A stretch of DNA of 64,000 nucleotides. Origin: Labilibaculum antarcticum (GTDB lineage: Bacteria > Bacteroidota > Bacteroidia > Bacteroidales > Marinifilaceae). Under the pieces are notes generated by a model. That model ran no database searches and had not been told where the DNA came from. It worked only from the letters and a program-made list of their open reading frames with translations. Of the stretch, positions 1-64,000 are shown piece after piece. The first letter of the stretch is position 1. Each line of letters begins with the position of its first letter. A program made the position numbers and the translations under genes. The stretch covers positions 4,558,361-4,622,360 of the forward strand of contig NZ_AP018042.1 in the NCBI RefSeq assembly GCF_002356295.1, given 5' to 3'.

Positions 1-3000
1 GGTGCTTTTATAACATTTTCAGGAGCAGGACTCACTTCAGTGAATTCTGATCCATTCGACATTGTTGAATTGTTAAATCCTCCAAATATCAATCCTGCAT
101 TTCAGGTTACAGTTGATGCGGATTTTTCACTAAGCTTTTTTGCAATTGATGATACTTGGAGAAATAGTGTAACGACAATTACTTATGAAGGAGATACCCT
201 TCCTGCATCAGCTTACAGCATAGGTACAGAATCAATTGTTTTTCATATTTCGCAAGAGGTGTTGCTGCAAAAGGCAGGAACATTCAATATTGTAATCTAT
301 TCAACAGGTTATAGTAATGTACTGATAGAACAAGAAGTTGGGCATGGAGCAATCGCGAGTATGGAAATAACTCAACAGCCATTGGCTCCGTTAACAAATG
401 GGGATGTTCTTGAGCAACAACCTATTCTTCGTTTTTTAGATCAGTATGCAAATGAATGTACCTCTGAAATTCAAGAAAGTATTATTGTTTCAAGAAATGA
501 TACCGGAGATTGGAGTTTGGCGGGAACTGTTGAGCAAATCGCAACGAATGGAATAGTAACATTCACCGACTTGTCGGCATATAGTTCAGGTCCTGTAACA
601 GATGCCGAATTGCAATTTAGCTCTACAGATTTGACTTCTGTTGTTTCAACTTCATTTACTATTCCGGATGTTAGTAGTGCTCCGGTTTTAAATGCTGCGA
701 TTGATGTTACTGTAGATAATCCTTTCAAAATTACTTTTACAGAGGATTCTGTGTGGAGGAGTCGCATTAATGTTGTGACTGTTAACGATAGTGTTTTGGG
801 TGCAGCAAGTTACAATACAAGTCAAGTTGGTGAGCTGGAGTTGATTCCTTCTGAATCTGAATTTCTGCAAAAAAATGGGTCGTTCCAGATTATCGTGCAG
901 TCTCGGGGTTTTGCTCACGATACAGTTCAGCAAAATATCAATCACGGTTTAGCCGATAGTTTGCTGATCACAAGTCAGCCATTGGATCCGGAGAATAACG
1001 GTGAATTATTAGCTCAGCAACCTGTTTTAAAATTAAGTGATCAATATTTAAATGATTGTACCGGAGATAATCTTACGCAAGTAAGTGTAGTGAAATATGA
1101 TCAGAATGTCTGGACTTTGGGAGGAACTCTGCAAGCTCAGTCTGTTAGTGGCGTAGTTAGTTTTACTGATTTAATGGCCACAAGTGAAATTGCAATCGAC
1201 TCGGCTTACCTGCAATTTTCCTTTGATAAGGACACGGTGATATCTGCTTTGTTTACGATTCCAGTTCCAATTATTGAGTTGACTGCCGCGTTGGATGTTA
1301 CTGTGGATAATGAATTCACAATACAGGCAAGTGACAATGCCAGTTGGAGGGATTCTATCTCTGCAATTTCATTTGCCGGCGAAACTTTAGTCGATACTTC
1401 TTATCTGATTGAAGCCGGAGGTATTACTTTTTATCCCGATAGGGATTCGATACTTCAGATTGCAAGAACAGATACATTAATTGTAATTGCCAATGGATAT
1501 GCGAATGCAATTGTTGAACAATCTATAAAGCATGGTGTTGCAACAGATATGGTGATTGTTGATCAACCAATTGGTCCGGAAAATAATGGAGATACACTGG
1601 CACAACAACCTAAATTGCAATTGAAGGATCAATATGAAAATGATTGTGAAAATGATAATGCCACTCAAATTTTAACTTCGAAATATTCTGACGGTTCGGA
1701 AACTGATGTGGTTGATTTGTGGAATTTAGGGGGCGTTAAAACTATCACAGCCATAGATGGACTTGTAACTTATCTGAATTTGACTGCAGCCAGTGAAAAT
1801 AGGGTGGAGGGAGCACGATTGCTGTTTACTTCTGATGCTCTGCCTAATGTTGTATCGGATAGTTTTGATATTGTAATTCCTCCTCCTCCGGTTATTTTAG
1901 GTGCTGTGGATGCTTCTGTTGATGGAAGTTTCTTTGTGGAATTTACTGATAATAAAACATGGAGATCACTAATTTTTGATATCCGTTATGGAATACGCAG
2001 CCTAGGGGGAAATTACGATATCTCTGAGCCAGGGAAAATTACATTTGATCCGACTGTTACTTCTATCCTACAAAAATCTGGCGTTGATTCGATGTATATT
2101 TATTCGGGCAACTATGATACGGTTCGATTTGAGCAAACCATTCATCATGGAAAATCAAAATATATGGTGATTGTTAAAGAACCATCTGCACCGCTCAAAA
2201 ATGGCGAAGTGTTGTTAAGGCAGCCACAACTTAAATTGCAGGATCAATTTCGAAATAATTGTGTTACTGATAATGAAACTCCTATAGCAGTTAAGAAAGG
2301 TGATGATGGTGATTGGTCGCTTAAGGGAACTTTTACCCAAATTGCAGTTGATGGCCTTATTAAATACATAGACCTTACTGCGGCTAGCGAAAGGGAGGTG
2401 GAAGGAGCACGTCTGGAGTTTGAAGGCACGGGAATAATTCCTAAATTATCTCAGTCATTTACCATTCCTGAACCTCAGGAAAATAGGGCCGGTGAAGCCA
2501 AGGCAAACCCTGAATTAGTTTGTTATGGCGCTAGTTCAAGTATTACACTAGTTGGTTTTGACGGTACAATTCAGTGGCAAAAGTTTGATGAATTGAATGA
2601 GATCTACAAAGATCTTGCTGGTGAAAATGCGGAAATTCTTATATCCGATGAAGTTGTTCAAAATACAAGATACAGAGCAATGGTTTCGAAAGAGGGTTTT
2701 ACAACGCAATATTCTAATTCTGTTTCAGTAAGTCCAATTGAACCGCCTTTAGCTGATTTTACATTCGAGATTGAATACAATCGAGTTGATTTTGTAAACT
2801 TAAGTACAAACGCAACAACTATTGTTTGGGATTTTGGCGATGGAATCCTTAGCAGTGAGTTTGAGCCAAGTCATTCTTTTGTATTGGATAATACGAATGG
2901 AACGGGATATGTGGTTCGCTTAACAGCTTCAAACGACGCTTGTCCTAAGAGTGAAAAATCACAACAAGTATTTATTACTACAGGTATTGAAGATTTAATT

Positions 3001-3252
3001 TTAGAGACTGGGCTAGTCGTTTATCCAAATCCAAGTAGAGGCGAATTTTTCATAGAGATTTCAAATTCGGATCAAAACGGTGTGTTGAGAATATTTGATC
3101 AAGCAGGAAAAGTGGTTGCTACTCGAAACATTGAAAATAGTCTTCTTAATAATCGAATTGCTTTCGATCTGAAAAACCTAACTGGTGGTATCTATTTTTT
3201 GACCATTCAGTATCCGAACAAAGTTGTTAGAACAAAATTAATCATTCAGTAA
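1..3252 (+). CDS. Large T9SS-secreted repeat protein with PKD domain (5' partial)
   Basis: The frame is open to the first base of the window, so this is the C-terminal part of a longer protein. It holds four ~200-residue repeats and the end of a fifth. Each has a segment like DxTVDxxFxIxFTDxxxWR, an aromatic and Gly-rich strand region ending in a GY/GF motif, then a GDxLxQQPxLxLxDQYxNDC segment. The first segment resembles Shr-type haemoglobin-interacting (DUF1533) domains; this is a resemblance by eye. After them come a PKD-like fold (WDFGDG) and an ~80-residue C-terminal domain with VYPNPSRGEF and GIYFLTI motifs, the standard type IX secretion sorting signal. The protein is therefore probably exported and surface-anchored or released. 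Ligand unknown; heme or protein binding would be speculation. It converges on the aminotransferase gene across a shared terminator. Confidence 0.85.
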   Translation, partial: GAFITFSGAGLTSVNSDPFDIVELLNPPNINPAFQVTVDADFSLSFFAIDDTWRNSVTTITYEGDTLPASAYSIGTESIVFHISQEVLLQKAGTFNIVIYSTGYSNVLIEQEVGHGAIASMEITQQPLAPLTNGDVLEQQPILRFLDQYANECTSEIQESIIVSRNDTGDWSLAGTVEQIATNGIVTFTDLSAYSSGPVTDAELQFSSTDLTSVVSTSFTIPDVSSAPVLNAAIDVTVDNPFKITFTEDSVWRSRINVVTVNDSVLGAASYNTSQVGELELIPSESEFLQKNGSFQIIVQSRGFAHDTVQQNINHGLADSLLITSQPLDPENNGELLAQQPVLKLSDQYLNDCTGDNLTQVSVVKYDQNVWTLGGTLQAQSVSGVVSFTDLMATSEIAIDSAYLQFSFDKDTVISALFTIPVPIIELTAALDVTVDNEFTIQASDNASWRDSISAISFAGETLVDTSYLIEAGGITFYPDRDSILQIARTDTLIVIANGYANAIVEQSIKHGVATDMVIVDQPIGPENNGDTLAQQPKLQLKDQYENDCENDNATQILTSKYSDGSETDVVDLWNLGGVKTITAIDGLVTYLNLTAASENRVEGARLLFTSDALPNVVSDSFDIVIPPPPVILGAVDASVDGSFFVEFTDNKTWRSLIFDIRYGIRSLGGNYDISEPGKITFDPTVTSILQKSGVDSMYIYSGNYDTVRFEQTIHHGKSKYMVIVKEPSAPLKNGEVLLRQPQLKLQDQFRNNCVTDNETPIAVKKGDDGDWSLKGTFTQIAVDGLIKYIDLTAASEREVEGARLEFEGTGIIPKLSQSFTIPEPQENRAGEAKANPELVCYGASSSITLVGFDGTIQWQKFDELNEIYKDLAGENAEILISDEVVQNTRYRAMVSKEGFTTQYSNSVSVSPIEPPLADFTFEIEYNRVDFVNLSTNATTIVWDFGDGILSSEFEPSHSFVLDNTNGTGYVVRLTASNDACPKSEKSQQVFITTGIEDLILETGLVVYPNPSRGEFFIEISNSDQNGVLRIFDQAGKVVATRNIENSLLNNRIAFDLKNLTGGIYFLTIQYPNKVVRTKLIIQ

Positions 3253-3270
3253 AAGTGAATTTTTAATAAA

Positions 3271-3303
3271 AAAAGGGATTTTCCAAGCTGGAAAATCCCT
3301 TTT
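3271..3303. terminator. Bidirectional terminator between convergent genes
   Basis: Perfect 14-bp inverted repeat (AAAAGGGATTTTCC / GGAAAATCCCTTTT) with a 5-nt loop. A-rich and T-rich flanks give a U-run in both directions. It lies 18 bp after the stop of the secreted protein and 16 bp beyond the stop of the aminotransferase. Confidence 0.9.
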
Positions 3304-3319
3304 GTAAATTATTGAATTA

Positions 3320-4552
3320 TTATTCGAATTCAGCCATTGTTTTCTTAATGATTTCAAGAGCTTCTCTCAATTGTTCTTCGTTAATTGTTAATGGAGGAGC
3401 AAAACGGATAATATCACCATGAGTTGGTTTTGCAAGCATTCCGTTATCGCGTAAACGCATACAAACATCCCAAGCTGTTTTCCCATCTTTAGGCTTAATA
3501 ACAACTGCATTAAGTAATCCTTTTCCTCGAACTAGAGTTATCATTTCTGATTTAACCTCTTGTAATTCTTTACGGAAGATTTTACCCATAGCTTCGGCAT
3601 TTTCAGCTAATTTCTCTTCTTTAACAACAGTTAAAGCCGCCATCGCAACAGCACAAGCAATTGGGTTACCACCAAAAGTAGAACCGTGCTCACCTGGTTT
3701 AATGCAAAGCATGATTTCATCATCAGCTAATACGGCAGATACTGGAACAACACCTCCTGAAATTGCTTTCCCAAGAATTAATACATCAGGTCGTACACCT
3801 TCGTGATCACAAGCTAATAATTTACCTGTTCTGGCAATACCAGTTTGCACTTCATCTGCAACGAATAAAACATTATTTGCTTTACAAAGATCAAATGCTT
3901 TCTTCAAAAAACCATCTTCAGGAACGTAAACTCCAGCTTCTCCTTGAATCGGTTCAACTAAAAATGCACATACATTTGGATCTTTTAGTTCCTTTTCAAG
4001 AGTTACAACATCGTTGTAAGGAATGTTGATAAATCCAGGAGTGAAAGGTCCAAAACCTTTGTATGAATCTGGATCCGAAGACATTGATATGATAGTAATT
4101 GTGCGTCCGTGGAAGTTTCCATCGCATACAATAATTTTCGCTTCATTATCAGGAATACCTTTTACATCATATCCCCAACGACGAACTAGCTTGAGCGCTG
4201 TTTCATCAGCTTCAGCTCCTGTATTCATTGGCAACACCTTATCGTAGCCAAAATATTTAGTTACAAATTCTTCGTATTTACCTAGGTTGCTACTATAAAA
4301 GGCACGGGAGGTAAGAGTAAGTTTCTGAGCTTGGTCAACTAATGCTTTCACAATTTTTGGATGACAGTGACCTTGGTTAACTGCGGAATAAGCAGAAAGA
4401 AAATCAAAATATTTTTTCCCGTCTGTATCCCAAACATATACACCTTCTCCACGTTCTAGAACTACTGGAAGTGGATGGTAATTGTGCGCACCAAAATTGG
4501 ATTCCTTCTCCATGTAATCTTTCGCAGTCATGGATGTTGTTGCATTTGTCAT
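3320..4552 (-). CDS. rocD: Ornithine--oxo-acid aminotransferase
   Basis: Class-III PLP-dependent aminotransferase of 410 residues, the usual length for ornithine aminotransferase. It converts ornithine plus 2-oxoglutarate to glutamate-5-semialdehyde and glutamate in cytosolic arginine/ornithine-proline metabolism. Visible features are the N-terminal [19 protein letters not shown] stretch typical of the family, the [10 protein letters not shown] segment (about 112-121), ADEVQTG with the pyridine-N-binding Asp at 233, and the Schiff-base lysine at 262 in LGKAISGG. It is monocistronic, with a ~225-bp AT-rich gap upstream and a strong terminator downstream. Alternative: another class-III aminotransferase, but the overall pattern matches RocD well. 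Confidence 0.93.
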
Positions 4553-4777
4553 AATTACAATGTTTAAAAGATTTGTTCTTTAGGATTAAACTCGTAAAAT
4601 CCAGTATGCCAAATTTGCAATTATTTTTTTATAAACCAACACTTTTGAGGTTTTTTTTAATGTTTTAATATAAATGTTGTTGGAAGCCTTATGTTATCAT
4701 AAGTGATATTTTAAAATAATTGTATTTTTATGATTATAAATTAGAGATGCTGTCCCAATGAATACAGACTGTTTGAA

Positions 4778-6298
4778 TTATGGGAGGAATTTTGCCATCG
4801 ATTCAAGTAAGTCGCTTTTTCTAATTGGTTTTGCCAAATGGTCAGAGCAGCCAGCTTCCAGTGACTTTTCTTTGTCTCCAATTAAGGCATATGCTGTTTG
4901 TGCAATAATAGTTAGGTTTGGTCTTTTTTCTTTAATGATTCTTGTTGCGTCTAATCCATTGGTATATGGCATGTTAATATCCATAAGAACAATGTTTATT
5001 TCGGGGTTTTGTGAGCAGGCTTTAATTACTTCTTGTCCGTTCTTTGCCCAGAGTATGTTGATGTTTGTCTTTTGAAGATAAGCTTCAAGAATTTTAAAAT
5101 TGGTTATTTGATCTTCGGCTATTATAACGGTATAATTTTCCCAGTTATAATTTCCTGAGGAATTATCCTCTTCAGTCTGATTATCAGATGTTAATATGTT
5201 TGGGATTGTGAAGTTTATAGTTGTTCCTAAGTTCTTTTCTGAAACAAACCATATTTTACCTCCAAGTAATTCAAGTTCAAGTCGGGAAATGTACATTCCT
5301 AGACCTGTACCGCCATAAAACTTTTTTCCCGATTCGTTAACTTGTCTGAATCGCTTAAATACCTGATTTTCATATTCGGAAGGTATGCCAACGCCCGTAT
5401 CGGTAACCGAAAAGTGAATTGTGTCTTTTACGATTTTATAAGAACAGGTAATGCTTCCTGTTTCGGTGAATTTTATTGCGTTGTGTATTAGGTTTTTAAA
5501 TATGCTTCGGATTTTGATCTGATCTGACTTGATGATGTCGTTTGTGGAGTCTAATCCGAAATTTAAAAGTAGTTCAATGTGCTCTTTGTTGCTGTCGTGC
5601 AGTAGCTCCAAACTATTTTCTTTGATGTCTAAGAGCATTTGATTGAGATGGAAATTCCTTTTAATAGGTTTAGAGACACGGCTTTCTAACATTGAGACTT
5701 TTAATATATCCTCAATAATTCGAAGTAGTTGTACTCCAGAAGCTTTTATTGTGGATGCAAATTTATTGACACTGTCGTCTGAATTACAGGATTCTAGCAG
5801 TTCCGAAAAACCTATTATCGAGTTTAATGGGGTTCTTAATTCATGACTCATGTTAGCTAAAAATGAGTTCTTTAGGTTCTCTGCTTCAAGTGCTTTGTTC
5901 CACGCTCTTGCAATTTCATATTCTTTTATCTTTATGTCGGTAATATCCTGAAAAAGAACTTCTTCAATCAGTCCTTCATTGCTGTCGTCGTAGACTTCGC
6001 CAGTAATTTTACCGAGTCTTAATTCTCCCTTTTTGAAAAAACGAAATTCAATCTCAATTGCTTGTTTTGTCATTTGTTGCAAAGAGATCAGGAAGAATTC
6101 AAGATCTTCAGGATGGATATGTTTAGCCAGATTTTGTCTGTTTGGAGTGAAGTCTTGCTTGTCGTATCCTAAGATTGAATAGGTGATGTTCGACCACCAC
6201 ATTTCATTCGAATTGTAGTTGTAGATCCAGTAGCCAATGCCTGCTATACGATGAATTTTATCTAACTGTCTGATTTGCAGGGATGTGTCAATTTTCAT
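4778..6298 (-). CDS. Cytoplasmic hybrid sensor histidine kinase with receiver domain
   Basis: Order of domains: an N-terminal PAS/PAC region (about 10-128), a HisKA dimerisation domain with phospho-acceptor His152 in SHELRTPLN, a HATPase_c domain with N box (HNAIKF), G1 (DTGVGIP) and G2 (GGTGLGMYI), then a C-terminal REC domain (about 390-506) with VLMDINMPYTNG carrying the phospho-Asp and HLAKPI carrying the conserved Lys. No transmembrane segment is visible, so it probably senses an intracellular signal through PAS. There is no HTH output domain, so the output partner is not encoded next to it. It stands alone between rocD and the BatA-type gene. Confidence 0.9.
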   Translation of the reverse strand: MKIDTSLQIRQLDKIHRIAGIGYWIYNYNSNEMWWSNITYSILGYDKQDFTPNRQNLAKHIHPEDLEFFLISLQQMTKQAIEIEFRFFKKGELRLGKITGEVYDDSNEGLIEEVLFQDITDIKIKEYEIARAWNKALEAENLKNSFLANMSHELRTPLNSIIGFSELLESCNSDDSVNKFASTIKASGVQLLRIIEDILKVSMLESRVSKPIKRNFHLNQMLLDIKENSLELLHDSNKEHIELLLNFGLDSTNDIIKSDQIKIRSIFKNLIHNAIKFTETGSITCSYKIVKDTIHFSVTDTGVGIPSEYENQVFKRFRQVNESGKKFYGGTGLGMYISRLELELLGGKIWFVSEKNLGTTINFTIPNILTSDNQTEEDNSSGNYNWENYTVIIAEDQITNFKILEAYLQKTNINILWAKNGQEVIKACSQNPEINIVLMDINMPYTNGLDATRIIKEKRPNLTIIAQTAYALIGDKEKSLEAGCSDHLAKPIRKSDLLESMAKFLP

Positions 6299-6387
6299 AT
6301 TGGGTGGGTTAGTTTGCGTGTTATGTTGTTTAAAATAGGCTTATGCGTTTGATTTTATGACGATTTGTGTGTATTCAATTTTGTGAG

Positions 6388-8472
6388 TTATGATTGTATA
6401 ACATCCTTTTTTATTTTAATTCGATGTAACAATGTTTCTGATACAAAAAAGATCAGACAGAGTATAACAAATAACTTCCAATACTGCTTTCCATTACTTT
6501 GTTCGTTATAAAGCTGAGATAGTTTCATTTTTACAGGAGAATTAATCGAGATAGGCAATTTTTGTATCTTTATCAGATTATTAAGTTCATCTAAAGTGAA
6601 ATATTCAGGATCTGATTCTATTCTTGAATAATTAAAAGAGCAGGAATTAACTATTAAATCACTTTTTGTTATTAAATAATTCTCGGCCTGATCAATTTGA
6701 TCACGAGGGTAGAGAAGTAAGCCTTTATCAAAGTTATTTTCCTGGTCAGGGATGATATCTGTCTGATTCTTCTTGTTAATGATGTGAAACTCTTCGCTGG
6801 ATGAGTTTTGATTGAATGATGCTGTTCTAACAGGTTCCTGATTACCTAGGGTGTAGTATAAGCTTTGTGCGTTATTACTGTCACGGGTTAAATTAATAAA
6901 TGTGGGTACGAAAAGAGGGTGAGTAATTAGATTGGTCCACTCAGGATTAAGCTGTATGGTAAGAAGAAAGAATTGACCGTTTCCAAATTTTAATTTGGTT
7001 AACAGATCATCTCCGGCTTGCGTCTTCCAAATGTTTTCTGATAGAATATTTGTAGAGCGTCCTAATTTGTAATGTTTGTAAATATCCGGGAGTCGTGCAT
7101 CTTTCTTAATTTCTTCGAAAACATTTTGGTAGAGTTCCGAATTCAACTCGATTTTTGCTAATCTTTGCTTGCTTGAATCGATCTGTGTTAATTGGGGAAC
7201 CGATATTTCTTCAAGAAATAAATTTACAGTAGTATCATTCTTATCGCTTGGAATGAATAGTACATGTCCTCCATTTGATAAATAATTTTTAATTGATTGA
7301 TTGAAACCACTCTCCATTTCCTGAATCTCATTTAAGATAATCAGTTGATAGTTTTCTAAATTTTCATTAAAAACTCCGGATTTACTACTATTTCTAAAAG
7401 CAAATGTTTCCGTTCCTGAAAATAATTTATTCAAATATTTATTGGGTTTATCCTGATTTACAGATAAGATTTGAATTTGACTGTTAATATTGTACGAAAA
7501 ATAAAATTGGTTGTCATATGTGATGGGAAAGTCGTTAATTTCAACCATTCCCTGGTAAATTCCTGATTTGTGATTCAGGTATTTTAGGCTTACAATTTTC
7601 TCTGAATTTTTGTCAATATCAAAACTGGAAATCGATTTTGTACTGTCGTTTATGCTTAATTTAATGGGATTTTTCTGATAGTTTTGATTCGAAGTATTTA
7701 CCACTCTAACAAAGAGCTCCTGACTTTGATTAAGCTGATGATAAGGCTTCTCAAACCAGCAGGAATCAATGAATAAATTGTTTGATCGTTGAACAGAAAG
7801 GGGTAGAAATGTGACTGAATTTGTACTGTCAATTTTAATATTTTCAATATCGCTTTGTCCCTTTTGAAAATCGGAGAATACATACAGTCGACAATCATCA
7901 CCGGCATTATTAATTTGTATTTTTTTAATTTGTTCCGAAAGCCTAACAGGAATTGGTGAAGGATTTATATCCATTACTCTTGCAATGGCCTGTTGCTTGT
8001 TTAAATTCGACGAAAAGGAATAGAAATTATTGCTGTAAATTCTAATTTTAGAATAGCTTGGGTAGCTGTTGATTAACTCAATGGCTTTGTTTTTTGCAAC
8101 CTCTAAGGCATTACCACTTTCCGTTTCGGCATTCATGCTAAATGAGTTGTCGATATAGATAGTAAAGCATCCTGATTGTTGTAGATGCTTATTATTGCCA
8201 TTTTCGTTGGAGATGTATGGTTGTGAGAAGGCTATGATAATGCATGCTAATGCCAGAAGTCTAAGTAGTAGCAACAGCCATTTTTTCACTTTTGATCGTC
8301 GCTTATTTTCAATGTTCAGATTTTTAAGAAACTTTAAATTACTGAAATATATTTTTTGATATCTCTTAAAATTAAAAAGATGTATAATGATAGGAAGTAG
8401 CAGAGCTAAGAGAGCCCAAAGTACCTGAGGATGCAAAAATTGAAGCATATGTAAGTTTTGTTCGTTATTCAA
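6388..8472 (-). CDS. BatA/vWA-type membrane protein
   Basis: The N-terminal ~75 residues form the double-transmembrane BatA domain: LHPQVLWALLALLLPIIIHL, a basic linker, then WLLLLLRLLALACIIIAF. A von Willebrand A-like domain follows with the metal-site motif YIDNSFSMN (about 107-115), then a long soluble region and a C-terminal hydrophobic helix (LFVILCLIFFVSETLL). This is the large BatA-domain protein common in Bacteroidota, inner-membrane anchored; the precise function is not established. The likely start is the internal ATG at 8448, which places LQFLHPQ at the N-terminus as in homologues. The 35-bp gap to the TonB-dependent receptor suggests co-transcription. Confidence 0.8.
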   Translation of the reverse strand: MNNEQNLHMLQFLHPQVLWALLALLLPIIIHLFNFKRYQKIYFSNLKFLKNLNIENKRRSKVKKWLLLLLRLLALACIIIAFSQPYISNENGNNKHLQQSGCFTIYIDNSFSMNAETESGNALEVAKNKAIELINSYPSYSKIRIYSNNFYSFSSNLNKQQAIARVMDINPSPIPVRLSEQIKKIQINNAGDDCRLYVFSDFQKGQSDIENIKIDSTNSVTFLPLSVQRSNNLFIDSCWFEKPYHQLNQSQELFVRVVNTSNQNYQKNPIKLSINDSTKSISSFDIDKNSEKIVSLKYLNHKSGIYQGMVEINDFPITYDNQFYFSYNINSQIQILSVNQDKPNKYLNKLFSGTETFAFRNSSKSGVFNENLENYQLIILNEIQEMESGFNQSIKNYLSNGGHVLFIPSDKNDTTVNLFLEEISVPQLTQIDSSKQRLAKIELNSELYQNVFEEIKKDARLPDIYKHYKLGRSTNILSENIWKTQAGDDLLTKLKFGNGQFFLLTIQLNPEWTNLITHPLFVPTFINLTRDSNNAQSLYYTLGNQEPVRTASFNQNSSSEEFHIINKKNQTDIIPDQENNFDKGLLLYPRDQIDQAENYLITKSDLIVNSCSFNYSRIESDPEYFTLDELNNLIKIQKLPISINSPVKMKLSQLYNEQSNGKQYWKLFVILCLIFFVSETLLHRIKIKKDVIQS

Positions 8473-8507
8473 AATAGCTAAAAGACTATTCTATAATAAG
8501 CCTTCTG

Positions 8508-10919
8508 TTAAAATTTAGCAGCAAGCTTTACGTTTAATTTTCTTGACGTTAGGTAATTTGGAATTGCATATTGATTCCCCGACACATCATTAATCCATAA
8601 ATAGGATATCGTATTATTTATATCCAACACATTGAATACCTCAAGACTGATCCACATCGATTTAAAATGTTTCAATAATCCATTTTTACTCTTTGAGTTT
8701 TCATCGAGCAATATTTTTGAAAAGCCCAAATCTATTCTTCTGTAATTAGGCATTCGAAAGCTTTTGTCATTTTTCCCTTTTTTGGGAGTCCATACTGGTA
8801 ATTTTCCTCCATAAAATAGGCTTAAATGCATTTTGTAAGATGGATTGTTTGGCAAATAATCCTGAAAAAACATCGAGAAATTTACTCGTTCGTCCGTTGG
8901 CCTTGGTAAATAACCTAGTTCATCGCCAATAATATCTTCTCCGGTTTTCATTATCGATAAGCTTGCCCACGATTCGGTTCCCGGAACAAATTCTCCATTA
9001 ATTCTTAAATCTAAGCCTGTTGCGTAACCTTTTGATTTTTTATCTCCATAGTATCGAATTCGAACATTTTCAATGTCATATGGAGTGAGTGATTTGAGAT
9101 TTTTGTAGTACAATTCACTCGAAAATTTGAACGGTCGATTCCATGCTTCAAAGTAATATTCCTGACCCAAAACATAGTGAATGGATTTTTGCAGGTTTAG
9201 ATGATTACTTATTTGTCCATTAATAGTTAACATTTCACGAAACGATGGTGTTTGCTGATAGTAACCGGTCGAAAAGCGAAATTTAACCTTCTTTTCCCAG
9301 TTTGGAATGTAATTGACAGATGCGCGGGGAGAGAAGAAACTCTCATCATTATAATCCCAGAAATGATGTCGTAAACCGCCGGTAAATTGAAATTCGCCAT
9401 TGTCATTCTGAAGTACATAGGTTCCCTGAGCAAAAGATGTGATGTGATTGCTGTTAATTTTATTGTTTGCATTTCTTGAGTAGGCAAGGGCCACTTTGCT
9501 ATTGGAAACAGGAATTGCATAGCCCGCTGAATCCTGATATTGCCATTCATTTATTTGATCATCTACCTCTTCGTGTTTTCCGCCAATTCCCCATTGAAGA
9601 AATAAATTGTCGATGTTGTGATCTCCCTTTATATCTATTGTAGTAACCTTTTTGCTAAGTTTATTCCGGGCATGATCAATAAATGTTCCTACACCCAAGT
9701 TCTCAATACTTTCCGATGAACTTCCTCCTTGTGAAACAAATAAATCGCTTAGATAATATTGACCCATGATATCGAAAGTTTCTTTCTCCGTTGTTTCGTA
9801 TCTGCTGGCAATTAAACGGTACAAAGCCTTGCTGTTTGGATGAAATTTTAATGTAAATGCTTGAATATTTGTTTCGTATTTGTCCTTTTCTTTGCCATCA
9901 AAATAAATTTTAAGTTGAAGGGCATTGTTTATTGTACCAAAAGAAGTATTTCTGGTTTCAGGTTTAAAATTGTAATTGTTTTCACTGAAACTTCCCCACA
10001 AATGCATGCTAAATGATGATGAAAAACGATAATTGATCATGGCCTGAACATCTGTGTAATTAGGCTTGTATTCACCCTTGGTATCCAATGAGTTGAGCAG
10101 ATATTCATTTGTTTTGTATCGAAATCCAGCCATATAGCTGAGTTTGTTGTTTTTACTGCTGTTGGCAAAGTGAAAAGAGCTACCCAGTAAACTCGCCTCA
10201 GCGGAAGCTTCGAATTTGTCTGGGTTTTTGTACTTTACATCCAATACCGAAGAGAGTTTATCACCATATTTCGCATCGAATCCGCCAGAAGAAAATTGAA
10301 TGGATGAGACTAAATCAGGATTAATGATGCTTAATCCTTCCTGTTGACCAGACCGAACCAAATTAGGACGGTAAATTTCAATTTCGTTGATGTAAACTAA
10401 ATTTTCATCAAAATTTCCGCCACGAACTGAGTATTGTGAGCTTAATTCATTATTGGAACTAACACCGGGAAGGGTTTTAATTATTTGTTCGACGGCTCCA
10501 TTTCCAGAAACAGGCAACTGCTCTAATTGCTCCGTGTTAATGGTTATGTTTTTATCTTTAATGCTTTGATTCGATTCTACAATAACTTCTTGCAGTTGTT
10601 CTTGTTTTATTTTTAAGATGGGATTGTAAACTTTTATTTCTCCTGATCTTAATTTGAAATTAGCAACAATATTTTGATAGCTTATGTGCGATATTTTTAG
10701 GATGAATGTTTGATCTGAAGGAACTTTTATCGTGTAATTTCCATTGGTGTCACTCGTGGCATAGTGAGAAAAACTTTCAATTTGAATGTTCGCTCCTGAA
10801 ATAGGGTTTTGCCTGATATCAGTAATTTTTCCTTTGAGTATGGAGTTCTGTTGTGCTTTTAATTGTAGTGGAAGCAAGAAGATAAACAAAAGAATAAATC
10901 GATATGTTGATTGAACCAT
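8508..10919 (-). CDS. TonB-dependent outer-membrane receptor with carboxypeptidase-like N-terminal domain
   Basis: An 803-residue protein. A signal peptide (cleavage near LKAQ-Q) is followed by a carboxypeptidase-regulatory-like domain (about 28-110, GKITDIRQNPISGANIQI), a plug domain (about 130-230, with PGVSSNNELSSQYSVRGG) and a C-terminal beta-barrel ending in an aromatic residue (KLAAKF), as expected for Bam substrates. It is shorter than SusC proteins and no SusD partner is adjacent, so it is better read as a general TonB-dependent transporter. Substrate cannot be told from sequence. It is the upstream gene of a probable two-gene unit with the BatA-type protein. Confidence 0.88.
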   Translation of the reverse strand: MVQSTYRFILLFIFLLPLQLKAQQNSILKGKITDIRQNPISGANIQIESFSHYATSDTNGNYTIKVPSDQTFILKISHISYQNIVANFKLRSGEIKVYNPILKIKQEQLQEVIVESNQSIKDKNITINTEQLEQLPVSGNGAVEQIIKTLPGVSSNNELSSQYSVRGGNFDENLVYINEIEIYRPNLVRSGQQEGLSIINPDLVSSIQFSSGGFDAKYGDKLSSVLDVKYKNPDKFEASAEASLLGSSFHFANSSKNNKLSYMAGFRYKTNEYLLNSLDTKGEYKPNYTDVQAMINYRFSSSFSMHLWGSFSENNYNFKPETRNTSFGTINNALQLKIYFDGKEKDKYETNIQAFTLKFHPNSKALYRLIASRYETTEKETFDIMGQYYLSDLFVSQGGSSSESIENLGVGTFIDHARNKLSKKVTTIDIKGDHNIDNLFLQWGIGGKHEEVDDQINEWQYQDSAGYAIPVSNSKVALAYSRNANNKINSNHITSFAQGTYVLQNDNGEFQFTGGLRHHFWDYNDESFFSPRASVNYIPNWEKKVKFRFSTGYYQQTPSFREMLTINGQISNHLNLQKSIHYVLGQEYYFEAWNRPFKFSSELYYKNLKSLTPYDIENVRIRYYGDKKSKGYATGLDLRINGEFVPGTESWASLSIMKTGEDIIGDELGYLPRPTDERVNFSMFFQDYLPNNPSYKMHLSLFYGGKLPVWTPKKGKNDKSFRMPNYRRIDLGFSKILLDENSKSKNGLLKHFKSMWISLEVFNVLDINNTISYLWINDVSGNQYAIPNYLTSRKLNVKLAAKF

Positions 10920-11102
10920 AATGGTAAACAGTCTGTTAAGTTTTAGGATCGAAAACTTTATTGAAAATTACTAAAATACCAAGATACAAAGCAATTCTAA
11001 ATAAAGGAATAGTTTCCATAAAATATAAATAAATCAATATTTTACTTTTTTTGCCTTCGGGAGCCTATCTTTACGCATTCAATAACCCAAAATTAGATAA
11101 AT

Positions 11103-12335
11103 ATGAAAAAAGTTTATTTGGCAGGACTGGTAGTTACCCTAATAACCGTTTTATCGTCTTGTGAAAGCCTGGATCAAAAAGCAGCTAAAATTCACAATCA
11201 TGCATTTACTATTGACACTCATGTGGATACTCCTTATCATTTATTAGATAAAGATTTCGATATTGCTGTTGCTCATCCGTTTGTTGAAGGAGGTAGTCGT
11301 GTTGATTTTCCCAGAATGAAAGAGGGAGGATTAGATGGAATCTTTTTTGCCGCATTTACTTCGCAAAGAGAAAGAACTTCTGAAAATATACTTGTTGCAC
11401 GTAGTAAGGCAGATGAATTAATAGATTCTATTTATGCTGCCTGTCAAAAAAATAATGATTTGGCCGAAGTCGCTTTGTCTGTCGAAGATGGATATCGATT
11501 GGAAAAAGAAGGGAAAAGGGCAATTTTTATTGGCCTTGAGAATGGATTTCCAATTGGGAAGGATATTTTGGAGGTAGAAAGATATTTTAATAAGGGAGTT
11601 CGCTACATCACTTTGTGTCATACATCAAATAACGATATTTGTGATTCATCTACAGATAAAGATGGAGCTGAGTTCAATGGTTTGAGCTCATTTGGCGAAG
11701 AAGTAGTTCCTAAAATGAATGATTTGGGAATTTTAATTGATGTATCACATATTTCGGACAGCTCATTTTTTGATGTCCTGAAATTGTCTGAAACACCTGT
11801 GATTGCTTCACATTCATGTGCCAGAGCAGTATGCGATAATCCTCGAAATTTAACAGATGAAATGTTGGTGGCATTGGCTGAAAATGGCGGCGTTATACAA
11901 ATGTGCATTTTAGACGATTACGTTAAAGCGCCAGATACGACTACTGTAGGTTATCAAAAAGAGCTTGACTTACACGCTCGTTATCGGAATGCGAGTAAGA
12001 TGTCGAAAGAGGAGGAAGATAAATTGTGGGACGAATGGCGTCAGATGCAAATTGATTATCCAAAAGACAAACCTACCGTGGCAGATGCAGTTGACCACAT
12101 CGATCATATCGTGAAATTAATTGGAATTGATCACATAGGAATTGGTACTGATTTTGATGGCGGAGGCGGTCTAAAGGATTGTGTTGATGCCAGTCAAATG
12201 ATGAATATTACTAAAGAATTATTGAAGAGGAAATATTCGGAAGAAGAAATTGCTAAAATTTGGGGTGGAAACTTTATGCGCGTTTTTACGGAAGTAGAAG
12301 AGTATGCCAAGAATCAAAAAATGGCATTGAATTAG
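11103..12335 (+). CDS. Membrane dipeptidase family (M19) lipoprotein
   Basis: The lipoprotein signal (lipobox LSSC, Cys20) suggests an exported, lipid-anchored enzyme. The M19 renal-dipeptidase zinc ligands are visible: IDTHVDTP near the N-terminus (HxD), a Glu in FIGLENGFPIG, and the two later histidines in DVSHISDSSF and IASHSCARAV, followed by GIGTDFDGGGG. Family members hydrolyse dipeptides, including D-residue-containing ones, with two Zn ions. At 410 residues the length is normal. Alone on its strand with ~180 bp of AT-rich upstream sequence. A role in peptidoglycan or dietary dipeptide turnover is inference. Confidence 0.9.
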   Translation: MKKVYLAGLVVTLITVLSSCESLDQKAAKIHNHAFTIDTHVDTPYHLLDKDFDIAVAHPFVEGGSRVDFPRMKEGGLDGIFFAAFTSQRERTSENILVARSKADELIDSIYAACQKNNDLAEVALSVEDGYRLEKEGKRAIFIGLENGFPIGKDILEVERYFNKGVRYITLCHTSNNDICDSSTDKDGAEFNGLSSFGEEVVPKMNDLGILIDVSHISDSSFFDVLKLSETPVIASHSCARAVCDNPRNLTDEMLVALAENGGVIQMCILDDYVKAPDTTTVGYQKELDLHARYRNASKMSKEEEDKLWDEWRQMQIDYPKDKPTVADAVDHIDHIVKLIGIDHIGIGTDFDGGGGLKDCVDASQMMNITKELLKRKYSEEEIAKIWGGNFMRVFTEVEEYAKNQKMALN

Positions 12336-12414
12336 ACTCTAACTGTTTTGTAACTTATTCTCTTTGTTGGCAATTTTATACATTTGCTGCGTCTAATTTT
12401 TAAAAGATTGAATT

Positions 12415-12840
12415 GTGAAGAAAGTATTGGTGTTGAGTGATAAGAATGAGGCCCGCTCTCAAATGGCTGAAAAATGGTTGAAGTATTATGGTAAAAGACA
12501 CATTGAGGTTTGGAGTGCAGGCCTTGAGAAAGGATCAATTCACGTATTGGCGCAAAAAGCAATGGCTGAATGTATAATGGATATACCGGAATACAAATCG
12601 AAAGCAGTTTCGGAGCTTGAGCAGAATACTTTTGATTTCGTTTTGTGTTTCGATCAAAAAATGGAGAGTCGTGTTCCTGTTTTGGATGGAAATCCTGAAA
12701 TTCTGTTGTATGAACTTCCTGATCCAGCCGATGTGGAGGGAGAGGAAAACATTAGATTACAGGCTTATAATGCTGTTTGCAATGCCGTTGATGACATTTG
12801 TTTTAGCTTTGTTCAGGAACATTTTCAGATTGTTAGCTGA
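12415..12840 (+). CDS. LMW protein-tyrosine-phosphatase/ArsC-fold protein lacking the catalytic cysteine
   Basis: A 141-residue protein with a GTG start. The N-terminal strand and P-loop region read KKVLVLSDKNEARSQMAEKW; family enzymes have VLFxCTGNxCRSQMAE. The alignment is otherwise close (R, S, Q, M, A, E are kept), but the nucleophilic Cys is Ser at residue 8 and the Cys just before the Arg is Ala. The WSAG motif (33-36) and the C-terminal LPDP segment (with the general-acid Asp of the family) are retained. Phosphatase or arsenate-reductase activity by the normal Cys mechanism is therefore not expected; it may bind phosphate or have a regulatory role (inference). It starts 79 bp after the dipeptidase gene and ends before a clear terminator. 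Confidence 0.75.
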   Translation: MKKVLVLSDKNEARSQMAEKWLKYYGKRHIEVWSAGLEKGSIHVLAQKAMAECIMDIPEYKSKAVSELEQNTFDFVLCFDQKMESRVPVLDGNPEILLYELPDPADVEGEENIRLQAYNAVCNAVDDICFSFVQEHFQIVS

Positions 12841-13310
12841 AATTATTAATTATATTGATAAGCTGTCATCGTGTCGTTTTGAGACATAAGAAGCTTAATC
12901 TTGATTTAAATATAGGACGGGATTCAGAAATGAATCCCGTTTTTTGTTTTCGCATAAGCTCCATATTAGTATGTTTCGTTTCTTTTTCGTCTAATTTTTA
13001 ATTTTGATGTTTGCTGTTCTCATCAAATTTTTCATCAGCAATAATCTTGTAAATAGTGCTTTTTTTATTGTATTAATAGTGTTGGTATTCAGTTATTAAA
13101 CTTGACAAGGGGCTGGAAATTTCGTAATTTTAGTTTAGATCAAATAAGTAAAACATACGTTATTTATTACTATCAGCAGATGAAAATCCATCTTTATGAA
13201 ATTGTGCGAATATGTGCTTTCAATGGAATAATGATTGCACTTCTCTAAAACCTGCCAATTACAAACCATTTCAAGTTAATTTAAATTCTATTCATTAAAA
13301 AGAGGCGAAA
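12841..13310. other. 470-bp intergenic region with terminator and candidate promoter
   Basis: AT-rich stretch without a convincing gene. It contains the terminator at 12917-12945 and, near 13102-13132, a TTG followed after 20 bp by TAATTTTA, which resembles the Bacteroidota -33/-7 arrangement (TTTG, ~19-20 bp, TAnnTTTG) with one mismatch. Its position suits transcription of the gene at 13311 with a long leader. Confidence 0.4.
12917..12945 (+). terminator. Rho-independent terminator
   Basis: ACGGGATTCA, GAAA tetraloop, TGAATCCCGT, then TTTTT. A perfect 10-bp stem downstream of the phosphatase-fold gene. Confidence 0.88.
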
Positions 13311-13751
13311 ATGAAAAAAAACATTGGAGTTTGGTTAGATACCGAAAAAGCCTACATTATTAGTATTGAGGATAGTGGAACAAAGGTTGATAAGATTGAA
13401 TCTGAGATTGAAACCAGAATGCGTTTCGAAGGAGAGACAAAAGCTTATTCGCGAATGGGGAATCAGTTTATTAATCCCGCAACAAAAATTACACATAAAA
13501 GACGTCATCAATTAAAGCATTATTTTGAAAATATTACTGGTCGTTTAAAGGACGCAGAAGAGATTTATCTATTTGGTCCAGCTGAGACTAAGGTTCATCT
13601 TGCAAAGCACATAAGCAAGGAAGCTATGCTTAAAGATCGAATTCGTAAAGTTGAATCGGAAGATCATTTAACTAAAAAACAGATGATTGCCTGTGTTAAA
13701 AAGGAGTTTGATAAGAAGTCAATTAAGGTGAATGTTCGCATTCGTCATTAG
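13311..13751 (+). CDS. Small eRF1-domain-3/host-attachment-like protein
   Basis: A 146-residue, basic, cytosolic protein. The N-terminal KKNIGVWLDTEKAYIISI strand-turn-strand and the later EEIYLFGPAETKVHLAKHI segment resemble the eRF1/Pelota domain-3-like (baeRF/host-attachment) fold, where a GPGxxK-type loop is common. No catalytic motif is visible and no partner gene is adjacent. The assignment is a resemblance by eye; treat it as a conserved hypothetical protein. The start is the first ATG, preceded by AAGAGGCGAAA. Confidence 0.55.
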   Translation: MKKNIGVWLDTEKAYIISIEDSGTKVDKIESEIETRMRFEGETKAYSRMGNQFINPATKITHKRRHQLKHYFENITGRLKDAEEIYLFGPAETKVHLAKHISKEAMLKDRIRKVESEDHLTKKQMIACVKKEFDKKSIKVNVRIRH

Positions 13752-13904
13752 TTGTTTTATTTTTATAAAATCGTAAGGCTATTCCCATAATTTGATGTTT
13801 ATAACTTAATTCTTGTTGTAAAATTCAGTTATGGGAATTTGCATTTCTTTGAGCTTCTCATTGAATATATTATCTTGCATTGAAGTACTTATTATTTTGA
13901 TTCT

Positions 13905-14315
13905 ATGATCCAACAATTAGAAATTACTTTGCCTGCTTATGGCAGAGGTTATCATCTCATCGATTCGGAGATTGCAAAGCTTTTACCTGATTTGCCTAAA
14001 GTAGGAATTCTGAATTTATTCATGAAACATACTTCGGCAGCCATAACTATTAATGAAAATGCTGATTCGTCTGTTCGCGACGATTTTGAATCTATCATGA
14101 ATAATATTGTGCCTGAAAACAAACCGTATTACACTCATGTTCTTGAAGGGGCTGACGATATGCCTGCTCATGTAAAATCATCCTTAATGGGGCCTGAACT
14201 TACAATTCCAATTACTAATCACCGATTAAATTTAGGTACTTGGCAAGGAATTTATCTTTGCGAGTTTAGAAATAGAGGAGGCCGAAGAAAGCTTGTAGTT
14301 ACAATATATTCGTAA
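13905..14315 (+). CDS. yjbQ: YjbQ family protein (UPF0047)
   Basis: A 136-residue protein matching the secondary thiamine-phosphate synthase/YjbQ family over its whole length. Visible signatures are LFMKHTSAAITINENAD, DMPAHVKSSLMG and the C-terminal LGTWQGIYLCEFRNRGGRR. Family members form small trimers with a His-rich putative active site; weak thiamine-phosphate synthase activity has been reported for homologues but the physiological role is unsettled. Single gene ended by a strong bidirectional terminator. Confidence 0.93.
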   Translation: MIQQLEITLPAYGRGYHLIDSEIAKLLPDLPKVGILNLFMKHTSAAITINENADSSVRDDFESIMNNIVPENKPYYTHVLEGADDMPAHVKSSLMGPELTIPITNHRLNLGTWQGIYLCEFRNRGGRRKLVVTIYS

Positions 14316-14317
14316 TG

Positions 14318-14345
14318 AAAAACGCCTCATTGCTGAGGCGTTTTT
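14318..14345. terminator. Bidirectional terminator between yjbQ and the M24 peptidase gene
   Basis: AAAAACGCCTCA, loop TTGC, TGAGGCGTTTTT. A perfect 12-bp stem with a U-run on both strands, placed exactly between two convergent stop codons. Confidence 0.93.
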
Positions 14346-14348
14346 GCT

Positions 14349-16121
14349 TTATATCGTTTTGGTTTTTTCTTTTAACCAGTTTTTGTGTTTGTCATCCAGT
14401 TCGGGAGATATTATCTCGTAAACTTTCTCATGATAATTATTTAACCATTCTCTTTCTTCGGGAGTTAGAAGCTTAGTTATAATACCTTTCGTTTCGAAAT
14501 GACACAAGGTGATTGTTTCAAAATTTAGGAATTCTCCAAATTGAGTTGTTTTCTCCGGGCAACAAAGAATAAGATTTTCATGACGAATTCCGTAAAATCC
14601 TTCACGGTAAAATCCCGGTTCATCGGAAGTTATCATACCGGGTAGTAAGGCCTGATCTTTAATTTCTTGTCGGATACTTTGAGGACCTTCATGAACATTC
14701 ATAAAACACCCAACACCATGCCCTGTTCCGTGACCGTAATCCTTCCCACTTTTCCACAATGCCTGACGAGCCAGGATATCTAAATTGCATCCACGAGTTC
14801 CTCTGGGGAACTTAGCGAGTGCTAATTGAATCATTCCTTTTAAAACCAGAGTGAAATCAGTTTTCTCTTCTTCATTTAATTCGCCCAAGGGAATGGTTCT
14901 GGTAATATCAGTCGTTCCATCAAGGTATTGTGCTCCGGAATCAATTAGAAGTAAACTTTCCCTTTTAATTTCAACATTCGATTCAGGTGTTGTAGAGTAA
15001 TGAGGATGAGCTCCATGATCTTTGTAACCAGCAATTGTTCCAAAGCTTTCGCCTTTAAAATCTTTTTGAAGAGATCTGAATTCCTTGAGTTTATCCATTA
15101 CCGTAAATTCGGTAATCTTTGTTTTATCAATATTTTCTTCGAGCCAATAGTAGAAGTGAGTTAGAGCTACACCATCCTTCTTCATGGCGTTTTTCATTCC
15201 TTCTATTTCCACTTCATTTTTTAGACTTTTCAGCAGTTGTGAAGGGTTTTCTCGTTCAATAATATTGGCACTTATCGAGTTGAAAATATTTAAGTTAGTT
15301 CTGTTTGAATCTAAAAGAACATTCGAGGATCCTGCTATTTCACTCAAATCGTTAAACACTCGGGTATAATCAGCAATATAAATCTCGTCCTCGGCTAACT
15401 TTTGAATCAATTCATTAGAAATTTGACCTTCATTAAGGTAAAGGGTCGCCGATTCGACTCCTATTATGGCATAGGCCAAGGCAAGGGGATTGTAATCGAC
15501 ATCATTACCTCTGATATTGAATATCCAGGCTACATCATCTAAACTACCTACAAAATGGAAGTTGCATTCAAATTCTTCCATTTGTTTGCGGATATTCAGC
15601 AATTTACTATATCGGGTCTGACCTGAATAGCAAACTTCATGATCATAAATTGGCTTGGTAGGGAGTTCTGGCCGATTTTCCCAAATTTCATTAACAAGGT
15701 CGAATTCTTCCTCGATATTAATTCCTAAATCGCCTAATTTGTGTTTTAACTCTCTGGTTTGCGCAACAGAGAAACAGGTTCCGTCAAATCCAACATTTGG
15801 TTTTATAGGTAGCTCATCGGATAACCATTCGTTTTGAGTAGGAGTTCCTGCAGTTCCCATTCTGAAGAGTTTAATTCCACTACCAGCTAATTGGGTTTCC
15901 GCTTGAAGAAAATATCTGGAATCGGTCCACAAACCCGCTTTTTCCTGGGTTACGACAAGTGTTCCTGCCGAGCCGGTAAATCCAGATAACCATTGACGTG
16001 TGCTCCATCTGTCGGGAACGTATTCGCTCATGTGAGGATCTGAACTGGTTATAATGTAGGCATGAATATTTTTTTCATGTAATAAAGAACGCAAGGCGTT
16101 TACTCTGTTAGCAAAAGTCAT
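14349..16121 (-). CDS. Xaa-Pro aminopeptidase P (M24B), three-domain type
   Basis: A 590-residue cytosolic metallopeptidase of the long aminopeptidase-P type: two creatinase-like N-terminal domains, a pita-bread catalytic domain and a C-terminal extension. Metal ligands are visible in order: the two Asp in LLIDSGAQYLDGTTDITRT, His in HGTGHGVGCF, Glu in SDEPGFY and Glu in GIRHENL. It removes N-terminal residues preceding proline. No signal peptide. The ATG start precedes TFANRVNALRSLLHE, typical of the family. Transcribed alone, converging on yjbQ. Confidence 0.93.
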   Translation of the reverse strand: MTFANRVNALRSLLHEKNIHAYIITSSDPHMSEYVPDRWSTRQWLSGFTGSAGTLVVTQEKAGLWTDSRYFLQAETQLAGSGIKLFRMGTAGTPTQNEWLSDELPIKPNVGFDGTCFSVAQTRELKHKLGDLGINIEEEFDLVNEIWENRPELPTKPIYDHEVCYSGQTRYSKLLNIRKQMEEFECNFHFVGSLDDVAWIFNIRGNDVDYNPLALAYAIIGVESATLYLNEGQISNELIQKLAEDEIYIADYTRVFNDLSEIAGSSNVLLDSNRTNLNIFNSISANIIERENPSQLLKSLKNEVEIEGMKNAMKKDGVALTHFYYWLEENIDKTKITEFTVMDKLKEFRSLQKDFKGESFGTIAGYKDHGAHPHYSTTPESNVEIKRESLLLIDSGAQYLDGTTDITRTIPLGELNEEEKTDFTLVLKGMIQLALAKFPRGTRGCNLDILARQALWKSGKDYGHGTGHGVGCFMNVHEGPQSIRQEIKDQALLPGMITSDEPGFYREGFYGIRHENLILCCPEKTTQFGEFLNFETITLCHFETKGIITKLLTPEEREWLNNYHEKVYEIISPELDDKHKNWLKEKTKTI

Positions 16122-16226
16122 TTTTAAGTTTCTTATTGTTTGCAGGCTAAAAATACAACATTATGAATTGTAATGGTCGAAAATGAGACATATTTTCTTG
16201 AATTAGCCTTTTTTAATTAAAAAATT

Positions 16227-16249
16227 CCCCCTTTGCATGACAAAGAGGG
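16227..16249 (-). terminator. Terminator of the sigma/DUF4097 operon
   Basis: On the minus strand CCCTCTTTG, loop TCATG, CAAAGGGGG (one G-U pair), followed by AATTTTTT. It lies just downstream of the DUF4097-type gene. Confidence 0.8.
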
Positions 16250-16273
16250 ATGATATATTGTTTAGTCAATTAC

Positions 16274-17335
16274 TTATTTAAGACTTACATTGCCGTACTG
16301 ACTGTTAATTGTAACTTTTCCTTTTGGAGTCGTTGACGTTCCAACAACCACTTTCAGGGAAGTTTCGGCATTGTTCACTATTTTCTCAATTACCTGAGCA
16401 TTTTCGGGATAGCTGATGCCACAATATTTTGTTTCTGCATCCAATGAATAGTTAGCACCTTCTTCTATCGCTATTCTACTGGCAACATATTGATTATCAA
16501 TTTTAATGGTTTCAAATTCTTTTGAGACATTGTCGACCTTGCAATTTCCGTAACGAAGATTTAATTCCAAATTTTTATTTACATTTTCAATTTTAAAGTC
16601 GGAATATTGCCCCATCGTAACTATAAAAGTGTTGGTGTTTACAATATCAAAAGCATCGTATTTACTGTCAGCAATAAGGGTATTATTGTTGTCAAGATGT
16701 AATTTTGAGTAACGGCTCACCACAACTAAGGCCTTGCTTGTGCCAATATTCATTTTCGAATACTTAAGAGTTAATTTGGTACGGTTACATTCGTTTATCG
16801 TTGCTTTGGCATAGCTAAGGTTAATGGTGCTAACAGGTTTATCTTCAGGGTAAAGAAAGCTTTCGCCTTGAAGGTTTCCGTAGCTCAAATTAATATTGGC
16901 TTTAGCACGTAGCGCATTAATGTAAATATTCCCAAATTTATTAGTAAGATCCAGTTGGGTATAATCAGGCATAAATATCTCGTAATCAATACTGAATTTG
17001 TTACCTGTTTTGAATTGATGCGACATTTCAGTTAAGGCTGTAATTTCATTCCCCATTTTGTAGAGCCTTATGTCGATACTCTTGAAGAGCGATTTGGCTT
17101 TTTCTTCGCTGGATGTTTCTAATGTTATAGTAACGTTAATAGATACAGAATCACGATCCCAATTCTTAATGTTTACATCGCCGTATTTATTATTGATACT
17201 AAATTCAGTGCCTTGCGAGGCAGGGAATACTTCTTTAATTTGTTTCTCGAAGTCATCTAATGCTAAGGCATTTGTTGTGAAACCGAGAAGTACAACAAAT
17301 AAGAAAGCGGAAAATTTAAATTTTAATGTCTTCAT
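16274..17335 (-). CDS. Secreted DUF4097-type beta-repeat protein
   Basis: A 353-residue exported protein with a signal peptide ending near NALA-L. The rest is a ladder of short beta strands with recurrent INNKYGDVNIKNW / KFGNIYI / SYGNLQ / RYGNCKV / SQYGNVSLK motifs, the YGN/KYG beta-repeat pattern of DUF4097 and putative-adhesin proteins. Exact function unknown; such proteins commonly lie beside ECF sigma/anti-sigma pairs and may be envelope-stress outputs. It is the third gene after the sigma factor and the putative anti-sigma protein, all on the minus strand, and is followed by a terminator. Confidence 0.78.
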   Translation of the reverse strand: MKTLKFKFSAFLFVVLLGFTTNALALDDFEKQIKEVFPASQGTEFSINNKYGDVNIKNWDRDSVSINVTITLETSSEEKAKSLFKSIDIRLYKMGNEITALTEMSHQFKTGNKFSIDYEIFMPDYTQLDLTNKFGNIYINALRAKANINLSYGNLQGESFLYPEDKPVSTINLSYAKATINECNRTKLTLKYSKMNIGTSKALVVVSRYSKLHLDNNNTLIADSKYDAFDIVNTNTFIVTMGQYSDFKIENVNKNLELNLRYGNCKVDNVSKEFETIKIDNQYVASRIAIEEGANYSLDAETKYCGISYPENAQVIEKIVNNAETSLKVVVGTSTTPKGKVTINSQYGNVSLK

Positions 17336-17388
17336 AGTCTTTTTATTTACGGGTATGATTTTTTTAGTTTTTATTATATTGTCTTAAC

Positions 17389-17934
17389 CTACACTGCTGT
17401 ATTAAGATTGTTTTTGGTTTGTTTTTTTATCTGATACAATTGTTCAATTATACGATTTAAAATACTTGTCTTAACCTGATAATATTCAATCATTGCTTGA
17501 ATAATTCTGTCATCATCCGGATGTAGTTCAAGCTCTTTTTTTAGCTGTGAATATCGTTCATCCATATCTTTTAATTCTTCTTGCAGGATACTTTGATGCT
17601 GTTCTTTATTAAAACTCCCAAGTTTTTTCAACATGCCAAGCTGACTGTTTATATTAGCAGTGTAGAATAATTCAACCTCTCTGTATTCAGGAGATATTCC
17701 TCCCAAGCCTAACTGATTATCCTCTAAATTGCGAATCTGGTATCCAATCAGTCCCGAAAAGATTACAAAAGTAACTATTACAGCCACTTTTAAAAAGTTT
17801 GGGATACTTTCAAACACATTTTTTTTCTTCTGATGATTTAACTTCTCAAGAAAATTTTCGAAATGACCATCCTGAGGTTCATTATCATCAAATTGATCTT
17901 TGTGATTTCTTAAAATTTCTTCTAATTCTTTCAT
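17389..17934 (-). CDS. Putative membrane anti-sigma factor
   Basis: A 181-residue protein with an acidic/charged cytosolic N-terminal ~45 residues, one transmembrane helix (FLKVAVIVTFVIFSGLIGYQI, about 48-68) and a helical, coiled-coil-like periplasmic region rich in Glu/Lys/Gln. No sequence family is certain. Position directly downstream of the ECF sigma factor and upstream of the DUF4097 protein, plus the one-helix topology, is the basis for the anti-sigma call. The N-terminal DxxFxxFxxKL pattern (HFENFLEKL) is of the kind found in Bacteroidota sigma-operon membrane proteins. Confidence 0.6.
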   Translation of the reverse strand: MKELEEILRNHKDQFDDNEPQDGHFENFLEKLNHQKKKNVFESIPNFLKVAVIVTFVIFSGLIGYQIRNLEDNQLGLGGISPEYREVELFYTANINSQLGMLKKLGSFNKEQHQSILQEELKDMDERYSQLKKELELHPDDDRIIQAMIEYYQVKTSILNRIIEQLYQIKKQTKNNLNTAV

Positions 17935-18032
17935 ACTTACAAATGTTAGTATGTAACCTTCTTTTCATCTTCTTTATTCGTTACGCCAACTGATCTTTTA
18001 GCTTATCAAGTTGATAAATGAAAGAGAATGGT

Positions 18033-18599
18033 TCATAGCAATTTTTGGTTTTCTTTTTCCGAAATTATCTGAATTAGTTTTTTCTTCGCTCGTAAGAATT
18101 GTGATCGGGAAGTGGAGGCAGTAATGTTAAGAATGCTTCCTATTTCTTCATGATCATACCCTTCAATCAAATACAGACTCAAAATAATTCGGTAGCCTGT
18201 TGGTAGCAGGTCTATTCCTTTTTTTATACTATTAATTTGTTCTTCAGAATATGTAACGCTTTGGTTTTCCTCTTCTTCCGATAATTTATACAGCTCATTG
18301 TCGAGAGGAAATAATTCCAATTTTTTCTTTTTTAAACTATCCAAAGAACGGTTTACAACTATTCTTTTTAGCCAGGCACCAAAACTAACCTCACCTTTGT
18401 ATTTTTTAATGTTTCTGAAGGCAGATAAAAATGCTTCTTGCATAATATCTTCTGCTTCTCTTGCATCTTTTACAATTCGTAAAGATGTGTTATACATTGC
18501 TTTGTAGTATAACTTATAGATTTTGAACTGGGCTTTGGGGTCATTTTTTCCACAAAGCTCAATTAGGTCCTGGTGAATGTTCTTGTACGATGAGCTCAT
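18033..18599 (-). CDS. ECF-type sigma-70 family RNA polymerase sigma factor
   Basis: A 188-residue two-domain sigma factor. Region 2 is seen as IYKLYYKAMYNTSLRIVKDAREAEDIMQEAF with AFRNIKKYKGEVSFGAWLKRIVVNRSLD; region 4 as LPTGYRIILSLYLIEGYDHEEIGSILNITASTSRSQ with the HTH. (Only the general pattern is given; key residues are EDIMQE, FGAWL and HEEIG.) It probably directs its own operon under control of the downstream membrane protein. A GCATGC dyad lies between a candidate -7 element and the start codon. Confidence 0.9.
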   Translation of the reverse strand: MSSSYKNIHQDLIELCGKNDPKAQFKIYKLYYKAMYNTSLRIVKDAREAEDIMQEAFLSAFRNIKKYKGEVSFGAWLKRIVVNRSLDSLKKKKLELFPLDNELYKLSEEEENQSVTYSEEQINSIKKGIDLLPTGYRIILSLYLIEGYDHEEIGSILNITASTSRSQFLRAKKKLIQIISEKENQKLL

Positions 18600-18633
18600 T
18601 AATCAATTTCTATTCTAATGACGAATGCGGAAA

Positions 18634-18648
18634 GCATGCGTTGCATGC
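18634..18648. promoter_or_regulatory. GCATGC-GTT-GCATGC dyad upstream of the sigma factor gene
   Basis: Two GCATGC palindromes separated by GTT, 35 bp before the sigma start codon. A TATATTTA (like TAnnTTTG) lies just upstream on the minus strand at 18667-18674. Possible operator; this is inference from position and symmetry only. Confidence 0.3.
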
Positions 18649-18724
18649 ATATTGAAATTATACCATTAAATATAGGTAAAATGTTTAAAAAGGAGAGGCT
18701 AATTAATCATTATATAAAATGAGA

Positions 18725-18750
18725 AAACCACCGAAGTCATTTGGTGGTTT
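18725..18750 (-). terminator. Terminator downstream of the degenerate tRNA-Lys
   Basis: On the minus strand AAACCACC, 10-nt loop, GGTGGTTT followed by TCTC. A short stem immediately 3' of the tRNA-like gene, with only a weak U-run. Confidence 0.5.
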
Positions 18751-18755
18751 GTAAG

Positions 18756-18829
18756 TGATCCCTCTGGAATTCAAATCCATAATCCCCAAGATTAAAAGTG
18801 TTGGGCTCTGCCAGCTGAGCCAAGGGATT
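18756..18829 (-). pseudogene. Degenerate tRNA-Lys(TTT)-like gene
   Basis: The minus-strand sequence folds as a tRNA with anticodon loop CTTTTAA (anticodon TTT) and an intact D arm (GCTC/GAGC with AGCTGGCAGA). It closely resembles the six tRNA-Lys genes near 38.3-39 kb. Defects: first acceptor pair A-C, one C-C mismatch in the anticodon stem, a T loop TTTGAAT instead of TTCGAAC (C56 lost, so no normal G19-C56 contact), a mismatch at the base of the T stem, and one extra base in the variable/T-arm region. CCA is not encoded. A relic is more likely than a functional tRNA, although a divergent working tRNA cannot be excluded. Confidence 0.6.
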
Positions 18830-19002
18830 TTTTTCTTAAGAATATTAAATTTACGGAAAAATGAAAACTGGAAAACTTCATTTTGATCCTGTTTTTTTTT
18901 GATTCCAATTTGTTAATTAAAGATCAGCCTTTGCCTATCCATTATAAGAATTACGTACCTTTATAGCTCACTTTGATAATTTATATCATATAAATTAGGA
19001 AC

Positions 19003-20379
19003 ATGATATTTGCAAACAATAAAATTCTTGCATTTGTATTTTTGCTGATCACACAAAGCGTGTTTGGACAAATGCAACTGAAATTAACTGTTGAAATGCC
19101 CAATTGTAAGAACGAAGAGTTTTTACTTTTGCAAGGCGATGAAGGAGGGACGTTCGTTATTGACAAAACGGATGTAAGTGAAAATGGAATCCTGTCTTTT
19201 TCGTGGGAAGGTAATTATGGTTTCTACAGACTTTTGGGTGAGAATGAAAAAATTGATTTTATGATTTCCACTCCTGATTTTCACTTCTCCTTAGAAGGGA
19301 AACCAGAAGGGGGAGTGCTTCGTTTTCCTGATAATGATAAAAATAATAAGTTCCATTATTACCTTTCAGTATTTGAAGCGTTGAATCGAAATATTGAGGA
19401 TTTAAGAGAAAAACTGAATGCTTTAAATAAAAGAGATTCATCATATAAAGAGTTGCGCTCCCAGTTTAAAAATGTGCAAAAAGAGAAGAAAGTTTTAGTA
19501 AAAGATTTGTGGCGATCTCATATCGACGAATGGCCGGCACGCATGGCATTGGCTCAACAAGAATTAATGCCTGATTTTAAACTAAAAGGAAAGGATTACG
19601 ATGATTATCTTCAGAAGCATTTTTTTGATTACTTCACTTTTTCAGATTCAGTATTGCAAGCAACGCCAATTTATTATGAAAAAATTGGAAAGTTTTTAAA
19701 AGCACAACACATTGATGATCTGATAAAAGCAGAAAGCTATGAAAAGATAAAAGAAGTAATTAATAAATTGTTTTGGCTAACCGAATTGGAGCCTACTTCT
19801 CAAAAATATCTGGCGAATTATTTAATGAATCGTTATTCTGAAAAAGATCATCCTGAAATTTACCATGTAACAGTGGATGCCTACAAAGTGATGAATACCT
19901 GTGAATACGTTATGGGCAATAAGGTGATACAAAACAGAATGCAGAATTCATATCTGAACAATACCGGGTGGGTGGTTCCTGATGTGCCGCTAAACAATTC
20001 TTTAGATGGTAAAATTCAATCATTATCAGATGTTAATAGTGATTTAACTCTACTGATAATTTGGTCGGGGAGTTGTATTCATAGTAGAGAGATGCTGGAG
20101 CGTATTAACGATTTGTATCCGGAATATCATGAATTAGGTTTGGAGGTTGTAGCAGTATCACTTGATAATAATTTGAATTATTGGCAACAAATGGTTTCTC
20201 AAAACTATTACCCTTGGGTAAATGCGTGCGATACCGATGGTTTAAATGGCGTAACGGCTGAACAATTTAATATTTACGTGACTCCAAGTATGTTTCTGAT
20301 TGATCCAAGTCTGAAAACAGTTGCTGTTCCTCAAACCTTCTTCCAATTGGAAAAAGAATTGATGGAGTTTTTTAAGTAG
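19003..20379 (+). CDS. Secreted thioredoxin-fold protein (TlpA-like) with altered active site
   Basis: A 458-residue exported protein with a signal peptide ending SVFGQ. An N-terminal DUF4369-like beta domain (about 22-110) is followed by a helical middle region and a C-terminal thioredoxin/AhpC-TSA fold (about 325-458) with LLIIWSGSCIHSREMLERI, VVAVSLDNN and a cis-Pro site in YVTPSMFLID. The redox motif, CxxC in TlpA proteins, is C-I-H-S here, so the resolving cysteine is missing; it may act monothiol-like or have lost reductase activity. Family role: periplasmic thiol-disulfide exchange. Single gene. Confidence 0.78.
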   Translation: MIFANNKILAFVFLLITQSVFGQMQLKLTVEMPNCKNEEFLLLQGDEGGTFVIDKTDVSENGILSFSWEGNYGFYRLLGENEKIDFMISTPDFHFSLEGKPEGGVLRFPDNDKNNKFHYYLSVFEALNRNIEDLREKLNALNKRDSSYKELRSQFKNVQKEKKVLVKDLWRSHIDEWPARMALAQQELMPDFKLKGKDYDDYLQKHFFDYFTFSDSVLQATPIYYEKIGKFLKAQHIDDLIKAESYEKIKEVINKLFWLTELEPTSQKYLANYLMNRYSEKDHPEIYHVTVDAYKVMNTCEYVMGNKVIQNRMQNSYLNNTGWVVPDVPLNNSLDGKIQSLSDVNSDLTLLIIWSGSCIHSREMLERINDLYPEYHELGLEVVAVSLDNNLNYWQQMVSQNYYPWVNACDTDGLNGVTAEQFNIYVTPSMFLIDPSLKTVAVPQTFFQLEKELMEFFK

Positions 20380-20636
20380 GAGAGTGTGGTGGCGGTTTTA
20401 CATCCATTTAATTCCAAAAAATCTGTTTGAAATATCAGCTCGTCATGCTCTGCCTATTTAAATAGACTCCGCGCATTTTCTTTGGTATTTCACTCATTTT
20501 ATTATTGCTTTATATCGTTTATTTTGCTTGTCCATAAGGTTGACAATATGCACAGTGCGGACGCTTTATTAATACAAATTAGGTTCAAATTCGCTCGTAA
20601 ACCGCATTGGGTATATTGTGGGGTAGTGGCTGGCAT

Positions 20637-21269
20637 TCATTCATAATCCTCAATGAATTTTATCAACTGTTGATAATCTGTTATCCTTATTAAATCAGTT
20701 CGGTGACTGTTAAATATTAACTTATCGTACAAAATTGCTTTTATTCCTAATTCTTTAGCTGCTTGTATTTCTGAATTTGGGTCATCACCTACTACTATCA
20801 ACTCATTGGGTTGATACTGATGTCTTTCCATAATTTCAGCAAAAACTTCCTTTTTTGTTCTATTGTCCTTTTGTGGGTCTATGATGTAAATTTCATTGAA
20901 ATCTTCTTTTATTCCCAAATTTTTGACTTTCCCTTCTTGCATTTTTGTAAATCCGACTGTCACCAAAAATTTATCACAATCTAATTGTTTTGTGGAAATA
21001 TAATCTTCAAATGGGGTCATTCCCATATCAGCGGTCAATTCCTTAAGTATTTCAAATCCTTTTTTAATCAATGTTTCGGAAAGTTGATATTCTGAAGCAA
21101 CCTTTTGAAATGGTTTTCTCATAATATCTTTTTTTATACTTTCAATTTTATCATGTAAGTCAGGGTCATTCTGAAATAGATTAAATAATGGTTCAAATAA
21201 TTTATCACCAATAGAATATACTGAATAAATCGTGTTGTCTAAATCAAAGATTATTGCTTTTAATTTCAT
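20637..21269 (-). CDS. HAD-superfamily hydrolase
   Basis: A 210-residue protein from the ATG at 21269 (the longer frame starts at 21299, inside a dispersed repeat element). HAD motif I is AIIFDLDNTIY with the nucleophilic Asp and the +2 acid, motif II is in FLVTVGF, the Lys region in KNLGIKEDF, and motif IV is VVGDDPNSEIQAAKELG. A soluble cytosolic phosphatase-type enzyme with an alpha-helical cap; substrate not predictable. The start at 21269 puts the Asp motif close to the N-terminus as usual. Confidence 0.85.
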   Translation of the reverse strand: MKLKAIIFDLDNTIYSVYSIGDKLFEPLFNLFQNDPDLHDKIESIKKDIMRKPFQKVASEYQLSETLIKKGFEILKELTADMGMTPFEDYISTKQLDCDKFLVTVGFTKMQEGKVKNLGIKEDFNEIYIIDPQKDNRTKKEVFAEIMERHQYQPNELIVVGDDPNSEIQAAKELGIKAILYDKLIFNSHRTDLIRITDYQQLIKFIEDYE

Positions 21270-21296
21270 GTGTTTTTTTATTCGTTTTTTATTTGT

Positions 21297-21363
21297 CATA
21301 TGGAACTTACCATATAATCACCTCCCTGTGTGTAGAAAGCTTTATACATGGACGTTTCATATG
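21297..21363 (-). repeat. CATATG-bounded dispersed element, copy 1 (short form)
   Basis: 67 bp delimited by CATATG on both sides. Read on the minus strand it begins ATGAAACGTCCATG, has the core ACACAGGGAGGTGATTAT and ends CCATATG. It shares both ends and the core with two 89-bp copies at 60.3-60.5 kb but lacks their 18-bp palindrome. An 17-codon frame beginning MKRPC runs from 21360 to 21307. It lies directly upstream of the HAD gene. Confidence 0.65.
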
Positions 21364-21396
21364 CTATTTTGTATTTTCACCTTGCTTGCCACTAAG

Positions 21397-21790
21397 GGCA
21401 GTTTCTCTAAAAACTCATCAGGCTACTCGTTTAGTCTTTAAATATAGCGGTTTTAAGCATGCCTGAAAATTGAAAATGCTTTTATTTGGAAATAGAATTG
21501 AGGTTCTTTCTTGGGTCACTTTTGCCTCTGAAAACACCTTTAATGTAAGGCTAGTGCGATGGCTATGCTCACTAGTGAAATCTTTTGAGATGAAAACAAA
21601 AAAAAGCTACAGATTACTCCACAGCTTTATAATATTTTCAAAACAAATCCATTTTAGGAACTTCATTTCCTAGCATTCCCTTTGCTGAAAGTTACCCAAA
21701 TTAAATTATTACTCATAAAATAGCAATTTTGTCATCGGAACCATCAACCCATCGTACCTATTGGGCAGTTCCTGCCACACGAACGTTTAG
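21397..21790. repeat. ~395-bp direct repeat, copy A
   Basis: Imperfect direct repeat of 23384-23781; shared blocks include CTAAAAACTCAT, TTTAAATATAGCGGTTTTAA, AATAGAATTGAGGTTCTT, AAGGCTAGTGCGAT and CCTAGCATTCCCTTTGCT. Non-coding. With copy B it brackets the PAS kinase gene. It fills the intergenic stretch between the HAD and kinase genes; nothing else is seen there. Confidence 0.8.
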
Positions 21791-21816
21791 TTCGTTATAA
21801 GCAGTTTTGTCATTCT

Positions 21817-23340
21817 TCATTCGGATTTATTAAAAGGTAGTGTGAATTTGAAATCACTACCTTTGCCTAATTCACTCTCAGTCCAAATATTTCCACCATG
21901 TTTTTTAACGAATTCTTTGCAAAGGATTAAACCTAAACCAGAACCTTTTTCTTTTGCTGTGCCAATTGTGCTTGAATTTGAAGATATCTTAAAAAGCTCT
22001 TTACGTTTTTCTTCATTCATACCAACACCATTATCCGAAATGGTTATCTCAACCCAATCTTTTGTTAAAATTGCAAAGACACGTATTTCTCCTCCAGGTT
22101 TTGTGAATTTAATTGCATTGGAAATAAGATTCCTTAAAATTATTTTCAGCATATCTTCATCTGCATAAACTTCAATTTCATCTGCAGTGAAATAATTTAA
22201 AGAGATGTTTTTAGCATTTGCTATTGTTTTTTCAAGTTTTAAAACTTCCAGAATGATATTTGAAAAAACTATTTTTTCTGGCTTGAAACTAATTTTTCCA
22301 GTTTGAGATTTTGCCCAGTTTAATAAGTTATCCAGCAGAGTAAGCGTGTTGTTAGCCGACGAATTTATAACGTTTAAATACTTTTCAGATTCAGTAAATG
22401 ATGTATCATTTACTTTTTCAATTAACAATTCGGAAAATCCTATAATGTTGTTAAAAGGGCTTCGTAAATCGTGTGCTATAATTGAAAAAAACTTGTCTTT
22501 AGTTGCATTTAATTCTTTTAATTTTCTTTCACTTTCAATTAACGCTAATTCAGATCTTTTCCTTTCACTTATATCTCTTGCTAAGCCTGTTGCTCCAATA
22601 ATCTTATTCCTATCATTTTTAATCGGATTAAAAAAACTTTCGTAATAAGCAAGATTTTCGGTCCCATACATCCTAACATTTGAATGAGTTTCGCCCCTCA
22701 ACGCTCGGTCGTAATTGTCTTTGGCTATTGCCCTATCTTCATCAGAGCTTATGCAATCCAGAATATTCATTCCAACTTCGATTTCCTTTCCATAGGCATG
22801 TTTCATTACTTTAGCATGAGCCGAATTGAAGTACAGATAGTGATAATCTTTATCGATAGAGAAAAGTATTGTGTTACTTTGGCTTTCTAAACTGGACTTT
22901 AGTAGCAACTGTGAATCGATCAATGCCTTTTCAGTTTGCTTGCGTTTAGTGATGTCTTTTCCGAAAAACAATGCTCCAATTATTTCTTCGTCAACAACTA
23001 TCGGATTCATAAATACTTCAATGTATAGTGAAGTATTCTCAGTATTAATATTGTCGATAAATGAAAACGATTCATTACTCAGGGCTCTGTCATATCGTAA
23101 TTTCCAGACTTCTCTAAAAGGTTTAGGAAGTGACAAAAGAAGGTTTATTCCTGTCTTAAGATAAATTCCGAACCCCTCATGAAAAGCAGAAACAAAAACA
23201 CTGTTAGCATATAGAATTTCATATGCCGAATTTATTGCCCATACACTATCTGTTGTATTCTCAAAGATGGATGCTAAATTTAGTTTACTCAAAACTTTAA
23301 GCTTTCTATTGTCAGTATTCTCAAAATCTTGATTTTCCAT
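21817..23340 (-). CDS. PAS-domain sensor histidine kinase
   Basis: A 507-residue kinase without transmembrane segments. Two PAS/PAC units (about 22-135 and 145-262, each ending in a GxxxDITKRK or ARDISERK PAC tail) are followed by a HisKA domain with His290 in AHDLRSPFNN and a HATPase_c domain with the N box RNLISNAIKF, SDNGVGMNEE and GSGLGLILCKEF. No receiver or output domain, and no response regulator is adjacent, so it is an orphan kinase. It sits exactly between two ~395-bp direct repeats, which suggests the interval was duplicated, inserted or moved as a unit. Confidence 0.9.
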   Translation of the reverse strand: MENQDFENTDNRKLKVLSKLNLASIFENTTDSVWAINSAYEILYANSVFVSAFHEGFGIYLKTGINLLLSLPKPFREVWKLRYDRALSNESFSFIDNINTENTSLYIEVFMNPIVVDEEIIGALFFGKDITKRKQTEKALIDSQLLLKSSLESQSNTILFSIDKDYHYLYFNSAHAKVMKHAYGKEIEVGMNILDCISSDEDRAIAKDNYDRALRGETHSNVRMYGTENLAYYESFFNPIKNDRNKIIGATGLARDISERKRSELALIESERKLKELNATKDKFFSIIAHDLRSPFNNIIGFSELLIEKVNDTSFTESEKYLNVINSSANNTLTLLDNLLNWAKSQTGKISFKPEKIVFSNIILEVLKLEKTIANAKNISLNYFTADEIEVYADEDMLKIILRNLISNAIKFTKPGGEIRVFAILTKDWVEITISDNGVGMNEEKRKELFKISSNSSTIGTAKEKGSGLGLILCKEFVKKHGGNIWTESELGKGSDFKFTLPFNKSE

Positions 23341-23383
23341 TTTTTGATGTGATATATCATTAATTTTTTAAAATTGCTTGGGA

Positions 23384-23781
23384 CGGCAGTTTGTCTAAAA
23401 ACTCATAAGGCTATTCGTTTAGTGTTTAAATATAGCGGTTTTAAGCATACATGAAAAATGAAAATGCTTTTATTTGAAAATAGAATTGAGGTTCTTAAAT
23501 CTGGGGCCCTTTTAACTCTAACAGCACCATTAATTCAAGGCTAGTGCGATAACTGTGCTCATTAGTAAAATCTTGTGATATGAATAGATAAAAAAAGCTG
23601 TAGATTACTCCGCAGCTTTACAATATTTTCAAAATCAATCCATTTTAGGAACTTTATTTCCTAGCATTCCCTTTGCTAAAAGTTCCTCAAATTAGTTCAT
23701 TCCCCATAAACTAGAAATTCGATGACCGAAACCATCAAACTACCTTACCTATTGGGCCGTTTTTGCCATGCGAAGGCTTAG
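23384..23781. repeat. ~395-bp direct repeat, copy B
   Basis: Second copy of the repeat at 21397-21790, same orientation, many short identical blocks and scattered substitutions (estimated by eye at roughly 80 percent identity). No coding potential. Together with the REP-like repeat at 23889 it fills the gap between the kinase start and the transposase. Confidence 0.8.
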
Positions 23782-23888
23782 TTGTATTATTATGTTTTCA
23801 ATTCTATAGTGTTTCTTGTCATTTAATTAGTATTAGTGCTAACAAGTGGCTAAAATGCGATGCATCTTATATCACTTATCTGTGCGTG

Positions 23889-23991
23889 TTTGTAAGTTGT
23901 TGTTATGTCCTGAAAGGACAAAATATAATAGCGATGGATTTTAATCCATCGAATAGGCGACCATCGAAAAAGGAATAGCCCTGAAAGGGCG
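23889..23991. repeat. REP-like 103-bp repeat, left copy beside transposase
   Basis: Contains three small palindromes in a row: GTCCTGAAAGGAC, GATGGATTTTAATCCATC and GCCCTGAAAGGGC. Differs from the copy at 24622-24724 by a single base. It abuts the 3' end of the transposase gene. This arrangement is typical of REP sequences mobilised or maintained by REP-associated tyrosine transposases. Confidence 0.85.
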
Positions 23992-23996
23992 AAATA

Positions 23997-24449
23997 TTAA
24001 TCCCAGATGTATCTCTCGTCATAATCGACCTTGTATTTTTTAAGAAAAGCACGGTATTCATCTTGAAAACTATGCTTCTTGTGATGCTGATGCTGGTTCT
24101 GTATATAGTCTCGAATGACATCCACCTCAGTTGGGTTTACCGAGAAGGCACCATAACCATCTTGCCAGTAAAAATGCGCCAATTCAGAGCTCTGCATTTT
24201 CATCCATCTCGACGATGATGTTTTGATGCGTTTGATAAGTTCTACCAAACTACTGTTTTTTGATAACATACAAAGTAGGTGAATATGATCGACATGACCT
24301 CCTACTATTAATATGGGACAACTAAGCTCATTACATGTTTTACCAAGATAGGCGTGCAGCTTTTCTTCGTGTGGGGAATGTATGAGCGCCTCACGATGTT
24401 TTGTGCTGAATACGATGTGAAGGTAGTTTTGTACTAATGATTGTCCCAT
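23997..24449 (-). CDS. HUH tyrosine transposase, IS200/IS605 or RAYT type
   Basis: A 150-residue Y1 transposase. The HUH motif is GGHVDHIHLL (His55, His57) and the catalytic tyrosine is Tyr115 in VIRDYIQNQ; FYWQDGYGAFSVN is also characteristic. Length is normal and the frame is intact. It cleaves and joins single-stranded DNA through a 5'-phosphotyrosine. No tnpB gene is present. Near-identical REP-like palindromic repeats stand on both sides, which favours a RAYT-like single-copy enzyme with its REPs over a classical IS200, whose ends would be unpaired hairpins. Confidence 0.9.
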   Translation of the reverse strand: MGQSLVQNYLHIVFSTKHREALIHSPHEEKLHAYLGKTCNELSCPILIVGGHVDHIHLLCMLSKNSSLVELIKRIKTSSSRWMKMQSSELAHFYWQDGYGAFSVNPTEVDVIRDYIQNQHQHHKKHSFQDEYRAFLKKYKVDYDERYIWD

Positions 24450-24522
24450 GATTATTTTATTTCGCCCTTTCAGGGCTTGTTTATTGGTCTTACTTCCCCG
24501 ATGGGATAAATCCCATCGTTAT

Positions 24523-24634
24523 TATATATCATTCCTTCGGAATTTGTCAATTCGCCTGCAAAGGCTTTATGTATTTTTTTTAGTAGTTCTACTAAATGCA
24601 TTTTCATTCACAGAATAGGTATTTGTAAGTTGTT
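24523..24634. repeat. B-type repeat next to transposase, copy 1
   Basis: Shares TATATATCAT, CCTTCGGAATTTGTCAATT, GCCTGCAAAGGCTTT, a T8-9 tract, TTTTCATTCA and GAATAGGT with 24746-24860. Includes a GCCTGCAAAGGC hairpin. Overlaps the start of the right REP copy. Confidence 0.7.
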
Positions 24635-24724
24635 GTTATGTCCTGAAAGGACAAAATATAATAGAGATGGATTTTAATCCATCGAATAGGCGACCATCGA
24701 AAAAGGAATAGCCCTGAAAGGGCG
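24622..24724. repeat. REP-like 103-bp repeat, right copy
   Basis: 102 of 103 bases match the left copy at 23889-23991, in the same orientation, with the same three palindromes. Such near-identity between two copies only ~0.6 kb apart points to recent copying or gene conversion. Confidence 0.85.
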
Positions 24725-24745
24725 GTATATAAATCCTATCCAAAC

Positions 24746-24860
24746 TATATATCATACCTTCGGAATTTGTCAATTTGCCTGCAAAGGCTTTCTGTAAAAT
24801 TGATTTTTTTTTAGTTCTTCCAAATGGATTTTCATTCATCGAATAGGTGTTTGTAAGTTG
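24746..24860. repeat. B-type repeat next to transposase, copy 2
   Basis: Second copy of the unit at 24523-24634, with small indels around the T tract. It ends in GTAAGTTG, the same sequence that starts the REP unit, but here the REP itself is missing. Confidence 0.65.
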
Positions 24861-25559
24861 CTGTTGTTGTACGTTAGGGAAGTTGCACGCAACGAGCCTG
24901 CGGTGATTAACAATTGCCTAATGTAGCAATCTATATTCAATTAACAAAACAGAATAAGTGTTGTGGTATTTGTTCTAAATAGTAGAGCCGTGGCATGTTG
25001 TGGGTGTAAAGTGGAAATACGGTAAAAATAGAAGGGGAATAGTGTTTGGTTTAATGCTATGTTTATTACCTGTTTTTTGCAATGGGCTGTTTTTACTGGC
25101 TTTGTTGATTGTCTCCTTCCAAAATAACTCTTGTTTAGCTTCGTTTTGAGTGCATTTTTTTTAAAATTCGATCATCGGGATTTTAAGATGGATACATTTT
25201 TTTTAAAATGTCCTTTACCCAATTCGTTTTAATCATATTTCTATAGCAAAGGGTGTTGAGCGAAATTATAATGGGCTCCTTTTTTTTAAATGCATTTAAA
25301 ATGATTTGGTTTTCATGCTTTTTTTAAAAAATACTAGTAAACAGATGCATGTTGGGGAATGAGGATTGGTAAATTTGGTTTTTTTTTTAAAAGATTTTTT
25401 TTTATCCTCTGTAATTCCTCATTGTTTATTATGTATACAGGCTTTTTTTGTTGAAATATTGTGCTTCGATTTAGAAACGTAATGCATTTGTAATTGTATA
25501 ATAGCTATTTATTTGTTAAATTGATGTTAGCATAATGCAAATAATTAAAATTTATAAAG

Positions 25560-26297
25560 ATGTTTAACAAAACGAAATTCTATTTGTTGATTTTATCAGA
25601 TTACCAATTTTTAGCAACTTATGTGTTGGATATTTTAAATCGGTACGAAGAACCCGAATTACAATTGGGGAAAGTTAAAGCGAAACTAAAAGCAGCAAAT
25701 GATAAGCTACTTGGTAGTGCACAAATGGTAAAATCGAAGGCTGTAACCGAGGTGTTGGCAAAATTGGATTTGGATAGGGATGATGCGTGGATGTCATTTT
25801 ATCATTACCTGATTTCCTGTTCGCGCAGATTAAATTCTGAATCGAGAGAGTTTGCCGATAGATTACTGGTAATCGCATCTGTGCCAGAGATGCATATTCA
25901 TAATTTGGGGTATCAGAAACAAACTGTTAACACAACTAATTTTTTCAATATCATAGATGCTGATGTTGTATATACTGAGGCTTTGGAGAAAATTTCGGCC
26001 AATGTATTGTACAATGAATTGAAATCAGCGCAAGCGGTATTTGAGGAAAAAGAAGCTGATAAATTTAATGATGGTACGGGAAAAGAGAAATCGGAGAGCG
26101 TTGAGGCGACGAAAGATATTAGAACAGCCTTAGTTAGCCTGGAAAAACTTTTGTCTACCATGAATGATCTTACAGACAAACCTGAATATTTAGTAATTGC
26201 AACTGCCATAAATGAAGTGGTGGATCAGGTTAATGCAAAAGCATTGGGTCGTACTACCCGTCGAAAAAATTCGAAGGCTGAGGAAGTTGCTAATTGA
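25560..26297 (+). CDS. Unrecognised cytosolic helical protein (possibly DUF6261-like)
   Basis: A 245-residue protein without signal peptide or transmembrane helix. Predicted mostly helical; charged, with a basic C-terminal tail (TTRRKNSKAEE). The general make-up (a ~240-residue helical protein with a variable middle and a basic Ala/Lys-rich tail) recalls the Bacteroidota DUF6261 family, but this is weak. No enzyme motif seen. The ATG start is preceded by a long AT-rich leader. It is followed after 72 bp, which contain a terminator hairpin, by another unrecognised gene on the same strand. Confidence 0.6.
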   Translation: MFNKTKFYLLILSDYQFLATYVLDILNRYEEPELQLGKVKAKLKAANDKLLGSAQMVKSKAVTEVLAKLDLDRDDAWMSFYHYLISCSRRLNSESREFADRLLVIASVPEMHIHNLGYQKQTVNTTNFFNIIDADVVYTEALEKISANVLYNELKSAQAVFEEKEADKFNDGTGKEKSESVEATKDIRTALVSLEKLLSTMNDLTDKPEYLVIATAINEVVDQVNAKALGRTTRRKNSKAEEVAN

Positions 26298-26316
26298 TCG
26301 TTTTATTTTTTGAATT

Positions 26317-26342
26317 CCCCCATCTCAACAAATGGGGGTTTT
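26317..26342 (+). terminator. Rho-independent terminator
   Basis: CCCCCAT, 8-nt loop, ATGGGGG, then TTTTCTTTT. Between the two unrecognised genes; it implies partial or complete separation of their transcripts. Confidence 0.75.
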
Positions 26343-26369
26343 CTTTTGCAGACTAAAATGTAATCCCCA

Positions 26370-27593
26370 ATGGCAAAAAGAAGAAAACCCAAAAATACTG
26401 ATCAGGCCCGAATTTTTTATAAAAGAGGAGGATTCTCGGCTTTTGATAAGGCATGCCGAGTCTTTTTTAATAAGTTGGATTTGTTAATGCAATACAACAG
26501 CTTATCTATATCAGAAAAGAGATCGATGTTTACCAATAAAGTGGTGCTTACCAGACCCGTTGCGGCAAAAGGTCAGCCAATACCTTCAAAGGAACTTCAA
26601 AAATTAGGCGATTGTATTCAGAAAAAAATTAGAGTGGGTTCATTCCAATCAAGTGGCAGCTGGTTTTCGGCCTACGAATTACAGATATTTTGGTTGTTAG
26701 GGGGGCTAATGGATTGCAAGTCGACAACTGCTAATCGAAAACAGGCTTTAAAGGAATTATTTGGCCCCCACATAATAGGTTTTAAAAGTTTTGCTCCTCA
26801 GTTTTTTCTTTCAATTAGTAAGGCGGCAATGAGTTTGAGTTCTATTGATACTAAATATTATAGTATTGATATTAGAATGGCTGCAATTGTTCCTGATAAT
26901 CCGGAAATGGAAATGTCGGTGCAATTGTATCTTCATCCGGCAAGGAAAAAACACATTAAAATTAATAATGTATACCGCCCCGCATTTTCTATTGGCTTGC
27001 CCAAGTTAAATTTAGGAATGGATTGGTTAAAAGTAAAATCAGGTTTTCTGAAAGGAGCTTACAGCGGAGAAAAAGAGGAGCTGGCTGTTTACATGCAATC
27101 ACATGCAAAACAACGATTAATTGACCGACTTGATCTGCTGGATTCTTCATCGATATATTTTACATTGTGGGAAAATACGCTTGATATGGATAAATTTATT
27201 ATCTACAAAGATCATATTCTTTTTCCGTACGAGCTGCATAATTGTAGAGTTGGATACTTGGTTGCTGATGTAATTGACGATTTACTGGTTTTTAAAACTT
27301 TCCTATTCATTACTCATTCATCAACACCCGAAGGCGATAAGCTGAAAGAAATCAGCGGTTTAGGTTGGAAAGACATCAGCTATTGGAAAATTGATTGTTT
27401 AAGCACCTTTACGAATATAGATACTGAGAAATATCCTCGCTTAACCGTGATGTTCGAAGAAGCAGGTTTAGGTGATCTTTTTAAATTAAAAGACAAGGAA
27501 TTCGATTTGGATACCTTGCAAGATGCTAATTTAGATGCACTGCGCGATTACATCGCTCAAGGGAAACAGGAGAGGAGCATGGAATTTGCATAA
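26370..27593 (+). CDS. Unrecognised 407-residue protein
   Basis: Intact frame with an ATG start and a strongly basic N-terminus (MAKRRKPKNTDQAR), compatible with nucleic-acid binding. No signal peptide or membrane segment, no known catalytic motif recognised. Segments that might define a family are QSHAKQRLIDRLDLL (about 245-260), with a HAxxRLxxR pattern seen in some toxin-like folds, and GYLVADVIDDLLVFKTFLF (about 300-320). Codon use looks like that of the neighbours. It follows the gene at 25560 after a terminator. Function unknown. Confidence 0.65.
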   Translation: MAKRRKPKNTDQARIFYKRGGFSAFDKACRVFFNKLDLLMQYNSLSISEKRSMFTNKVVLTRPVAAKGQPIPSKELQKLGDCIQKKIRVGSFQSSGSWFSAYELQIFWLLGGLMDCKSTTANRKQALKELFGPHIIGFKSFAPQFFLSISKAAMSLSSIDTKYYSIDIRMAAIVPDNPEMEMSVQLYLHPARKKHIKINNVYRPAFSIGLPKLNLGMDWLKVKSGFLKGAYSGEKEELAVYMQSHAKQRLIDRLDLLDSSSIYFTLWENTLDMDKFIIYKDHILFPYELHNCRVGYLVADVIDDLLVFKTFLFITHSSTPEGDKLKEISGLGWKDISYWKIDCLSTFTNIDTEKYPRLTVMFEEAGLGDLFKLKDKEFDLDTLQDANLDALRDYIAQGKQERSMEFA

Positions 27594-28374
27594 GGAGATA
27601 ATTTTGGGTCTTCTTACTAATAAGTCATAAATTGTAGTCAAGCGAAAAGGGAAGTATTTTACATTTGTCCCTTTGTTATCATTTTTTTCTCGAGCCTGAA
27701 GGGCTCAAATAGTTTAGCCCGGGGTAAATGAGCACAGCGAATGCCACCCTGGGATATTAATGTGGCAGTAATTACCGACGCAGGTAAAAAAAATATTTGG
27801 AAAGCAATTCGCGTTTGCGTCGGAATAGCAAAAGGCTTATCCTTGAAGCTTAAAAAGTTGAAATTCGAACCTTAGGATAGTACCGATAATTCGTGAGTCA
27901 AAGCTTGATTTTAGGATAGTTTCGAATGTTACCAATTTTCAATAAAAAGAGTGAACCTCATTATTTTTTGTTTGTCCTTTAGCCGGACGGGCTTTTCATT
28001 TTTTCTAGAATAAAAAACGAAACAAAAAATCATTGCCAACGTCCTCAATCACCCGTTATTAGTTCGATTGCTAAACTACCGAACTTGTGAGATCATGAAC
28101 TCCTATTTATGAAATTTAAATGTGAATCAAAAGAACTCGCTACGCTCAAACAGCTTTTTGTTCTTAACGCTCTCTTCACTAAACGGGTCCCGATCTCCGG
28201 ACTCAATGTCAAATCTACATCCTCGAAAGATTGCGATTTTGCATCGTAATGCAGCAGGAATGCTTTAATCACTAGATATAAAAAAACCACCAAATTGCTC
28301 TGGTGGTTTTTCTTATGATTGGTCTAGTTCTAAAATCAGTTGACTGAAACGACTTATTTATTAAATGTTCTGCT
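27594..28374. other. 780-bp intergenic region with REP-like palindromes
   Basis: No convincing gene. Contains GAGCCTGAAGGGCTC (27692-27706) followed by a CCCGGGGTAAATG/CACCCTGGG segment, a GCCGGACGGGC hairpin near 27982, and the terminator at 28283-28310. The 28093-28293 stretch (minus) can be translated but has no start context or similarity and is not called. Confidence 0.5.
28283..28310 (-). terminator. Terminator of the glycan-degradation operon
   Basis: On the minus strand AAAACCACCA, 8-nt loop, TGGTGGTTTT continuing into TTTATA. A perfect 10-bp stem, 65 bp downstream of the BNR-protein stop codon. Confidence 0.85.
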
Positions 28375-31300
28375 TTAGATTTTTACTATTTTTTTGGTGA
28401 TACGGGCTTGTTCAAAGAGTATTTCAACAATGTAAACGCCAGCTTTAAAATCCGAAATATTAATTTCCCGGGTGTTCTTTGTTTCCAACACCTTGCTTCC
28501 GTGCATGGAGTAGATATTTACATCACTATTTTCATTCGCTCCGCTTATGGAAAATGAATCACTTACGATGTTTGGATTTATAAATACATTTTCTTTCGTT
28601 GGCGTCTGATTTTTTGGATCGAGTATATCCTTAATACCTACAAGGGTATTTTCATGAACCACTACTACGCAATTGTCTGAAAACCGATCATTGGAAATGG
28701 TAGCCCAAATTGTAGCTTTTCCTTTGTTTACGGGTGTAATTAATCCATATTGATCGACTGTAACAACTGCAGGGTTATCCGATTTCCAAACAATCGTTTC
28801 GTTAGCGTATTGATTTTGGATAATTTCAGCGGTAATTTGCTTGTCATCTCCCGCGTTGTATTCAATAACTTTGGGAGAAACGCTTACGGCTTGTACTGCA
28901 CTACCATTTTCGATTTCCCCTTTGTAAAAACCGCATCCTAATGTAGCCAGCCACAATTCCGACGGATTTTGAATGTTGAATTTGATGTCCTCAATATGGT
29001 TTGGTGATCCTATCGTTTTATTACTTTTTACCCAGCTAAGTCCTCTGTCACGGCTTACAAATACACCCGGATTTTTAGATAAGTATTCTACGGTAACCAC
29101 CAATAAATTATGGTCGTAAGGAGAGATATCGATGCATTCTGCCCCAGCATATTTAAACACTTGATTCCAGGTAGTTCCAAAATCATCGGTATACCAAACA
29201 CCATCACCTGCACCACGGTATCCGGTTGTTATATACATTCGGTTTGTATGATCGATGACAATATAGTTAACTCCTTCAACAGAAGATGGAGTGTTTACTT
29301 TCGTCCAATTTTCACCTCTGTTGCTTGAGTGATAAAGGCCACCCTGTGCAACAGGTGTCTCTTGAGAAAATGCGTTTTTCTCTGCAGCCACAAACAAAGA
29401 GGCTCTGGTATCATCACGAGGATCAAATTCAATATCTTTTATTCTGGAAGGAGAAGGCAAACCATTGTTCCGTTGTGAAAAGGTTTTTCCTTGATTATCA
29501 GAAAAATAAAAGCCGCCTTGATTTTCTTTCGAGGCATTTTTAATGCTTGTAATTCCGAAATAGAAATATTTATTATCAATGGGATCAATAGTCAGTGCGT
29601 TGGTATAGAAATCATCGCCCCAAGCATTAGTCGCAGGTGTGGCCACACCATAATTTCCCCAATTTAATCCTCCGTCGCTACTTCTAAAAATATTTTGCTT
29701 ATTTGCCTGTCGACTCGAAGTCGAATAAATGGTTTGATTATCGTATGGATCAAAAGCCATGGAGATTACTGTTTCCTGTGCACTTTTAATAAATTTTAAT
29801 GCTTGGCGATCATCCGGACTGTCATTGGTTGGAATCCATACACGATGCTCTCCCGATCCAAGTATGGCCGTTTCGTAGCGTTTATCTTGTCCTATTGTTA
29901 ATGCAGGAAGGTTACTGTTTCCGTGACCAATGATATTTCCATCAGCGGTGTAATCTTCATCCATTTGATTCCATGTTTCCCCATGATCGGTACTTAGCAT
30001 GGTGCTGTGATCCGAAATCATCATCACGCTTCCATCCACACCAACGGCAATTCCCCGGGTGGAACGCAAGGCATAATCGTTACCAGATTGCATGTGAGGA
30101 GATTCATGACCAACTTTCATGTTTTCATGATATGGATTGTCTCTCGATTCCCAATATGCCTTATCGTTGGCCCAGATATCTCCATACAAACGAGCTGTAT
30201 TTATCCATTTTTGACCGTCGTTGCTGGTTGTCCAAACCCGTCCCGGTACAATTGAGTTTGCAATTTGCGGGTCGGCAAATCCAATGTACAATGCGCTTTC
30301 GCGACTCGGATCAACACTTAGCATATTAAAACATTGAAGGGCATGCGTTGGCAAAGTAGGGTAAGCCGATTTTGCTGCAGCTTCAGTAATGCCGAACCAC
30401 TTGGCAATGTACTTGTAGTAATTTGCTGGCGTACCTCCTGTTAATTGGTTGATATCTAATCCTAAATCTCCGGTAATATTTGTCCAGTTGTCTCCGTTAT
30501 CAGTCGATTTAAAAATTCCTCCAGTACATTTAGTAGTGTTTCCATTGGCATGATATTGAATCTGATCAATCAGGTAGAGAACAAATTGATCAGTTGTCGC
30601 ATTGTAATAGAAATCCATGTCCATAACAATATCGTTGTCCAACTTTCCTGCAGAAATCTGAGTCCAGCTGGTTCCTCCATTATCCGATCGATACAAACCA
30701 TAGTTTGATGAAGCAAACACCTGTTGTGAATTCTTTGGGTTCACAATAATACGTCCAACTTGTGCTTTTGTATCCATTCCTGCATTAACAAGAGTCCAGC
30801 TTGAGCCAGCATCTTTTGTACGCCATAATTTCCCCTCATTATCAGCACTTGTGCCGTGTGGTTGAGCTGCCGTAATCTCCTGATAGCAGGATAACCATTC
30901 TTGTCCTCTTACATTTGAACCTCCGCCCACAAACCAAACATTCTTATTGTTTGGATCGATAGCTAAAGAGGCCACCTTTTTTCTCCAACCATCTTTATCG
31001 TAGCCATCAGCATCTTTCGTATACCACGGACAATTCGTAAGATTGGTCCAGTTTTGTCCTGTATCCTCCGTTTTCCACAATCTTGAAGATTCAATGGCCA
31101 AGCCAAAATTTGCATCACTGGGTGAATAATACAAATCGCGAATGTGGTAAAAATCACCATTGCCATCCGGATCTTTCATGCTGTACCACTCGGCACCATT
31201 ATTATTCGATTGATAAATGTTCCACATATCAGGACATAAAACTACCAATCCGGGTATAGTAGGGTGGTAACGCACCAAGTTTGCAAATCCCGCATTTCCA

Positions 31301-31458
31301 GGAGCAACTTGTTCCCAAAGAATGGTATTGTCTGAGGCTACTCGTTCTGTTGAAAGTTGATTGAAAAAATCCGCAGCATCTTTGGTTTGAGCATTTACTA
31401 GTATCGAAACGCTTACTAACAAGGAGCATATTAGAATTTTGGCTGGTCTTTTTTTCAT
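28375..31458 (-). CDS. T9SS-secreted BNR/VPS10-like beta-propeller protein with Big_2 domain
   Basis: A 1027-residue exported protein (signal peptide ending LVNAQ). About residues 40-860 are BNR/Asp-box-type repeats (SxDNGxxW: SSDGGLNWG, SRDRGLSWV, STDHGETWN), as in VPS10/sortilin and GH74 propellers. A bacterial Ig-like Big_2 domain (about 885-950, WKSDNPAVVTVDQYGLITP) and a C-terminal T9SS sorting domain (last ~70 residues, FKAGVYIVEI) follow. GH74 xyloglucanase activity is possible but the catalytic Asp pair cannot be assigned by eye. Last gene of a minus-strand group with two GH3 enzymes, so a role at the surface in glucan breakdown is inferred. Confidence 0.8.
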   Translation of the reverse strand: MKKRPAKILICSLLVSVSILVNAQTKDAADFFNQLSTERVASDNTILWEQVAPGNAGFANLVRYHPTIPGLVVLCPDMWNIYQSNNNGAEWYSMKDPDGNGDFYHIRDLYYSPSDANFGLAIESSRLWKTEDTGQNWTNLTNCPWYTKDADGYDKDGWRKKVASLAIDPNNKNVWFVGGGSNVRGQEWLSCYQEITAAQPHGTSADNEGKLWRTKDAGSSWTLVNAGMDTKAQVGRIIVNPKNSQQVFASSNYGLYRSDNGGTSWTQISAGKLDNDIVMDMDFYYNATTDQFVLYLIDQIQYHANGNTTKCTGGIFKSTDNGDNWTNITGDLGLDINQLTGGTPANYYKYIAKWFGITEAAAKSAYPTLPTHALQCFNMLSVDPSRESALYIGFADPQIANSIVPGRVWTTSNDGQKWINTARLYGDIWANDKAYWESRDNPYHENMKVGHESPHMQSGNDYALRSTRGIAVGVDGSVMMISDHSTMLSTDHGETWNQMDEDYTADGNIIGHGNSNLPALTIGQDKRYETAILGSGEHRVWIPTNDSPDDRQALKFIKSAQETVISMAFDPYDNQTIYSTSSRQANKQNIFRSSDGGLNWGNYGVATPATNAWGDDFYTNALTIDPIDNKYFYFGITSIKNASKENQGGFYFSDNQGKTFSQRNNGLPSPSRIKDIEFDPRDDTRASLFVAAEKNAFSQETPVAQGGLYHSSNRGENWTKVNTPSSVEGVNYIVIDHTNRMYITTGYRGAGDGVWYTDDFGTTWNQVFKYAGAECIDISPYDHNLLVVTVEYLSKNPGVFVSRDRGLSWVKSNKTIGSPNHIEDIKFNIQNPSELWLATLGCGFYKGEIENGSAVQAVSVSPKVIEYNAGDDKQITAEIIQNQYANETIVWKSDNPAVVTVDQYGLITPVNKGKATIWATISNDRFSDNCVVVVHENTLVGIKDILDPKNQTPTKENVFINPNIVSDSFSISGANENSDVNIYSMHGSKVLETKNTREINISDFKAGVYIVEILFEQARITKKIVKI

Positions 31459-31523
31459 GATTTTATTTTTTTCGAATACTATATTGAATTATGGAGTCTT
31501 CATTTGATCCTGATCCAATGAAA

Positions 31524-33779
31524 TTAATTTATAATGGTCTCACTGAAGAAAATATCCTTTTGAGATAGATGTTGAATCTCGCCTTTTAAGCTTACTGTTG
31601 ATTTTAGTTTGATATCGGTTGACGAAGCACCGACAAGGAAACTATAATTGCCTGGTTCAATTACCAATTTCATGTCTTTGTTATAAAAAGCAAATTGCTG
31701 AGGCGACACTAAAAATTGGATGTGTGTTTTGTTGCCTTTTTTTAGTTCAACTCTTGTGAATCCTTCCAGTTTTATTGGAGGACGAGGCATTGATAAATCG
31801 GTTGCTGCTACATACAATTGGGCAATTTCAGCACCATCCATATTGCCTGTGTTTTCAATGTCAAATTCCACAGAAATCCATTTGTCAGTTGTGTTTGCAT
31901 TGTCAGGCGCTGTTATATTGGAATATTTATAGGTAGTGTACGACAAACCATGTCCGAAAGAATAAAGTGGCATATCACTGGAATCATAACCGCCACTGTG
32001 CCATATTGGGCATTGTTCGTTGGTACGAGGAACTGTAACGGTCATTTTGCCGGAAGGATTAATGTTTCCGAGTAATAAATCGGCAACGGCGTTACCACCT
32101 TCTTCGCCAGGATACCAAGCCTGAATTATTGCTTTGCAGCCATCATTTACAGCGGTTAAAACATGTGGACGACCCCCAAAAATAATTAGGACTACGGGTT
32201 TGCCTGTAGCGATCAATTTTTGAACAAATTCTTCCTGCTCTCCTGCCAGTCTGATATCATTACGGTTGCGCCCTTCTCCGCACAAGTACCTGTTTTCGCC
32301 CATGGCAGCAATTATTACATCACTGTTTACTGCATATTCTATTGCCTTTTCAGGATTGGGTGTACCAAAATCTTTTGAGTCGATTTCGACCACTTTCTTT
32401 TCGCGCTCATCGCCTATGTCACCAACTTTAGCAACCGATTCTTTGTATGATTTTGTCCAGTCACAACCGCGTTCATATTCGATGTTGACGTCAGTATCGA
32501 CTTTATTTTGCAATCCTTCCAATAAGGTTACCAATTTTGGATTTGTTCCGCTTATTGGTTTCTTTCCCCAATAAAGCTTCAATGTTTGACTGGTGTAATC
32601 TCCGAGTAGTGATTCCACCGCATCAGCATTGGGACCAACAACAGCAATGTTCTTGATATCCTTTTTTAAAGGAAGAATCCCTTCGTTTTTCAGAAGAACC
32701 AAAGATTGACAAGCTGATAGGTAAGCCTGTTGGCGATTATGAGCCGGGTCTAATTCTATATTCTTGTCAATTTGAATTGGATTTTCAGGATCGAGTAATC
32801 CTAACCTTCCTTTTAATGTTAAAATCCGTTTTACGGCTTGATCAATAGCTTCCATTGAGACGAAACCTTTTTTGAGAGCTTCAGGCAATAATTTGTATGC
32901 ATCGCCACTAGGCAACTCTAAATCTACTCCGGTCTTCAATGCAATTACTCCAGCCTCTAATTTGCTGTTTGCATACTTATGCGATGCATGTATTTGTTTA
33001 ACTGCGAAATAGTCCGAAACAACCACGCCATCAAAGCCCCATTTTTCCCGCAATACATCTTTTAATAAAAAATCTGATGCGTGGGCTGGAACGCCTTGAT
33101 AGGCATGATAACCAGGCATTAAGCTTTGTGAATTCCCCAGGCGAACGGCGACTTCATGAGGCATTAAAATTTCTTCGTAAAATTCCCGTAGGTCATCGTT
33201 TTTACCGCCGTATCCTGCAAAGTGTTTGGTTGTAGCCGCAACTCCTTTGGTCAAATCGTCGGTCTGCATTCCCTTTACAAAAGCAAGTCCCATTCGCGAG
33301 GTCAGATAGGCCGATTCGCCAAAGCTTTCTTCCATTCTTCCCCAATGGGCATTTCTGCTAACATCAAGCATAGGCGAAAGAGCCAGCGTGGTTCCCAGCG
33401 ATCGCATTAATTTGGAGGTGAGAGAGGTGTTTGTTCTCAGTAATTCTGGATTCCACGAACATGAAATTCCTATTTGTTGGGGCAGGGTAGTGGCTCCTTC
33501 AATGTTGTATCCTGAAATGGCTTCACCGCGAGCTAGCTTGGGCTGATCGGCCTCACCCATTAATTGAGCAACTTTCTGATCCAAACTTAGTGTCGCAAAA
33601 ATCTCATGAACACGTTTTTGTATGATAGCCTCTTTTTCGGGAGTTATGCCTGAGTTAACTACTTTATTGGGACTGTTTGTGATTTTAATGTCTGTTTGCG
33701 AACAACTGACACCTACAAAAAGTATTGTTATCAATTGAATCGCGAAAAAGATTTTGATGCTTTTATAAATATTAGTCAT
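31524..33779 (-). CDS. GH3 beta-glucosidase-type lipoprotein
   Basis: A 751-residue glycoside hydrolase family 3 enzyme with a lipoprotein signal (LFVGVSC, Cys26), so probably lipid-anchored. The GH3 N-terminal TIM barrel carries KHFAGYG (185-191) and the nucleophile Asp256 in FDGVVVSDYFAV; the alpha/beta sandwich domain and a C-terminal fibronectin-III-like domain follow (GHGLSYTTYKYS, then PPIKLEGFTRVELKKG). The motif pattern fits beta-glucosidases (BglX-like), retaining mechanism, removing terminal beta-glucosyl residues. Middle of the locus, 65 bp before the BNR gene. Confidence 0.93.
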   Translation of the reverse strand: MTNIYKSIKIFFAIQLITILFVGVSCSQTDIKITNSPNKVVNSGITPEKEAIIQKRVHEIFATLSLDQKVAQLMGEADQPKLARGEAISGYNIEGATTLPQQIGISCSWNPELLRTNTSLTSKLMRSLGTTLALSPMLDVSRNAHWGRMEESFGESAYLTSRMGLAFVKGMQTDDLTKGVAATTKHFAGYGGKNDDLREFYEEILMPHEVAVRLGNSQSLMPGYHAYQGVPAHASDFLLKDVLREKWGFDGVVVSDYFAVKQIHASHKYANSKLEAGVIALKTGVDLELPSGDAYKLLPEALKKGFVSMEAIDQAVKRILTLKGRLGLLDPENPIQIDKNIELDPAHNRQQAYLSACQSLVLLKNEGILPLKKDIKNIAVVGPNADAVESLLGDYTSQTLKLYWGKKPISGTNPKLVTLLEGLQNKVDTDVNIEYERGCDWTKSYKESVAKVGDIGDEREKKVVEIDSKDFGTPNPEKAIEYAVNSDVIIAAMGENRYLCGEGRNRNDIRLAGEQEEFVQKLIATGKPVVLIIFGGRPHVLTAVNDGCKAIIQAWYPGEEGGNAVADLLLGNINPSGKMTVTVPRTNEQCPIWHSGGYDSSDMPLYSFGHGLSYTTYKYSNITAPDNANTTDKWISVEFDIENTGNMDGAEIAQLYVAATDLSMPRPPIKLEGFTRVELKKGNKTHIQFLVSPQQFAFYNKDMKLVIEPGNYSFLVGASSTDIKLKSTVSLKGEIQHLSQKDIFFSETIIN

Positions 33780-33925
33780 AGAGTTATTGAGTTTAATCTA
33801 TTTCTTATCTAGCGGACGCAAATTTCGAATAATTAAGATCGCGTCGGCTTCATTATGCCAAGGCCGCCACTTCCAGAAACTATTTTCAATTGCCTTCTAT
33901 TTTGTTTCTATCATAAAATCACCTG

Positions 33926-34201
33926 TTAATGTGTTAAACCATTGGGTGATGTCATTTTCCAGTTATTGCAAAATAATGGAATCGTTTGTGTCTCTTGACC
34001 TAAATTGACCACAGCATAAACCTCCTTGCCGAATGTCGAATCATTTTTTTGTTTTACATGATAAACCAAATCATTTACGATCCATTGCGAACAATGGATC
34101 GTTTTATTTGACTTTGGAGTATTCCATACTTTTATTTGTGCAAATGAAATTTGCACAATAAAAACAAAGAGGAATATGTCCGTGATTTTTTCATATTTCA
34201 A
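33926..34201 (-). CDS. Small secreted protein or remnant between the two GH3 genes
   Basis: From a TTG codon 18 bases after the upstream GH3 stop, the frame encodes 91 residues: a hydrophobic signal-like segment (ITDIFLFVFIVQISFAQ) followed by a soluble part ending KEVYAVVNLGQETQTIPL and a few more residues. No in-frame ATG lies near. The terminal part resembles the C-terminal beta-sandwich strands of several glycoside hydrolases, so this may be a truncated gene as well as a real small secreted protein. The longer frame upstream to 34330 overlaps the GH3 gene and is not accepted. Confidence 0.4.
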   Translation of the reverse strand: MKYEKITDIFLFVFIVQISFAQIKVWNTPKSNKTIHCSQWIVNDLVYHVKQKNDSTFGKEVYAVVNLGQETQTIPLFCNNWKMTSPNGLTH

Positions 34202-34221
34202 TTGAGAGTAAAATGCTTTTA

Positions 34222-36420
34222 TTATTTCAGTTGAATATTGATTTGTTGAGGTGTGGCAGCCCCTAGTTTCTTGCTTATCGTACTCGGGGAACAATTGCCC
34301 ACAACAACCTGATAGTCCCCCTTTCTCCATACCTTTTCTCCTTCGGTATTCACTACTTTCAATTGTTCAGGATTAACTGTGAATGAAACTGTTTTTTGTT
34401 CTCCTTTTTTGAGAGAGATACGTTCAAAAGCTTTCAAACTGCTAATCGGTAATCCTCCTGTTGTGTCTTTCGGACTAATATAAAGCTGCACAACTTCATC
34501 GATATCATACTTACCACTGTTTTTAATATCAACCTGTGCACTTAGTTCCGTATCTTTTTTCAGCTTGATTGAGCTTAACTTCAAGTTGCTGATTTCTGTT
34601 TCAGAGTAAGTTAAACCGAATCCAAACGGATACATAGGTTCCTTGGTCGTGTATTTGTAAGTACGACCTTTCATCGAATAGTCTTTGTAAGGAGGTAACT
34701 GATCCGCATTTTTAGGGAATGTTATTGGCAAATGCCCTGATGGTGAAATATCTCCAAATAAAACATCTGCTACTGCATTTCCTCCTTGCTCACCTGGATA
34801 CCAGATTTGTATAATCGCATCGCAGTCTTCTTCGATTCCTTCCAACGAAATTGGGCTTCCACTTGCAACTACTAATACCAATGGTCCTTTTTTATATTCA
34901 ACAAGCTGTTTGATGTAGTTTATTTGATTATCCGGAAGTTTCAGGTCTTTTTTATCACCTACATCCGAAGAAGCAATTGCGTCTACCTCTTCACCTTCAT
35001 AATCAGCAGTAAGTCCTACAACGCAAATGGTTACATCCGATTCGGCGGCTACATGTGGCGCCCAGTTCTTTGGGTTTATATTAGCCTGAAAAGGCAGTGC
35101 TCCCGAACGGTAGTTCAACGAGCTTCCTAATGAAACAGCATCTGTAATTCCTTCCAAAATAGTTACCAGGTTGGAACTAACCCCGTAATAACTTCCGATA
35201 AGCATGTCTGCTGAATTTGCAAACGGACCGGTAACATATGGTATTTTGATATCTTTTGATAATGGTAATGTGTTATTTCTGTTTTTTAGCAGAACAATTG
35301 ATTTTTGTGCTGCTTCACGAGCCAGTTGAACATGCTCATCGCAATGAATTTTATCAGGACTGATATTTCTGTATGGATTATCAGCTGATTCATCCAGCAT
35401 TCCCAATCGAAAACGTGTTTTGAAAAGTTGCTTGGTACGCTCAGTAATCAAATCCTCGGTTACGAGTCCTTGTTCTACAGCTTGATTCAATAATTTGTAG
35501 GTGCCACCACAATTTAAGTTCGTTCCTGCCTGCAAGGAAACAGCTGCAGCTTCTACAGGGGTTTTTACAAACTTTTGGCTACTTGTCACACCACTAACAG
35601 CACCACAATCTGAAGTAATATATCCATCAAATTTCCATTTGTCGCGTAGAATCTCTTGGAGTAAAAATGGACTTGCGCATGCAGGTTTTCCATAAACTGC
35701 ATTGTAGGCAGCCATAACACCTTCCACTTTTGCTTCTGTTACCAAAGCTTCAAAGGCAGGTAAATAAGTTTCATACAGATCTTGTTTGCTTGGCGCGGCA
35801 TTAAATCCGTGGCGTAAAGCTTCTGGTCCCGAATGAACAGCAAAATGCTTTGCGCAAGCGGCTGATTTTAAATAAATAGGATCATCCCCTTGAAGACCTT
35901 TTACGAAAGAGATTCCAATTTTCGACATTAAAAACGGATCTTCGCCATAGGTTTCCTGTCCACGTCCCCAACGCGGATCTCTGAATATGTTTACATTGGG
36001 TGTCCAAAAGGTTAAACCAGCATATTTGCTTCTGTTGCCCATTCTCTGGGAAATAATATATTTGGCTCTGGCTTCCGTTGAAATAGCTGATGCTACACGT
36101 TGAACCAATTCAGGGTCGAAAGTAGCTCCCATACCAATTCCTTGCGGAAAAATAGTTGCCTTGCCATTACGCGCAATACCATGTAATGCTTCATTCCACC
36201 AATCGTATTCCGGAATATCGAAACGGGGTAGGGCTGCAGCACTATTTGTCAATTGACTAATTTTTTCTTCTAAAGTCATTTGGGAAACTAAATTTTCGGC
36301 TCTGTCTTCTATCGACATCGAATGATCCTGAAATGAAAAGTCTACCTCTTGAGCTTTTGATATTCCCGCATTCAATATTACCGCAATTGCAAGGAGTATT
36401 ATTTGATGAATTCCATTCAT
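34222..36420 (-). CDS. GH3 beta-xylosidase/beta-glucosidase, secreted
   Basis: A 732-residue exported enzyme (signal peptide ending SKAQ). WWNEALHG (74-81), RDPRWGRGQETYGEDP (148-162), CAKHFAVHSGPE and the nucleophile Asp271 in YITSDCGAV match the xylosidase-type GH3 branch; the C-terminal sandwich and Fn3-like domains follow, with GFGLTYSE. The second GH3 gene downstream is of the glucosidase branch, so the pair may attack different linkages of the same polysaccharide. First gene of the minus-strand locus, divergent from the TPR/HTH regulator across ~260 bp. Confidence 0.93.
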   Translation of the reverse strand: MNGIHQIILLAIAVILNAGISKAQEVDFSFQDHSMSIEDRAENLVSQMTLEEKISQLTNSAAALPRFDIPEYDWWNEALHGIARNGKATIFPQGIGMGATFDPELVQRVASAISTEARAKYIISQRMGNRSKYAGLTFWTPNVNIFRDPRWGRGQETYGEDPFLMSKIGISFVKGLQGDDPIYLKSAACAKHFAVHSGPEALRHGFNAAPSKQDLYETYLPAFEALVTEAKVEGVMAAYNAVYGKPACASPFLLQEILRDKWKFDGYITSDCGAVSGVTSSQKFVKTPVEAAAVSLQAGTNLNCGGTYKLLNQAVEQGLVTEDLITERTKQLFKTRFRLGMLDESADNPYRNISPDKIHCDEHVQLAREAAQKSIVLLKNRNNTLPLSKDIKIPYVTGPFANSADMLIGSYYGVSSNLVTILEGITDAVSLGSSLNYRSGALPFQANINPKNWAPHVAAESDVTICVVGLTADYEGEEVDAIASSDVGDKKDLKLPDNQINYIKQLVEYKKGPLVLVVASGSPISLEGIEEDCDAIIQIWYPGEQGGNAVADVLFGDISPSGHLPITFPKNADQLPPYKDYSMKGRTYKYTTKEPMYPFGFGLTYSETEISNLKLSSIKLKKDTELSAQVDIKNSGKYDIDEVVQLYISPKDTTGGLPISSLKAFERISLKKGEQKTVSFTVNPEQLKVVNTEGEKVWRKGDYQVVVGNCSPSTISKKLGAATPQQINIQLK

Positions 36421-36600
36421 GATTTTGATTTTTGTTTTCTTTAAAAAAGCAAACTAGAATTTAATTAGCTTATCATTTTTAATGTCAAAGCTTTTATTTT
36501 AATATTGTAAATCTAGCGAATAGAGAATTGTTTTAACTTGTAAGACACTATTCAATCAATGTACTATTCGATGTTTTTACTAGTGTGTTGCTGTTTTTTG

Positions 36601-36608
36601 TATGTTTG
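36601..36608 (+). promoter_or_regulatory. -7 element (TATGTTTG) of the TPR/HTH regulator
   Basis: Exact match to the Bacteroidota TAnnTTTG consensus, 70 bp upstream of the ATG at 36678. The -33 element is not clear. Its position excludes the longer frame starting at 36585 as the usual translation start. Confidence 0.5.
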
Positions 36609-36677
36609 CAACTAGACAATAGGCTTAAAAGCTTACGAGTGAAATTTTATTGGTTAAATTCTGTAATCTTTGTTATC

Positions 36678-38276
36678 ATGAATAATATCAGGAGTTTGTG
36701 TTTTGTGTTTTTTGCGGGATTAGCAGTTTCTGTATTTTTCAGCAGCTATACAAATTCAAATTACCAACATGATGACCTAGATACAAGTTATATCGATACT
36801 ATTAAACTGGGTCTGGGTGAAATTCAAACCGATCCAGAAAAAAGCTTGGGCTTATTAACTAAAAGTTATGAGCATTGCATGCAAAAAAAAGACTTTGGGA
36901 ATGCAATTCGATGTCTCATTGGCATAACCGATATTGAACGATTTAGAGGGAATTACAATCTTGCCTTTGAAAAGCTTTGGGATGCATTATTATTGACTGA
37001 TAAGTATGGAAATGAAAAAAACATTATTACGATTCACCGGAATTTAGGTATTCTTTATGGCATATATAATAAGGATAGTTCCGCTATAAATCACCTGAGT
37101 CTCTCCTTGAAAAAAGCTAAGATTCTTAACGAGAAAGAATCCGTTAAAAACGGGGAGATTATCGCTTCCTATTTTAGTTTATCCTCAATTTACAGGGATA
37201 ATGAACAGTACGATCTTGCTTTGAATTATCTGGATTCATGTTATTTGTTAAATCCAGATAAGAATTTACCGTATGTGGAAACGGATAAAGGGTACCTTTA
37301 TTTGAAAATGGGGAATTTAAAATTGGCAGAGAAACATCTTTACAATGCCTCTAAGTACCTGACTCGCAATAATGAGAGGTATCTGGTCGTATGCTACTCT
37401 TTCATTGGAGATTTAAAGCTTGCGCAAAATGAACCCGATAGTGCCTTGTATTATTATTCCAAAAGTTTAAACACAATTGAAGCTAAAAAGGCATATGTTG
37501 AATTTAGACCTGATCTTCTCAGGAAGATATCTTCTTTGCATTTAAAGAAGAATAATTATGTGAACGCTTACAACTATTTGAATGCATCAACAAAAGTTTC
37601 AGATAGCTTATTTAATGCAACAAGCGATCAGAATAATAAATTGTTTGAAATAAAAAATAAGTACAAAGAGGCTTTGTTAGAAAAAGAGACCTTGCTTCAA
37701 GCACAAAATGTGCTTATCGAGCAAAAAAATGCAGCACAAGTGCGACTTAGGCTTTTAATTGGGCTTATTGTGTTGCTTGGAGTATCTGGATTCCTGTTTT
37801 TTCGACTTCGTGTAAAGCTGAAAAAACTTAGCTTGAAACAAATAATGGAAATGGAGAAAAATAGTGCAGTTTTGGAAGTTAAGAGCAAAGAACTGACCAC
37901 TTATGCACTCCAGATGATTGATAAAGAAAAAGCCTTGCATGAATTACTTGAGATAATTAGAGAAGTTGCACCTGGAAAACACCATTCATTACATAGTAAA
38001 TACGCAAATCGAAACAATAAGCTGTGGGAAGAGTTTAATATGCGTTTTGTAGAAGTGAATAGTGACTTTTATGAGAAATTACGTGAAAAATATCCTGATT
38101 TAACGCCAACAGAGCAGAAGCACTGTGCTCTTATCAGGCTAAATTTTGATAGTAATGAAATGGCACAAATTCTGAATATTTCTTTGCAAAGCATTCATAC
38201 ATCAAGATATCGGATCCGGAAGAAATTAAAACTTTTGCATGAGACAAGTTTGAGCAACTTTATTGCAGAATTGTAA
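36678..38276 (+). CDS. TPR-sensor membrane regulator with C-terminal LuxR-type HTH
   Basis: 532 residues from the chosen ATG, which gives an N-terminal hydrophobic segment (LCFVFFAGLAVSVFFSSY). Then 6-7 tetratricopeptide-like repeats (about 45-330), a transmembrane helix (LRLLIGLIVLLGVSGFLFF), a coiled-coil, and a C-terminal HTH (LTPTEQKHCALIRLNFDSNEMAQILNI, then SIHTSRYRIRKKL; only landmarks given). This is a common Bacteroidota one-component regulator with periplasmic TPR sensing and cytosolic DNA binding. Divergent from the GH3 locus, so regulation of that locus is plausible. The start at 36678 is favoured by the -7 element at 36601. Confidence 0.85.
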   Translation: MNNIRSLCFVFFAGLAVSVFFSSYTNSNYQHDDLDTSYIDTIKLGLGEIQTDPEKSLGLLTKSYEHCMQKKDFGNAIRCLIGITDIERFRGNYNLAFEKLWDALLLTDKYGNEKNIITIHRNLGILYGIYNKDSSAINHLSLSLKKAKILNEKESVKNGEIIASYFSLSSIYRDNEQYDLALNYLDSCYLLNPDKNLPYVETDKGYLYLKMGNLKLAEKHLYNASKYLTRNNERYLVVCYSFIGDLKLAQNEPDSALYYYSKSLNTIEAKKAYVEFRPDLLRKISSLHLKKNNYVNAYNYLNASTKVSDSLFNATSDQNNKLFEIKNKYKEALLEKETLLQAQNVLIEQKNAAQVRLRLLIGLIVLLGVSGFLFFRLRVKLKKLSLKQIMEMEKNSAVLEVKSKELTTYALQMIDKEKALHELLEIIREVAPGKHHSLHSKYANRNNKLWEEFNMRFVEVNSDFYEKLREKYPDLTPTEQKHCALIRLNFDSNEMAQILNISLQSIHTSRYRIRKKLKLLHETSLSNFIAEL

Positions 38277-38292
38277 TGTTATATCAAATGAG

Positions 38293-38326
38293 AAGAGCTT
38301 ATAAAACGTTAGTTTTATAAGCTCTT
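38293..38326. terminator. Strong bidirectional terminator
   Basis: AAGAGCTTATAAAAC, loop GTTA, GTTTTATAAGCTCTT, then TTT. A perfect 15-bp stem between the regulator and the 3' end of the tRNA array; it serves both. Confidence 0.9.
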
Positions 38327-38347
38327 TTTAAGCTATTGCTTAAGTTG

Positions 38348-38420
38348 TGATCCCTCTGGGGTTCGAACCCAGGACCCCATCATTAAAAGTGATGTGCTCT
38401 ACCAGCTGAGCTAAGGAATC
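38348..38420 (-). tRNA. tRNA-Lys(TTT), array copy 6 (last transcribed)
   Basis: 73 bases with D stem GCTC/GAGC, anticodon stem CATCA/TGATG with loop CTTTTAA (anticodon TTT), T arm CTGGG-TTCGAAC-CCCAG, and acceptor GATTCCT/AGGGATC with one G-U pair. Discriminator A, CCA not encoded. Identical to the other five copies. Confidence 0.95.
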
Positions 38421-38453
38421 ATCCTTATTTTTTGAAGACTTTGGTTGTCTTTG

Positions 38454-38526
38454 TGATCCCTCTGGGGTTCGAACCCAGGACCCCATCATTAAAAGTGATG
38501 TGCTCTACCAGCTGAGCTAAGGAATC
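38454..38526 (-). tRNA. tRNA-Lys(TTT), array copy 5
   Basis: Identical cloverleaf to the copy at 38348. Separated from it by a 33-base spacer (ATCCTTATTTTTTGAAGACT and following) that recurs between all copies. Confidence 0.95.
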
Positions 38527-38559
38527 ATCCTTATTTTTTGAAGACTTTGGTTGTCTTTG

Positions 38560-38632
38560 TGATCCCTCTGGGGTTCGAACCCAGGACCCCATCATTAAAA
38601 GTGATGTGCTCTACCAGCTGAGCTAAGGAATC
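38560..38632 (-). tRNA. tRNA-Lys(TTT), array copy 4
   Basis: Identical sequence, 106-bp period to the neighbouring copy on the lower-coordinate side. Confidence 0.95.
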
Positions 38633-38666
38633 ATCCTTATTTTTTGAAGACTTTGGTTGTCTTTTG

Positions 38667-38739
38667 TGATCCCTCTGGGGTTCGAACCCAGGACCCCATC
38701 ATTAAAAGTGATGTGCTCTACCAGCTGAGCTAAGGAATC
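38667..38739 (-). tRNA. tRNA-Lys(TTT), array copy 3
   Basis: Identical sequence; the spacer on its lower-coordinate side has one extra T (107-bp period). Confidence 0.95.
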
Positions 38740-38772
38740 ATCCTTATTTTTTGAAGACTTTGGTTGTCTTTG

Positions 38773-38845
38773 TGATCCCTCTGGGGTTCGAACCCAGGAC
38801 CCCATCATTAAAAGTGATGTGCTCTACCAGCTGAGCTAAGGAATC
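38773..38845 (-). tRNA. tRNA-Lys(TTT), array copy 2
   Basis: Identical sequence with the common 33-base spacer. Confidence 0.95.
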
Positions 38846-38879
38846 ATCCTTATTTTTTGAAGACTTTGGTTGTCTTTTG

Positions 38880-38952
38880 TGATCCCTCTGGGGTTCGAAC
38901 CCAGGACCCCATCATTAAAAGTGATGTGCTCTACCAGCTGAGCTAAGGAATC
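38880..38952 (-). tRNA. tRNA-Lys(TTT), array copy 1 (promoter-proximal)
   Basis: Identical sequence. Upstream (higher coordinates) the spacer homology stops and a promoter-like sequence begins. Confidence 0.95.
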
Positions 38953-38979
38953 AGATAATTTTGGTTTTTTAAAGCGATG

Positions 38980-39011
38980 CAAATATAGAGCGATTAAATT
39001 TAAATCGCAAA
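38980..39011 (-). promoter_or_regulatory. Promoter of the tRNA-Lys array
   Basis: On the minus strand TTTG (39011-39008), a 20-bp spacer, TATATTTG (38987-38980). Both elements match the Bacteroidota sigma-A consensus exactly and lie ~28 bp before the first tRNA. Confidence 0.7.
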
Positions 39012-39347
39012 CTGAAAATGTCATAAATCTCTATATCCTGCAAGAGGAAGTAAGCTGGTTTGCTTTATTGTATTGGTTCGTAATTTGATAGTGAAATGAA
39101 AAAGAGTGAAAAAAAAGTTCATTTTTTTAATTCATCCTTGAAATCCTTATGATAATGGTCTTTTTTTGTGTCGAAGATCTGTTTGTTTTAGCGAATAATT
39201 TAGAGGAAATTCCAGATTTTCCGGCAATAAATTTGAATTTACGACTTTAAAATTTCAATGCCGTAAAATATTTTTAAATTTGTAGTCGAAAAAAAAACAG
39301 AAAAATCGATTATCTGTCACTTTATAAACTGTTAATATCTCTCTTTC
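39012..39347. other. AT-rich leader region between the tRNA array and the SDR gene
   Basis: No gene seen. TAAATTTG at 39275-39282 matches the -7 consensus for the plus strand, 66 bp before the SDR start, without an obvious -33. Confidence 0.35.
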
Positions 39348-40157
39348 ATGAATCAAAAAATTGTTGTGATTACAGGAGCTTCTTCTGGAATAGGAAAAGC
39401 ATTGGCTTTTGAATTTGCATCTCGTGGATCAAAAATTGTTTTAGCCGCAAGAAGCCTCGATAAGCTAAAAGAAGTTGAAAAAGGTATCAAGGCAATGGGA
39501 AATGAAGTTTTAACCGTTAAAACGGATGTAAGCGTTGAAGAGGATTGTGAAAATCTAATGAAAGAAACAGTAAAGAGATTCGGAGGTATCGACGTATTGA
39601 TAAATAATGCAGGAATTTCCATGAGAGCTCTTTTTGCTGATTTGGATTTATCGGTAATTAGAAATTTGATGGATGTTAACTTTTGGGGAACTGTATATTG
39701 TACCAAATTTGCAATGCCATACATTACCAAATCAAAAGGGTCTGTTGTAGGAGTGATATCTATAGCCGGCTATATTGGCTTGCCTGCCAGATCTGGGTAT
39801 TCTGCATCAAAATACGCTATTCGTGGCTTTTTGGATACCTTACGTGTTGAAAACCGGAAGACTGGAGTTCATGTTCTGGTTGCTGCTCCTGGTTTTACCG
39901 CTTCCAATGTTCGAAATGTTGCCTTAACTGCTGATGGCTCTTCCCAGGGTGAAACTCCACGAGATGAGAGTAAAATGATGAGTGCCGAGGAATGTGCTCG
40001 ATTAATTGCTGTTGCTGTGGTGAAACGAAAACGGGAACTGATTATGACATTTATGGAAGGAAAATTAACCGTTTGGCTCAAGAAATGGTTTCCGGCCTTA
40101 CTGGAAAAACTAACCTATAGTCATATGGCCAAAGAGCCAGATTCACCTTTAAAATAA
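39348..40157 (+). CDS. SDR-family NAD(P)-dependent oxidoreductase
   Basis: A classical short-chain dehydrogenase of 269 residues. Cofactor motif TGASSGIG near the N-terminus, RSLDKL and DVS suggesting NADP preference (inference), NNAG, a Ser in VISIAGYIG (135-145 region) and the catalytic YSASK. The tail carries a hydrophobic stretch (WLKKWFPALLEKL) that could associate with membranes, as in some lipid-active SDRs. Substrate unknown. Neighbours give no clear pathway. Confidence 0.9.
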   Translation: MNQKIVVITGASSGIGKALAFEFASRGSKIVLAARSLDKLKEVEKGIKAMGNEVLTVKTDVSVEEDCENLMKETVKRFGGIDVLINNAGISMRALFADLDLSVIRNLMDVNFWGTVYCTKFAMPYITKSKGSVVGVISIAGYIGLPARSGYSASKYAIRGFLDTLRVENRKTGVHVLVAAPGFTASNVRNVALTADGSSQGETPRDESKMMSAEECARLIAVAVVKRKRELIMTFMEGKLTVWLKKWFPALLEKLTYSHMAKEPDSPLK

Positions 40158-40290
40158 AAAAGCAACTTTGACTGTAGGCATTTATTCAAAATACCTGTTT
40201 TTCCTTTGTGCAGCGTAACTTTTCTTGGTTTGGTCAGTATACCCGCACAATTGTGATGTGTAATCACAAGACACTACTACTTGCTGAAAA

Positions 40291-41013
40291 ATGGATAAAT
40301 CACATTTTAATACGTTTATTTTCTCCAATGCGGATAAGGTCTACTATTACGTATATTGCTTATTAAGAAATGAGCAGGAGACGATTGAAGTCGTTTCTTT
40401 AACACTGGAGGAATGTTGGAAGGAGCGAAAGAAATTCAGTCATACCGATATGATTTACGTGTTTAAAATTGCAAGAAAGCTGGCGACACTTAGATCGAAT
40501 AGCCTGGAAAAAAGAATATTTTCAAACCATACAAATAATTTATTAGCTGAAACCAATCCTGTTTTAGCACGTTTTTGTAGTTTAACTCAAGATTTGTCTC
40601 CACTGCAGGCCGAGGTTATGTGCTTACGTGCTATGGTAAGATTGCGTATGGATGATATCTCTATAGTTGTAGGATTGGGAATTAATAATGTACAATCCAT
40701 TCTATCCGTGGTACGGAAAGCAATTAGAGCGAGAATAGATCCAAATGTTATTTTAACAGATTTGAAAAGTAATGAAGTTTTATTCAAATATTATTCAGGA
40801 AAGTCAACAGTAAAAGAAGAAGAACAACTGCGTTTGTATTTTTCACGAATGGATTTGTCTGATACAACAGGAGCCGACAGAGAACTTTTCCTGCTATTCT
40901 TAAAAATTGGCAATGCGGCAATGCCACCTGACTGTTCCGATCTATTACTTCTTAAAATAAAAGAAATACAGAAGCAAAATTGGCGAACTTCCTTCACCCG
41001 AATTTTTAAGTAA
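40291..41013 (+). CDS. Divergent ECF sigma-like protein with anti-sigma-like tail
   Basis: A 240-residue protein. The first ~150 residues have the layout of an ECF sigma factor: region-2-like NADKVYYYVYCLLRNEQET and a degenerate -10-recognition part, then region-4-like LSPLQAEVMCLRAMVRLRMDDI with an HTH that lacks several consensus residues. The C-terminal ~85 residues begin LFKYYSGKSTVKEEEQLRLYF, a pattern like the N-terminal domain of Bacteroidota FecR-type anti-sigma factors (YYxGxxSxEExxxL). So it looks like a sigma core fused to an anti-sigma cytosolic domain. Function is not established and no separate partner is adjacent. Confidence 0.6.
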   Translation: MDKSHFNTFIFSNADKVYYYVYCLLRNEQETIEVVSLTLEECWKERKKFSHTDMIYVFKIARKLATLRSNSLEKRIFSNHTNNLLAETNPVLARFCSLTQDLSPLQAEVMCLRAMVRLRMDDISIVVGLGINNVQSILSVVRKAIRARIDPNVILTDLKSNEVLFKYYSGKSTVKEEEQLRLYFSRMDLSDTTGADRELFLLFLKIGNAAMPPDCSDLLLLKIKEIQKQNWRTSFTRIFK

Positions 41014-41096
41014 AGAGCCGAACAATAATGATCGTTAAATTGTTGAAGCTTTTCAGTACTCTTGGAAAATTGTCTTGTCTGAGGAAGGTTTAAGTT

Positions 41097-42128
41097 CTAT
41101 GGTTTGATGCCTTCGTTTTCTTCTAAATTATCATTTAGTGATTTAAATCCTTTGCCAAGAATTTCATTTGTGTCCATTACACTCACAAAGGCTATCGGAT
41201 CAATAGAATGAATATAGTCTTGCAGCATTGATAATTCCCTTCGGTTAACAACGATAAAGATTATTGATTTTTCCTTAAGATCAAGAGTTCTGTTGCCTTT
41301 TATTATGGTTCCATTAAGTTTAAAGTCGTCGTTGATTTTTCTTCTGATTTCTTCATGTTTATCAGAAATAATAAATAGCGCTTTTTCGTATGTGGAGCCT
41401 TGTAAAGTGATATCGGTGACTTTCCCAATAATGAAAACTACGATCCATGAATACAATGGAATTTGCCAATCCATTCTAATGTATAAACTACTCAATACAA
41501 TTAGCGAATCAACATAAATAACAAGCTGTCCTAGAGGGAGACCAGTGTACTTAGCCCCAATCATGGCAATAATATCAGATCCTGCTGAAGTGGCTTTGGC
41601 TTTTAGTATTAGACCTAAACCAAAACCAATAAAGATTCCTCCAAAAATACAGGATAAAAGTACATCGTCAACCAAAGGTATGAGTCCCCACCAAGTGCTA
41701 ATAGTATCAATAAATAATGCACAAAGAATAAATGAGATAAAGGTTTTAATTCCAAATCGTGGCCCTAGTAATTTAATTCCTAATAAACTTAGAGGAATAT
41801 TAATCGCCAAACTTGCTACACCAACAGGTATACCGCCACCATATTTTCTAAACAAGTTATTCGAATAATCCATGAATTGATAGAGCAGCCCCGAAAAGAA
41901 ACCATCGTAATCAGCCGGATTTAAAATTCCGAAAATACCATGAGGAAATAATCCGAGGGTTAGTTTGTTAATGATAATTCCGATACCATAGATGCTGCCG
42001 GGAACAATACCATGAGGGATAATGAAAAAAACAAATCCGGCCGCCAATACCAGCGCACCAAAAATTAAAATGGTATAATTGTAAAACCATTTACCGGAAA
42101 AAAAAGTGTCCTTTTGTATAAAAGCCAA
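41097..42128 (-). CDS. YitT family membrane protein (DUF161/DUF2179)
   Basis: A 343-residue protein. Five or six transmembrane helices (about 15-235), including the PHGIVPGSIYGIGIIINKL and AKATSAGSDIIAMI motifs of the family, followed by a C-terminal soluble DUF2179 domain (about 240-335) with KALFIISDKHEEI and NRRELSMLQDYIHSIDP. Members may act as transporters; no substrate is certain. Single gene, minus strand, between the sigma-like gene and the acyltransferase. Confidence 0.9.
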   Translation of the reverse strand: MAFIQKDTFFSGKWFYNYTILIFGALVLAAGFVFFIIPHGIVPGSIYGIGIIINKLTLGLFPHGIFGILNPADYDGFFSGLLYQFMDYSNNLFRKYGGGIPVGVASLAINIPLSLLGIKLLGPRFGIKTFISFILCALFIDTISTWWGLIPLVDDVLLSCIFGGIFIGFGLGLILKAKATSAGSDIIAMIGAKYTGLPLGQLVIYVDSLIVLSSLYIRMDWQIPLYSWIVVFIIGKVTDITLQGSTYEKALFIISDKHEEIRRKINDDFKLNGTIIKGNRTLDLKEKSIIFIVVNRRELSMLQDYIHSIDPIAFVSVMDTNEILGKGFKSLNDNLEENEGIKP

Positions 42129-42300
42129 AGTGATTATGATTTATGTGGTTGAAATTAATATTTGCATTTTGCTAGTTTTTTACAAAATAATAGTTTTTAT
42201 TGAGATTTATTGAGCTTGACGAGATATTTTCTGTTAAAATAAATTGATTTGCTGTTGTTTTGTTAGTAAAGAATTGATTGTTTTGCATGATGATCACAAA

Positions 42301-42858
42301 ATGGAGACGATGAGGGCTAAAATTAGCAGGTTACTAATGCAATTGTTTGGGTGGAAATATTTAGGGGGTATACCACAGGTGAAAAAGGCTGTAGTGATTG
42401 CAGTACCTCATACTTCCAACTGGGATTTTATCTGGGGAAAGCTCGCTTTTCTTTCTTATAATATTCCTACAACTGTTTTGATGAAGAAGGAGATGTTTGT
42501 GTTCCCTTTTAAATATTTTTTAAAAACATGGGGTGTAATTCCGGTTAACCGAACCACAAAAGGCAATATGACCGACGAGTTAGCGAAAGAGTTTGCAAGT
42601 CGTGAGTCTCTGTATTTGTCGATTGCGCCTGAAGGAAGTCGCGGTTTGCGATCAGAATGGAAAAAGGGTTTTTACTATATCGCCTTAAAGGCAAAGGTTC
42701 CCATTTATTTGGCAGAAATAAACTACGAAGAAAAAACCATAACTTGTGATGAGGCTTTTTATCCTACAGGAGATGTTGAGAAGGATATGATAACAATTAA
42801 AAGCAAATACATTAACTGTAAACCAAAATACCCAAAGAATTTCACAACAGGATTGTAA
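42301..42858 (+). CDS. Lysophospholipid acyltransferase family protein
   Basis: 185 residues from the ATG at 42301 (an upstream in-frame ATG at 42244 gives an unlikely Cys-rich N-terminus). The PlsC acyltransferase motifs are present: I, VPHTSNWDFIWGK (HxxxxD form); II, VIPVNRTTKG; III, SIAPEGSRGLRSEWKKGFYYIA. Short form without transmembrane helices, of the type annotated as glycerol acyltransferase in Bacteroidota; it transfers acyl groups to a lipid or polyol, acceptor unknown. The next gene follows after 8 bp on the same strand, so the two are probably co-transcribed. Confidence 0.85.
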   Translation: METMRAKISRLLMQLFGWKYLGGIPQVKKAVVIAVPHTSNWDFIWGKLAFLSYNIPTTVLMKKEMFVFPFKYFLKTWGVIPVNRTTKGNMTDELAKEFASRESLYLSIAPEGSRGLRSEWKKGFYYIALKAKVPIYLAEINYEEKTITCDEAFYPTGDVEKDMITIKSKYINCKPKYPKNFTTGL

Positions 42859-42866
42859 TTTACAAA

Positions 42867-43649
42867 ATGATGTCTGATACTCTAAAAGTTAGCTTAGTAC
42901 AATTGGAATTGGTGTGGGGAAATGTAGAAGAGAATCTGAAACGAATTTCGAATCTACTATTACCGATGAAAAATCAGACAGATTTAATTGTTCTGCCGGA
43001 AATGTTTTCCTCTGGTTTTATGATGGAGAATAAAAATCTGATTTCGCCTAAAGCTGCAATGACTCTTGATTGGATGAAAAATCAAGCTAAGCAGTTAAAT
43101 GCAACTCTTCTTGGGAGTATTATTGTAGAGGAAGATGGGAACTATTTTAACCGTTTGTATTGTGTCGATGGAGAAAAGATAATCTGTTCATACGATAAGC
43201 GTCATTTGTTTAGAATGGGAGAGGAGCACAAGCATTTTTCAAATGGTGCCGATCGGGTTGTCTTCAATCTTGGAAAATGGAGAATTCGTCCTTTGGTTTG
43301 TTATGATTTGCGTTTTCCGGTCTGGAGCCGAAATCAGAATGATTATGATGTTTTGCTATATGTTGCCAACTGGCCCGAGGCTCGAAGAGAGGTTTGGAAT
43401 ACACTCCTGAAAGCTAGAGCAATTGAAAATCAGTCGTTTGTGCTTGGAGTGAATCGAGTTGGAATCGATGGATTGGGGCTTTCCTATTCGGGAGATTCTT
43501 CTGTTTTTGATGCAAAAGGCAGGCTTGTTGGGAAATGTACCGATCACGTGGAGGAAATTATTACTTTGCAATTAAATTTAGATGAATTAAACGATTTCAG
43601 GCGGAAATTTCCACTTCACCTTGATGCAGATTCATTTCAAATAAGCTGA
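42867..43649 (+). CDS. Omega-amidase/nitrilase-superfamily C-N hydrolase
   Basis: A 260-residue nitrilase-fold hydrolase. The Glu45-Lys111-Cys145 triad is visible in LPEMFSSGF, YDKRHLF and LVCYDLRFP, together with the VGKC and NRVG segments. LRFPVWSRN and the short length match the YafV/omega-amidase branch, which hydrolyses alpha-ketoglutaramate or ketosuccinamate (metabolite repair). Cytosolic. The start may be the second Met. Close behind the acyltransferase gene. Confidence 0.88.
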   Translation: MMSDTLKVSLVQLELVWGNVEENLKRISNLLLPMKNQTDLIVLPEMFSSGFMMENKNLISPKAAMTLDWMKNQAKQLNATLLGSIIVEEDGNYFNRLYCVDGEKIICSYDKRHLFRMGEEHKHFSNGADRVVFNLGKWRIRPLVCYDLRFPVWSRNQNDYDVLLYVANWPEARREVWNTLLKARAIENQSFVLGVNRVGIDGLGLSYSGDSSVFDAKGRLVGKCTDHVEEIITLQLNLDELNDFRRKFPLHLDADSFQIS

Positions 43650-43724
43650 ATTATATTTAAATAATGATCTGAGCAGTAGGACTTTGTTTCGTTACAATAA
43701 TAATGTGCTTTTAGGTACTTGTAA

Positions 43725-43740
43725 AACTAAACTTATAGTT
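43725..43740. promoter_or_regulatory. Candidate BlaI operator 1 (upstream of blaI)
   Basis: AACTA-N6-TAGTT dyad (AACTAAACTTATAGTT), 39 bp before the blaI start codon. The same dyad with identical 6-base spacing precedes tonB 1 and tonB 2. Confidence 0.5.
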
Positions 43741-43778
43741 ATATATTTAAGACAAGAAACCATCCTAAAATAAGATCA

Positions 43779-44153
43779 ATGAAAGAATTAACTCGAGCAG
43801 AAGAACAAGTGATGCAAATCCTCTGGGGGCTTGAAAATGCATTTGTGAAAGAGATTATAGAGAAAATCCCCGAACCAAAACCTGCTTACAATACAATATC
43901 CACAATTACTCGAATTCTTGAGAAGAAAGGCTTTGTCAGCCATATTGCTTACGGTAAAAGTCATCAGTATTTTCCATTAGTGGGAAAAAAAGAATACACT
44001 CGTAAATTTATGAAAGGTTTTGTTCGTAATTATTTTTCGAACTCATATCGCGATATGGTTTCGTTTTTTGCGAAAGAAGAACAGGTGAGTTTGTCGGAGC
44101 TGGAAGAGGTAAAGAGAATGGTTGAAGAACAAATTAAAAAGCAAAGTAAATAA
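43779..44153 (+). CDS. BlaI/MecI/CopY-family transcriptional repressor
   Basis: 124 residues: N-terminal winged helix (LTRAEEQVMQILWGLENAF, then PAYNTISTITRILEKKGFVSH) and a C-terminal dimerisation helix. Typical repressor cleaved after activation of a membrane metalloprotease sensor. The gene overlaps the start of the M56 gene by 32 bp, giving the classical blaI-blaR1 arrangement, although no beta-lactamase is present here. Confidence 0.92.
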   Translation: MKELTRAEEQVMQILWGLENAFVKEIIEKIPEPKPAYNTISTITRILEKKGFVSHIAYGKSHQYFPLVGKKEYTRKFMKGFVRNYFSNSYRDMVSFFAKEEQVSLSELEEVKRMVEEQIKKQSK

Positions 44154-45984
44154 TCTAAAATTTGGAATGATAACAGGCATCATTTTATATTTTTTGCAAT
44201 CGGCAATATGCATGGCTTTTTTTTATGCTTTGTATTGGTTGTTTCTAAAAAAGGATACTTTTTTTAGAATAAACCGTGTGTTCCTGTTGCTCACTTTGCT
44301 TGCTTCCGTATTAATTCCAACTCTTGAAATTCCTTTTCAACCAGAACCAAAGAGTGCAATAGAAAATCCATTTCATGTTTTAGATGCCGTAGTTATAGCT
44401 TCACAGCAGTATTTAAACAGCAATATGCTCGAAGAGGTTGTTGTTACTGCAACAGTAAATAAAGTGCTTACAGGGTATCAATACCTAGGTATAGTATATA
44501 TACTAGGAGTATTTCTATTCTCAATTCGATTTTTTAAAAATTTATTCCAATTATTGTCCTGGACAAAAAGCAGTCAGATTTTACGTGAAAAGGGATTACG
44601 ATTGGTGATAATGAACGATGATTATCCTCCTTTCTCTTTTCTGAATTCTGTTTTTATTGGAAAAGCAGATTATAAAAAGGCAAATTTCACATCCATTATA
44701 GCTCACGAGAGGGTACATGTCGATCAACTTCATACTTTCGATTTATTAATGATTGAAATCCTTACAGTTGTATTCTGGTTAAATCCTGTTGTTTGGTTTT
44801 ATAAGTACTCAATTCAGGAAGTTCATGAATACTTAGCTGATGATAAGGTTGTAAATGGAGCTGTGAATGCCAACGAATATAAAATGCATATTGTAAATCA
44901 ATTTGCAGGTGGTGATTTGTTTCGCCTGGCCAATAATTTTGGTCAATCTACCCTGAAAAAAAGGATTACAATGTTGGGCAGATTAAAAACACCAAGAATT
45001 GCTTTGGTTAAACTCCTGCTTATTATTCCAATATTTATGGTTTTGTTATCTGCATTTGCCTTCACTATTAAAGAGGAAGAAAAGTTAGATTCTGATTTCT
45101 CTTTTAAAGAGTTGTTGCCAACGGATTTAGATTTGTTTTCATCTTTTAAACGTGATCCTATTAACTTTTACAACGAAACGAAAAATGATTTTCCAATTTA
45201 TTCACCTGCTCACAGAATTAATAAATTGGAATATAAGGAGACAATCAATCTGGATGAGATTAAAACGATAACAGACGAGATGCCGGTTTTCCCTGGTGGT
45301 GTTCTTGCTCTTCAAAAATACATAGCAAAACATGTAAAGTATCCTAAGCTTGCTCAATCTGGGCAGATTGAAGGTCGTGTGTTCGTTTCTTTTGTAGTTA
45401 ATAAAGAAGGGAATGTCATTAATGTTGCTTTGGCAAAAAAAGTTCATCCTCAATTAGATCGTGAGGCTTTACGTGTTGTGTCGTCACTGCCTAAATGGAT
45501 TCCTGGAAAGAAAGACGGGGAATTTGTGAATATCTCATACACTGTTCCGATTAATTTTCAATTAAAGAATTTATTTGATAAGCCGATTACATCGCCCGAT
45601 CCTTTGCAGGCAAGAATAAAGAATGCATCGGATTATCATCTTGAAAATATTCTTAGAACGAATAAAAGCAAAGAATACGTTTTGGTAGAGAAGATGCCTC
45701 AATTTACAGAAGCAAATGGACATCTGAGAAGATACATCGCAAGAAAAATTCAATATCCTGTACTCGCTGCAGATCAAGGTTACGAAGGCCAGGTTTTTGT
45801 TCAATTTGTTGTGACTACTGATGGAAGTGTTGCTAAAGCAAAAGTAATTAAAGGTGCAAATGTTGAATTGAATAAGGAAGCCTTACGGGTGATAAATAAC
45901 ATGCCAAATTGGGTGCCTGGAGAGCAACAGGGAAAAAAAGTTGAGGTTCGTTATACAATTCCTATTCGTTTTTCTTTGAACTAA
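44122..45984 (+). CDS. M56 (BlaR1-like) membrane metalloprotease with two TonB C-terminal domains
   Basis: A 620-residue protein with transmembrane helices near 17-45, 54-66, 119-137 and 205-225, the zinc motif HERVH (195-199) and a likely third ligand in VHEYLADD, and another helix near 290-315. The C-terminal half has two tandem TonB-C domains (about 390-490 and 525-620), each with a PVFPGG/PQFTEA start, KYPxLAxxxxxEGxVFVxFVV and PxWxPGxxxGKxVxxxYTxPI. It is not a beta-lactam-binding BlaR1; sensing through TonB-C domains is inferred. The start may instead be Met at 44167. It overlaps blaI, so translation may be coupled. Confidence 0.88.
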   Translation: MKNKLKSKVNNLKFGMITGIILYFLQSAICMAFFYALYWLFLKKDTFFRINRVFLLLTLLASVLIPTLEIPFQPEPKSAIENPFHVLDAVVIASQQYLNSNMLEEVVVTATVNKVLTGYQYLGIVYILGVFLFSIRFFKNLFQLLSWTKSSQILREKGLRLVIMNDDYPPFSFLNSVFIGKADYKKANFTSIIAHERVHVDQLHTFDLLMIEILTVVFWLNPVVWFYKYSIQEVHEYLADDKVVNGAVNANEYKMHIVNQFAGGDLFRLANNFGQSTLKKRITMLGRLKTPRIALVKLLLIIPIFMVLLSAFAFTIKEEEKLDSDFSFKELLPTDLDLFSSFKRDPINFYNETKNDFPIYSPAHRINKLEYKETINLDEIKTITDEMPVFPGGVLALQKYIAKHVKYPKLAQSGQIEGRVFVSFVVNKEGNVINVALAKKVHPQLDREALRVVSSLPKWIPGKKDGEFVNISYTVPINFQLKNLFDKPITSPDPLQARIKNASDYHLENILRTNKSKEYVLVEKMPQFTEANGHLRRYIARKIQYPVLAADQGYEGQVFVQFVVTTDGSVAKAKVIKGANVELNKEALRVINNMPNWVPGEQQGKKVEVRYTIPIRFSLN

Positions 45985-46004
45985 TAAATTTTTTTACGTA
46001 TATT

Positions 46005-46020
46005 AACTAAAGTTTTAGTT
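46005..46020. promoter_or_regulatory. Candidate BlaI operator 2 (upstream of tonB 1)
   Basis: AACTAAAGTTTTAGTT: the AACTA-N6-TAGTT dyad, here extended to 7-bp arms, 66 bp before the tonB 1 start. Confidence 0.5.
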
Positions 46021-46086
46021 GTAGAGCTAATTCCTTAGGTATAAAGTAAAACCAATTTATATTGTCTAACCAAAACCCCCTTTGTT

Positions 46087-46791
46087 ATGGAAGTTAAAAA
46101 ACACCCCCGCTATGATTTGGAAAAGAAACGAGGTTTATTTTTACAAATCGGACTCCTTGTAAGTCTTGTTGTAGTATTAATGGCTTTCGAGTATGAAACA
46201 CCTGTTGATAAAATTGCTGATTTAAATTTCGATGTGCTGGAAGAAATGGACGAAATAGTACCAATTACAGTGCAGGATAAACCCAAGCCAAAGGAAGTGC
46301 CAAAAATTAAGGAGATACTTCTAACTGAATTAATTTTAGTGGAGGATGATGAAGATGTTATTGATTTAGATATTATTGATTCTAATGCGTCAGAAGATGA
46401 CTCTTATGCGATAACGGATGTTAAAGAGGATGTTGAGGAAAATGATGATGATGTTCCTTTCGTAATGGTAGAGCAAATGCCAATTTTTAATCCTCAAAGA
46501 AATAATACTTATGATGAGGGCCTAAGGGATTTGTTTATAACCATGCAAAAAATGACAAAATATCCGATGCTTGCTCAGGAAAATGGGATTGAAGGCAAGG
46601 TATATGTTCGATTTGTAGTTACGAAAACAGGCGATATTGAGCAGATTCAAGTGATGAGGCCAGTTGATCCATCTCTAGATAAGGAAGCTATTCGTGTGGT
46701 GCGAAATTTGCCAAAATTTAAACCTGGAATGCAACGAAACCAACCCGTTAGTGTCTGGTTTAGTGGGTATATTTCATTTGTACTGCAATAG
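46087..46791 (+). CDS. TonB-type energy transducer, paralogue 1
   Basis: A 234-residue protein: basic N-terminus KKHPRYDLEKKRGLFLQIGL, one transmembrane helix (about 17-37), a linker that is acidic (EDDEDVIDLDIID) with only a short KPKPKEVPK segment instead of a long Pro-rich spacer, and a C-terminal TonB domain (about 135-234, KYPMLAQENGIEGKVYVRFVV). It should couple proton-motive force to outer-membrane receptors; the receptor partner is not next to it. First of three tandem paralogues, possibly under control of the upstream BlaI-type repressor. Confidence 0.88.
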   Translation: MEVKKHPRYDLEKKRGLFLQIGLLVSLVVVLMAFEYETPVDKIADLNFDVLEEMDEIVPITVQDKPKPKEVPKIKEILLTELILVEDDEDVIDLDIIDSNASEDDSYAITDVKEDVEENDDDVPFVMVEQMPIFNPQRNNTYDEGLRDLFITMQKMTKYPMLAQENGIEGKVYVRFVVTKTGDIEQIQVMRPVDPSLDKEAIRVVRNLPKFKPGMQRNQPVSVWFSGYISFVLQ

Positions 46792-46812
46792 AACCTTTTT
46801 TTTAATCCATAT

Positions 46813-46828
46813 AACTAAAAAGTTAGTT
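46813..46828. promoter_or_regulatory. Candidate BlaI operator 3 (upstream of tonB 2)
   Basis: AACTAAAAAGTTAGTT: third AACTA-N6-TAGTT dyad, 46 bp before the preferred tonB 2 start at 46875. Confidence 0.5.
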
Positions 46829-46874
46829 TGAATGGATGAGTAAATCGATTAAATTTCACAAAAAACTCATCGTT

Positions 46875-47573
46875 ATGCAAGTGAAAAAGAACCCCCGATA
46901 TAATTTAGAGAAGAAAAGAGTATTGTTTTTGCAATTAGGTTTCTTAATTAGTTTACTGTTTGTATTAATGGCTTTTGAATACAAAGTGCCTATGGATGAA
47001 CCAGATGTTATTGTATTTGATTCATTTAATGATATTGAAGAATTGGCACTAATAACATTTAGTGAACCAGATAAGAAGTTGGAGCCTCCAAAGGTTAAAA
47101 AAATTGATTTAATTGATCTGTTGAAAATTGAAGAGGAGCCTGAAATTGAATATATCCCAGAGGATTCGTTTGGGGATCCTAATGAGGAAATAATTGAACA
47201 GCCAGTTTATGAAGAGGAAATTTTAGATGAAGTGAGACCTTTTGTAAGTGTAGAGGAAATGCCAATTTTTAATCCTCAAAAAAATAAAACCTATGAAGAA
47301 GGTTGTAACGACTTGTTTATTACGATGCAAAGAATGGTTCGGTATCCAATAGCAGCCCAAGAATCGAATATTCAGGGAAAGGTTTTTGTGAAATTTGTAG
47401 TAACAACAGATGGTGGAATATCAAATATTCAGGTGATTCGTAAAGTTGATCCTTTATTGGACGAGGAAGTTATTCGCGTGGTTCAAAATTTGCCTAAATT
47501 TAAGCCTGGCAAACAATTTAATAAAAAAGTTCCTGTTTGGTTTTCAGGCTTTATTAATTTTGTTCTGCAATAA
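46875..47573 (+). CDS. TonB-type energy transducer, paralogue 2
   Basis: 232 residues from the ATG at 46875; that start aligns with the other two paralogues (VKKNPRYNLEKKRVLFLQLG), whereas the in-frame ATG at 46836 adds 13 residues and lies almost on the dyad. One membrane helix, an acidic linker, and a C-terminal TonB domain with RYPIAAQESNIQGKVFVKFV and PKFKPGKQFNKKVPVWFSG. Very like paralogue 1 (same PIFNPQ..NKTYEEG segment), so a recent duplication. Confidence 0.87.
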   Translation: MQVKKNPRYNLEKKRVLFLQLGFLISLLFVLMAFEYKVPMDEPDVIVFDSFNDIEELALITFSEPDKKLEPPKVKKIDLIDLLKIEEEPEIEYIPEDSFGDPNEEIIEQPVYEEEILDEVRPFVSVEEMPIFNPQKNKTYEEGCNDLFITMQRMVRYPIAAQESNIQGKVFVKFVVTTDGGISNIQVIRKVDPLLDEEVIRVVQNLPKFKPGKQFNKKVPVWFSGFINFVLQ

Positions 47574-47761
47574 ATACCTGTTGTACATAAGTGCTATTTA
47601 ATTTGAAACAAATAGGAATAAAAATCGTATATTAGTTATATAAACCGTTCTTTGAACTCATCCTCTTATGAGGGCTTAAGCTGAACATTATGAGATGTTT
47701 TAGTGGTGTTCAGTTATTAGTCGCTACGGATACTATACTTTAATATTTAAAATGTTTAGCT

Positions 47762-48478
47762 ATGATTCCCAAAAAGAATCCAAACGCTGATTTGGAAAAA
47801 CGAAAATCTTTGTTTTTTGAAATAGGGTTGGTTGTGGCTTTGGCATTAACTTTAATATCTTTTGAATGGCCTACAAGAGTCCGAGAAGTCGTTGAAATTA
47901 GAAATTTAGTTGATCTGAAATTAGACGAAGAGATAATTCCAATTACCAGGCAGGAAGAAATTAAAGAGAAACCAAAATTGCCACCAAAAATTCATTTAAC
48001 AGATGTGATCACTATCGTTGAAGACGATACTGAGTTAGAAAATGAACTTGAAATAGTCGAAGATGACTTTAATCAGGAAACTGAATTTGAAATCGCTCCA
48101 CAAGAAGTATTTGTGGAGGAAGAGGTTGACGAGGAAATGAAAATTTTTGTGATTGTAGAGGAAATGCCAATATTTAGACCTGATATCTGCAAAAACAATG
48201 TTGAAGGTAATTTGGAATTGTACAGACACATAAATTCCAGCATTCGATATCCCGTAATAGCTCAGGAAAATGGAATAACAGGAAGGGTTTATGTTAGTTT
48301 TGTTGTAGGCAAAGACGGGAGTATTTCCAAAGTAGAATTGCTTCGTGGTGTTGACCCTTCTTTGGATCAGGAAGCTTTACGGGTAATTCGAAACTTACCA
48401 AAGTTTGAGCCTGGTAAACAAAGAGGAAAACCAGTAAAAGTTTCTTATTCTACCGTTATCAATTTTGTGCTTCAGTAA
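47762..48478 (+). CDS. TonB-type energy transducer, paralogue 3
   Basis: A 238-residue protein with the same architecture: KKNPNADLEKRKSLFFEIGL, one helix, an acidic linker with a KPKLPPK patch, and a TonB-C domain (RYPVIAQENGITGRVYVSFVV; PGKQRGKPVKVSYS). More diverged than paralogues 1 and 2. Only a TAGTT half-site (47633-47637) is seen in its ~190-bp upstream region, so it may escape the putative BlaI control. Ends at a strong terminator. Confidence 0.87.
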   Translation: MIPKKNPNADLEKRKSLFFEIGLVVALALTLISFEWPTRVREVVEIRNLVDLKLDEEIIPITRQEEIKEKPKLPPKIHLTDVITIVEDDTELENELEIVEDDFNQETEFEIAPQEVFVEEEVDEEMKIFVIVEEMPIFRPDICKNNVEGNLELYRHINSSIRYPVIAQENGITGRVYVSFVVGKDGSISKVELLRGVDPSLDQEALRVIRNLPKFEPGKQRGKPVKVSYSTVINFVLQ

Positions 48479-48503
48479 TAATATACAGATTAGCGAAAGT
48501 ATG

Positions 48504-48526
48504 GCCTGCCGAATAGTTCGGCAGGC
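48504..48526. terminator. Bidirectional terminator after the TonB cluster
   Basis: GCCTGCCGAA, loop TAG, TTCGGCAGGC, then TTTA. A perfect 10-bp stem between convergent genes, only a short U-run on each side. Confidence 0.8.
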
Positions 48527-48534
48527 TTTACCAA

Positions 48535-49194
48535 TTATATAATTATTGATTGAATTTCTTCGGCATAAGCGTGTGTTTTAAGTAGGTCGATGGCCAACTT
48601 AATTGCCTCAGGTAAGGCTTCCTCCTCTTGAAAACTAATAATTATCATGAGAAAATTATTACACGTTTCATCGATTTGGGTTCGTAAGGAATCACTTGTC
48701 GGACTTCCAAACGCTCCCAAATTATCTCTGAAAATCGGAAGTCTTTCAATGTTTAATTTACCTCTGCCAATGCCTTGATATGGCTCATCTGTATTGCCAA
48801 TTCCAAATTGAACTAGTCCTTCTATTTTGTCAGCATTGTATCCTCCAATCGAAAACCCACTTTTAATAGAAACAAGGTTCAACAAATCCACTACATTATT
48901 TATTTTGTACAAACCTTTACCATTCACAATTCTTCTTAGTAGAGATTCTGCTGATAAACGATATCTGCTGGGATCTTTTCCAATAGCTCGATATCCCTTT
49001 TTTGAACTATCAATACTTGGAATATCTTTAATGCCGGCAATGGCCAGATTCTCTTGAATATCTCTTGTGTTTTCATTTATTATGTGCCAAAGATCAGGGC
49101 ACTCTTCTTTGGTATTTACCTTACATTGAATAATGCCCAAGCGCAGGGAAGGGCAAATTTGTTTTAGTTCGGCTTCTATTTCAATTTTAGTCAT
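48535..49194 (-). CDS. B3/B4 (tRNA-editing-like) domain protein
   Basis: 219 residues from the ATG at 49194; the longer frame to 49254 adds a poorly supported leader. The B3/4 domain of phenylalanyl-tRNA synthetase beta subunits is recognisable from KGYRAIGKDPSRYRLSAESLLRRI, the VDLLNLVSIKSGFSIGGYNAD stretch (landmarks only) and ETCNNFLMIIISF. Stand-alone B3/4 proteins may edit mischarged tRNA or bind amino acids; no direct evidence here. Cytosolic, monocistronic, converging on the TonB cluster. Confidence 0.85.
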   Translation of the reverse strand: MTKIEIEAELKQICPSLRLGIIQCKVNTKEECPDLWHIINENTRDIQENLAIAGIKDIPSIDSSKKGYRAIGKDPSRYRLSAESLLRRIVNGKGLYKINNVVDLLNLVSIKSGFSIGGYNADKIEGLVQFGIGNTDEPYQGIGRGKLNIERLPIFRDNLGAFGSPTSDSLRTQIDETCNNFLMIIISFQEEEALPEAIKLAIDLLKTHAYAEEIQSIII

Positions 49195-49378
49195 ATCTGT
49201 TTTTAGTAGCGGATCGGTATTGTGACCAATTTTTAACACGAATGCAAAATACATATTCTACTTATTTTATTTAAACTATTTGATGGATTAAATCCAATTT
49301 ACTGAATCAAAAAATAATTTATTATAAACTTTTTATCAGAGTAGATATTCGTTAACTTTATACAAAACCATCGAATGT

Positions 49379-50101
49379 ATGACGAATAGAACAGCTTTAA
49401 TAACTGGTGCAGCAAAGCGAATTGGGAAATTTATTGCTATCCATATGGCGAAAAATGGATTCAATATTGCCATTCACTATAATTCATCTAAAAGTGAAGC
49501 TATTGATTTGCAAACTAAATTGGGGAATCAATTTCCCAACCAGAAATTTAAAATTTTCAAATGTGATTTGCATTGTACCGAAGATGTCGAAGGTTTAATC
49601 GACAGGGTTTTACTGCATTTTGAAAAGATAGATGTTTTAATAAATAATGCTTCAGTATTTGATTCGGGTGTGATACGCGAAACTTCGGTAAAATTGTTTC
49701 AAGAGCAGATGAGTGTGAATTTTTTGGCTCCTTTTATCTTATCCCGCGATTATGCTTTAAATAGTATAAATGGGCTTATTGTAAATCTATTAGATACCCG
49801 GATTGCAAACAATTCAAGCTCACATGCAGCTTATAGTTTGTCAAAAGTTGGATTGGGTCATTTAACGAAAATGTCGGCGCTGGAATTTGCACCTGCTATT
49901 CGAGTGAATGGAATCGCGCCAGGTGCAACTCTGCCTCCTGAGGATCAGGGAGTGGAATATTTGCTAAGAATTGCAAAAAAGACACCAATGAAAATTCCTG
50001 GTGGAATAGATCCTGTTTTGCAGTCCTTGGATTATATATTGGAAAATCAGAACTTAACCGGGCAAATTTTGTTTTGCGACGGGGGAGGACAACTTTTATA
50101 A
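49379..50101 (+). CDS. folM: FolM-like pteridine (dihydromonapterin) reductase
   Basis: A 240-residue SDR. The cofactor motif is TGAAKRIG: Arg in place of the second Gly is characteristic of the pteridine-reductase/FolM branch. NNAS, the catalytic YSLSK and GQILFCDGGGQL follow. FolM reduces dihydromonapterin to tetrahydromonapterin and has dihydrofolate reductase activity. The next two genes (FolX-like and HPPK-like) start 10 bp and 28 bp after the preceding stops, so this is one operon for pterin chemistry. A TAACTTTA at 49353-49360 may be the -7 element. Confidence 0.8.
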   Translation: MTNRTALITGAAKRIGKFIAIHMAKNGFNIAIHYNSSKSEAIDLQTKLGNQFPNQKFKIFKCDLHCTEDVEGLIDRVLLHFEKIDVLINNASVFDSGVIRETSVKLFQEQMSVNFLAPFILSRDYALNSINGLIVNLLDTRIANNSSSHAAYSLSKVGLGHLTKMSALEFAPAIRVNGIAPGATLPPEDQGVEYLLRIAKKTPMKIPGGIDPVLQSLDYILENQNLTGQILFCDGGGQLL

Positions 50102-50111
50102 AAAATAACTT

Positions 50112-50474
50112 ATGGCAATTATTCGTGTTAAAAATTTGTTAATTAGAACATATATTGGCTTTAATGAGGACGAATTGCTTAATAAACAAGATGTTGTAAT
50201 TAATATGACCATTAAGGCTAATGTAGATAAAGCGATAGCTACTGATGATGTTGATAATTCATACAATTACAAAACAATAACTAAAAAGGTGATTGTGCTT
50301 GTTCAGGAAGGCAAGTTTAAAATGTTGGAGAATCTTACTCAACAAATTTTAGATGTGGTTATAGCGAATCCTCAAGTGGAGTGGGCAAAAGTTGAAGTGG
50401 ATAAGCCTCATGCCTTGCGATTTGCAGAATCGGTATCGGTTGAGTTAGAGGCTTATAGGAGGGATGAATCATAA
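50112..50474 (+). CDS. folX: FolX-like dihydroneopterin triphosphate 2'-epimerase
   Basis: A 120-residue member of the dihydroneopterin aldolase/epimerase fold. It matches FolX rather than FolB in several places: IIRVKNLLIRTYIGFNEDE, NKQDVVINMTI, NYKTITKKVI, the MLENLTQQILD helix and DKPHALRFAESVSVEL. FolX epimerises 7,8-dihydroneopterin triphosphate to the monapterin form, upstream of FolM. Genomic pairing with FolM supports the epimerase role. FolB-like aldolase activity cannot be excluded from sequence alone. Confidence 0.8.
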   Translation: MAIIRVKNLLIRTYIGFNEDELLNKQDVVINMTIKANVDKAIATDDVDNSYNYKTITKKVIVLVQEGKFKMLENLTQQILDVVIANPQVEWAKVEVDKPHALRFAESVSVELEAYRRDES

Positions 50475-50501
50475 ACAATAGTTTTACTAAAGCAATGTGT
50501 A

Positions 50502-50876
50502 ATGAATGATTGTATTGTGGGGATAGGGTCGAATATTAATCCAATTGAAAACATTCGTAAGATGTTGTGTCTTTTGTCTAAAGATCATTTGGTGAAAAAG
50601 CATTCAAAGTGGATTAAAACAAAGCCCATTGGAATAACCGATCAGGACGATTTTATCAATGGGGCGGTTAGAGTAAAAACACATCATTGCCGTGAAGAAT
50701 TCAATTTGTATTTGAAACAATTGGAAGATAAAATGGGGCGGGATAGAAGTCAAGTTAAATTTGGACCGCGGAATATTGATTTAGATATTATTGTTTGGAA
50801 TAATGAAATTGTAGACGAGGATTATCATTCAAGAGATTTTCTAAAGAAATCGGTAGATGAGTTATTGGTCGGTTAA
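50502..50876 (+). CDS. folK: HPPK-like protein (6-hydroxymethyl-dihydropterin pyrophosphokinase family), short form
   Basis: A 124-residue protein with the core HPPK motifs: VGIGSNINPIENI, TKPIGITDQDDFINGAV, the EDKMGRDRS loop and FGPRNIDLDIIVW. It is ~35 residues shorter than usual FolK because the C-terminal strand-helix region is reduced, so activity as a normal HPPK is uncertain. Third gene of the folM-folX cluster, which suggests a pterin substrate linked to monapterin. The stop codon lies 15 bp inside the convergent Nudix gene. Confidence 0.75.
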   Translation: MNDCIVGIGSNINPIENIRKMLCLLSKDHLVKKHSKWIKTKPIGITDQDDFINGAVRVKTHHCREEFNLYLKQLEDKMGRDRSQVKFGPRNIDLDIIVWNNEIVDEDYHSRDFLKKSVDELLVG

Positions 50877-51260
50877 TTTCTTCTTTAATTGTTTTACAAG
50901 TTCAATATCAGCAGGTGCCCAGTCAATGTCGTCGAATTCATTAACATCAATCCATTTGCAATTTTGGTGAACCTGAAGAATATAATCACCTGAAAGATGC
51001 TCCGTAAAGTAGCCTAACAAATGAATCAACTTGTTTCCATAATCAAATATGCTCTCTCCTAAATAATCAAGAATTTTTGTTCTTATCCCAAATTCTTCAA
51101 ATAATTCTCTTTCAAGGCATTCCTGAGCTGTTTCATTTGATTCAATTTTACCGCCCGGAAATTCCCATTTGCCAGATAATTCGTCATTTTTGCTTCGCTG
51201 GGCAATAAATACCTTCTCATTTTTAATGATAATTGCAGCAGTAACTTTGATGGCTTTCAT
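50862..51260 (-). CDS. MutT-type Nudix hydrolase
   Basis: A 132-residue Nudix protein. The Nudix box is GGKIESNETAQECLERELFEEFGI (Gx5Ex7RELxEExGI; landmarks G, E, RELFEE). N-terminal VTAAIIIKNEKVFIAQR and KWEFPGG match 8-oxo-dGTP or CTP pyrophosphohydrolases of the MutT group, i.e. nucleotide-pool sanitation. The ATG overlaps the stop of the upstream C_GCAxxG_C_C gene by one base (TAATG), so translation is probably coupled. Its 3' end overlaps the HPPK gene by 15 bp. Confidence 0.9.
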   Translation of the reverse strand: MKAIKVTAAIIIKNEKVFIAQRSKNDELSGKWEFPGGKIESNETAQECLERELFEEFGIRTKILDYLGESIFDYGNKLIHLLGYFTEHLSGDYILQVHQNCKWIDVNEFDDIDWAPADIELVKQLKKKLTDQ

Positions 51261-51640
51261 TATTTTTCAGAAGATAATGGAGTTAATTCTTCAAGTAGGT
51301 CGGATGCCAAACGCACCAAATTTGTGCAGGACATGCTGTAGTTGAATCGAATATCAAAACAGCTTAAATATTCTGATTTTTCCTGAAAACGTCGGGTAAA
51401 TTCATCTACTAATTCAGGCTTGTCTTTTAGTAATTCCAAAGCCGAATAGTAAGCACCACAATTGCCATCTTTTGCTTTACCATTCCCATATTTCGAGAAT
51501 TCAATGATCTCATCGTTAGTAATCTGATACTCTTCTTGAAAAGATTTATATATAGCCTGAGCACAGTTGAAATAACCAGGCGGTTTGTGGAAATATTTTA
51601 AGGCTATGTCGGCCTTTGTTTTTTTATGGGGAAAGCTCAT
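51260..51640 (-). CDS. C_GCAxxG_C_C family putative redox protein
   Basis: 126 residues from the ATG at 51640; the longer frame to 51751 adds a hydrophobic/basic leader that is not part of the family. Conserved cysteines are visible in YFNCAQAI, GNCGAYYSALELL, YLSCFDIRF and SMSCTNLV, the spaced Cys pattern of the C_GCAxxG_C_C family. Members are small, possibly redox-active or metal-binding; no pathway is proven. First gene of a two-gene unit with the Nudix hydrolase. Confidence 0.75.
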   Translation of the reverse strand: MSFPHKKTKADIALKYFHKPPGYFNCAQAIYKSFQEEYQITNDEIIEFSKYGNGKAKDGNCGAYYSALELLKDKPELVDEFTRRFQEKSEYLSCFDIRFNYSMSCTNLVRLASDLLEELTPLSSEK

Positions 51641-51912
51641 TGGGTAAAAAATTACTGTTGGTAACAGACAAATGTAGGATTTTCTCAAATACAATATCCA
51701 ACGATTAAGATGCTTCTTCAACATGTGTCGCAGAATATTTTGGCTTTTCATAGTAGTTTATAATCAATCTATTTCATTTTATATGATTAATTGTTTGTTT
51801 TTCCATAAATTGGACAATCGATCAAATATGGAGGTGTTTTTATTAAGTTGTTAGGTTTTTCTTTCCTGTGTTTTTTTATATAAACCCATTATATACTAAT
51901 AATTGAATTATT

Positions 51913-53784
51913 ATGAATCTACTTATGAAAAAAACTAGTGCAATATTTTTTGCAATGTTATTTGTGGTAACCACTTTTTCGCAAAATAAATTATGGAACG
52001 TTGATTTGAAGGAAGCTTTGTACGAAGTAGGATGGATCAAGCAATCAAATGAAGGTTTTATTATTGCCTCAGGTGCGAAAGGACTACTTGCAATGAATAA
52101 TGAAAATGGTGAAACAATATGGCACAATAAAGAGTTTAAGACTGTTGATAAGAATAGTTTCATGACAATTGATGGCTTACCAATTATTTATTTTGAATAT
52201 GCTCCGATTGTTGGTAAAGTAAGAGGAATTTTAATGAACTCAAGTAATGGTGACATTTTGTTTGATACCAAGGATGATGGATATAGAATAAAGGATTTTA
52301 CTATTATTCCAGATCAGGGGATCATATTATTTGAATTACTAAAGGATAATGAACGAAACCTAATGAGTTTTAGTCTTAAAACTTGGGAAAAGGAATGGAT
52401 TGCTGTTGTTGGTGAATCAAAAGGATTGATTAAAAGATTATCAAAAGGAAGCTATATTGATCAGGGACCATTTTTCACCACGGAAAATAATTTAGTGATT
52501 GGAATAAAGAATGAAATTTATGCAATTAGCTTAACTAATGGTGAAATTACCTGGAAGTACGAAGCCGATAAAAAAATTAATGCGTTGGTTTTTTCTGAGG
52601 CCAACAATAGTTTGTACGTAGGGGTTAAAAAATCGAATAAATTGAAAGTTTTGAATCCCAATAGTGGTGAGGATATTACCCCAGGAAAATTAAAGTTGAA
52701 GGGAACACTTGTTGATGTAAGAGCCGATATTGATGAAAATTTGATTCTTGTGGAAACAGAAGGATTCAATATTATTGATCTTAAAACAAATAATTTTAAA
52801 TGGAAGAAAAGTTTTAAAATTGACTTTTTAGAGGAAGTTATCCCAACCGAGAATGGATACATTGCTGTTGGGAAAAATGAAAAGGACGGTTCTGTTGCTT
52901 TGGTAGACATGGGAGGGGATAAATTGTGGGAAACCAAAATTAAAGGATACTCATATTATGTAACTCCAACCGCAAATGGGGTATTGTATATTTCTACGGA
53001 AAGATCTAATATTTTAGGTTTTGAAAAAGGTAAAGATGTTTGGGATAGAGACGTGAAATTTAAAGCAATACCTGCTGTTACTTACGATGAGAAAGAAGAT
53101 AAGGTGATTCTTTTTGAGAATAAAAAAGCTTATAAATTTGATCTTAGTACTGGCAAAATTGAACTTTTTGCGGAAGATGCAGAGCTGGAAAATGTGAAAA
53201 AGAAAACACCTTTGTTAGCTGAATATGTTGAGGGCGCAGGCTATTTGTTGAGTACAGGTCAGCATTTGTCATTATTATCACCTTCAGGAAAAATTATTTA
53301 TACTAAATATTTTGAACCAGCATCAGATTTGGGTGGTTTAAAACAAGCAGCACAACTTGGATTAATGCTTGCTGGGGTCGATTTTGATATTCAAGGTAGT
53401 TTAGATAATATTAAGATGCTGTCTTCACTATCTAATGGAGCTTATAGAACTCCTTCTGATCAAACAGATGGAACTGCTGAAACAAATGTAGTTGGAGGCT
53501 TATATGCAGAAACAACAGATGGGAATATGGCTCCAGTAATCGAAATTACTAAAACAAGGTATTCGAATTCAAAATCAATAAAAACTCATAAGTTTATTGT
53601 TACTAAAGTGAAGAATGAAACTGAAGGAAACCAGCATTTCATTTATAAGGTAAATAAATTAACCGGTGAAGCTGATATTCAAATTGAATTGATGGATAAA
53701 ACACCAGATTATGTGATTGATGAAGTGGACAATGTAGTTCTTGTGAATGAAAGTAATCATTTGATCAGTGCCTACAAATTTTAA
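51913..53784 (+). CDS. Secreted PQQ-like beta-propeller protein
   Basis: A 623-residue exported protein (signal peptide ending TTFSQ; start possibly the Met at 51925). Repeated strands of the PQQ/quinoprotein-like propeller: ALTNGEITWKYEAD-type blades (LTNGEITWKYE, MGGDKLWETK, KGKDVWDRDV) and LSTGK/MNNENGETIW. No catalytic quinoprotein residues are seen, so it is more likely a binding or scaffold propeller. The last ~130 residues are less repetitive. Single gene followed by a terminator. Confidence 0.8.
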   Translation: MNLLMKKTSAIFFAMLFVVTTFSQNKLWNVDLKEALYEVGWIKQSNEGFIIASGAKGLLAMNNENGETIWHNKEFKTVDKNSFMTIDGLPIIYFEYAPIVGKVRGILMNSSNGDILFDTKDDGYRIKDFTIIPDQGIILFELLKDNERNLMSFSLKTWEKEWIAVVGESKGLIKRLSKGSYIDQGPFFTTENNLVIGIKNEIYAISLTNGEITWKYEADKKINALVFSEANNSLYVGVKKSNKLKVLNPNSGEDITPGKLKLKGTLVDVRADIDENLILVETEGFNIIDLKTNNFKWKKSFKIDFLEEVIPTENGYIAVGKNEKDGSVALVDMGGDKLWETKIKGYSYYVTPTANGVLYISTERSNILGFEKGKDVWDRDVKFKAIPAVTYDEKEDKVILFENKKAYKFDLSTGKIELFAEDAELENVKKKTPLLAEYVEGAGYLLSTGQHLSLLSPSGKIIYTKYFEPASDLGGLKQAAQLGLMLAGVDFDIQGSLDNIKMLSSLSNGAYRTPSDQTDGTAETNVVGGLYAETTDGNMAPVIEITKTRYSNSKSIKTHKFIVTKVKNETEGNQHFIYKVNKLTGEADIQIELMDKTPDYVIDEVDNVVLVNESNHLISAYKF

Positions 53785-53805
53785 TTGTCGAATCAAATAA
53801 AAATA

Positions 53806-53837
53806 AAGAGGGTGTCCAAATTAGGGCATCCTCTTTT
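53806..53837 (+). terminator. Rho-independent terminator after the propeller gene
   Basis: AAGAGGGTGTCC, 6-nt loop, GGGCATCCTCTT then TT. A 12-bp stem with two G-U pairs, 22 bp after the stop. Confidence 0.85.
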
Positions 53838-53932
53838 CTGTTTTTTAGTGTCTTGTGCTGAAATAGCGTTACACAAAAAGTAATGTTATGGAGAAGCTTA
53901 AGTAAAATCAAAATCGCAACTTCTCTTAGATT

Positions 53933-54193
53933 CTATAGTTCTCTGCTTTTAAGTTCTTCATTAATAATGAATGCCTTTTTTGAAAACACATAAAGGATTG
54001 GAGATAAGATAAAAGGAGCTACAATAAACGAAAGTGATCCGGAATTGTTTATGCTAAGATATATTCCCAAACATAGAAGCATTATCAGCATTATTCCTAA
54101 TGCTATCGATGCAACTTTAATTGTTTTGGCTTCCAATTGAAGCTGTTCAGTACTTATTGTTTTTAGGTCTTTTTCTTTTGCGCTGAGTTTCAT
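53933..54193 (-). CDS. Small two-helix membrane protein, copy 1
   Basis: 86 residues with a charged N-terminus (MKLSAKEKDLK), two transmembrane helices (about 26-48 and 54-71) and a charged tail (KSREL). No known family recognised. Its ATG overlaps the TGA of the upstream TPR gene (ATGA), so the pair is translationally coupled. A second copy of the pair, clearly homologous, lies at 60.0-60.9 kb. Confidence 0.75.
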   Translation of the reverse strand: MKLSAKEKDLKTISTEQLQLEAKTIKVASIALGIMLIMLLCLGIYLSINNSGSLSFIVAPFILSPILYVFSKKAFIINEELKSREL

Positions 54194-54615
54194 ATTTTAC
54201 ATTTTAATGTTTCAATTTTCTCTTTTAATAAGTTTATTTTTGCTTCCGAACTTAAGGAGAATGTATTTGATGATTCTTCTGAAAACTCTAATAAAAGTAA
54301 CGACTTTTCGTAATAATTCAGACTGGTTTCCATATCATCTTTCACAAAATTGAGCTCTCCTTCGGCAAAGAAAAGTTCAGACAATATTTTCAAATGACCA
54401 TTCGTGTAATTGTGTTCGGTCAATAAATCAACGGTTAGTTTTTCTTTGGGAAGATTTCTGAAAAAGGAAGCATCTTTTTTTAGAAAGTCGTGATAAGCAT
54501 TTTCCAATAGGAGATTAGCTTGCTCTGGATCTCCGTCTTTAATTAAACCTAAAATTCGAGCAATAACCTCAGCTATCATCTGAATCATTCTCATTATAAA
54601 ATCTTTCTGGTACAT
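54190..54615 (-). CDS. Small TPR-like protein, copy 1
   Basis: 141 residues from the ATG at 54615, which aligns with the start of the second copy (MYQKDFIMRMI); the longer frame to 54672 is not conserved. Helical, with two TPR-like hairpins (LLENAYHDFLKKDASFFRNL and LKILSELFFAEGELNFVKDDMETSLNYYEKS; landmarks only). No membrane helix. It probably acts with the membrane protein encoded next to it; function unknown. Confidence 0.75.
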   Translation of the reverse strand: MYQKDFIMRMIQMIAEVIARILGLIKDGDPEQANLLLENAYHDFLKKDASFFRNLPKEKLTVDLLTEHNYTNGHLKILSELFFAEGELNFVKDDMETSLNYYEKSLLLLEFSEESSNTFSLSSEAKINLLKEKIETLKCKI

Positions 54616-54721
54616 AAGTATTCTAACATTATAATTTTCATGTAAAAGTAATGAACAATAATAAAATATCACTTAAAAATTGAGATTTTCTAAGTGAGTT
54701 TTATAGGCTTAAGTTGAATTC

Positions 54722-57010
54722 TTATATTTTAACTATGGAAGCCCAAGCGGCAGCAAAACTCTTTTTTCCAAATTTGTCGAAATTACATGTGATTTCATTC
54801 AGATTGCTGCTAAGGATAATACCTTCACCGTATTTAGGGTGTTTTATCTTCATGTTTTTTTGCCATTTGTCATTTGTCTCTGCAACTTGTTGCTTTTCTG
54901 GTTCTTTAATAACTGATGTTTTAGTATCAATTCTTTCTACTAGAGTACTGGGAATCGAATTGAGAAAATAGGAAGGACCTTCCTGAGCATTCCAAGCACT
55001 ACTTTGCGTGTGCCAGGATATTTCCATATGGTTACGTGCCCGAGTTAAGGCTACAAATAGCAAGCGTTTCTCTTCCTTGAGGTAATCGTGTCCTTCTTTC
55101 TTGCGATCCAAAGGAATAATTCCTGAATTGGCTCCACTTAGAAATACATAATCGAATTCCAGACCTTTAGCAGCATGAATCGTGAGCAATCGTACACCTT
55201 TGTTTTCTTTTTTTATGTTGCCATTGATTTGAAAATGACCTTCTAAATTTACCTGACTCATGGCTGCCTGATAGATCTCGAGCCAATTGCCGAAATAATT
55301 TTTGCGTGCAAATTGATTTAATTCTTGAAGTGCATTTTTTACTTCCCCAGCATTCTTTTGATAATGAACTGAAGTTGGTTTTAAGAATAGATCAAGTGAA
55401 AGGAAACTGTAAATATCGTGTTCCATTTTTTCCTTCTGCAGGTAAATTGGCAGCTGCAATAGCGCCTTTATCAATTGAATATGATACTCTTGTTTGCTGT
55501 GTTTTCCCTTCATAAATGCCGAGAAAGCCTCCAGTTTTGTGTCAAATTTCTTCTCCCATGTAAATTTCTGATAAGCAGTAATCAAACTTTTACCCATTTT
55601 TAAACATCCGAACTCCGTCGACGTAAAAACCTGAAGAATGCTGTCAAAGTCGTTTGGATGAAATGCGGCAAGCATAATTCTTTGTAACCAAAAGAGAGCG
55701 GGTTGTTCTCTTAAACTGGTTTTGCTTAGCATTTCGCAAGGAATACCTTCTTTTGTAAAAATGGTTTCGAATAGGCCGATTTGTTGGCGGGTACGAAACA
55801 AGAGAGCAATCTCTTCCCATGGTGTTCCGGTTTGGTTCAATTCTCGGCATTTTTGCACCAAATAATGGGCTTCTTGATGATCATCGAAATGATTTCGAAT
55901 GATCAGTTTTTTTCCTTCAGGACGAGTTGCCTGCAAATTATTATCGTCTTTTTGGAGCAGACAAGCTGCGGCATCGAGCAGTTGGCTTGATGTTCTGTAG
56001 TTTAGAGGCAAACGCATCATGCAGCAAGAAGAGTCAGCCACATAGTTTTGCAAGATTTTACTTGTGCTTCCTCGCCAGGCATAAATACTTTGATTTGGAT
56101 CGCCTACGGCTAAAAAGCTAGTGTCTTTATTGCTTAAATGATTGATAAATTCCAATTGATCTTCGTTACAATCCTGAAACTCATCTACAATAATCCACTG
56201 TGGCAGAAAGGATTTGTCGCGATGAAGTAACCAATTTACAATGGAAATAAGGTCATCAAAATCCATCAAATTATTGGCTTGTTTCTCCTCACGCGATAAT
56301 TGCAGCAATTGTGGCAAATCGTCAGGATACTTCATGTTTCCATAGAGAATCTGCTTCTCGTGACGATACAATTTTAATCGTTTATCCAGCTTGTTTTGAT
56401 ATTTCACATTCAACTCATGACTTAGAATTAAACGGTGGAGAAAATCTTCTTTTGCTTCTTGATCCATAATGGAAAAAGAGGGGGTAAAGCCCAAGTCCTG
56501 TAATTTAGGATGCTCTTTGAGTAATTGGCGTGCCATGGAATGAAAGGTGCCAAAATATCTTAATTCCTGACTGCTTGGAATCATTTTATCTCCATAAAAA
56601 GAGAGGATACGCTCTCTGATTTCGCGGGCAGCTTTATTGGTAAAGGTAAGTACGGCCATCTGCGAAAGCGGTATGCCTTTTATAAAATGAAGGTAGAGTA
56701 ATTTATAAGTTAGAACCGTGGTTTTCCCACTTCCCACCATGGCACTGAGCACAACTTTTTGCTCGTCGCTGAAAATGGCTTGAAGCTGATAAGGATTCAA
56801 ATGCTCGAGAGCTGCAGATAAACTGGCATTTTTTTCTGCCACGAGTTTTAACTCCTGCTTGTAATTGTCTTTGGGTTCGGTAAATCGTTCAGGTGGAATT
56901 AGGTTCAGATTTTCAGGTAAATCTTCTGCCTCGAAGGCCGCAATTGGATCGAATTCATCTCCAGACTGATGGTTGATGCCTAATTTTCTATGTAGATTCT
57001 TTAAACTCAA
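54722..57010 (-). CDS. UvrD/Rep-type ATP-dependent DNA helicase
   Basis: A 762-residue superfamily-1 helicase. Motif I is AMVGSGKTTVL, II VDEFQDCNED, III GDPNQSIYAWRG, IV LNYRTS, V TIHAAKGLEFDYVF and VI VALTRARNHM. It is longer than a minimal UvrD at the N-terminus by ~70 residues, and has a C-terminal Tudor-like part (KIKHPKYGEGIILSSNL) as in PcrA/UvrD. Roles: DNA repair and replication-restart unwinding, 3'-5'. The partner helicase gene upstream ends ~120 bp before its start, on the same strand. Confidence 0.92.
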   Translation of the reverse strand: MSLKNLHRKLGINHQSGDEFDPIAAFEAEDLPENLNLIPPERFTEPKDNYKQELKLVAEKNASLSAALEHLNPYQLQAIFSDEQKVVLSAMVGSGKTTVLTYKLLYLHFIKGIPLSQMAVLTFTNKAAREIRERILSFYGDKMIPSSQELRYFGTFHSMARQLLKEHPKLQDLGFTPSFSIMDQEAKEDFLHRLILSHELNVKYQNKLDKRLKLYRHEKQILYGNMKYPDDLPQLLQLSREEKQANNLMDFDDLISIVNWLLHRDKSFLPQWIIVDEFQDCNEDQLEFINHLSNKDTSFLAVGDPNQSIYAWRGSTSKILQNYVADSSCCMMRLPLNYRTSSQLLDAAACLLQKDDNNLQATRPEGKKLIIRNHFDDHQEAHYLVQKCRELNQTGTPWEEIALLFRTRQQIGLFETIFTKEGIPCEMLSKTSLREQPALFWLQRIMLAAFHPNDFDSILQVFTSTEFGCLKMGKSLITAYQKFTWEKKFDTKLEAFSAFMKGKHSKQEYHIQLIKALLQLPIYLQKEKMEHDIYSFLSLDLFLKPTSVHYQKNAGEVKNALQELNQFARKNYFGNWLEIYQAAMSQVNLEGHFQINGNIKKENKGVRLLTIHAAKGLEFDYVFLSGANSGIIPLDRKKEGHDYLKEEKRLLFVALTRARNHMEISWHTQSSAWNAQEGPSYFLNSIPSTLVERIDTKTSVIKEPEKQQVAETNDKWQKNMKIKHPKYGEGIILSSNLNEITCNFDKFGKKSFAAAWASIVKI

Positions 57011-57128
57011 GCTTTATTAATATTATTTTGATTTTTTTGAATTGACAAGATCCCTTTAATATAGGATTGTTTTTTGTAAAAAAAGTGGATGATTGTAGCT
57101 CTTAAAACCCTAGTTTTGTGCTGAATTC

Positions 57129-59855
57129 CTAATTATTAAGACTCCCTTTTCCACTACTCATGATTCGTTGTAATTTCAATTGGTTTCGCAGATTGGCCTC
57201 GCTATCATCCAGACATAATATCAATTCAAAATTTTCTGGTAGCAATATGACTTTTGATAATTCGGAACGAATGCCGTCTATTACATCTGGTTTTTGGGCT
57301 AGTTTTAAGCTGCTATCCGAATAGTAAAGAATTAATTTGTTGCCCTTTACTTCCAAGGAGCTGCTTTGTTTTAAAAATCGTGCTCCAAATAGATTTTCAC
57401 GATCGAAGCGGTTGAGAACTTCTTGCCATTGATCCTTTACTTGATTCCATTCCATTTTTTGAAAGGGTGTAGCACGATAATTAGCCAAACCATCTATTTT
57501 TACATTATCTGGTAAAGGAATTTCTTTGTAAAAGGAGCGAAGAGCCCATAAAATAAGGTGTTTGTTAATTCTGTGATCGCCAACGCAAGCGGGACAACCA
57601 TCTTTGCAAGGACAATCTTTTACCAGCTGACCTGCATTTTGGATGATTTCGTTTAAGTATTCGTATGCTTTTTCCGAAAATCCCAAACCTCCTGGATATT
57701 CATCGAATAGAATAATAGCATGTTTGTGTTGATGTGATTTAGGATGTGCAAATCCGAAGATGTCACCGCCCAAATCGGAATAAGTAGCCATTACCCGCAT
57801 AGAAGCAGCAGCTTTCAAACAATGAACCAATCCTTCGGTGTAATCGAAGCGAGGAATGGGCTTGTCTTCGGCCATTTCTTTTAGAGGTTCAAGGCTTGGT
57901 GCTTTGCCAGTAGCCACAAAAACACGAACCACATTGTCTGGAATTTGAATCCAACAAGCCTCTGTATCCATTTGTGATTGCAAAATCTGCGATAAGCTTT
58001 CGTAGCCTAAATTTTGATGTGAATTAAACTGTATCATCTTGTAGCCCGATACCAAAACACTAACCTTTACATCTCCAAAGCAGGAATAGATTCGATGTTT
58101 TTCCTGCTGTTCGTGTTCCATGAGAATATCGATATTGCCGGGTTTGTGTGGCTCGGTATAGTAATTCGATTCAACTTGTTTTACCCACGCGGTTTTGCCT
58201 TCCAAATCAAGATCCAAACTTTTGTATTGTATGCTGTCGTGCAGATAGATAGCACCTGGATAAAATTCTTTTTTTGCTTGTAATAAATCTACTGTCGTGA
58301 TCGTGTGTTCTTTTTCCCTGTCAACCACTTTGACGGTATCGCTAGTGATGTTTCGAAGGCTGATTTCGTGGGCCGGTGAAATTTGTCCGCTCCATTGATA
58401 TTGAGCGTTGTGTTCGCTTAGTTCTCCTTCTTTTTGCAGCAAAGGAATGATCTCTCCCAAATCGGGAAAACTTGCTATATCATCTATGCTTAGTGGCAGT
58501 TCTGCCGAGGCTGCTCTAATGTGAGCCAATTGTATGTACAGGTTATTTTTGTCGATTACCGCATTTTCCGACGCCGATTCCAATAACCAATTAGGATTCA
58601 TTCCCACATATTGATCCATTGGTTTTTCTTTCAGCATAAGCACAGCATGAGCTTTGTTGCCTTTTCTTCCGGCTCTCCCTAATTGCTGCCAAAAACTGGC
58701 GCGTGTTCCGGGGAATCCACCCATTACGACCATGTCCAGAGCTCCAATGTCTATTCCAAGTTCTAAGGCACTGGTGGAAACCACGCCGTAAATTTTGCCT
58801 TCTACCAAATTCTTTTCAATTCTAGCACGTTCCAATGGAGTATAGCCTCCACGGTAGGCCGATATTTTATCCGAGAAATCGGGTCCAAGTTTTAACGGAT
58901 CCTGAGCAAGAATATCTCTGCATTCTTTGGTCACCACTTCGGTTTCTCTTCTCGACATGCAAAAGGTAATTACTCTTATGCCGTTTGCTATTAGGTCGGG
59001 AAGAAGGCCTTTTAGTTCTTCGGTAACCGATCGTTTGCGCTGAGCTTCTTTTATGTATTCCGGTTGCCAGAAATGAATTTCTTTTTCGGGAGCAGGTGAG
59101 CCATCTTTTTCGATTAATTCGAACTCCTGATGACATATGTTCTTCGCTAATTCAGTGGGATTGGCAATGGTTGCACTGCTGCAGAGAAAACGTGGTGTAT
59201 TTCCATGATATTGGCATATTCGCAACATACGACGCATTACATTCGATACATGAGATCCAAAAGCTCCTCGATAGGTGTGCAGTTCGTCAATCACCATAAA
59301 ATCTAAATTTGCAAACAAATGTGGAAACCCGTAACGGTTGTGATTGGGCAAAAAAGTGGCATTAATCATATCCGGATTGGTAAGAATAATATTAGCCTCT
59401 TGTCGGATACGACTGCGCTCTGCAGCAGGTGTATCTCCATCGTAAATTCCTGCTTGAATGCGATGTTTTCCAAAATATTCTACAAATTCAACAATGTTGC
59501 GCAGCTGATCTTTTGTTAAAGCCTTGGTTGGATAAATAAACACAGCCCTTCGAGTTGGGTTTTCTAAAATACGCTGAATAACAGGAAGATAAAAGGATAG
59601 TGATTTTCCACTTGCAGTTCCTGTGGTGATAACAACACTTTTACCCAATATCGCACGTTTGTACATTTCTGCCTGATGAGAGTACAATTTATCAAAGCCC
59701 ATCTGTTTGATACAATCCTTCAGTTCGGGATTCATTTCTTCTGGAATGGGGACAAAAGTTGCTCCTCGGGCCGGTAAAGTTTTGGTAGACAGAATACGTC
59801 CGCCATAATGTGCTAATATTTCTTGTATTGTTTGCATGATCTGATGTGTGAACAT
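57129..59855 (-). CDS. mrfA: MrfA/YprA-type DEAD/DEAH helicase with C-terminal Cys cluster
   Basis: A 908-residue superfamily-2 helicase; the likely start is the ATG at 59837 (second Met). Q-motif region HQAEMYKRA, motif I TGTASGKS, II VIDELHTYRG, III SSATIANP, V STSALELGIDIGALD, VI QQLGRAGRKG. The C-terminal DUF1998-type domain holds four cysteines in CPCKDGCPACVGD, which in MrfA bind zinc. The homologue MrfA works with the nuclease MrfB in mitomycin-C repair; no MrfB homologue is seen next to it here. Confidence 0.88.
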   Translation of the reverse strand: MFTHQIMQTIQEILAHYGGRILSTKTLPARGATFVPIPEEMNPELKDCIKQMGFDKLYSHQAEMYKRAILGKSVVITTGTASGKSLSFYLPVIQRILENPTRRAVFIYPTKALTKDQLRNIVEFVEYFGKHRIQAGIYDGDTPAAERSRIRQEANIILTNPDMINATFLPNHNRYGFPHLFANLDFMVIDELHTYRGAFGSHVSNVMRRMLRICQYHGNTPRFLCSSATIANPTELAKNICHQEFELIEKDGSPAPEKEIHFWQPEYIKEAQRKRSVTEELKGLLPDLIANGIRVITFCMSRRETEVVTKECRDILAQDPLKLGPDFSDKISAYRGGYTPLERARIEKNLVEGKIYGVVSTSALELGIDIGALDMVVMGGFPGTRASFWQQLGRAGRKGNKAHAVLMLKEKPMDQYVGMNPNWLLESASENAVIDKNNLYIQLAHIRAASAELPLSIDDIASFPDLGEIIPLLQKEGELSEHNAQYQWSGQISPAHEISLRNITSDTVKVVDREKEHTITTVDLLQAKKEFYPGAIYLHDSIQYKSLDLDLEGKTAWVKQVESNYYTEPHKPGNIDILMEHEQQEKHRIYSCFGDVKVSVLVSGYKMIQFNSHQNLGYESLSQILQSQMDTEACWIQIPDNVVRVFVATGKAPSLEPLKEMAEDKPIPRFDYTEGLVHCLKAAASMRVMATYSDLGGDIFGFAHPKSHQHKHAIILFDEYPGGLGFSEKAYEYLNEIIQNAGQLVKDCPCKDGCPACVGDHRINKHLILWALRSFYKEIPLPDNVKIDGLANYRATPFQKMEWNQVKDQWQEVLNRFDRENLFGARFLKQSSSLEVKGNKLILYYSDSSLKLAQKPDVIDGIRSELSKVILLPENFELILCLDDSEANLRNQLKLQRIMSSGKGSLNN

Positions 59856-60027
59856 GCAAAGTTAAAGTAAATGTGGTTCGTTTCATTTTTTTGATGAAAA
59901 AGTTGATTGTTATGTGGAGTGTAAATATGCTTATTCTGATTTTTTCAGAAGACCATCCACTTTTTCTTCACGATTAATTTAAATAGAAGCTTAAGTAAAA
60001 AACTAAAATTGCAACCTCTCTTAGATT

Positions 60028-60252
60028 CTATATTTCTCTGCTTTTAATTTCTTCAGTAATGGTGAATGTTTTTTTTGCAAACACATAAAGGATTGGAGAT
60101 AAGATAAAAGGAACTACAATAAACGAAAGTGATCCGAAATTGTTTATGCTAACATATATTCCCAAACATAGCAGTGTTATTAGCATTATTCCTAATGCTA
60201 ATAATGCAGCTTTAATTGTTTTTAGGTTCTCTTCTTTTCTGCTAAATTTCAT
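60028..60252 (-). CDS. Small two-helix membrane protein, copy 2
   Basis: 74 residues from the ATG at 60252 (the longer frame to 60318 is read through a repeat element). Same two transmembrane helices and similar charged N-terminus and tail as the copy at 53933 (ALGIMLITLLCLGIYVSINN; IVVPFILSPILYVF), but about 12 residues shorter between the N-terminal charge cluster and the first helix. Its ATG overlaps the TGA of a small frame in the element upstream. Confidence 0.72.
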   Translation of the reverse strand: MKFSRKEENLKTIKAALLALGIMLITLLCLGIYVSINNFGSLSFIVVPFILSPILYVFAKKTFTITEEIKSREI

Positions 60253-60365
60253 ATGATTATAATTTGTTTTTTTAGTTGCCATATGGTCCCGAAAGCTTTC
60301 GGGATTACTATGCTGCAATAATCATCCCCCTGTGTGTCACAATCACTTTGGCATGGACGTTTCAT
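60249..60365 (-). CDS. Possible small ORF B in the CATATG element (38 residues)
   Basis: Frame beginning MKRPCQSDCD and continuing through the palindrome (VIPKAFGTIWQ). Its start codon overlaps the TGA of ORF A and its stop overlaps the ATG of the membrane-protein gene (ATGA both times). There is no evidence of a protein product; the frame could be a by-product of the element's symmetry, but the precise coupling is notable. Confidence 0.3.
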   Translation of the reverse strand: MKRPCQSDCDTQGDDYCSIVIPKAFGTIWQLKKQIIII

Positions 60366-60368
60366 ATG
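60280..60368 (-). repeat. CATATG-bounded dispersed element, copy 2
   Basis: 89 bp with CATATG at both edges. Minus strand: ATGAAACGTCCATGCCAAAG, core ACACAGGGGGATGATTAT, then TCCCGAAAGCTTTCGGGA (perfect 18-bp palindrome), then CCATATG. Directly downstream on the minus strand lies ORF B's end and the membrane-protein start. Confidence 0.75.
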
Positions 60369-60475
60369 TTTATAATTTTAAGTTTTTGCCATATGGTCCC
60401 GAAAGCTTTCGGGATTACCATGCTGGAATAATCATCCTCCTGTGTGTCAAAATCCCTTTGGCATGGACGTTTCAT
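60362..60475 (-). CDS. Possible small ORF A in the CATATG element (37 residues)
   Basis: Frame beginning MKRPCQRDFD, overlapping the TGA of the TPR gene by ATGA and ending in a TGA that overlaps ORF B's ATG. Residues 15-30 (DYSSMVIPKAFGTIWQ) match ORF B closely. Coding status unproven. Confidence 0.3.
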   Translation of the reverse strand: MKRPCQRDFDTQEDDYSSMVIPKAFGTIWQKLKIINI

Positions 60476-60478
60476 ATT
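60390..60478 (-). repeat. CATATG-bounded dispersed element, copy 3
   Basis: 89 bp, ~90 percent identical by eye to copy 2, 21 bp from it, same orientation. The core reads ACACAGGAGGATGATTAT and the same 18-bp palindrome is present. The right edge is CATATT, i.e. the position where copy 1 of the gene pair has its start codon region. Confidence 0.75.
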
Positions 60479-60897
60479 TTAAATTTTAATGTTTCAATTT
60501 TTGCTTTTAATAAGTTTGTTTTTGCTTCCGAACTTAAGGAGAATGTATTTGATGATTCTTCTGAAAATTCTAATATCAGTAACGACTTTTCGTAATAATT
60601 CAGACTGGTCTCCATATCACCTTTCGCGAAATTCAGTTCCCCTTCTGCAAAAAAAAGTTCCGATAATATTTTCAAATGACCATTCGTGTAATTGTGTTCT
60701 GTCAGCAATTTATTAGTTAGTTTCTCTTTGGGAAGATTTCTGAAAAAGGAAGCATCTTCTTTTAAAAAATCACGATAGGCATTCTCTAATAATTTAGATG
60801 CTTGTGGTAAATCTCCTTTTTTAATCAAACCCAAAAGGAGAGCAATCAAATCTGCAATCATTTCGATCATGCGCATTATAAAATCTTTCTGGTACAT
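60472..60897 (-). CDS. Small TPR-like protein, copy 2
   Basis: 141 residues, same length as copy 1 at 54190 and about 85 percent identical by eye (MYQKDFIMRMI start, LTEHNYTNGHLKILSELFF, EFSEESSNTFSLSSEAK). Intact. In copy 1 its TGA directly overlaps the membrane-protein ATG; here two CATATG elements are inserted between the two genes. Function unknown. Confidence 0.75.
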   Translation of the reverse strand: MYQKDFIMRMIEMIADLIALLLGLIKKGDLPQASKLLENAYRDFLKEDASFFRNLPKEKLTNKLLTEHNYTNGHLKILSELFFAEGELNFAKGDMETSLNYYEKSLLILEFSEESSNTFSLSSEAKTNLLKAKIETLKFKI

Positions 60898-61072
60898 AAA
60901 ATTTCATTAGAGTGATTTGCTGAACGGTTGTAAAAATAACCATAAAAAATTGGGAAGTATATATGAATTTGTTTTTTGTTAATTAGTCGTGTTTTTGTAA
61001 ATTTGAATTTTGTAAAGTAAATCAACTGAATTGCATTCAGTTGTCAAAATCAATTCATAAAAGTTTGTTATT

Positions 61073-62290
61073 ATGTCATATATTGATCGGTGTCAAAAAT
61101 TGAAATTAGCCTTTGATGGAGGAGAGCCAGAGTTTGACAATATGGAATTTAGCGAGTATCAATTTCATTCTTTGGCACACGATATTTTACCTGGTAAAAC
61201 CAATTATTATTGTGCCAGTCATAAATTGGATCTTATCGAGAACATGCTATCCAAGAATGAAATAGGTGAAATTCAGGATGATGTTCAGATTGAGGATGTT
61301 ATTGTAGAAGAAAATCAAAATTTCACCTATAAGATATTAAAACCGAAAGGGAATGATAGCGTGAAAAAAGTCACGTTTATTTTTCATGGGTTTAATGAAA
61401 AAACATGGGATAAATATTTGCCTTGGGGGCAAGCTATTTGTGAGAAAACACAAAGTGCAGTTGTGTTTTTTCCTATCGCATTTCATATGCAGCGTGCACC
61501 AAAACTTTGGAGTGATAAAAAGGCAATGTTTGAATTAAGTAAAAAACGCAAAGCTCAATTTCCAAATATTATTGGTTCATCCTTGTCGAACGTGGCCATT
61601 AGCATGCGTCTTCATTCTAAGCCACAAAGATTTATTTGGTCGGGTTTGCAAAGCTATTACGATATTATTCAGTTTATTGAGGAGTGTAAAAGTGGTAAGC
61701 ATGAGTTGATTGATAAGGATTTTAGCTTTGATATTTTTGCTTACTCTATTGGAGGTTTTTTGGCTGAAATTCTGAAGTTAACGAACCCCAAAAATTATTT
61801 TAGTGAAACTAAATTGTGTTTATTTTGCAGTGGTGCCGTATTTAATCGTTTATCTCCTGTTTCCAAATTTATTTTAGATAGTGAGGTTAATGTTGCTTTG
61901 TATTCCTACTTGGTTGAGCATTTTAGTAGTTTTTTAAAGAAAGATGATCTTTTGCGTCATTATATTGAAGAAGATCATATGGAAGGAAAAGTATTTCATA
62001 CCATGTTGGATTATAGGGTTATGAGGGATTTTAGAGAAGCTTTATTTAAGAAATCGGAAAATCAGATTTATGCTATCGCATTAAAAGGAGATTCTGTTTT
62101 TCCGACCTATGAGATCGAAAACACCTTGAAAGGAGCCTCCAGAGATATAGATATTACTGTTGAAGAGCTTGATTTTCCATATTCATATTCACATGAAAAT
62201 CCATTTCCAATGAATAAGCAGGAATCGCAAAATATTGAGGAAAGCTTAAATATTGTTTTTAGTAAGGTTTGTGATTTTTTTAATCAATGA
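61073..62290 (+). CDS. DUF6051-like alpha/beta-hydrolase
   Basis: A 405-residue cytosolic protein. An N-terminal ~95-residue region is followed by an alpha/beta-hydrolase fold: oxyanion-region FIFHGFNEKTWDKYLPWG (about 104-121) and a nucleophile elbow with Ser in FAYSIGGFLAEIL. The catalytic His is probably in one of the late segments (YSYSHENPFP). It resembles DUF6051 family members, which is a tentative name. Substrate unknown. Codon use and composition like the neighbours. Upstream lies ~170 bp of AT-rich sequence. Confidence 0.7.
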   Translation: MSYIDRCQKLKLAFDGGEPEFDNMEFSEYQFHSLAHDILPGKTNYYCASHKLDLIENMLSKNEIGEIQDDVQIEDVIVEENQNFTYKILKPKGNDSVKKVTFIFHGFNEKTWDKYLPWGQAICEKTQSAVVFFPIAFHMQRAPKLWSDKKAMFELSKKRKAQFPNIIGSSLSNVAISMRLHSKPQRFIWSGLQSYYDIIQFIEECKSGKHELIDKDFSFDIFAYSIGGFLAEILKLTNPKNYFSETKLCLFCSGAVFNRLSPVSKFILDSEVNVALYSYLVEHFSSFLKKDDLLRHYIEEDHMEGKVFHTMLDYRVMRDFREALFKKSENQIYAIALKGDSVFPTYEIENTLKGASRDIDITVEELDFPYSYSHENPFPMNKQESQNIEESLNIVFSKVCDFFNQ

Positions 62291-62540
62291 TCATTTTAAT
62301 TCTGCGCATTATGAAATATTTTGGGCAAGGGGAAAATGATTTCAAAGATATTATAAGTCACGATTGGGGATTTAAATAGATTTTAAAATCACACAAAAAC
62401 AGATAAACTCTGAGGTAAATCAAGTGTGAATTCATGAATTTCACATTGAAACAGCTTGTCTTTTATTACTTGAATTCATTTTTGTTTAATAGGTTAACAA
62501 TTCTTAGATTTATTTCATAATCTTATAAAAACTTCAACTT

Positions 62541-62879
62541 ATGAGAATCTTTATTAGTCTAATATTTTTTGTAATAATTTCCGGAAGTGTATTTGGACAA
62601 GAAAAATGTGATGATAATTATTTAAAGGAGTGGGATAATTTTAAAAAAAAGAATGCCCCTTTTAATGATGTCAAACGAGAGGATTTTGCGATTGTAGTAT
62701 TAGCTGAAAATTCGAACCTTAAGTTAGGCGATTTAAGTTATAAAAGAGAAAAGTTTACAACTGGGCAAGAATTGATTGGTGTAGCCTTGCATGTAACAGC
62801 AGCTATTAAATATAATTTAGATTGTAAGAATGAAATTTGGAAGGATCCAGCTAAATATTTTGTTGAAGGATATTACTAG
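62541..62879 (+). CDS. Small secreted protein
   Basis: 112 residues with a clear signal peptide (FISLIFFVIISGSVFGQ-E). The mature part is ~90 residues with two cysteines (EKCDDNY and LDCKNEIW) that could form a disulfide. No family recognised. A conserved-looking YxxEGYY tail. Monocistronic or transcribed with the hydrolase gene that follows. Confidence 0.65.
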   Translation: MRIFISLIFFVIISGSVFGQEKCDDNYLKEWDNFKKKNAPFNDVKREDFAIVVLAENSNLKLGDLSYKREKFTTGQELIGVALHVTAAIKYNLDCKNEIWKDPAKYFVEGYY

Positions 62880-62934
62880 AAGAGTAGCTTAAATATTGTT
62901 GAATGGTGTTTTTATTAGGTTAATTGTTGAAATT

Positions 62935-63507
62935 ATGGATTTTAAACAGAATTGTGCCTTATTGCTAATCGACCTACAGAAAGGATTTGAGGATATTGAG
63001 TATTGGGGTGGAGGAAGAAATAATCTTGGAGCAGAAGAAAATGCTGCTGAAATTTTGAAAGTTTGGCGTGAGAATAATTTGCCTTTATTTCACATTAAAC
63101 ATTGCTCTACAACGCCACAATCGCCTTTTGTTGAAGGTAATCCGGGAAACGATTTTCTTGAATTAACCAAACCCATAGAAGGAGAAATTGTGATTAAAAA
63201 GAATGTGAATTCGGCATTTATTGGTACAAATTTAAAAGAACTGCTGGATGAAAAAAAGATCTCAAAACTTGTTATTGTTGGCTTAACAACAGATCATTGC
63301 ATTTCTACTACCACGCGAATGGCCGGTAATTTTGGCTACGAAACTTATCTAATTGAAGATGCTACAGCCACGTTCGATAAGATTGGTGTTAATGGTGAAA
63401 AATTCTCCGCTCAGCTTATTCACGATACAGCATTGGCAAGTTTACACAGAGAATTTGCGACCGTAATTAAGCTGAATGATTTTTTTCAATTGTTTCAGCA
63501 ATCTTAA
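62935..63507 (+). CDS. Isochorismatase-family cysteine hydrolase
   Basis: 190 residues from the ATG at 62935; the frame from 62896 adds an unlikely leader. The Asp-Lys-Cys triad is visible in ALLLIDLQKGFED (Asp), IVIKKNVNSAF (Lys) and GLTTDHCISTTTRMAGNFG (Cys), and the GTNL cis-peptide region is present. Members hydrolyse isochorismate, nicotinamide or other small amides; substrate not predictable. Cytosolic. Confidence 0.88.
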   Translation: MDFKQNCALLLIDLQKGFEDIEYWGGGRNNLGAEENAAEILKVWRENNLPLFHIKHCSTTPQSPFVEGNPGNDFLELTKPIEGEIVIKKNVNSAFIGTNLKELLDEKKISKLVIVGLTTDHCISTTTRMAGNFGYETYLIEDATATFDKIGVNGEKFSAQLIHDTALASLHREFATVIKLNDFFQLFQQS

Positions 63508-64000
63508 AAAATCAATCGCGTACTAAATGTTTCTATGCAATAAGTATTAAATTCTTTATCCTTATCGCAGTCAGGACCTAATTTACTATTAACAATTATA
63601 GTTTATGCTTATCGTTTTTCACTATTCTCGTATCGGAATTGAGAAATCTTGAGTCTTTCCCTATTTACGCTCATCTTTCCGTGATTTTCTTAAGCTTGCT
63701 CTAAAATCTTAAGTCTTTCCATGATTTTCGCTCTCTTTCCCCTTTATTTCATCTCTTTCCCGGAAAGCTTTAAAAATTTGGGGAAAGATTCTATATTTAG
63801 CGGAAAGACTCAGTATTTAGTGGAAATACTTCATGTTAAGCGGAAAGACTATGAATTTTATAGCAAGAATCATTTTTTGTTTTCAAGAGTATCTCCGTTC
63901 GAAATTTTAACACTCCTTTTGGATTTTAAATGATGCTTTGAAGCAGGATTACTATCACAAGTTGAATATGAGACTTAGCATTGAGGCTAGAGATTAGAAC
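63508..64000. other. Intergenic region up to the window end
   Basis: No gene seen. The first ~140 bp show no feature. The array at 63654-63848 is described separately. The 70-codon frame at 63721-63933 follows the heptamer repeats and has no similarity or start context. Confidence 0.6.
63654..63848. repeat. Phased inverted array of TCTTTCC heptamers, 20-bp period
   Basis: TCTTTCC ends at 63660, 63680, 63720, 63740 and 63760 (63700 is not matched). GGAAAG begins at 63762, then GGAAAGA at 63782, 63802 and 63842; 63822 has GGAAATA. All positions are multiples of 20 from a single centre at 63761. The intervening 13-mers are AT-rich and related (ATTTTCGCTC, TATTTCATC, TATTTAGC). Confidence 0.9.

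Follow-up and report, generated by a model that had tools for sequence, protein, structure and literature searches.

Mobile DNA mostly survives by avoiding genes. The family of short repeats that we explore here, found in Labilibaculum antarcticum, appears to target a gene's most sensitive point, rebuilding what it breaks. Its parts resemble known short non-autonomous elements; the insertion site and the way in which the host is spared are unusual. Among the closest known systems are the IS200/IS605 family (IS608, ISDra2) and its short derivatives, for which the orientation, target and guide pairing used in our comparison are those described in the accessible portion of PMC5934647. With these the element shares a fixed orientation to the target, the lack of visible terminal inverted repeats, a short adjacent target, a preference for the base after that target, and an internal sequence that pairs with the end. 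It differs from them in that no tnpA with the element's ends was found at the loci scanned, in that no clear hairpin lies between the internal guide and the right end, and in that its target is a start codon, to which it brings a translation-start region of its own. Like the REP and REPIN sequences that go with RAYTs it is short, non-coding and multicopy and has palindromic parts, but it was not seen beside a RAYT gene here, lies mostly at gene starts and uses ATG as its site. Classic MITEs are likewise short, non-autonomous and present in many copies; unlike them, the element keeps one orientation relative to its target and has no terminal inverted repeats, as judged by eye from AAACGTCC... 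against the reverse complement of ...AAACAT. Rickettsia palindromic elements are, according to the available part of the MITE review PMC10969869, also tolerated in translated regions. Many of them, however, insert in frame inside open reading frames and encode a conserved peptide, whereas the element encodes none and adds nothing to the protein. The term 'start codon' has no occurrence in the main text of that review, and no earlier description of a start-codon-specific element was found in the literature searched, most subscription papers being outside its scope.

The locus lies in a window, the whole stretch of 64,000 nucleotides that was analysed, which also holds a paralogous gene pair and a third copy of the element. 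The original prediction stated that the genes of one pair overlap as ATGA, that two elements separate the genes of the other pair with every junction still reading ATGA, and that a shorter copy precedes a HAD gene. The features concerned are:

60475..60897, minus strand: gene of 141 aa, upstream in the filled pair, without a Pfam match
60366..60475, minus strand: element copy 1 (110 nt), directly 3' of the upstream gene, its first ATGA being that gene's stop
60253..60365, minus strand: element copy 2 (113 nt), in tandem with copy 1, its end abutting the downstream start codon at 60252
60397..60414: optional hairpin TCCCGAAAGCTTTCGGGA in copy 1, present in only some family copies
60287..60304: optional hairpin TCCCGAAAGCTTTCGGGA in copy 2, present in only some family copies
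60280..60285, minus strand: internal CATATG of copy 2, the counterpart in the start-codon stem of the terminal one at 60250-60255
60250..60255, minus strand: terminal CATATG of copy 2, containing the downstream gene's start codon (ATG, 60252..60250)
60028..60252, minus strand: gene of 74 aa, downstream in the filled pair, without a Pfam match
53933..54615, minus strand: paralogous pair without the element, an empty site, with its ATGA overlap at 54190-54193
21270..21360, minus strand: element copy 3 (91 nt), ending at the ATG of the HAD-family gene, 21269
20637..21269, minus strand: HAD-family gene, stop codon included, with its start codon at the end of copy 3

Inspection of the window sequence bore out both gene pairs and their ATGA junctions, and ATGAAACGTCCATG occurs there exactly three times. 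The copy upstream of the HAD gene is present, but the position first given for it, 21297, omits the A-rich end of the element, which spans 21360..21270. The HAD assignment was confirmed (PF13419, E 1.3e-16); the labels 'TPR' and 'membrane protein' for the products of the gene pair were not confirmed, Pfam returning 0 families for either protein at E<=0.001.

Read in the direction of the gene, the element begins with ATGAAACGTCCATG, continues through ...ACACAGG..GATGATTAT... and ...CATGGTAAGTTCCATATGG to an A-rich stretch, and ends in CATATGAAA, whose final ATG opens either the next element or the gene. A search of the genome, which had been proposed as a check, turned up many further copies and none of the reversed pattern: the first 14 bases have 41 exact sites and 53 sites with at most one mismatch, and the copy number is far from chance because the reversed control gave 0 sites. 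Together with four more diverged copies the genome total is about 57. Copies are mostly 88-120 nt long, with a full spread of about 82 to 122 nt that is due to an extra hairpin (TCCCGAAAGCTTTCGGGA or TCTCCCGATAAATTCGGGACAGGC) in some of them. Tandem copies occur at six places in the own genome, one relative has as many as four in succession, and arrays that mix element subtypes exist. No autonomous long copy was seen among 49 right-end matches in the own genome, compared by eye with the known sites; the sole new place from that search, near 4425471, holds a short copy with a diverged left end. A viral contigs database contained 0 stretches of the element, and Rfam 0 matches to it (the window at gathering scores, six copy loci at E<=0.1). 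Possible solo right ends, perhaps remnants, are seen in native leaders near genome positions 5395349, 4464481 and 983470, and also at locus L294.

Filled sites were compared with their empty counterparts. For ten sites the joined flanks were looked for within the genus; in seven cases a relative or a paralogue could be aligned over the join, and these seven comparisons place the insertion at the start codon. For an eighth site, 4407015, one relative is merely without the element, a weak case because the relative's upstream DNA did not align, and the empty-site searches in the genus for 4085881 and 5341321 gave nothing informative. At 5696202 six relatives are empty and read ...GCAT/ATGAATATTTGG or close to it (slashes mark the joins), where the own genome reads ...GCAT/ATGAAACG...AATCAT/ATGAATATTTGG. 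At 3377004 five relatives are empty, and the own genome and two relatives are filled, each by a different subtype. Three relatives and a paralogue in the own genome are empty at 795404, where three relatives read ...AAGAT/ATGCAACC, and therefore codon 2 stays with the gene. In the window, the pair at 53933-54615 is the empty version of the filled pair described above. The filled and empty pairs show precise insertion next to a short target, with no duplication beyond it. At 4936919 exactly ATG is common to both junctions, and this shared ATG could be the target or a duplication. An ATG at both ends could be the 3-bp duplication made by a DDE transposase; the single orientation argues against this.

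Position relative to genes was scored for 123 copies in 123 loci, 39 tandem joints and one edge copy having been set aside. Ninety-seven lie in frame at or near a predicted gene start, 24 are intergenic and 2 are inside a gene; genes were called by a simple script, and some of the 24 intergenic copies probably precede short genes. Two controls were used, namely the remaining ATGAAA of these loci (136 at starts, 190 intergenic and 798 within genes) and a 400-kb genome sample of 20 even blocks, not cleared of elements and with at least one copy within it, which gave 64/122/461 for ATGAAA and 24/30/87 for TATGAAA in the same order. The start versus intergenic contrast favours the copies over the same-locus control (OR 5.6, p 1.6e-13) as well as over the genome sample (OR 7.7, p 1.5e-15 for ATGAAA; OR 5.1, p 5.7e-6 for TATGAAA), the p values being too small because orthologous copies in different species were counted apart. 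In line with the original prediction, copies are thus not placed at random with respect to start codons, yet 26 of the 123 are off recognised gene starts. At start-type sites the element reads in sense with the gene. Nine downstream proteins were scanned against Pfam: eight belong to different families (HAD, response regulator, dUTPase, NTP transferase, LMW phosphatase, ROK, enoyl-CoA hydratase and Usp) and one has no match, nor has the one upstream protein scanned. The sense strand is on the lagging template in 38 of 57 copies (hand tally, p 0.016 against one half, assuming that GC-skew turning points mark origin and terminus), a bias that decides nothing because genes lean the same way.

The flanks of the copies define the target further. 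T precedes the left ATG in 104 of the 111 CAT-ended first copies, against 11 of the 36 with other ends (p 9e-14). AAA is the second codon in 109 of 127 non-tandem copies, compared with 88 of 384 native genes; the remaining flank positions resemble ordinary gene starts. At bases 4-6 of the left junction 176/176 copies read AAA, even where the gene has another codon 2, a count that stems partly from the search, which needs a near-match to the left end. Judged from these junctions, the preferred site is T-ATG-AAA and the break falls within or beside the ATG, with a preference at -1 that varies by subtype. The relatives' empty sites lack T at -1 in two of the seven comparisons (3377004 and 3921948). 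Copies ending in CAG most often have C at -1 (10/23), and G, which is expected from internal-guide pairing, in 2/23; among those ending in CAC a C-ATG target is found in 1/9. The CATG near the left end can, as its sequence reads, pair with the target TATG, and the -1 base varies by subtype in a way that the right guide does not predict.

The element is multicopy, is absent from orthologous and paralogous sites, joins at ATG and prefers T-ATG-AAA. On sequence comparison it is very probably a non-autonomous, non-coding mobile element specific to start codons, and the idea that a small mobile element at start codons regenerates both stop and start agrees with the genome-wide copies, the empty sites and the enrichment at gene starts over controls. 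On this reading it inserts at the start codon. The left junction retains an ATG, the ATGA of which preserves the stop of an overlapping upstream gene. At the right junction the terminal CAN-ATG is the start codon of the gene, behind an A-rich translation-start region carried by the element. We take the left ATG as the original one, the sequence fitting either.

The last 30 nt of the element resemble the A-rich translation-start region of the host. In 78 element-preceded genes A reaches 88-91% at -11 to -13, against 55-62% in 384 native genes; at position -3 native genes favour A (57%) and the element has C (86%). Bacteroidetes are without Shine-Dalgarno sequences, and in Flavobacterium initiation benefits from an A at -3, as stated in the accessible part of PMC6847099. 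The element would then be neutral for translation, and its insertion nearly neutral for both genes; therefore copies would survive and could stack in tandem. With well over a hundred copies, the family offers a natural set of 5' leader replacements for the study of translation start in non-Shine-Dalgarno bacteria.

Pairing between the internal and the terminal CATATG was evaluated in 56 diverse copies; the counts come from these related copies, and the positions listed for copy 2 were read off its sequence. The six pairs are standard in 97.6% of cells. One pair changes from A-U to C-G (10) or G-C (3) and another from G-C to A-U (2), and these 15 two-sided changes in 56 rows demonstrate CATATG/CATATG pairing. 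Taken over the whole structure, the observed cells paired, two-sided cells and covariation score are each attained in 0 of 500 shuffles, and the number of pairs with two-sided changes in 1/500. Further pair types are no more numerous than in shuffles, 467/500 of which have as many, and with each distinct hexamer combination counted once the start-codon stem does not reach significance (446/5000 shuffles). RNAalifold predicts the CATATG helix alone, and the outer left stem has little covariation (79/2000 shuffles reach it). Folded as single-strand DNA, the two commonest subtypes do no better than shuffles (z -0.10 and 0.22); subterminal hairpins are clear in two of four sequences folded in this way and the right-end hairpin is poor. 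Folded as RNA, three sequences, two of which are composites, adopt a common layout in which the 3' strand of a stem contains the start codon (z -0.87, -2.30 and -3.86). The CATATG stem could be kept by DNA pairing during transposition or by RNA structure around the start codon.

A reading that builds on RNA would make the family a regulatory leader, like a riboswitch or thermometer, whose stem hides the start codon and which recombination has spread for its regulation of downstream genes. The layout common to the three RNA folds fits such a leader, as does the copy preceding the enoyl-CoA hydratase gene in six genomes, with stems kept and loops diverged by eye. We nevertheless consider it unlikely, given that the downstream genes are unrelated (eight different Pfam families and one protein without match, of nine), that orthologues can be without the element, that tandem arrays mix subtypes and insertions occur outside recognised gene starts, and that the element has no Rfam match. 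Small translationally coupled peptide genes in operons, the 'MKRPC peptides' as which the open frames of copies 1 and 2 (ORF A and ORF B) had been put forward, are hardly credible. The frames of these two copies do run uninterrupted through 37 and 38 codons, each closing in the ATGA of the following start, but across the family many frames stop after 4, 5, 9, 13, 14, 17 or 19 codons and copy lengths fall in all three frames. The MKRPC frame is not conserved across copies, therefore this is not a peptide family, and for the entire family the reading is refuted. Small 'MKRPC' proteins that gene prediction derives from element copies are likely artefacts.

For the start-codon-specific mobile element, which is thus the preferred reading, the fixed orientation, the lack of terminal inverted repeats, the exact join and the internal-end pairing point to single-strand transposition of the IS200/IS605 kind. 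A HUH/Y1-type single-strand transposase acting in trans is our tentative candidate, at somewhat short of an even chance. The internal CATATG might then pair with the terminal cleavage site, and the CATG near the left end might read the target TATG, as guides do in IS608. Within 1.5 kb on either side of the six Y1 genes of the own genome only short partial matches to the element were found (best E 0.011, in the AT-rich right end), and among 27 of the 43 Y1 matches in other genomes of the genus no gene with the element's ends was present; a lone near-match to the left end in those 27 loci falls in a place that reads as coding. Mobilisation as the REP/REPIN of a resident RAYT (TnpA-REP) draws on the same six genes and on the view that REPs are mobilised in trans by TnpA-REP (PMC8266576, in part), but next to the own Y1 genes one sees, by eye, other palindromes rather than the element, and no copies stand beside a RAYT gene at the 6 own and 27 other genus loci. 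Moreover, the cleavage of TnpA-REP proteins at CT or CA dinucleotides and their use of GTAG, as given in the available part of PMC8266576, do not fit an ATG site, which leaves this origin very improbable. A tyrosine or small serine recombinase that works through a circle, with a short core TATGAAA common to circle junction and target, is rather doubtful. It would explain why the target TATGAAA is the same seven bases as in the joined ends CA-TATGAAA-CG, and the fixed orientation and the tandem insertions suit it. Against it, AAA stands at the left junction throughout (176/176, a count that leans on the near-match demanded by the search), and its being kept despite another codon 2 in the gene implies exchange within or beside the ATG rather than across seven bases; nor do CAG- and CAC-ended copies prefer G-ATG (2/23) and C-ATG (1/9).

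It is possible, though less likely than not, that Bacteroidota have a new transposition system in which start codons are targeted by nucleic-acid pairing, with a guide complementary to CAN-ATG and a cut within the start codon. The element would provide a fresh start codon together with an initiation region, and could therefore enter essential genes and tightly coupled operons with the proteins unchanged. If the guide is read correctly, it would be a natural tool for placing DNA precisely ahead of open reading frames.

Matches to the element were found in 8/8 other Labilibaculum genomes searched, in 4/26 other genomes of the family (two genera) and in 1/24 other genomes of the order, where the one match does not look like a copy. 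A scan of named genomes gave at least 120 stretches; among the matches listed, 76 of 80 were from Labilibaculum or Marinifilaceae and four carried other names, these four genomes having 5, 2, 1 and 1 pattern sites, plus two diverged copies in the first. In these four genomes little beyond the first ~45 bases is generally retained, although the whole layout is seen in two copies, and 7 of 11 copies end, by eye, in CANATG. A search of 247 genomes of the order matched only the own genome; as the sample excludes those family members that hold copies, this indicates no more than rarity of the element within the order. In JC017 (L158, L265, L278, L280) and UBA10471 (L174, L272) low-complexity repeats (CTCTGTG..., CACATAG...) stand between the conserved 5' part and the start codon.

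Some further observations were made along the way. The copy at the enoyl-CoA hydratase gene (L048; relatives L309, L303, L310, L298 and L290) has, by eye, retained both stems while its loops have drifted apart, as though a function had been acquired. Between positions 23906 and 24544 of the window, a Y1 transposase-like gene (match 24093-24431, minus strand) lies between inverted matches to the Rfam family 'Acido-Lenti-1' (23906-23951, minus strand; 24499-24544, plus strand), which suggests that this Rfam 'sRNA' may be the REP pair of a RAYT. Finally, the window contains at 38348-38952, on the minus strand, six tRNA matches of the same score in a row, spaced by about 106 nt.
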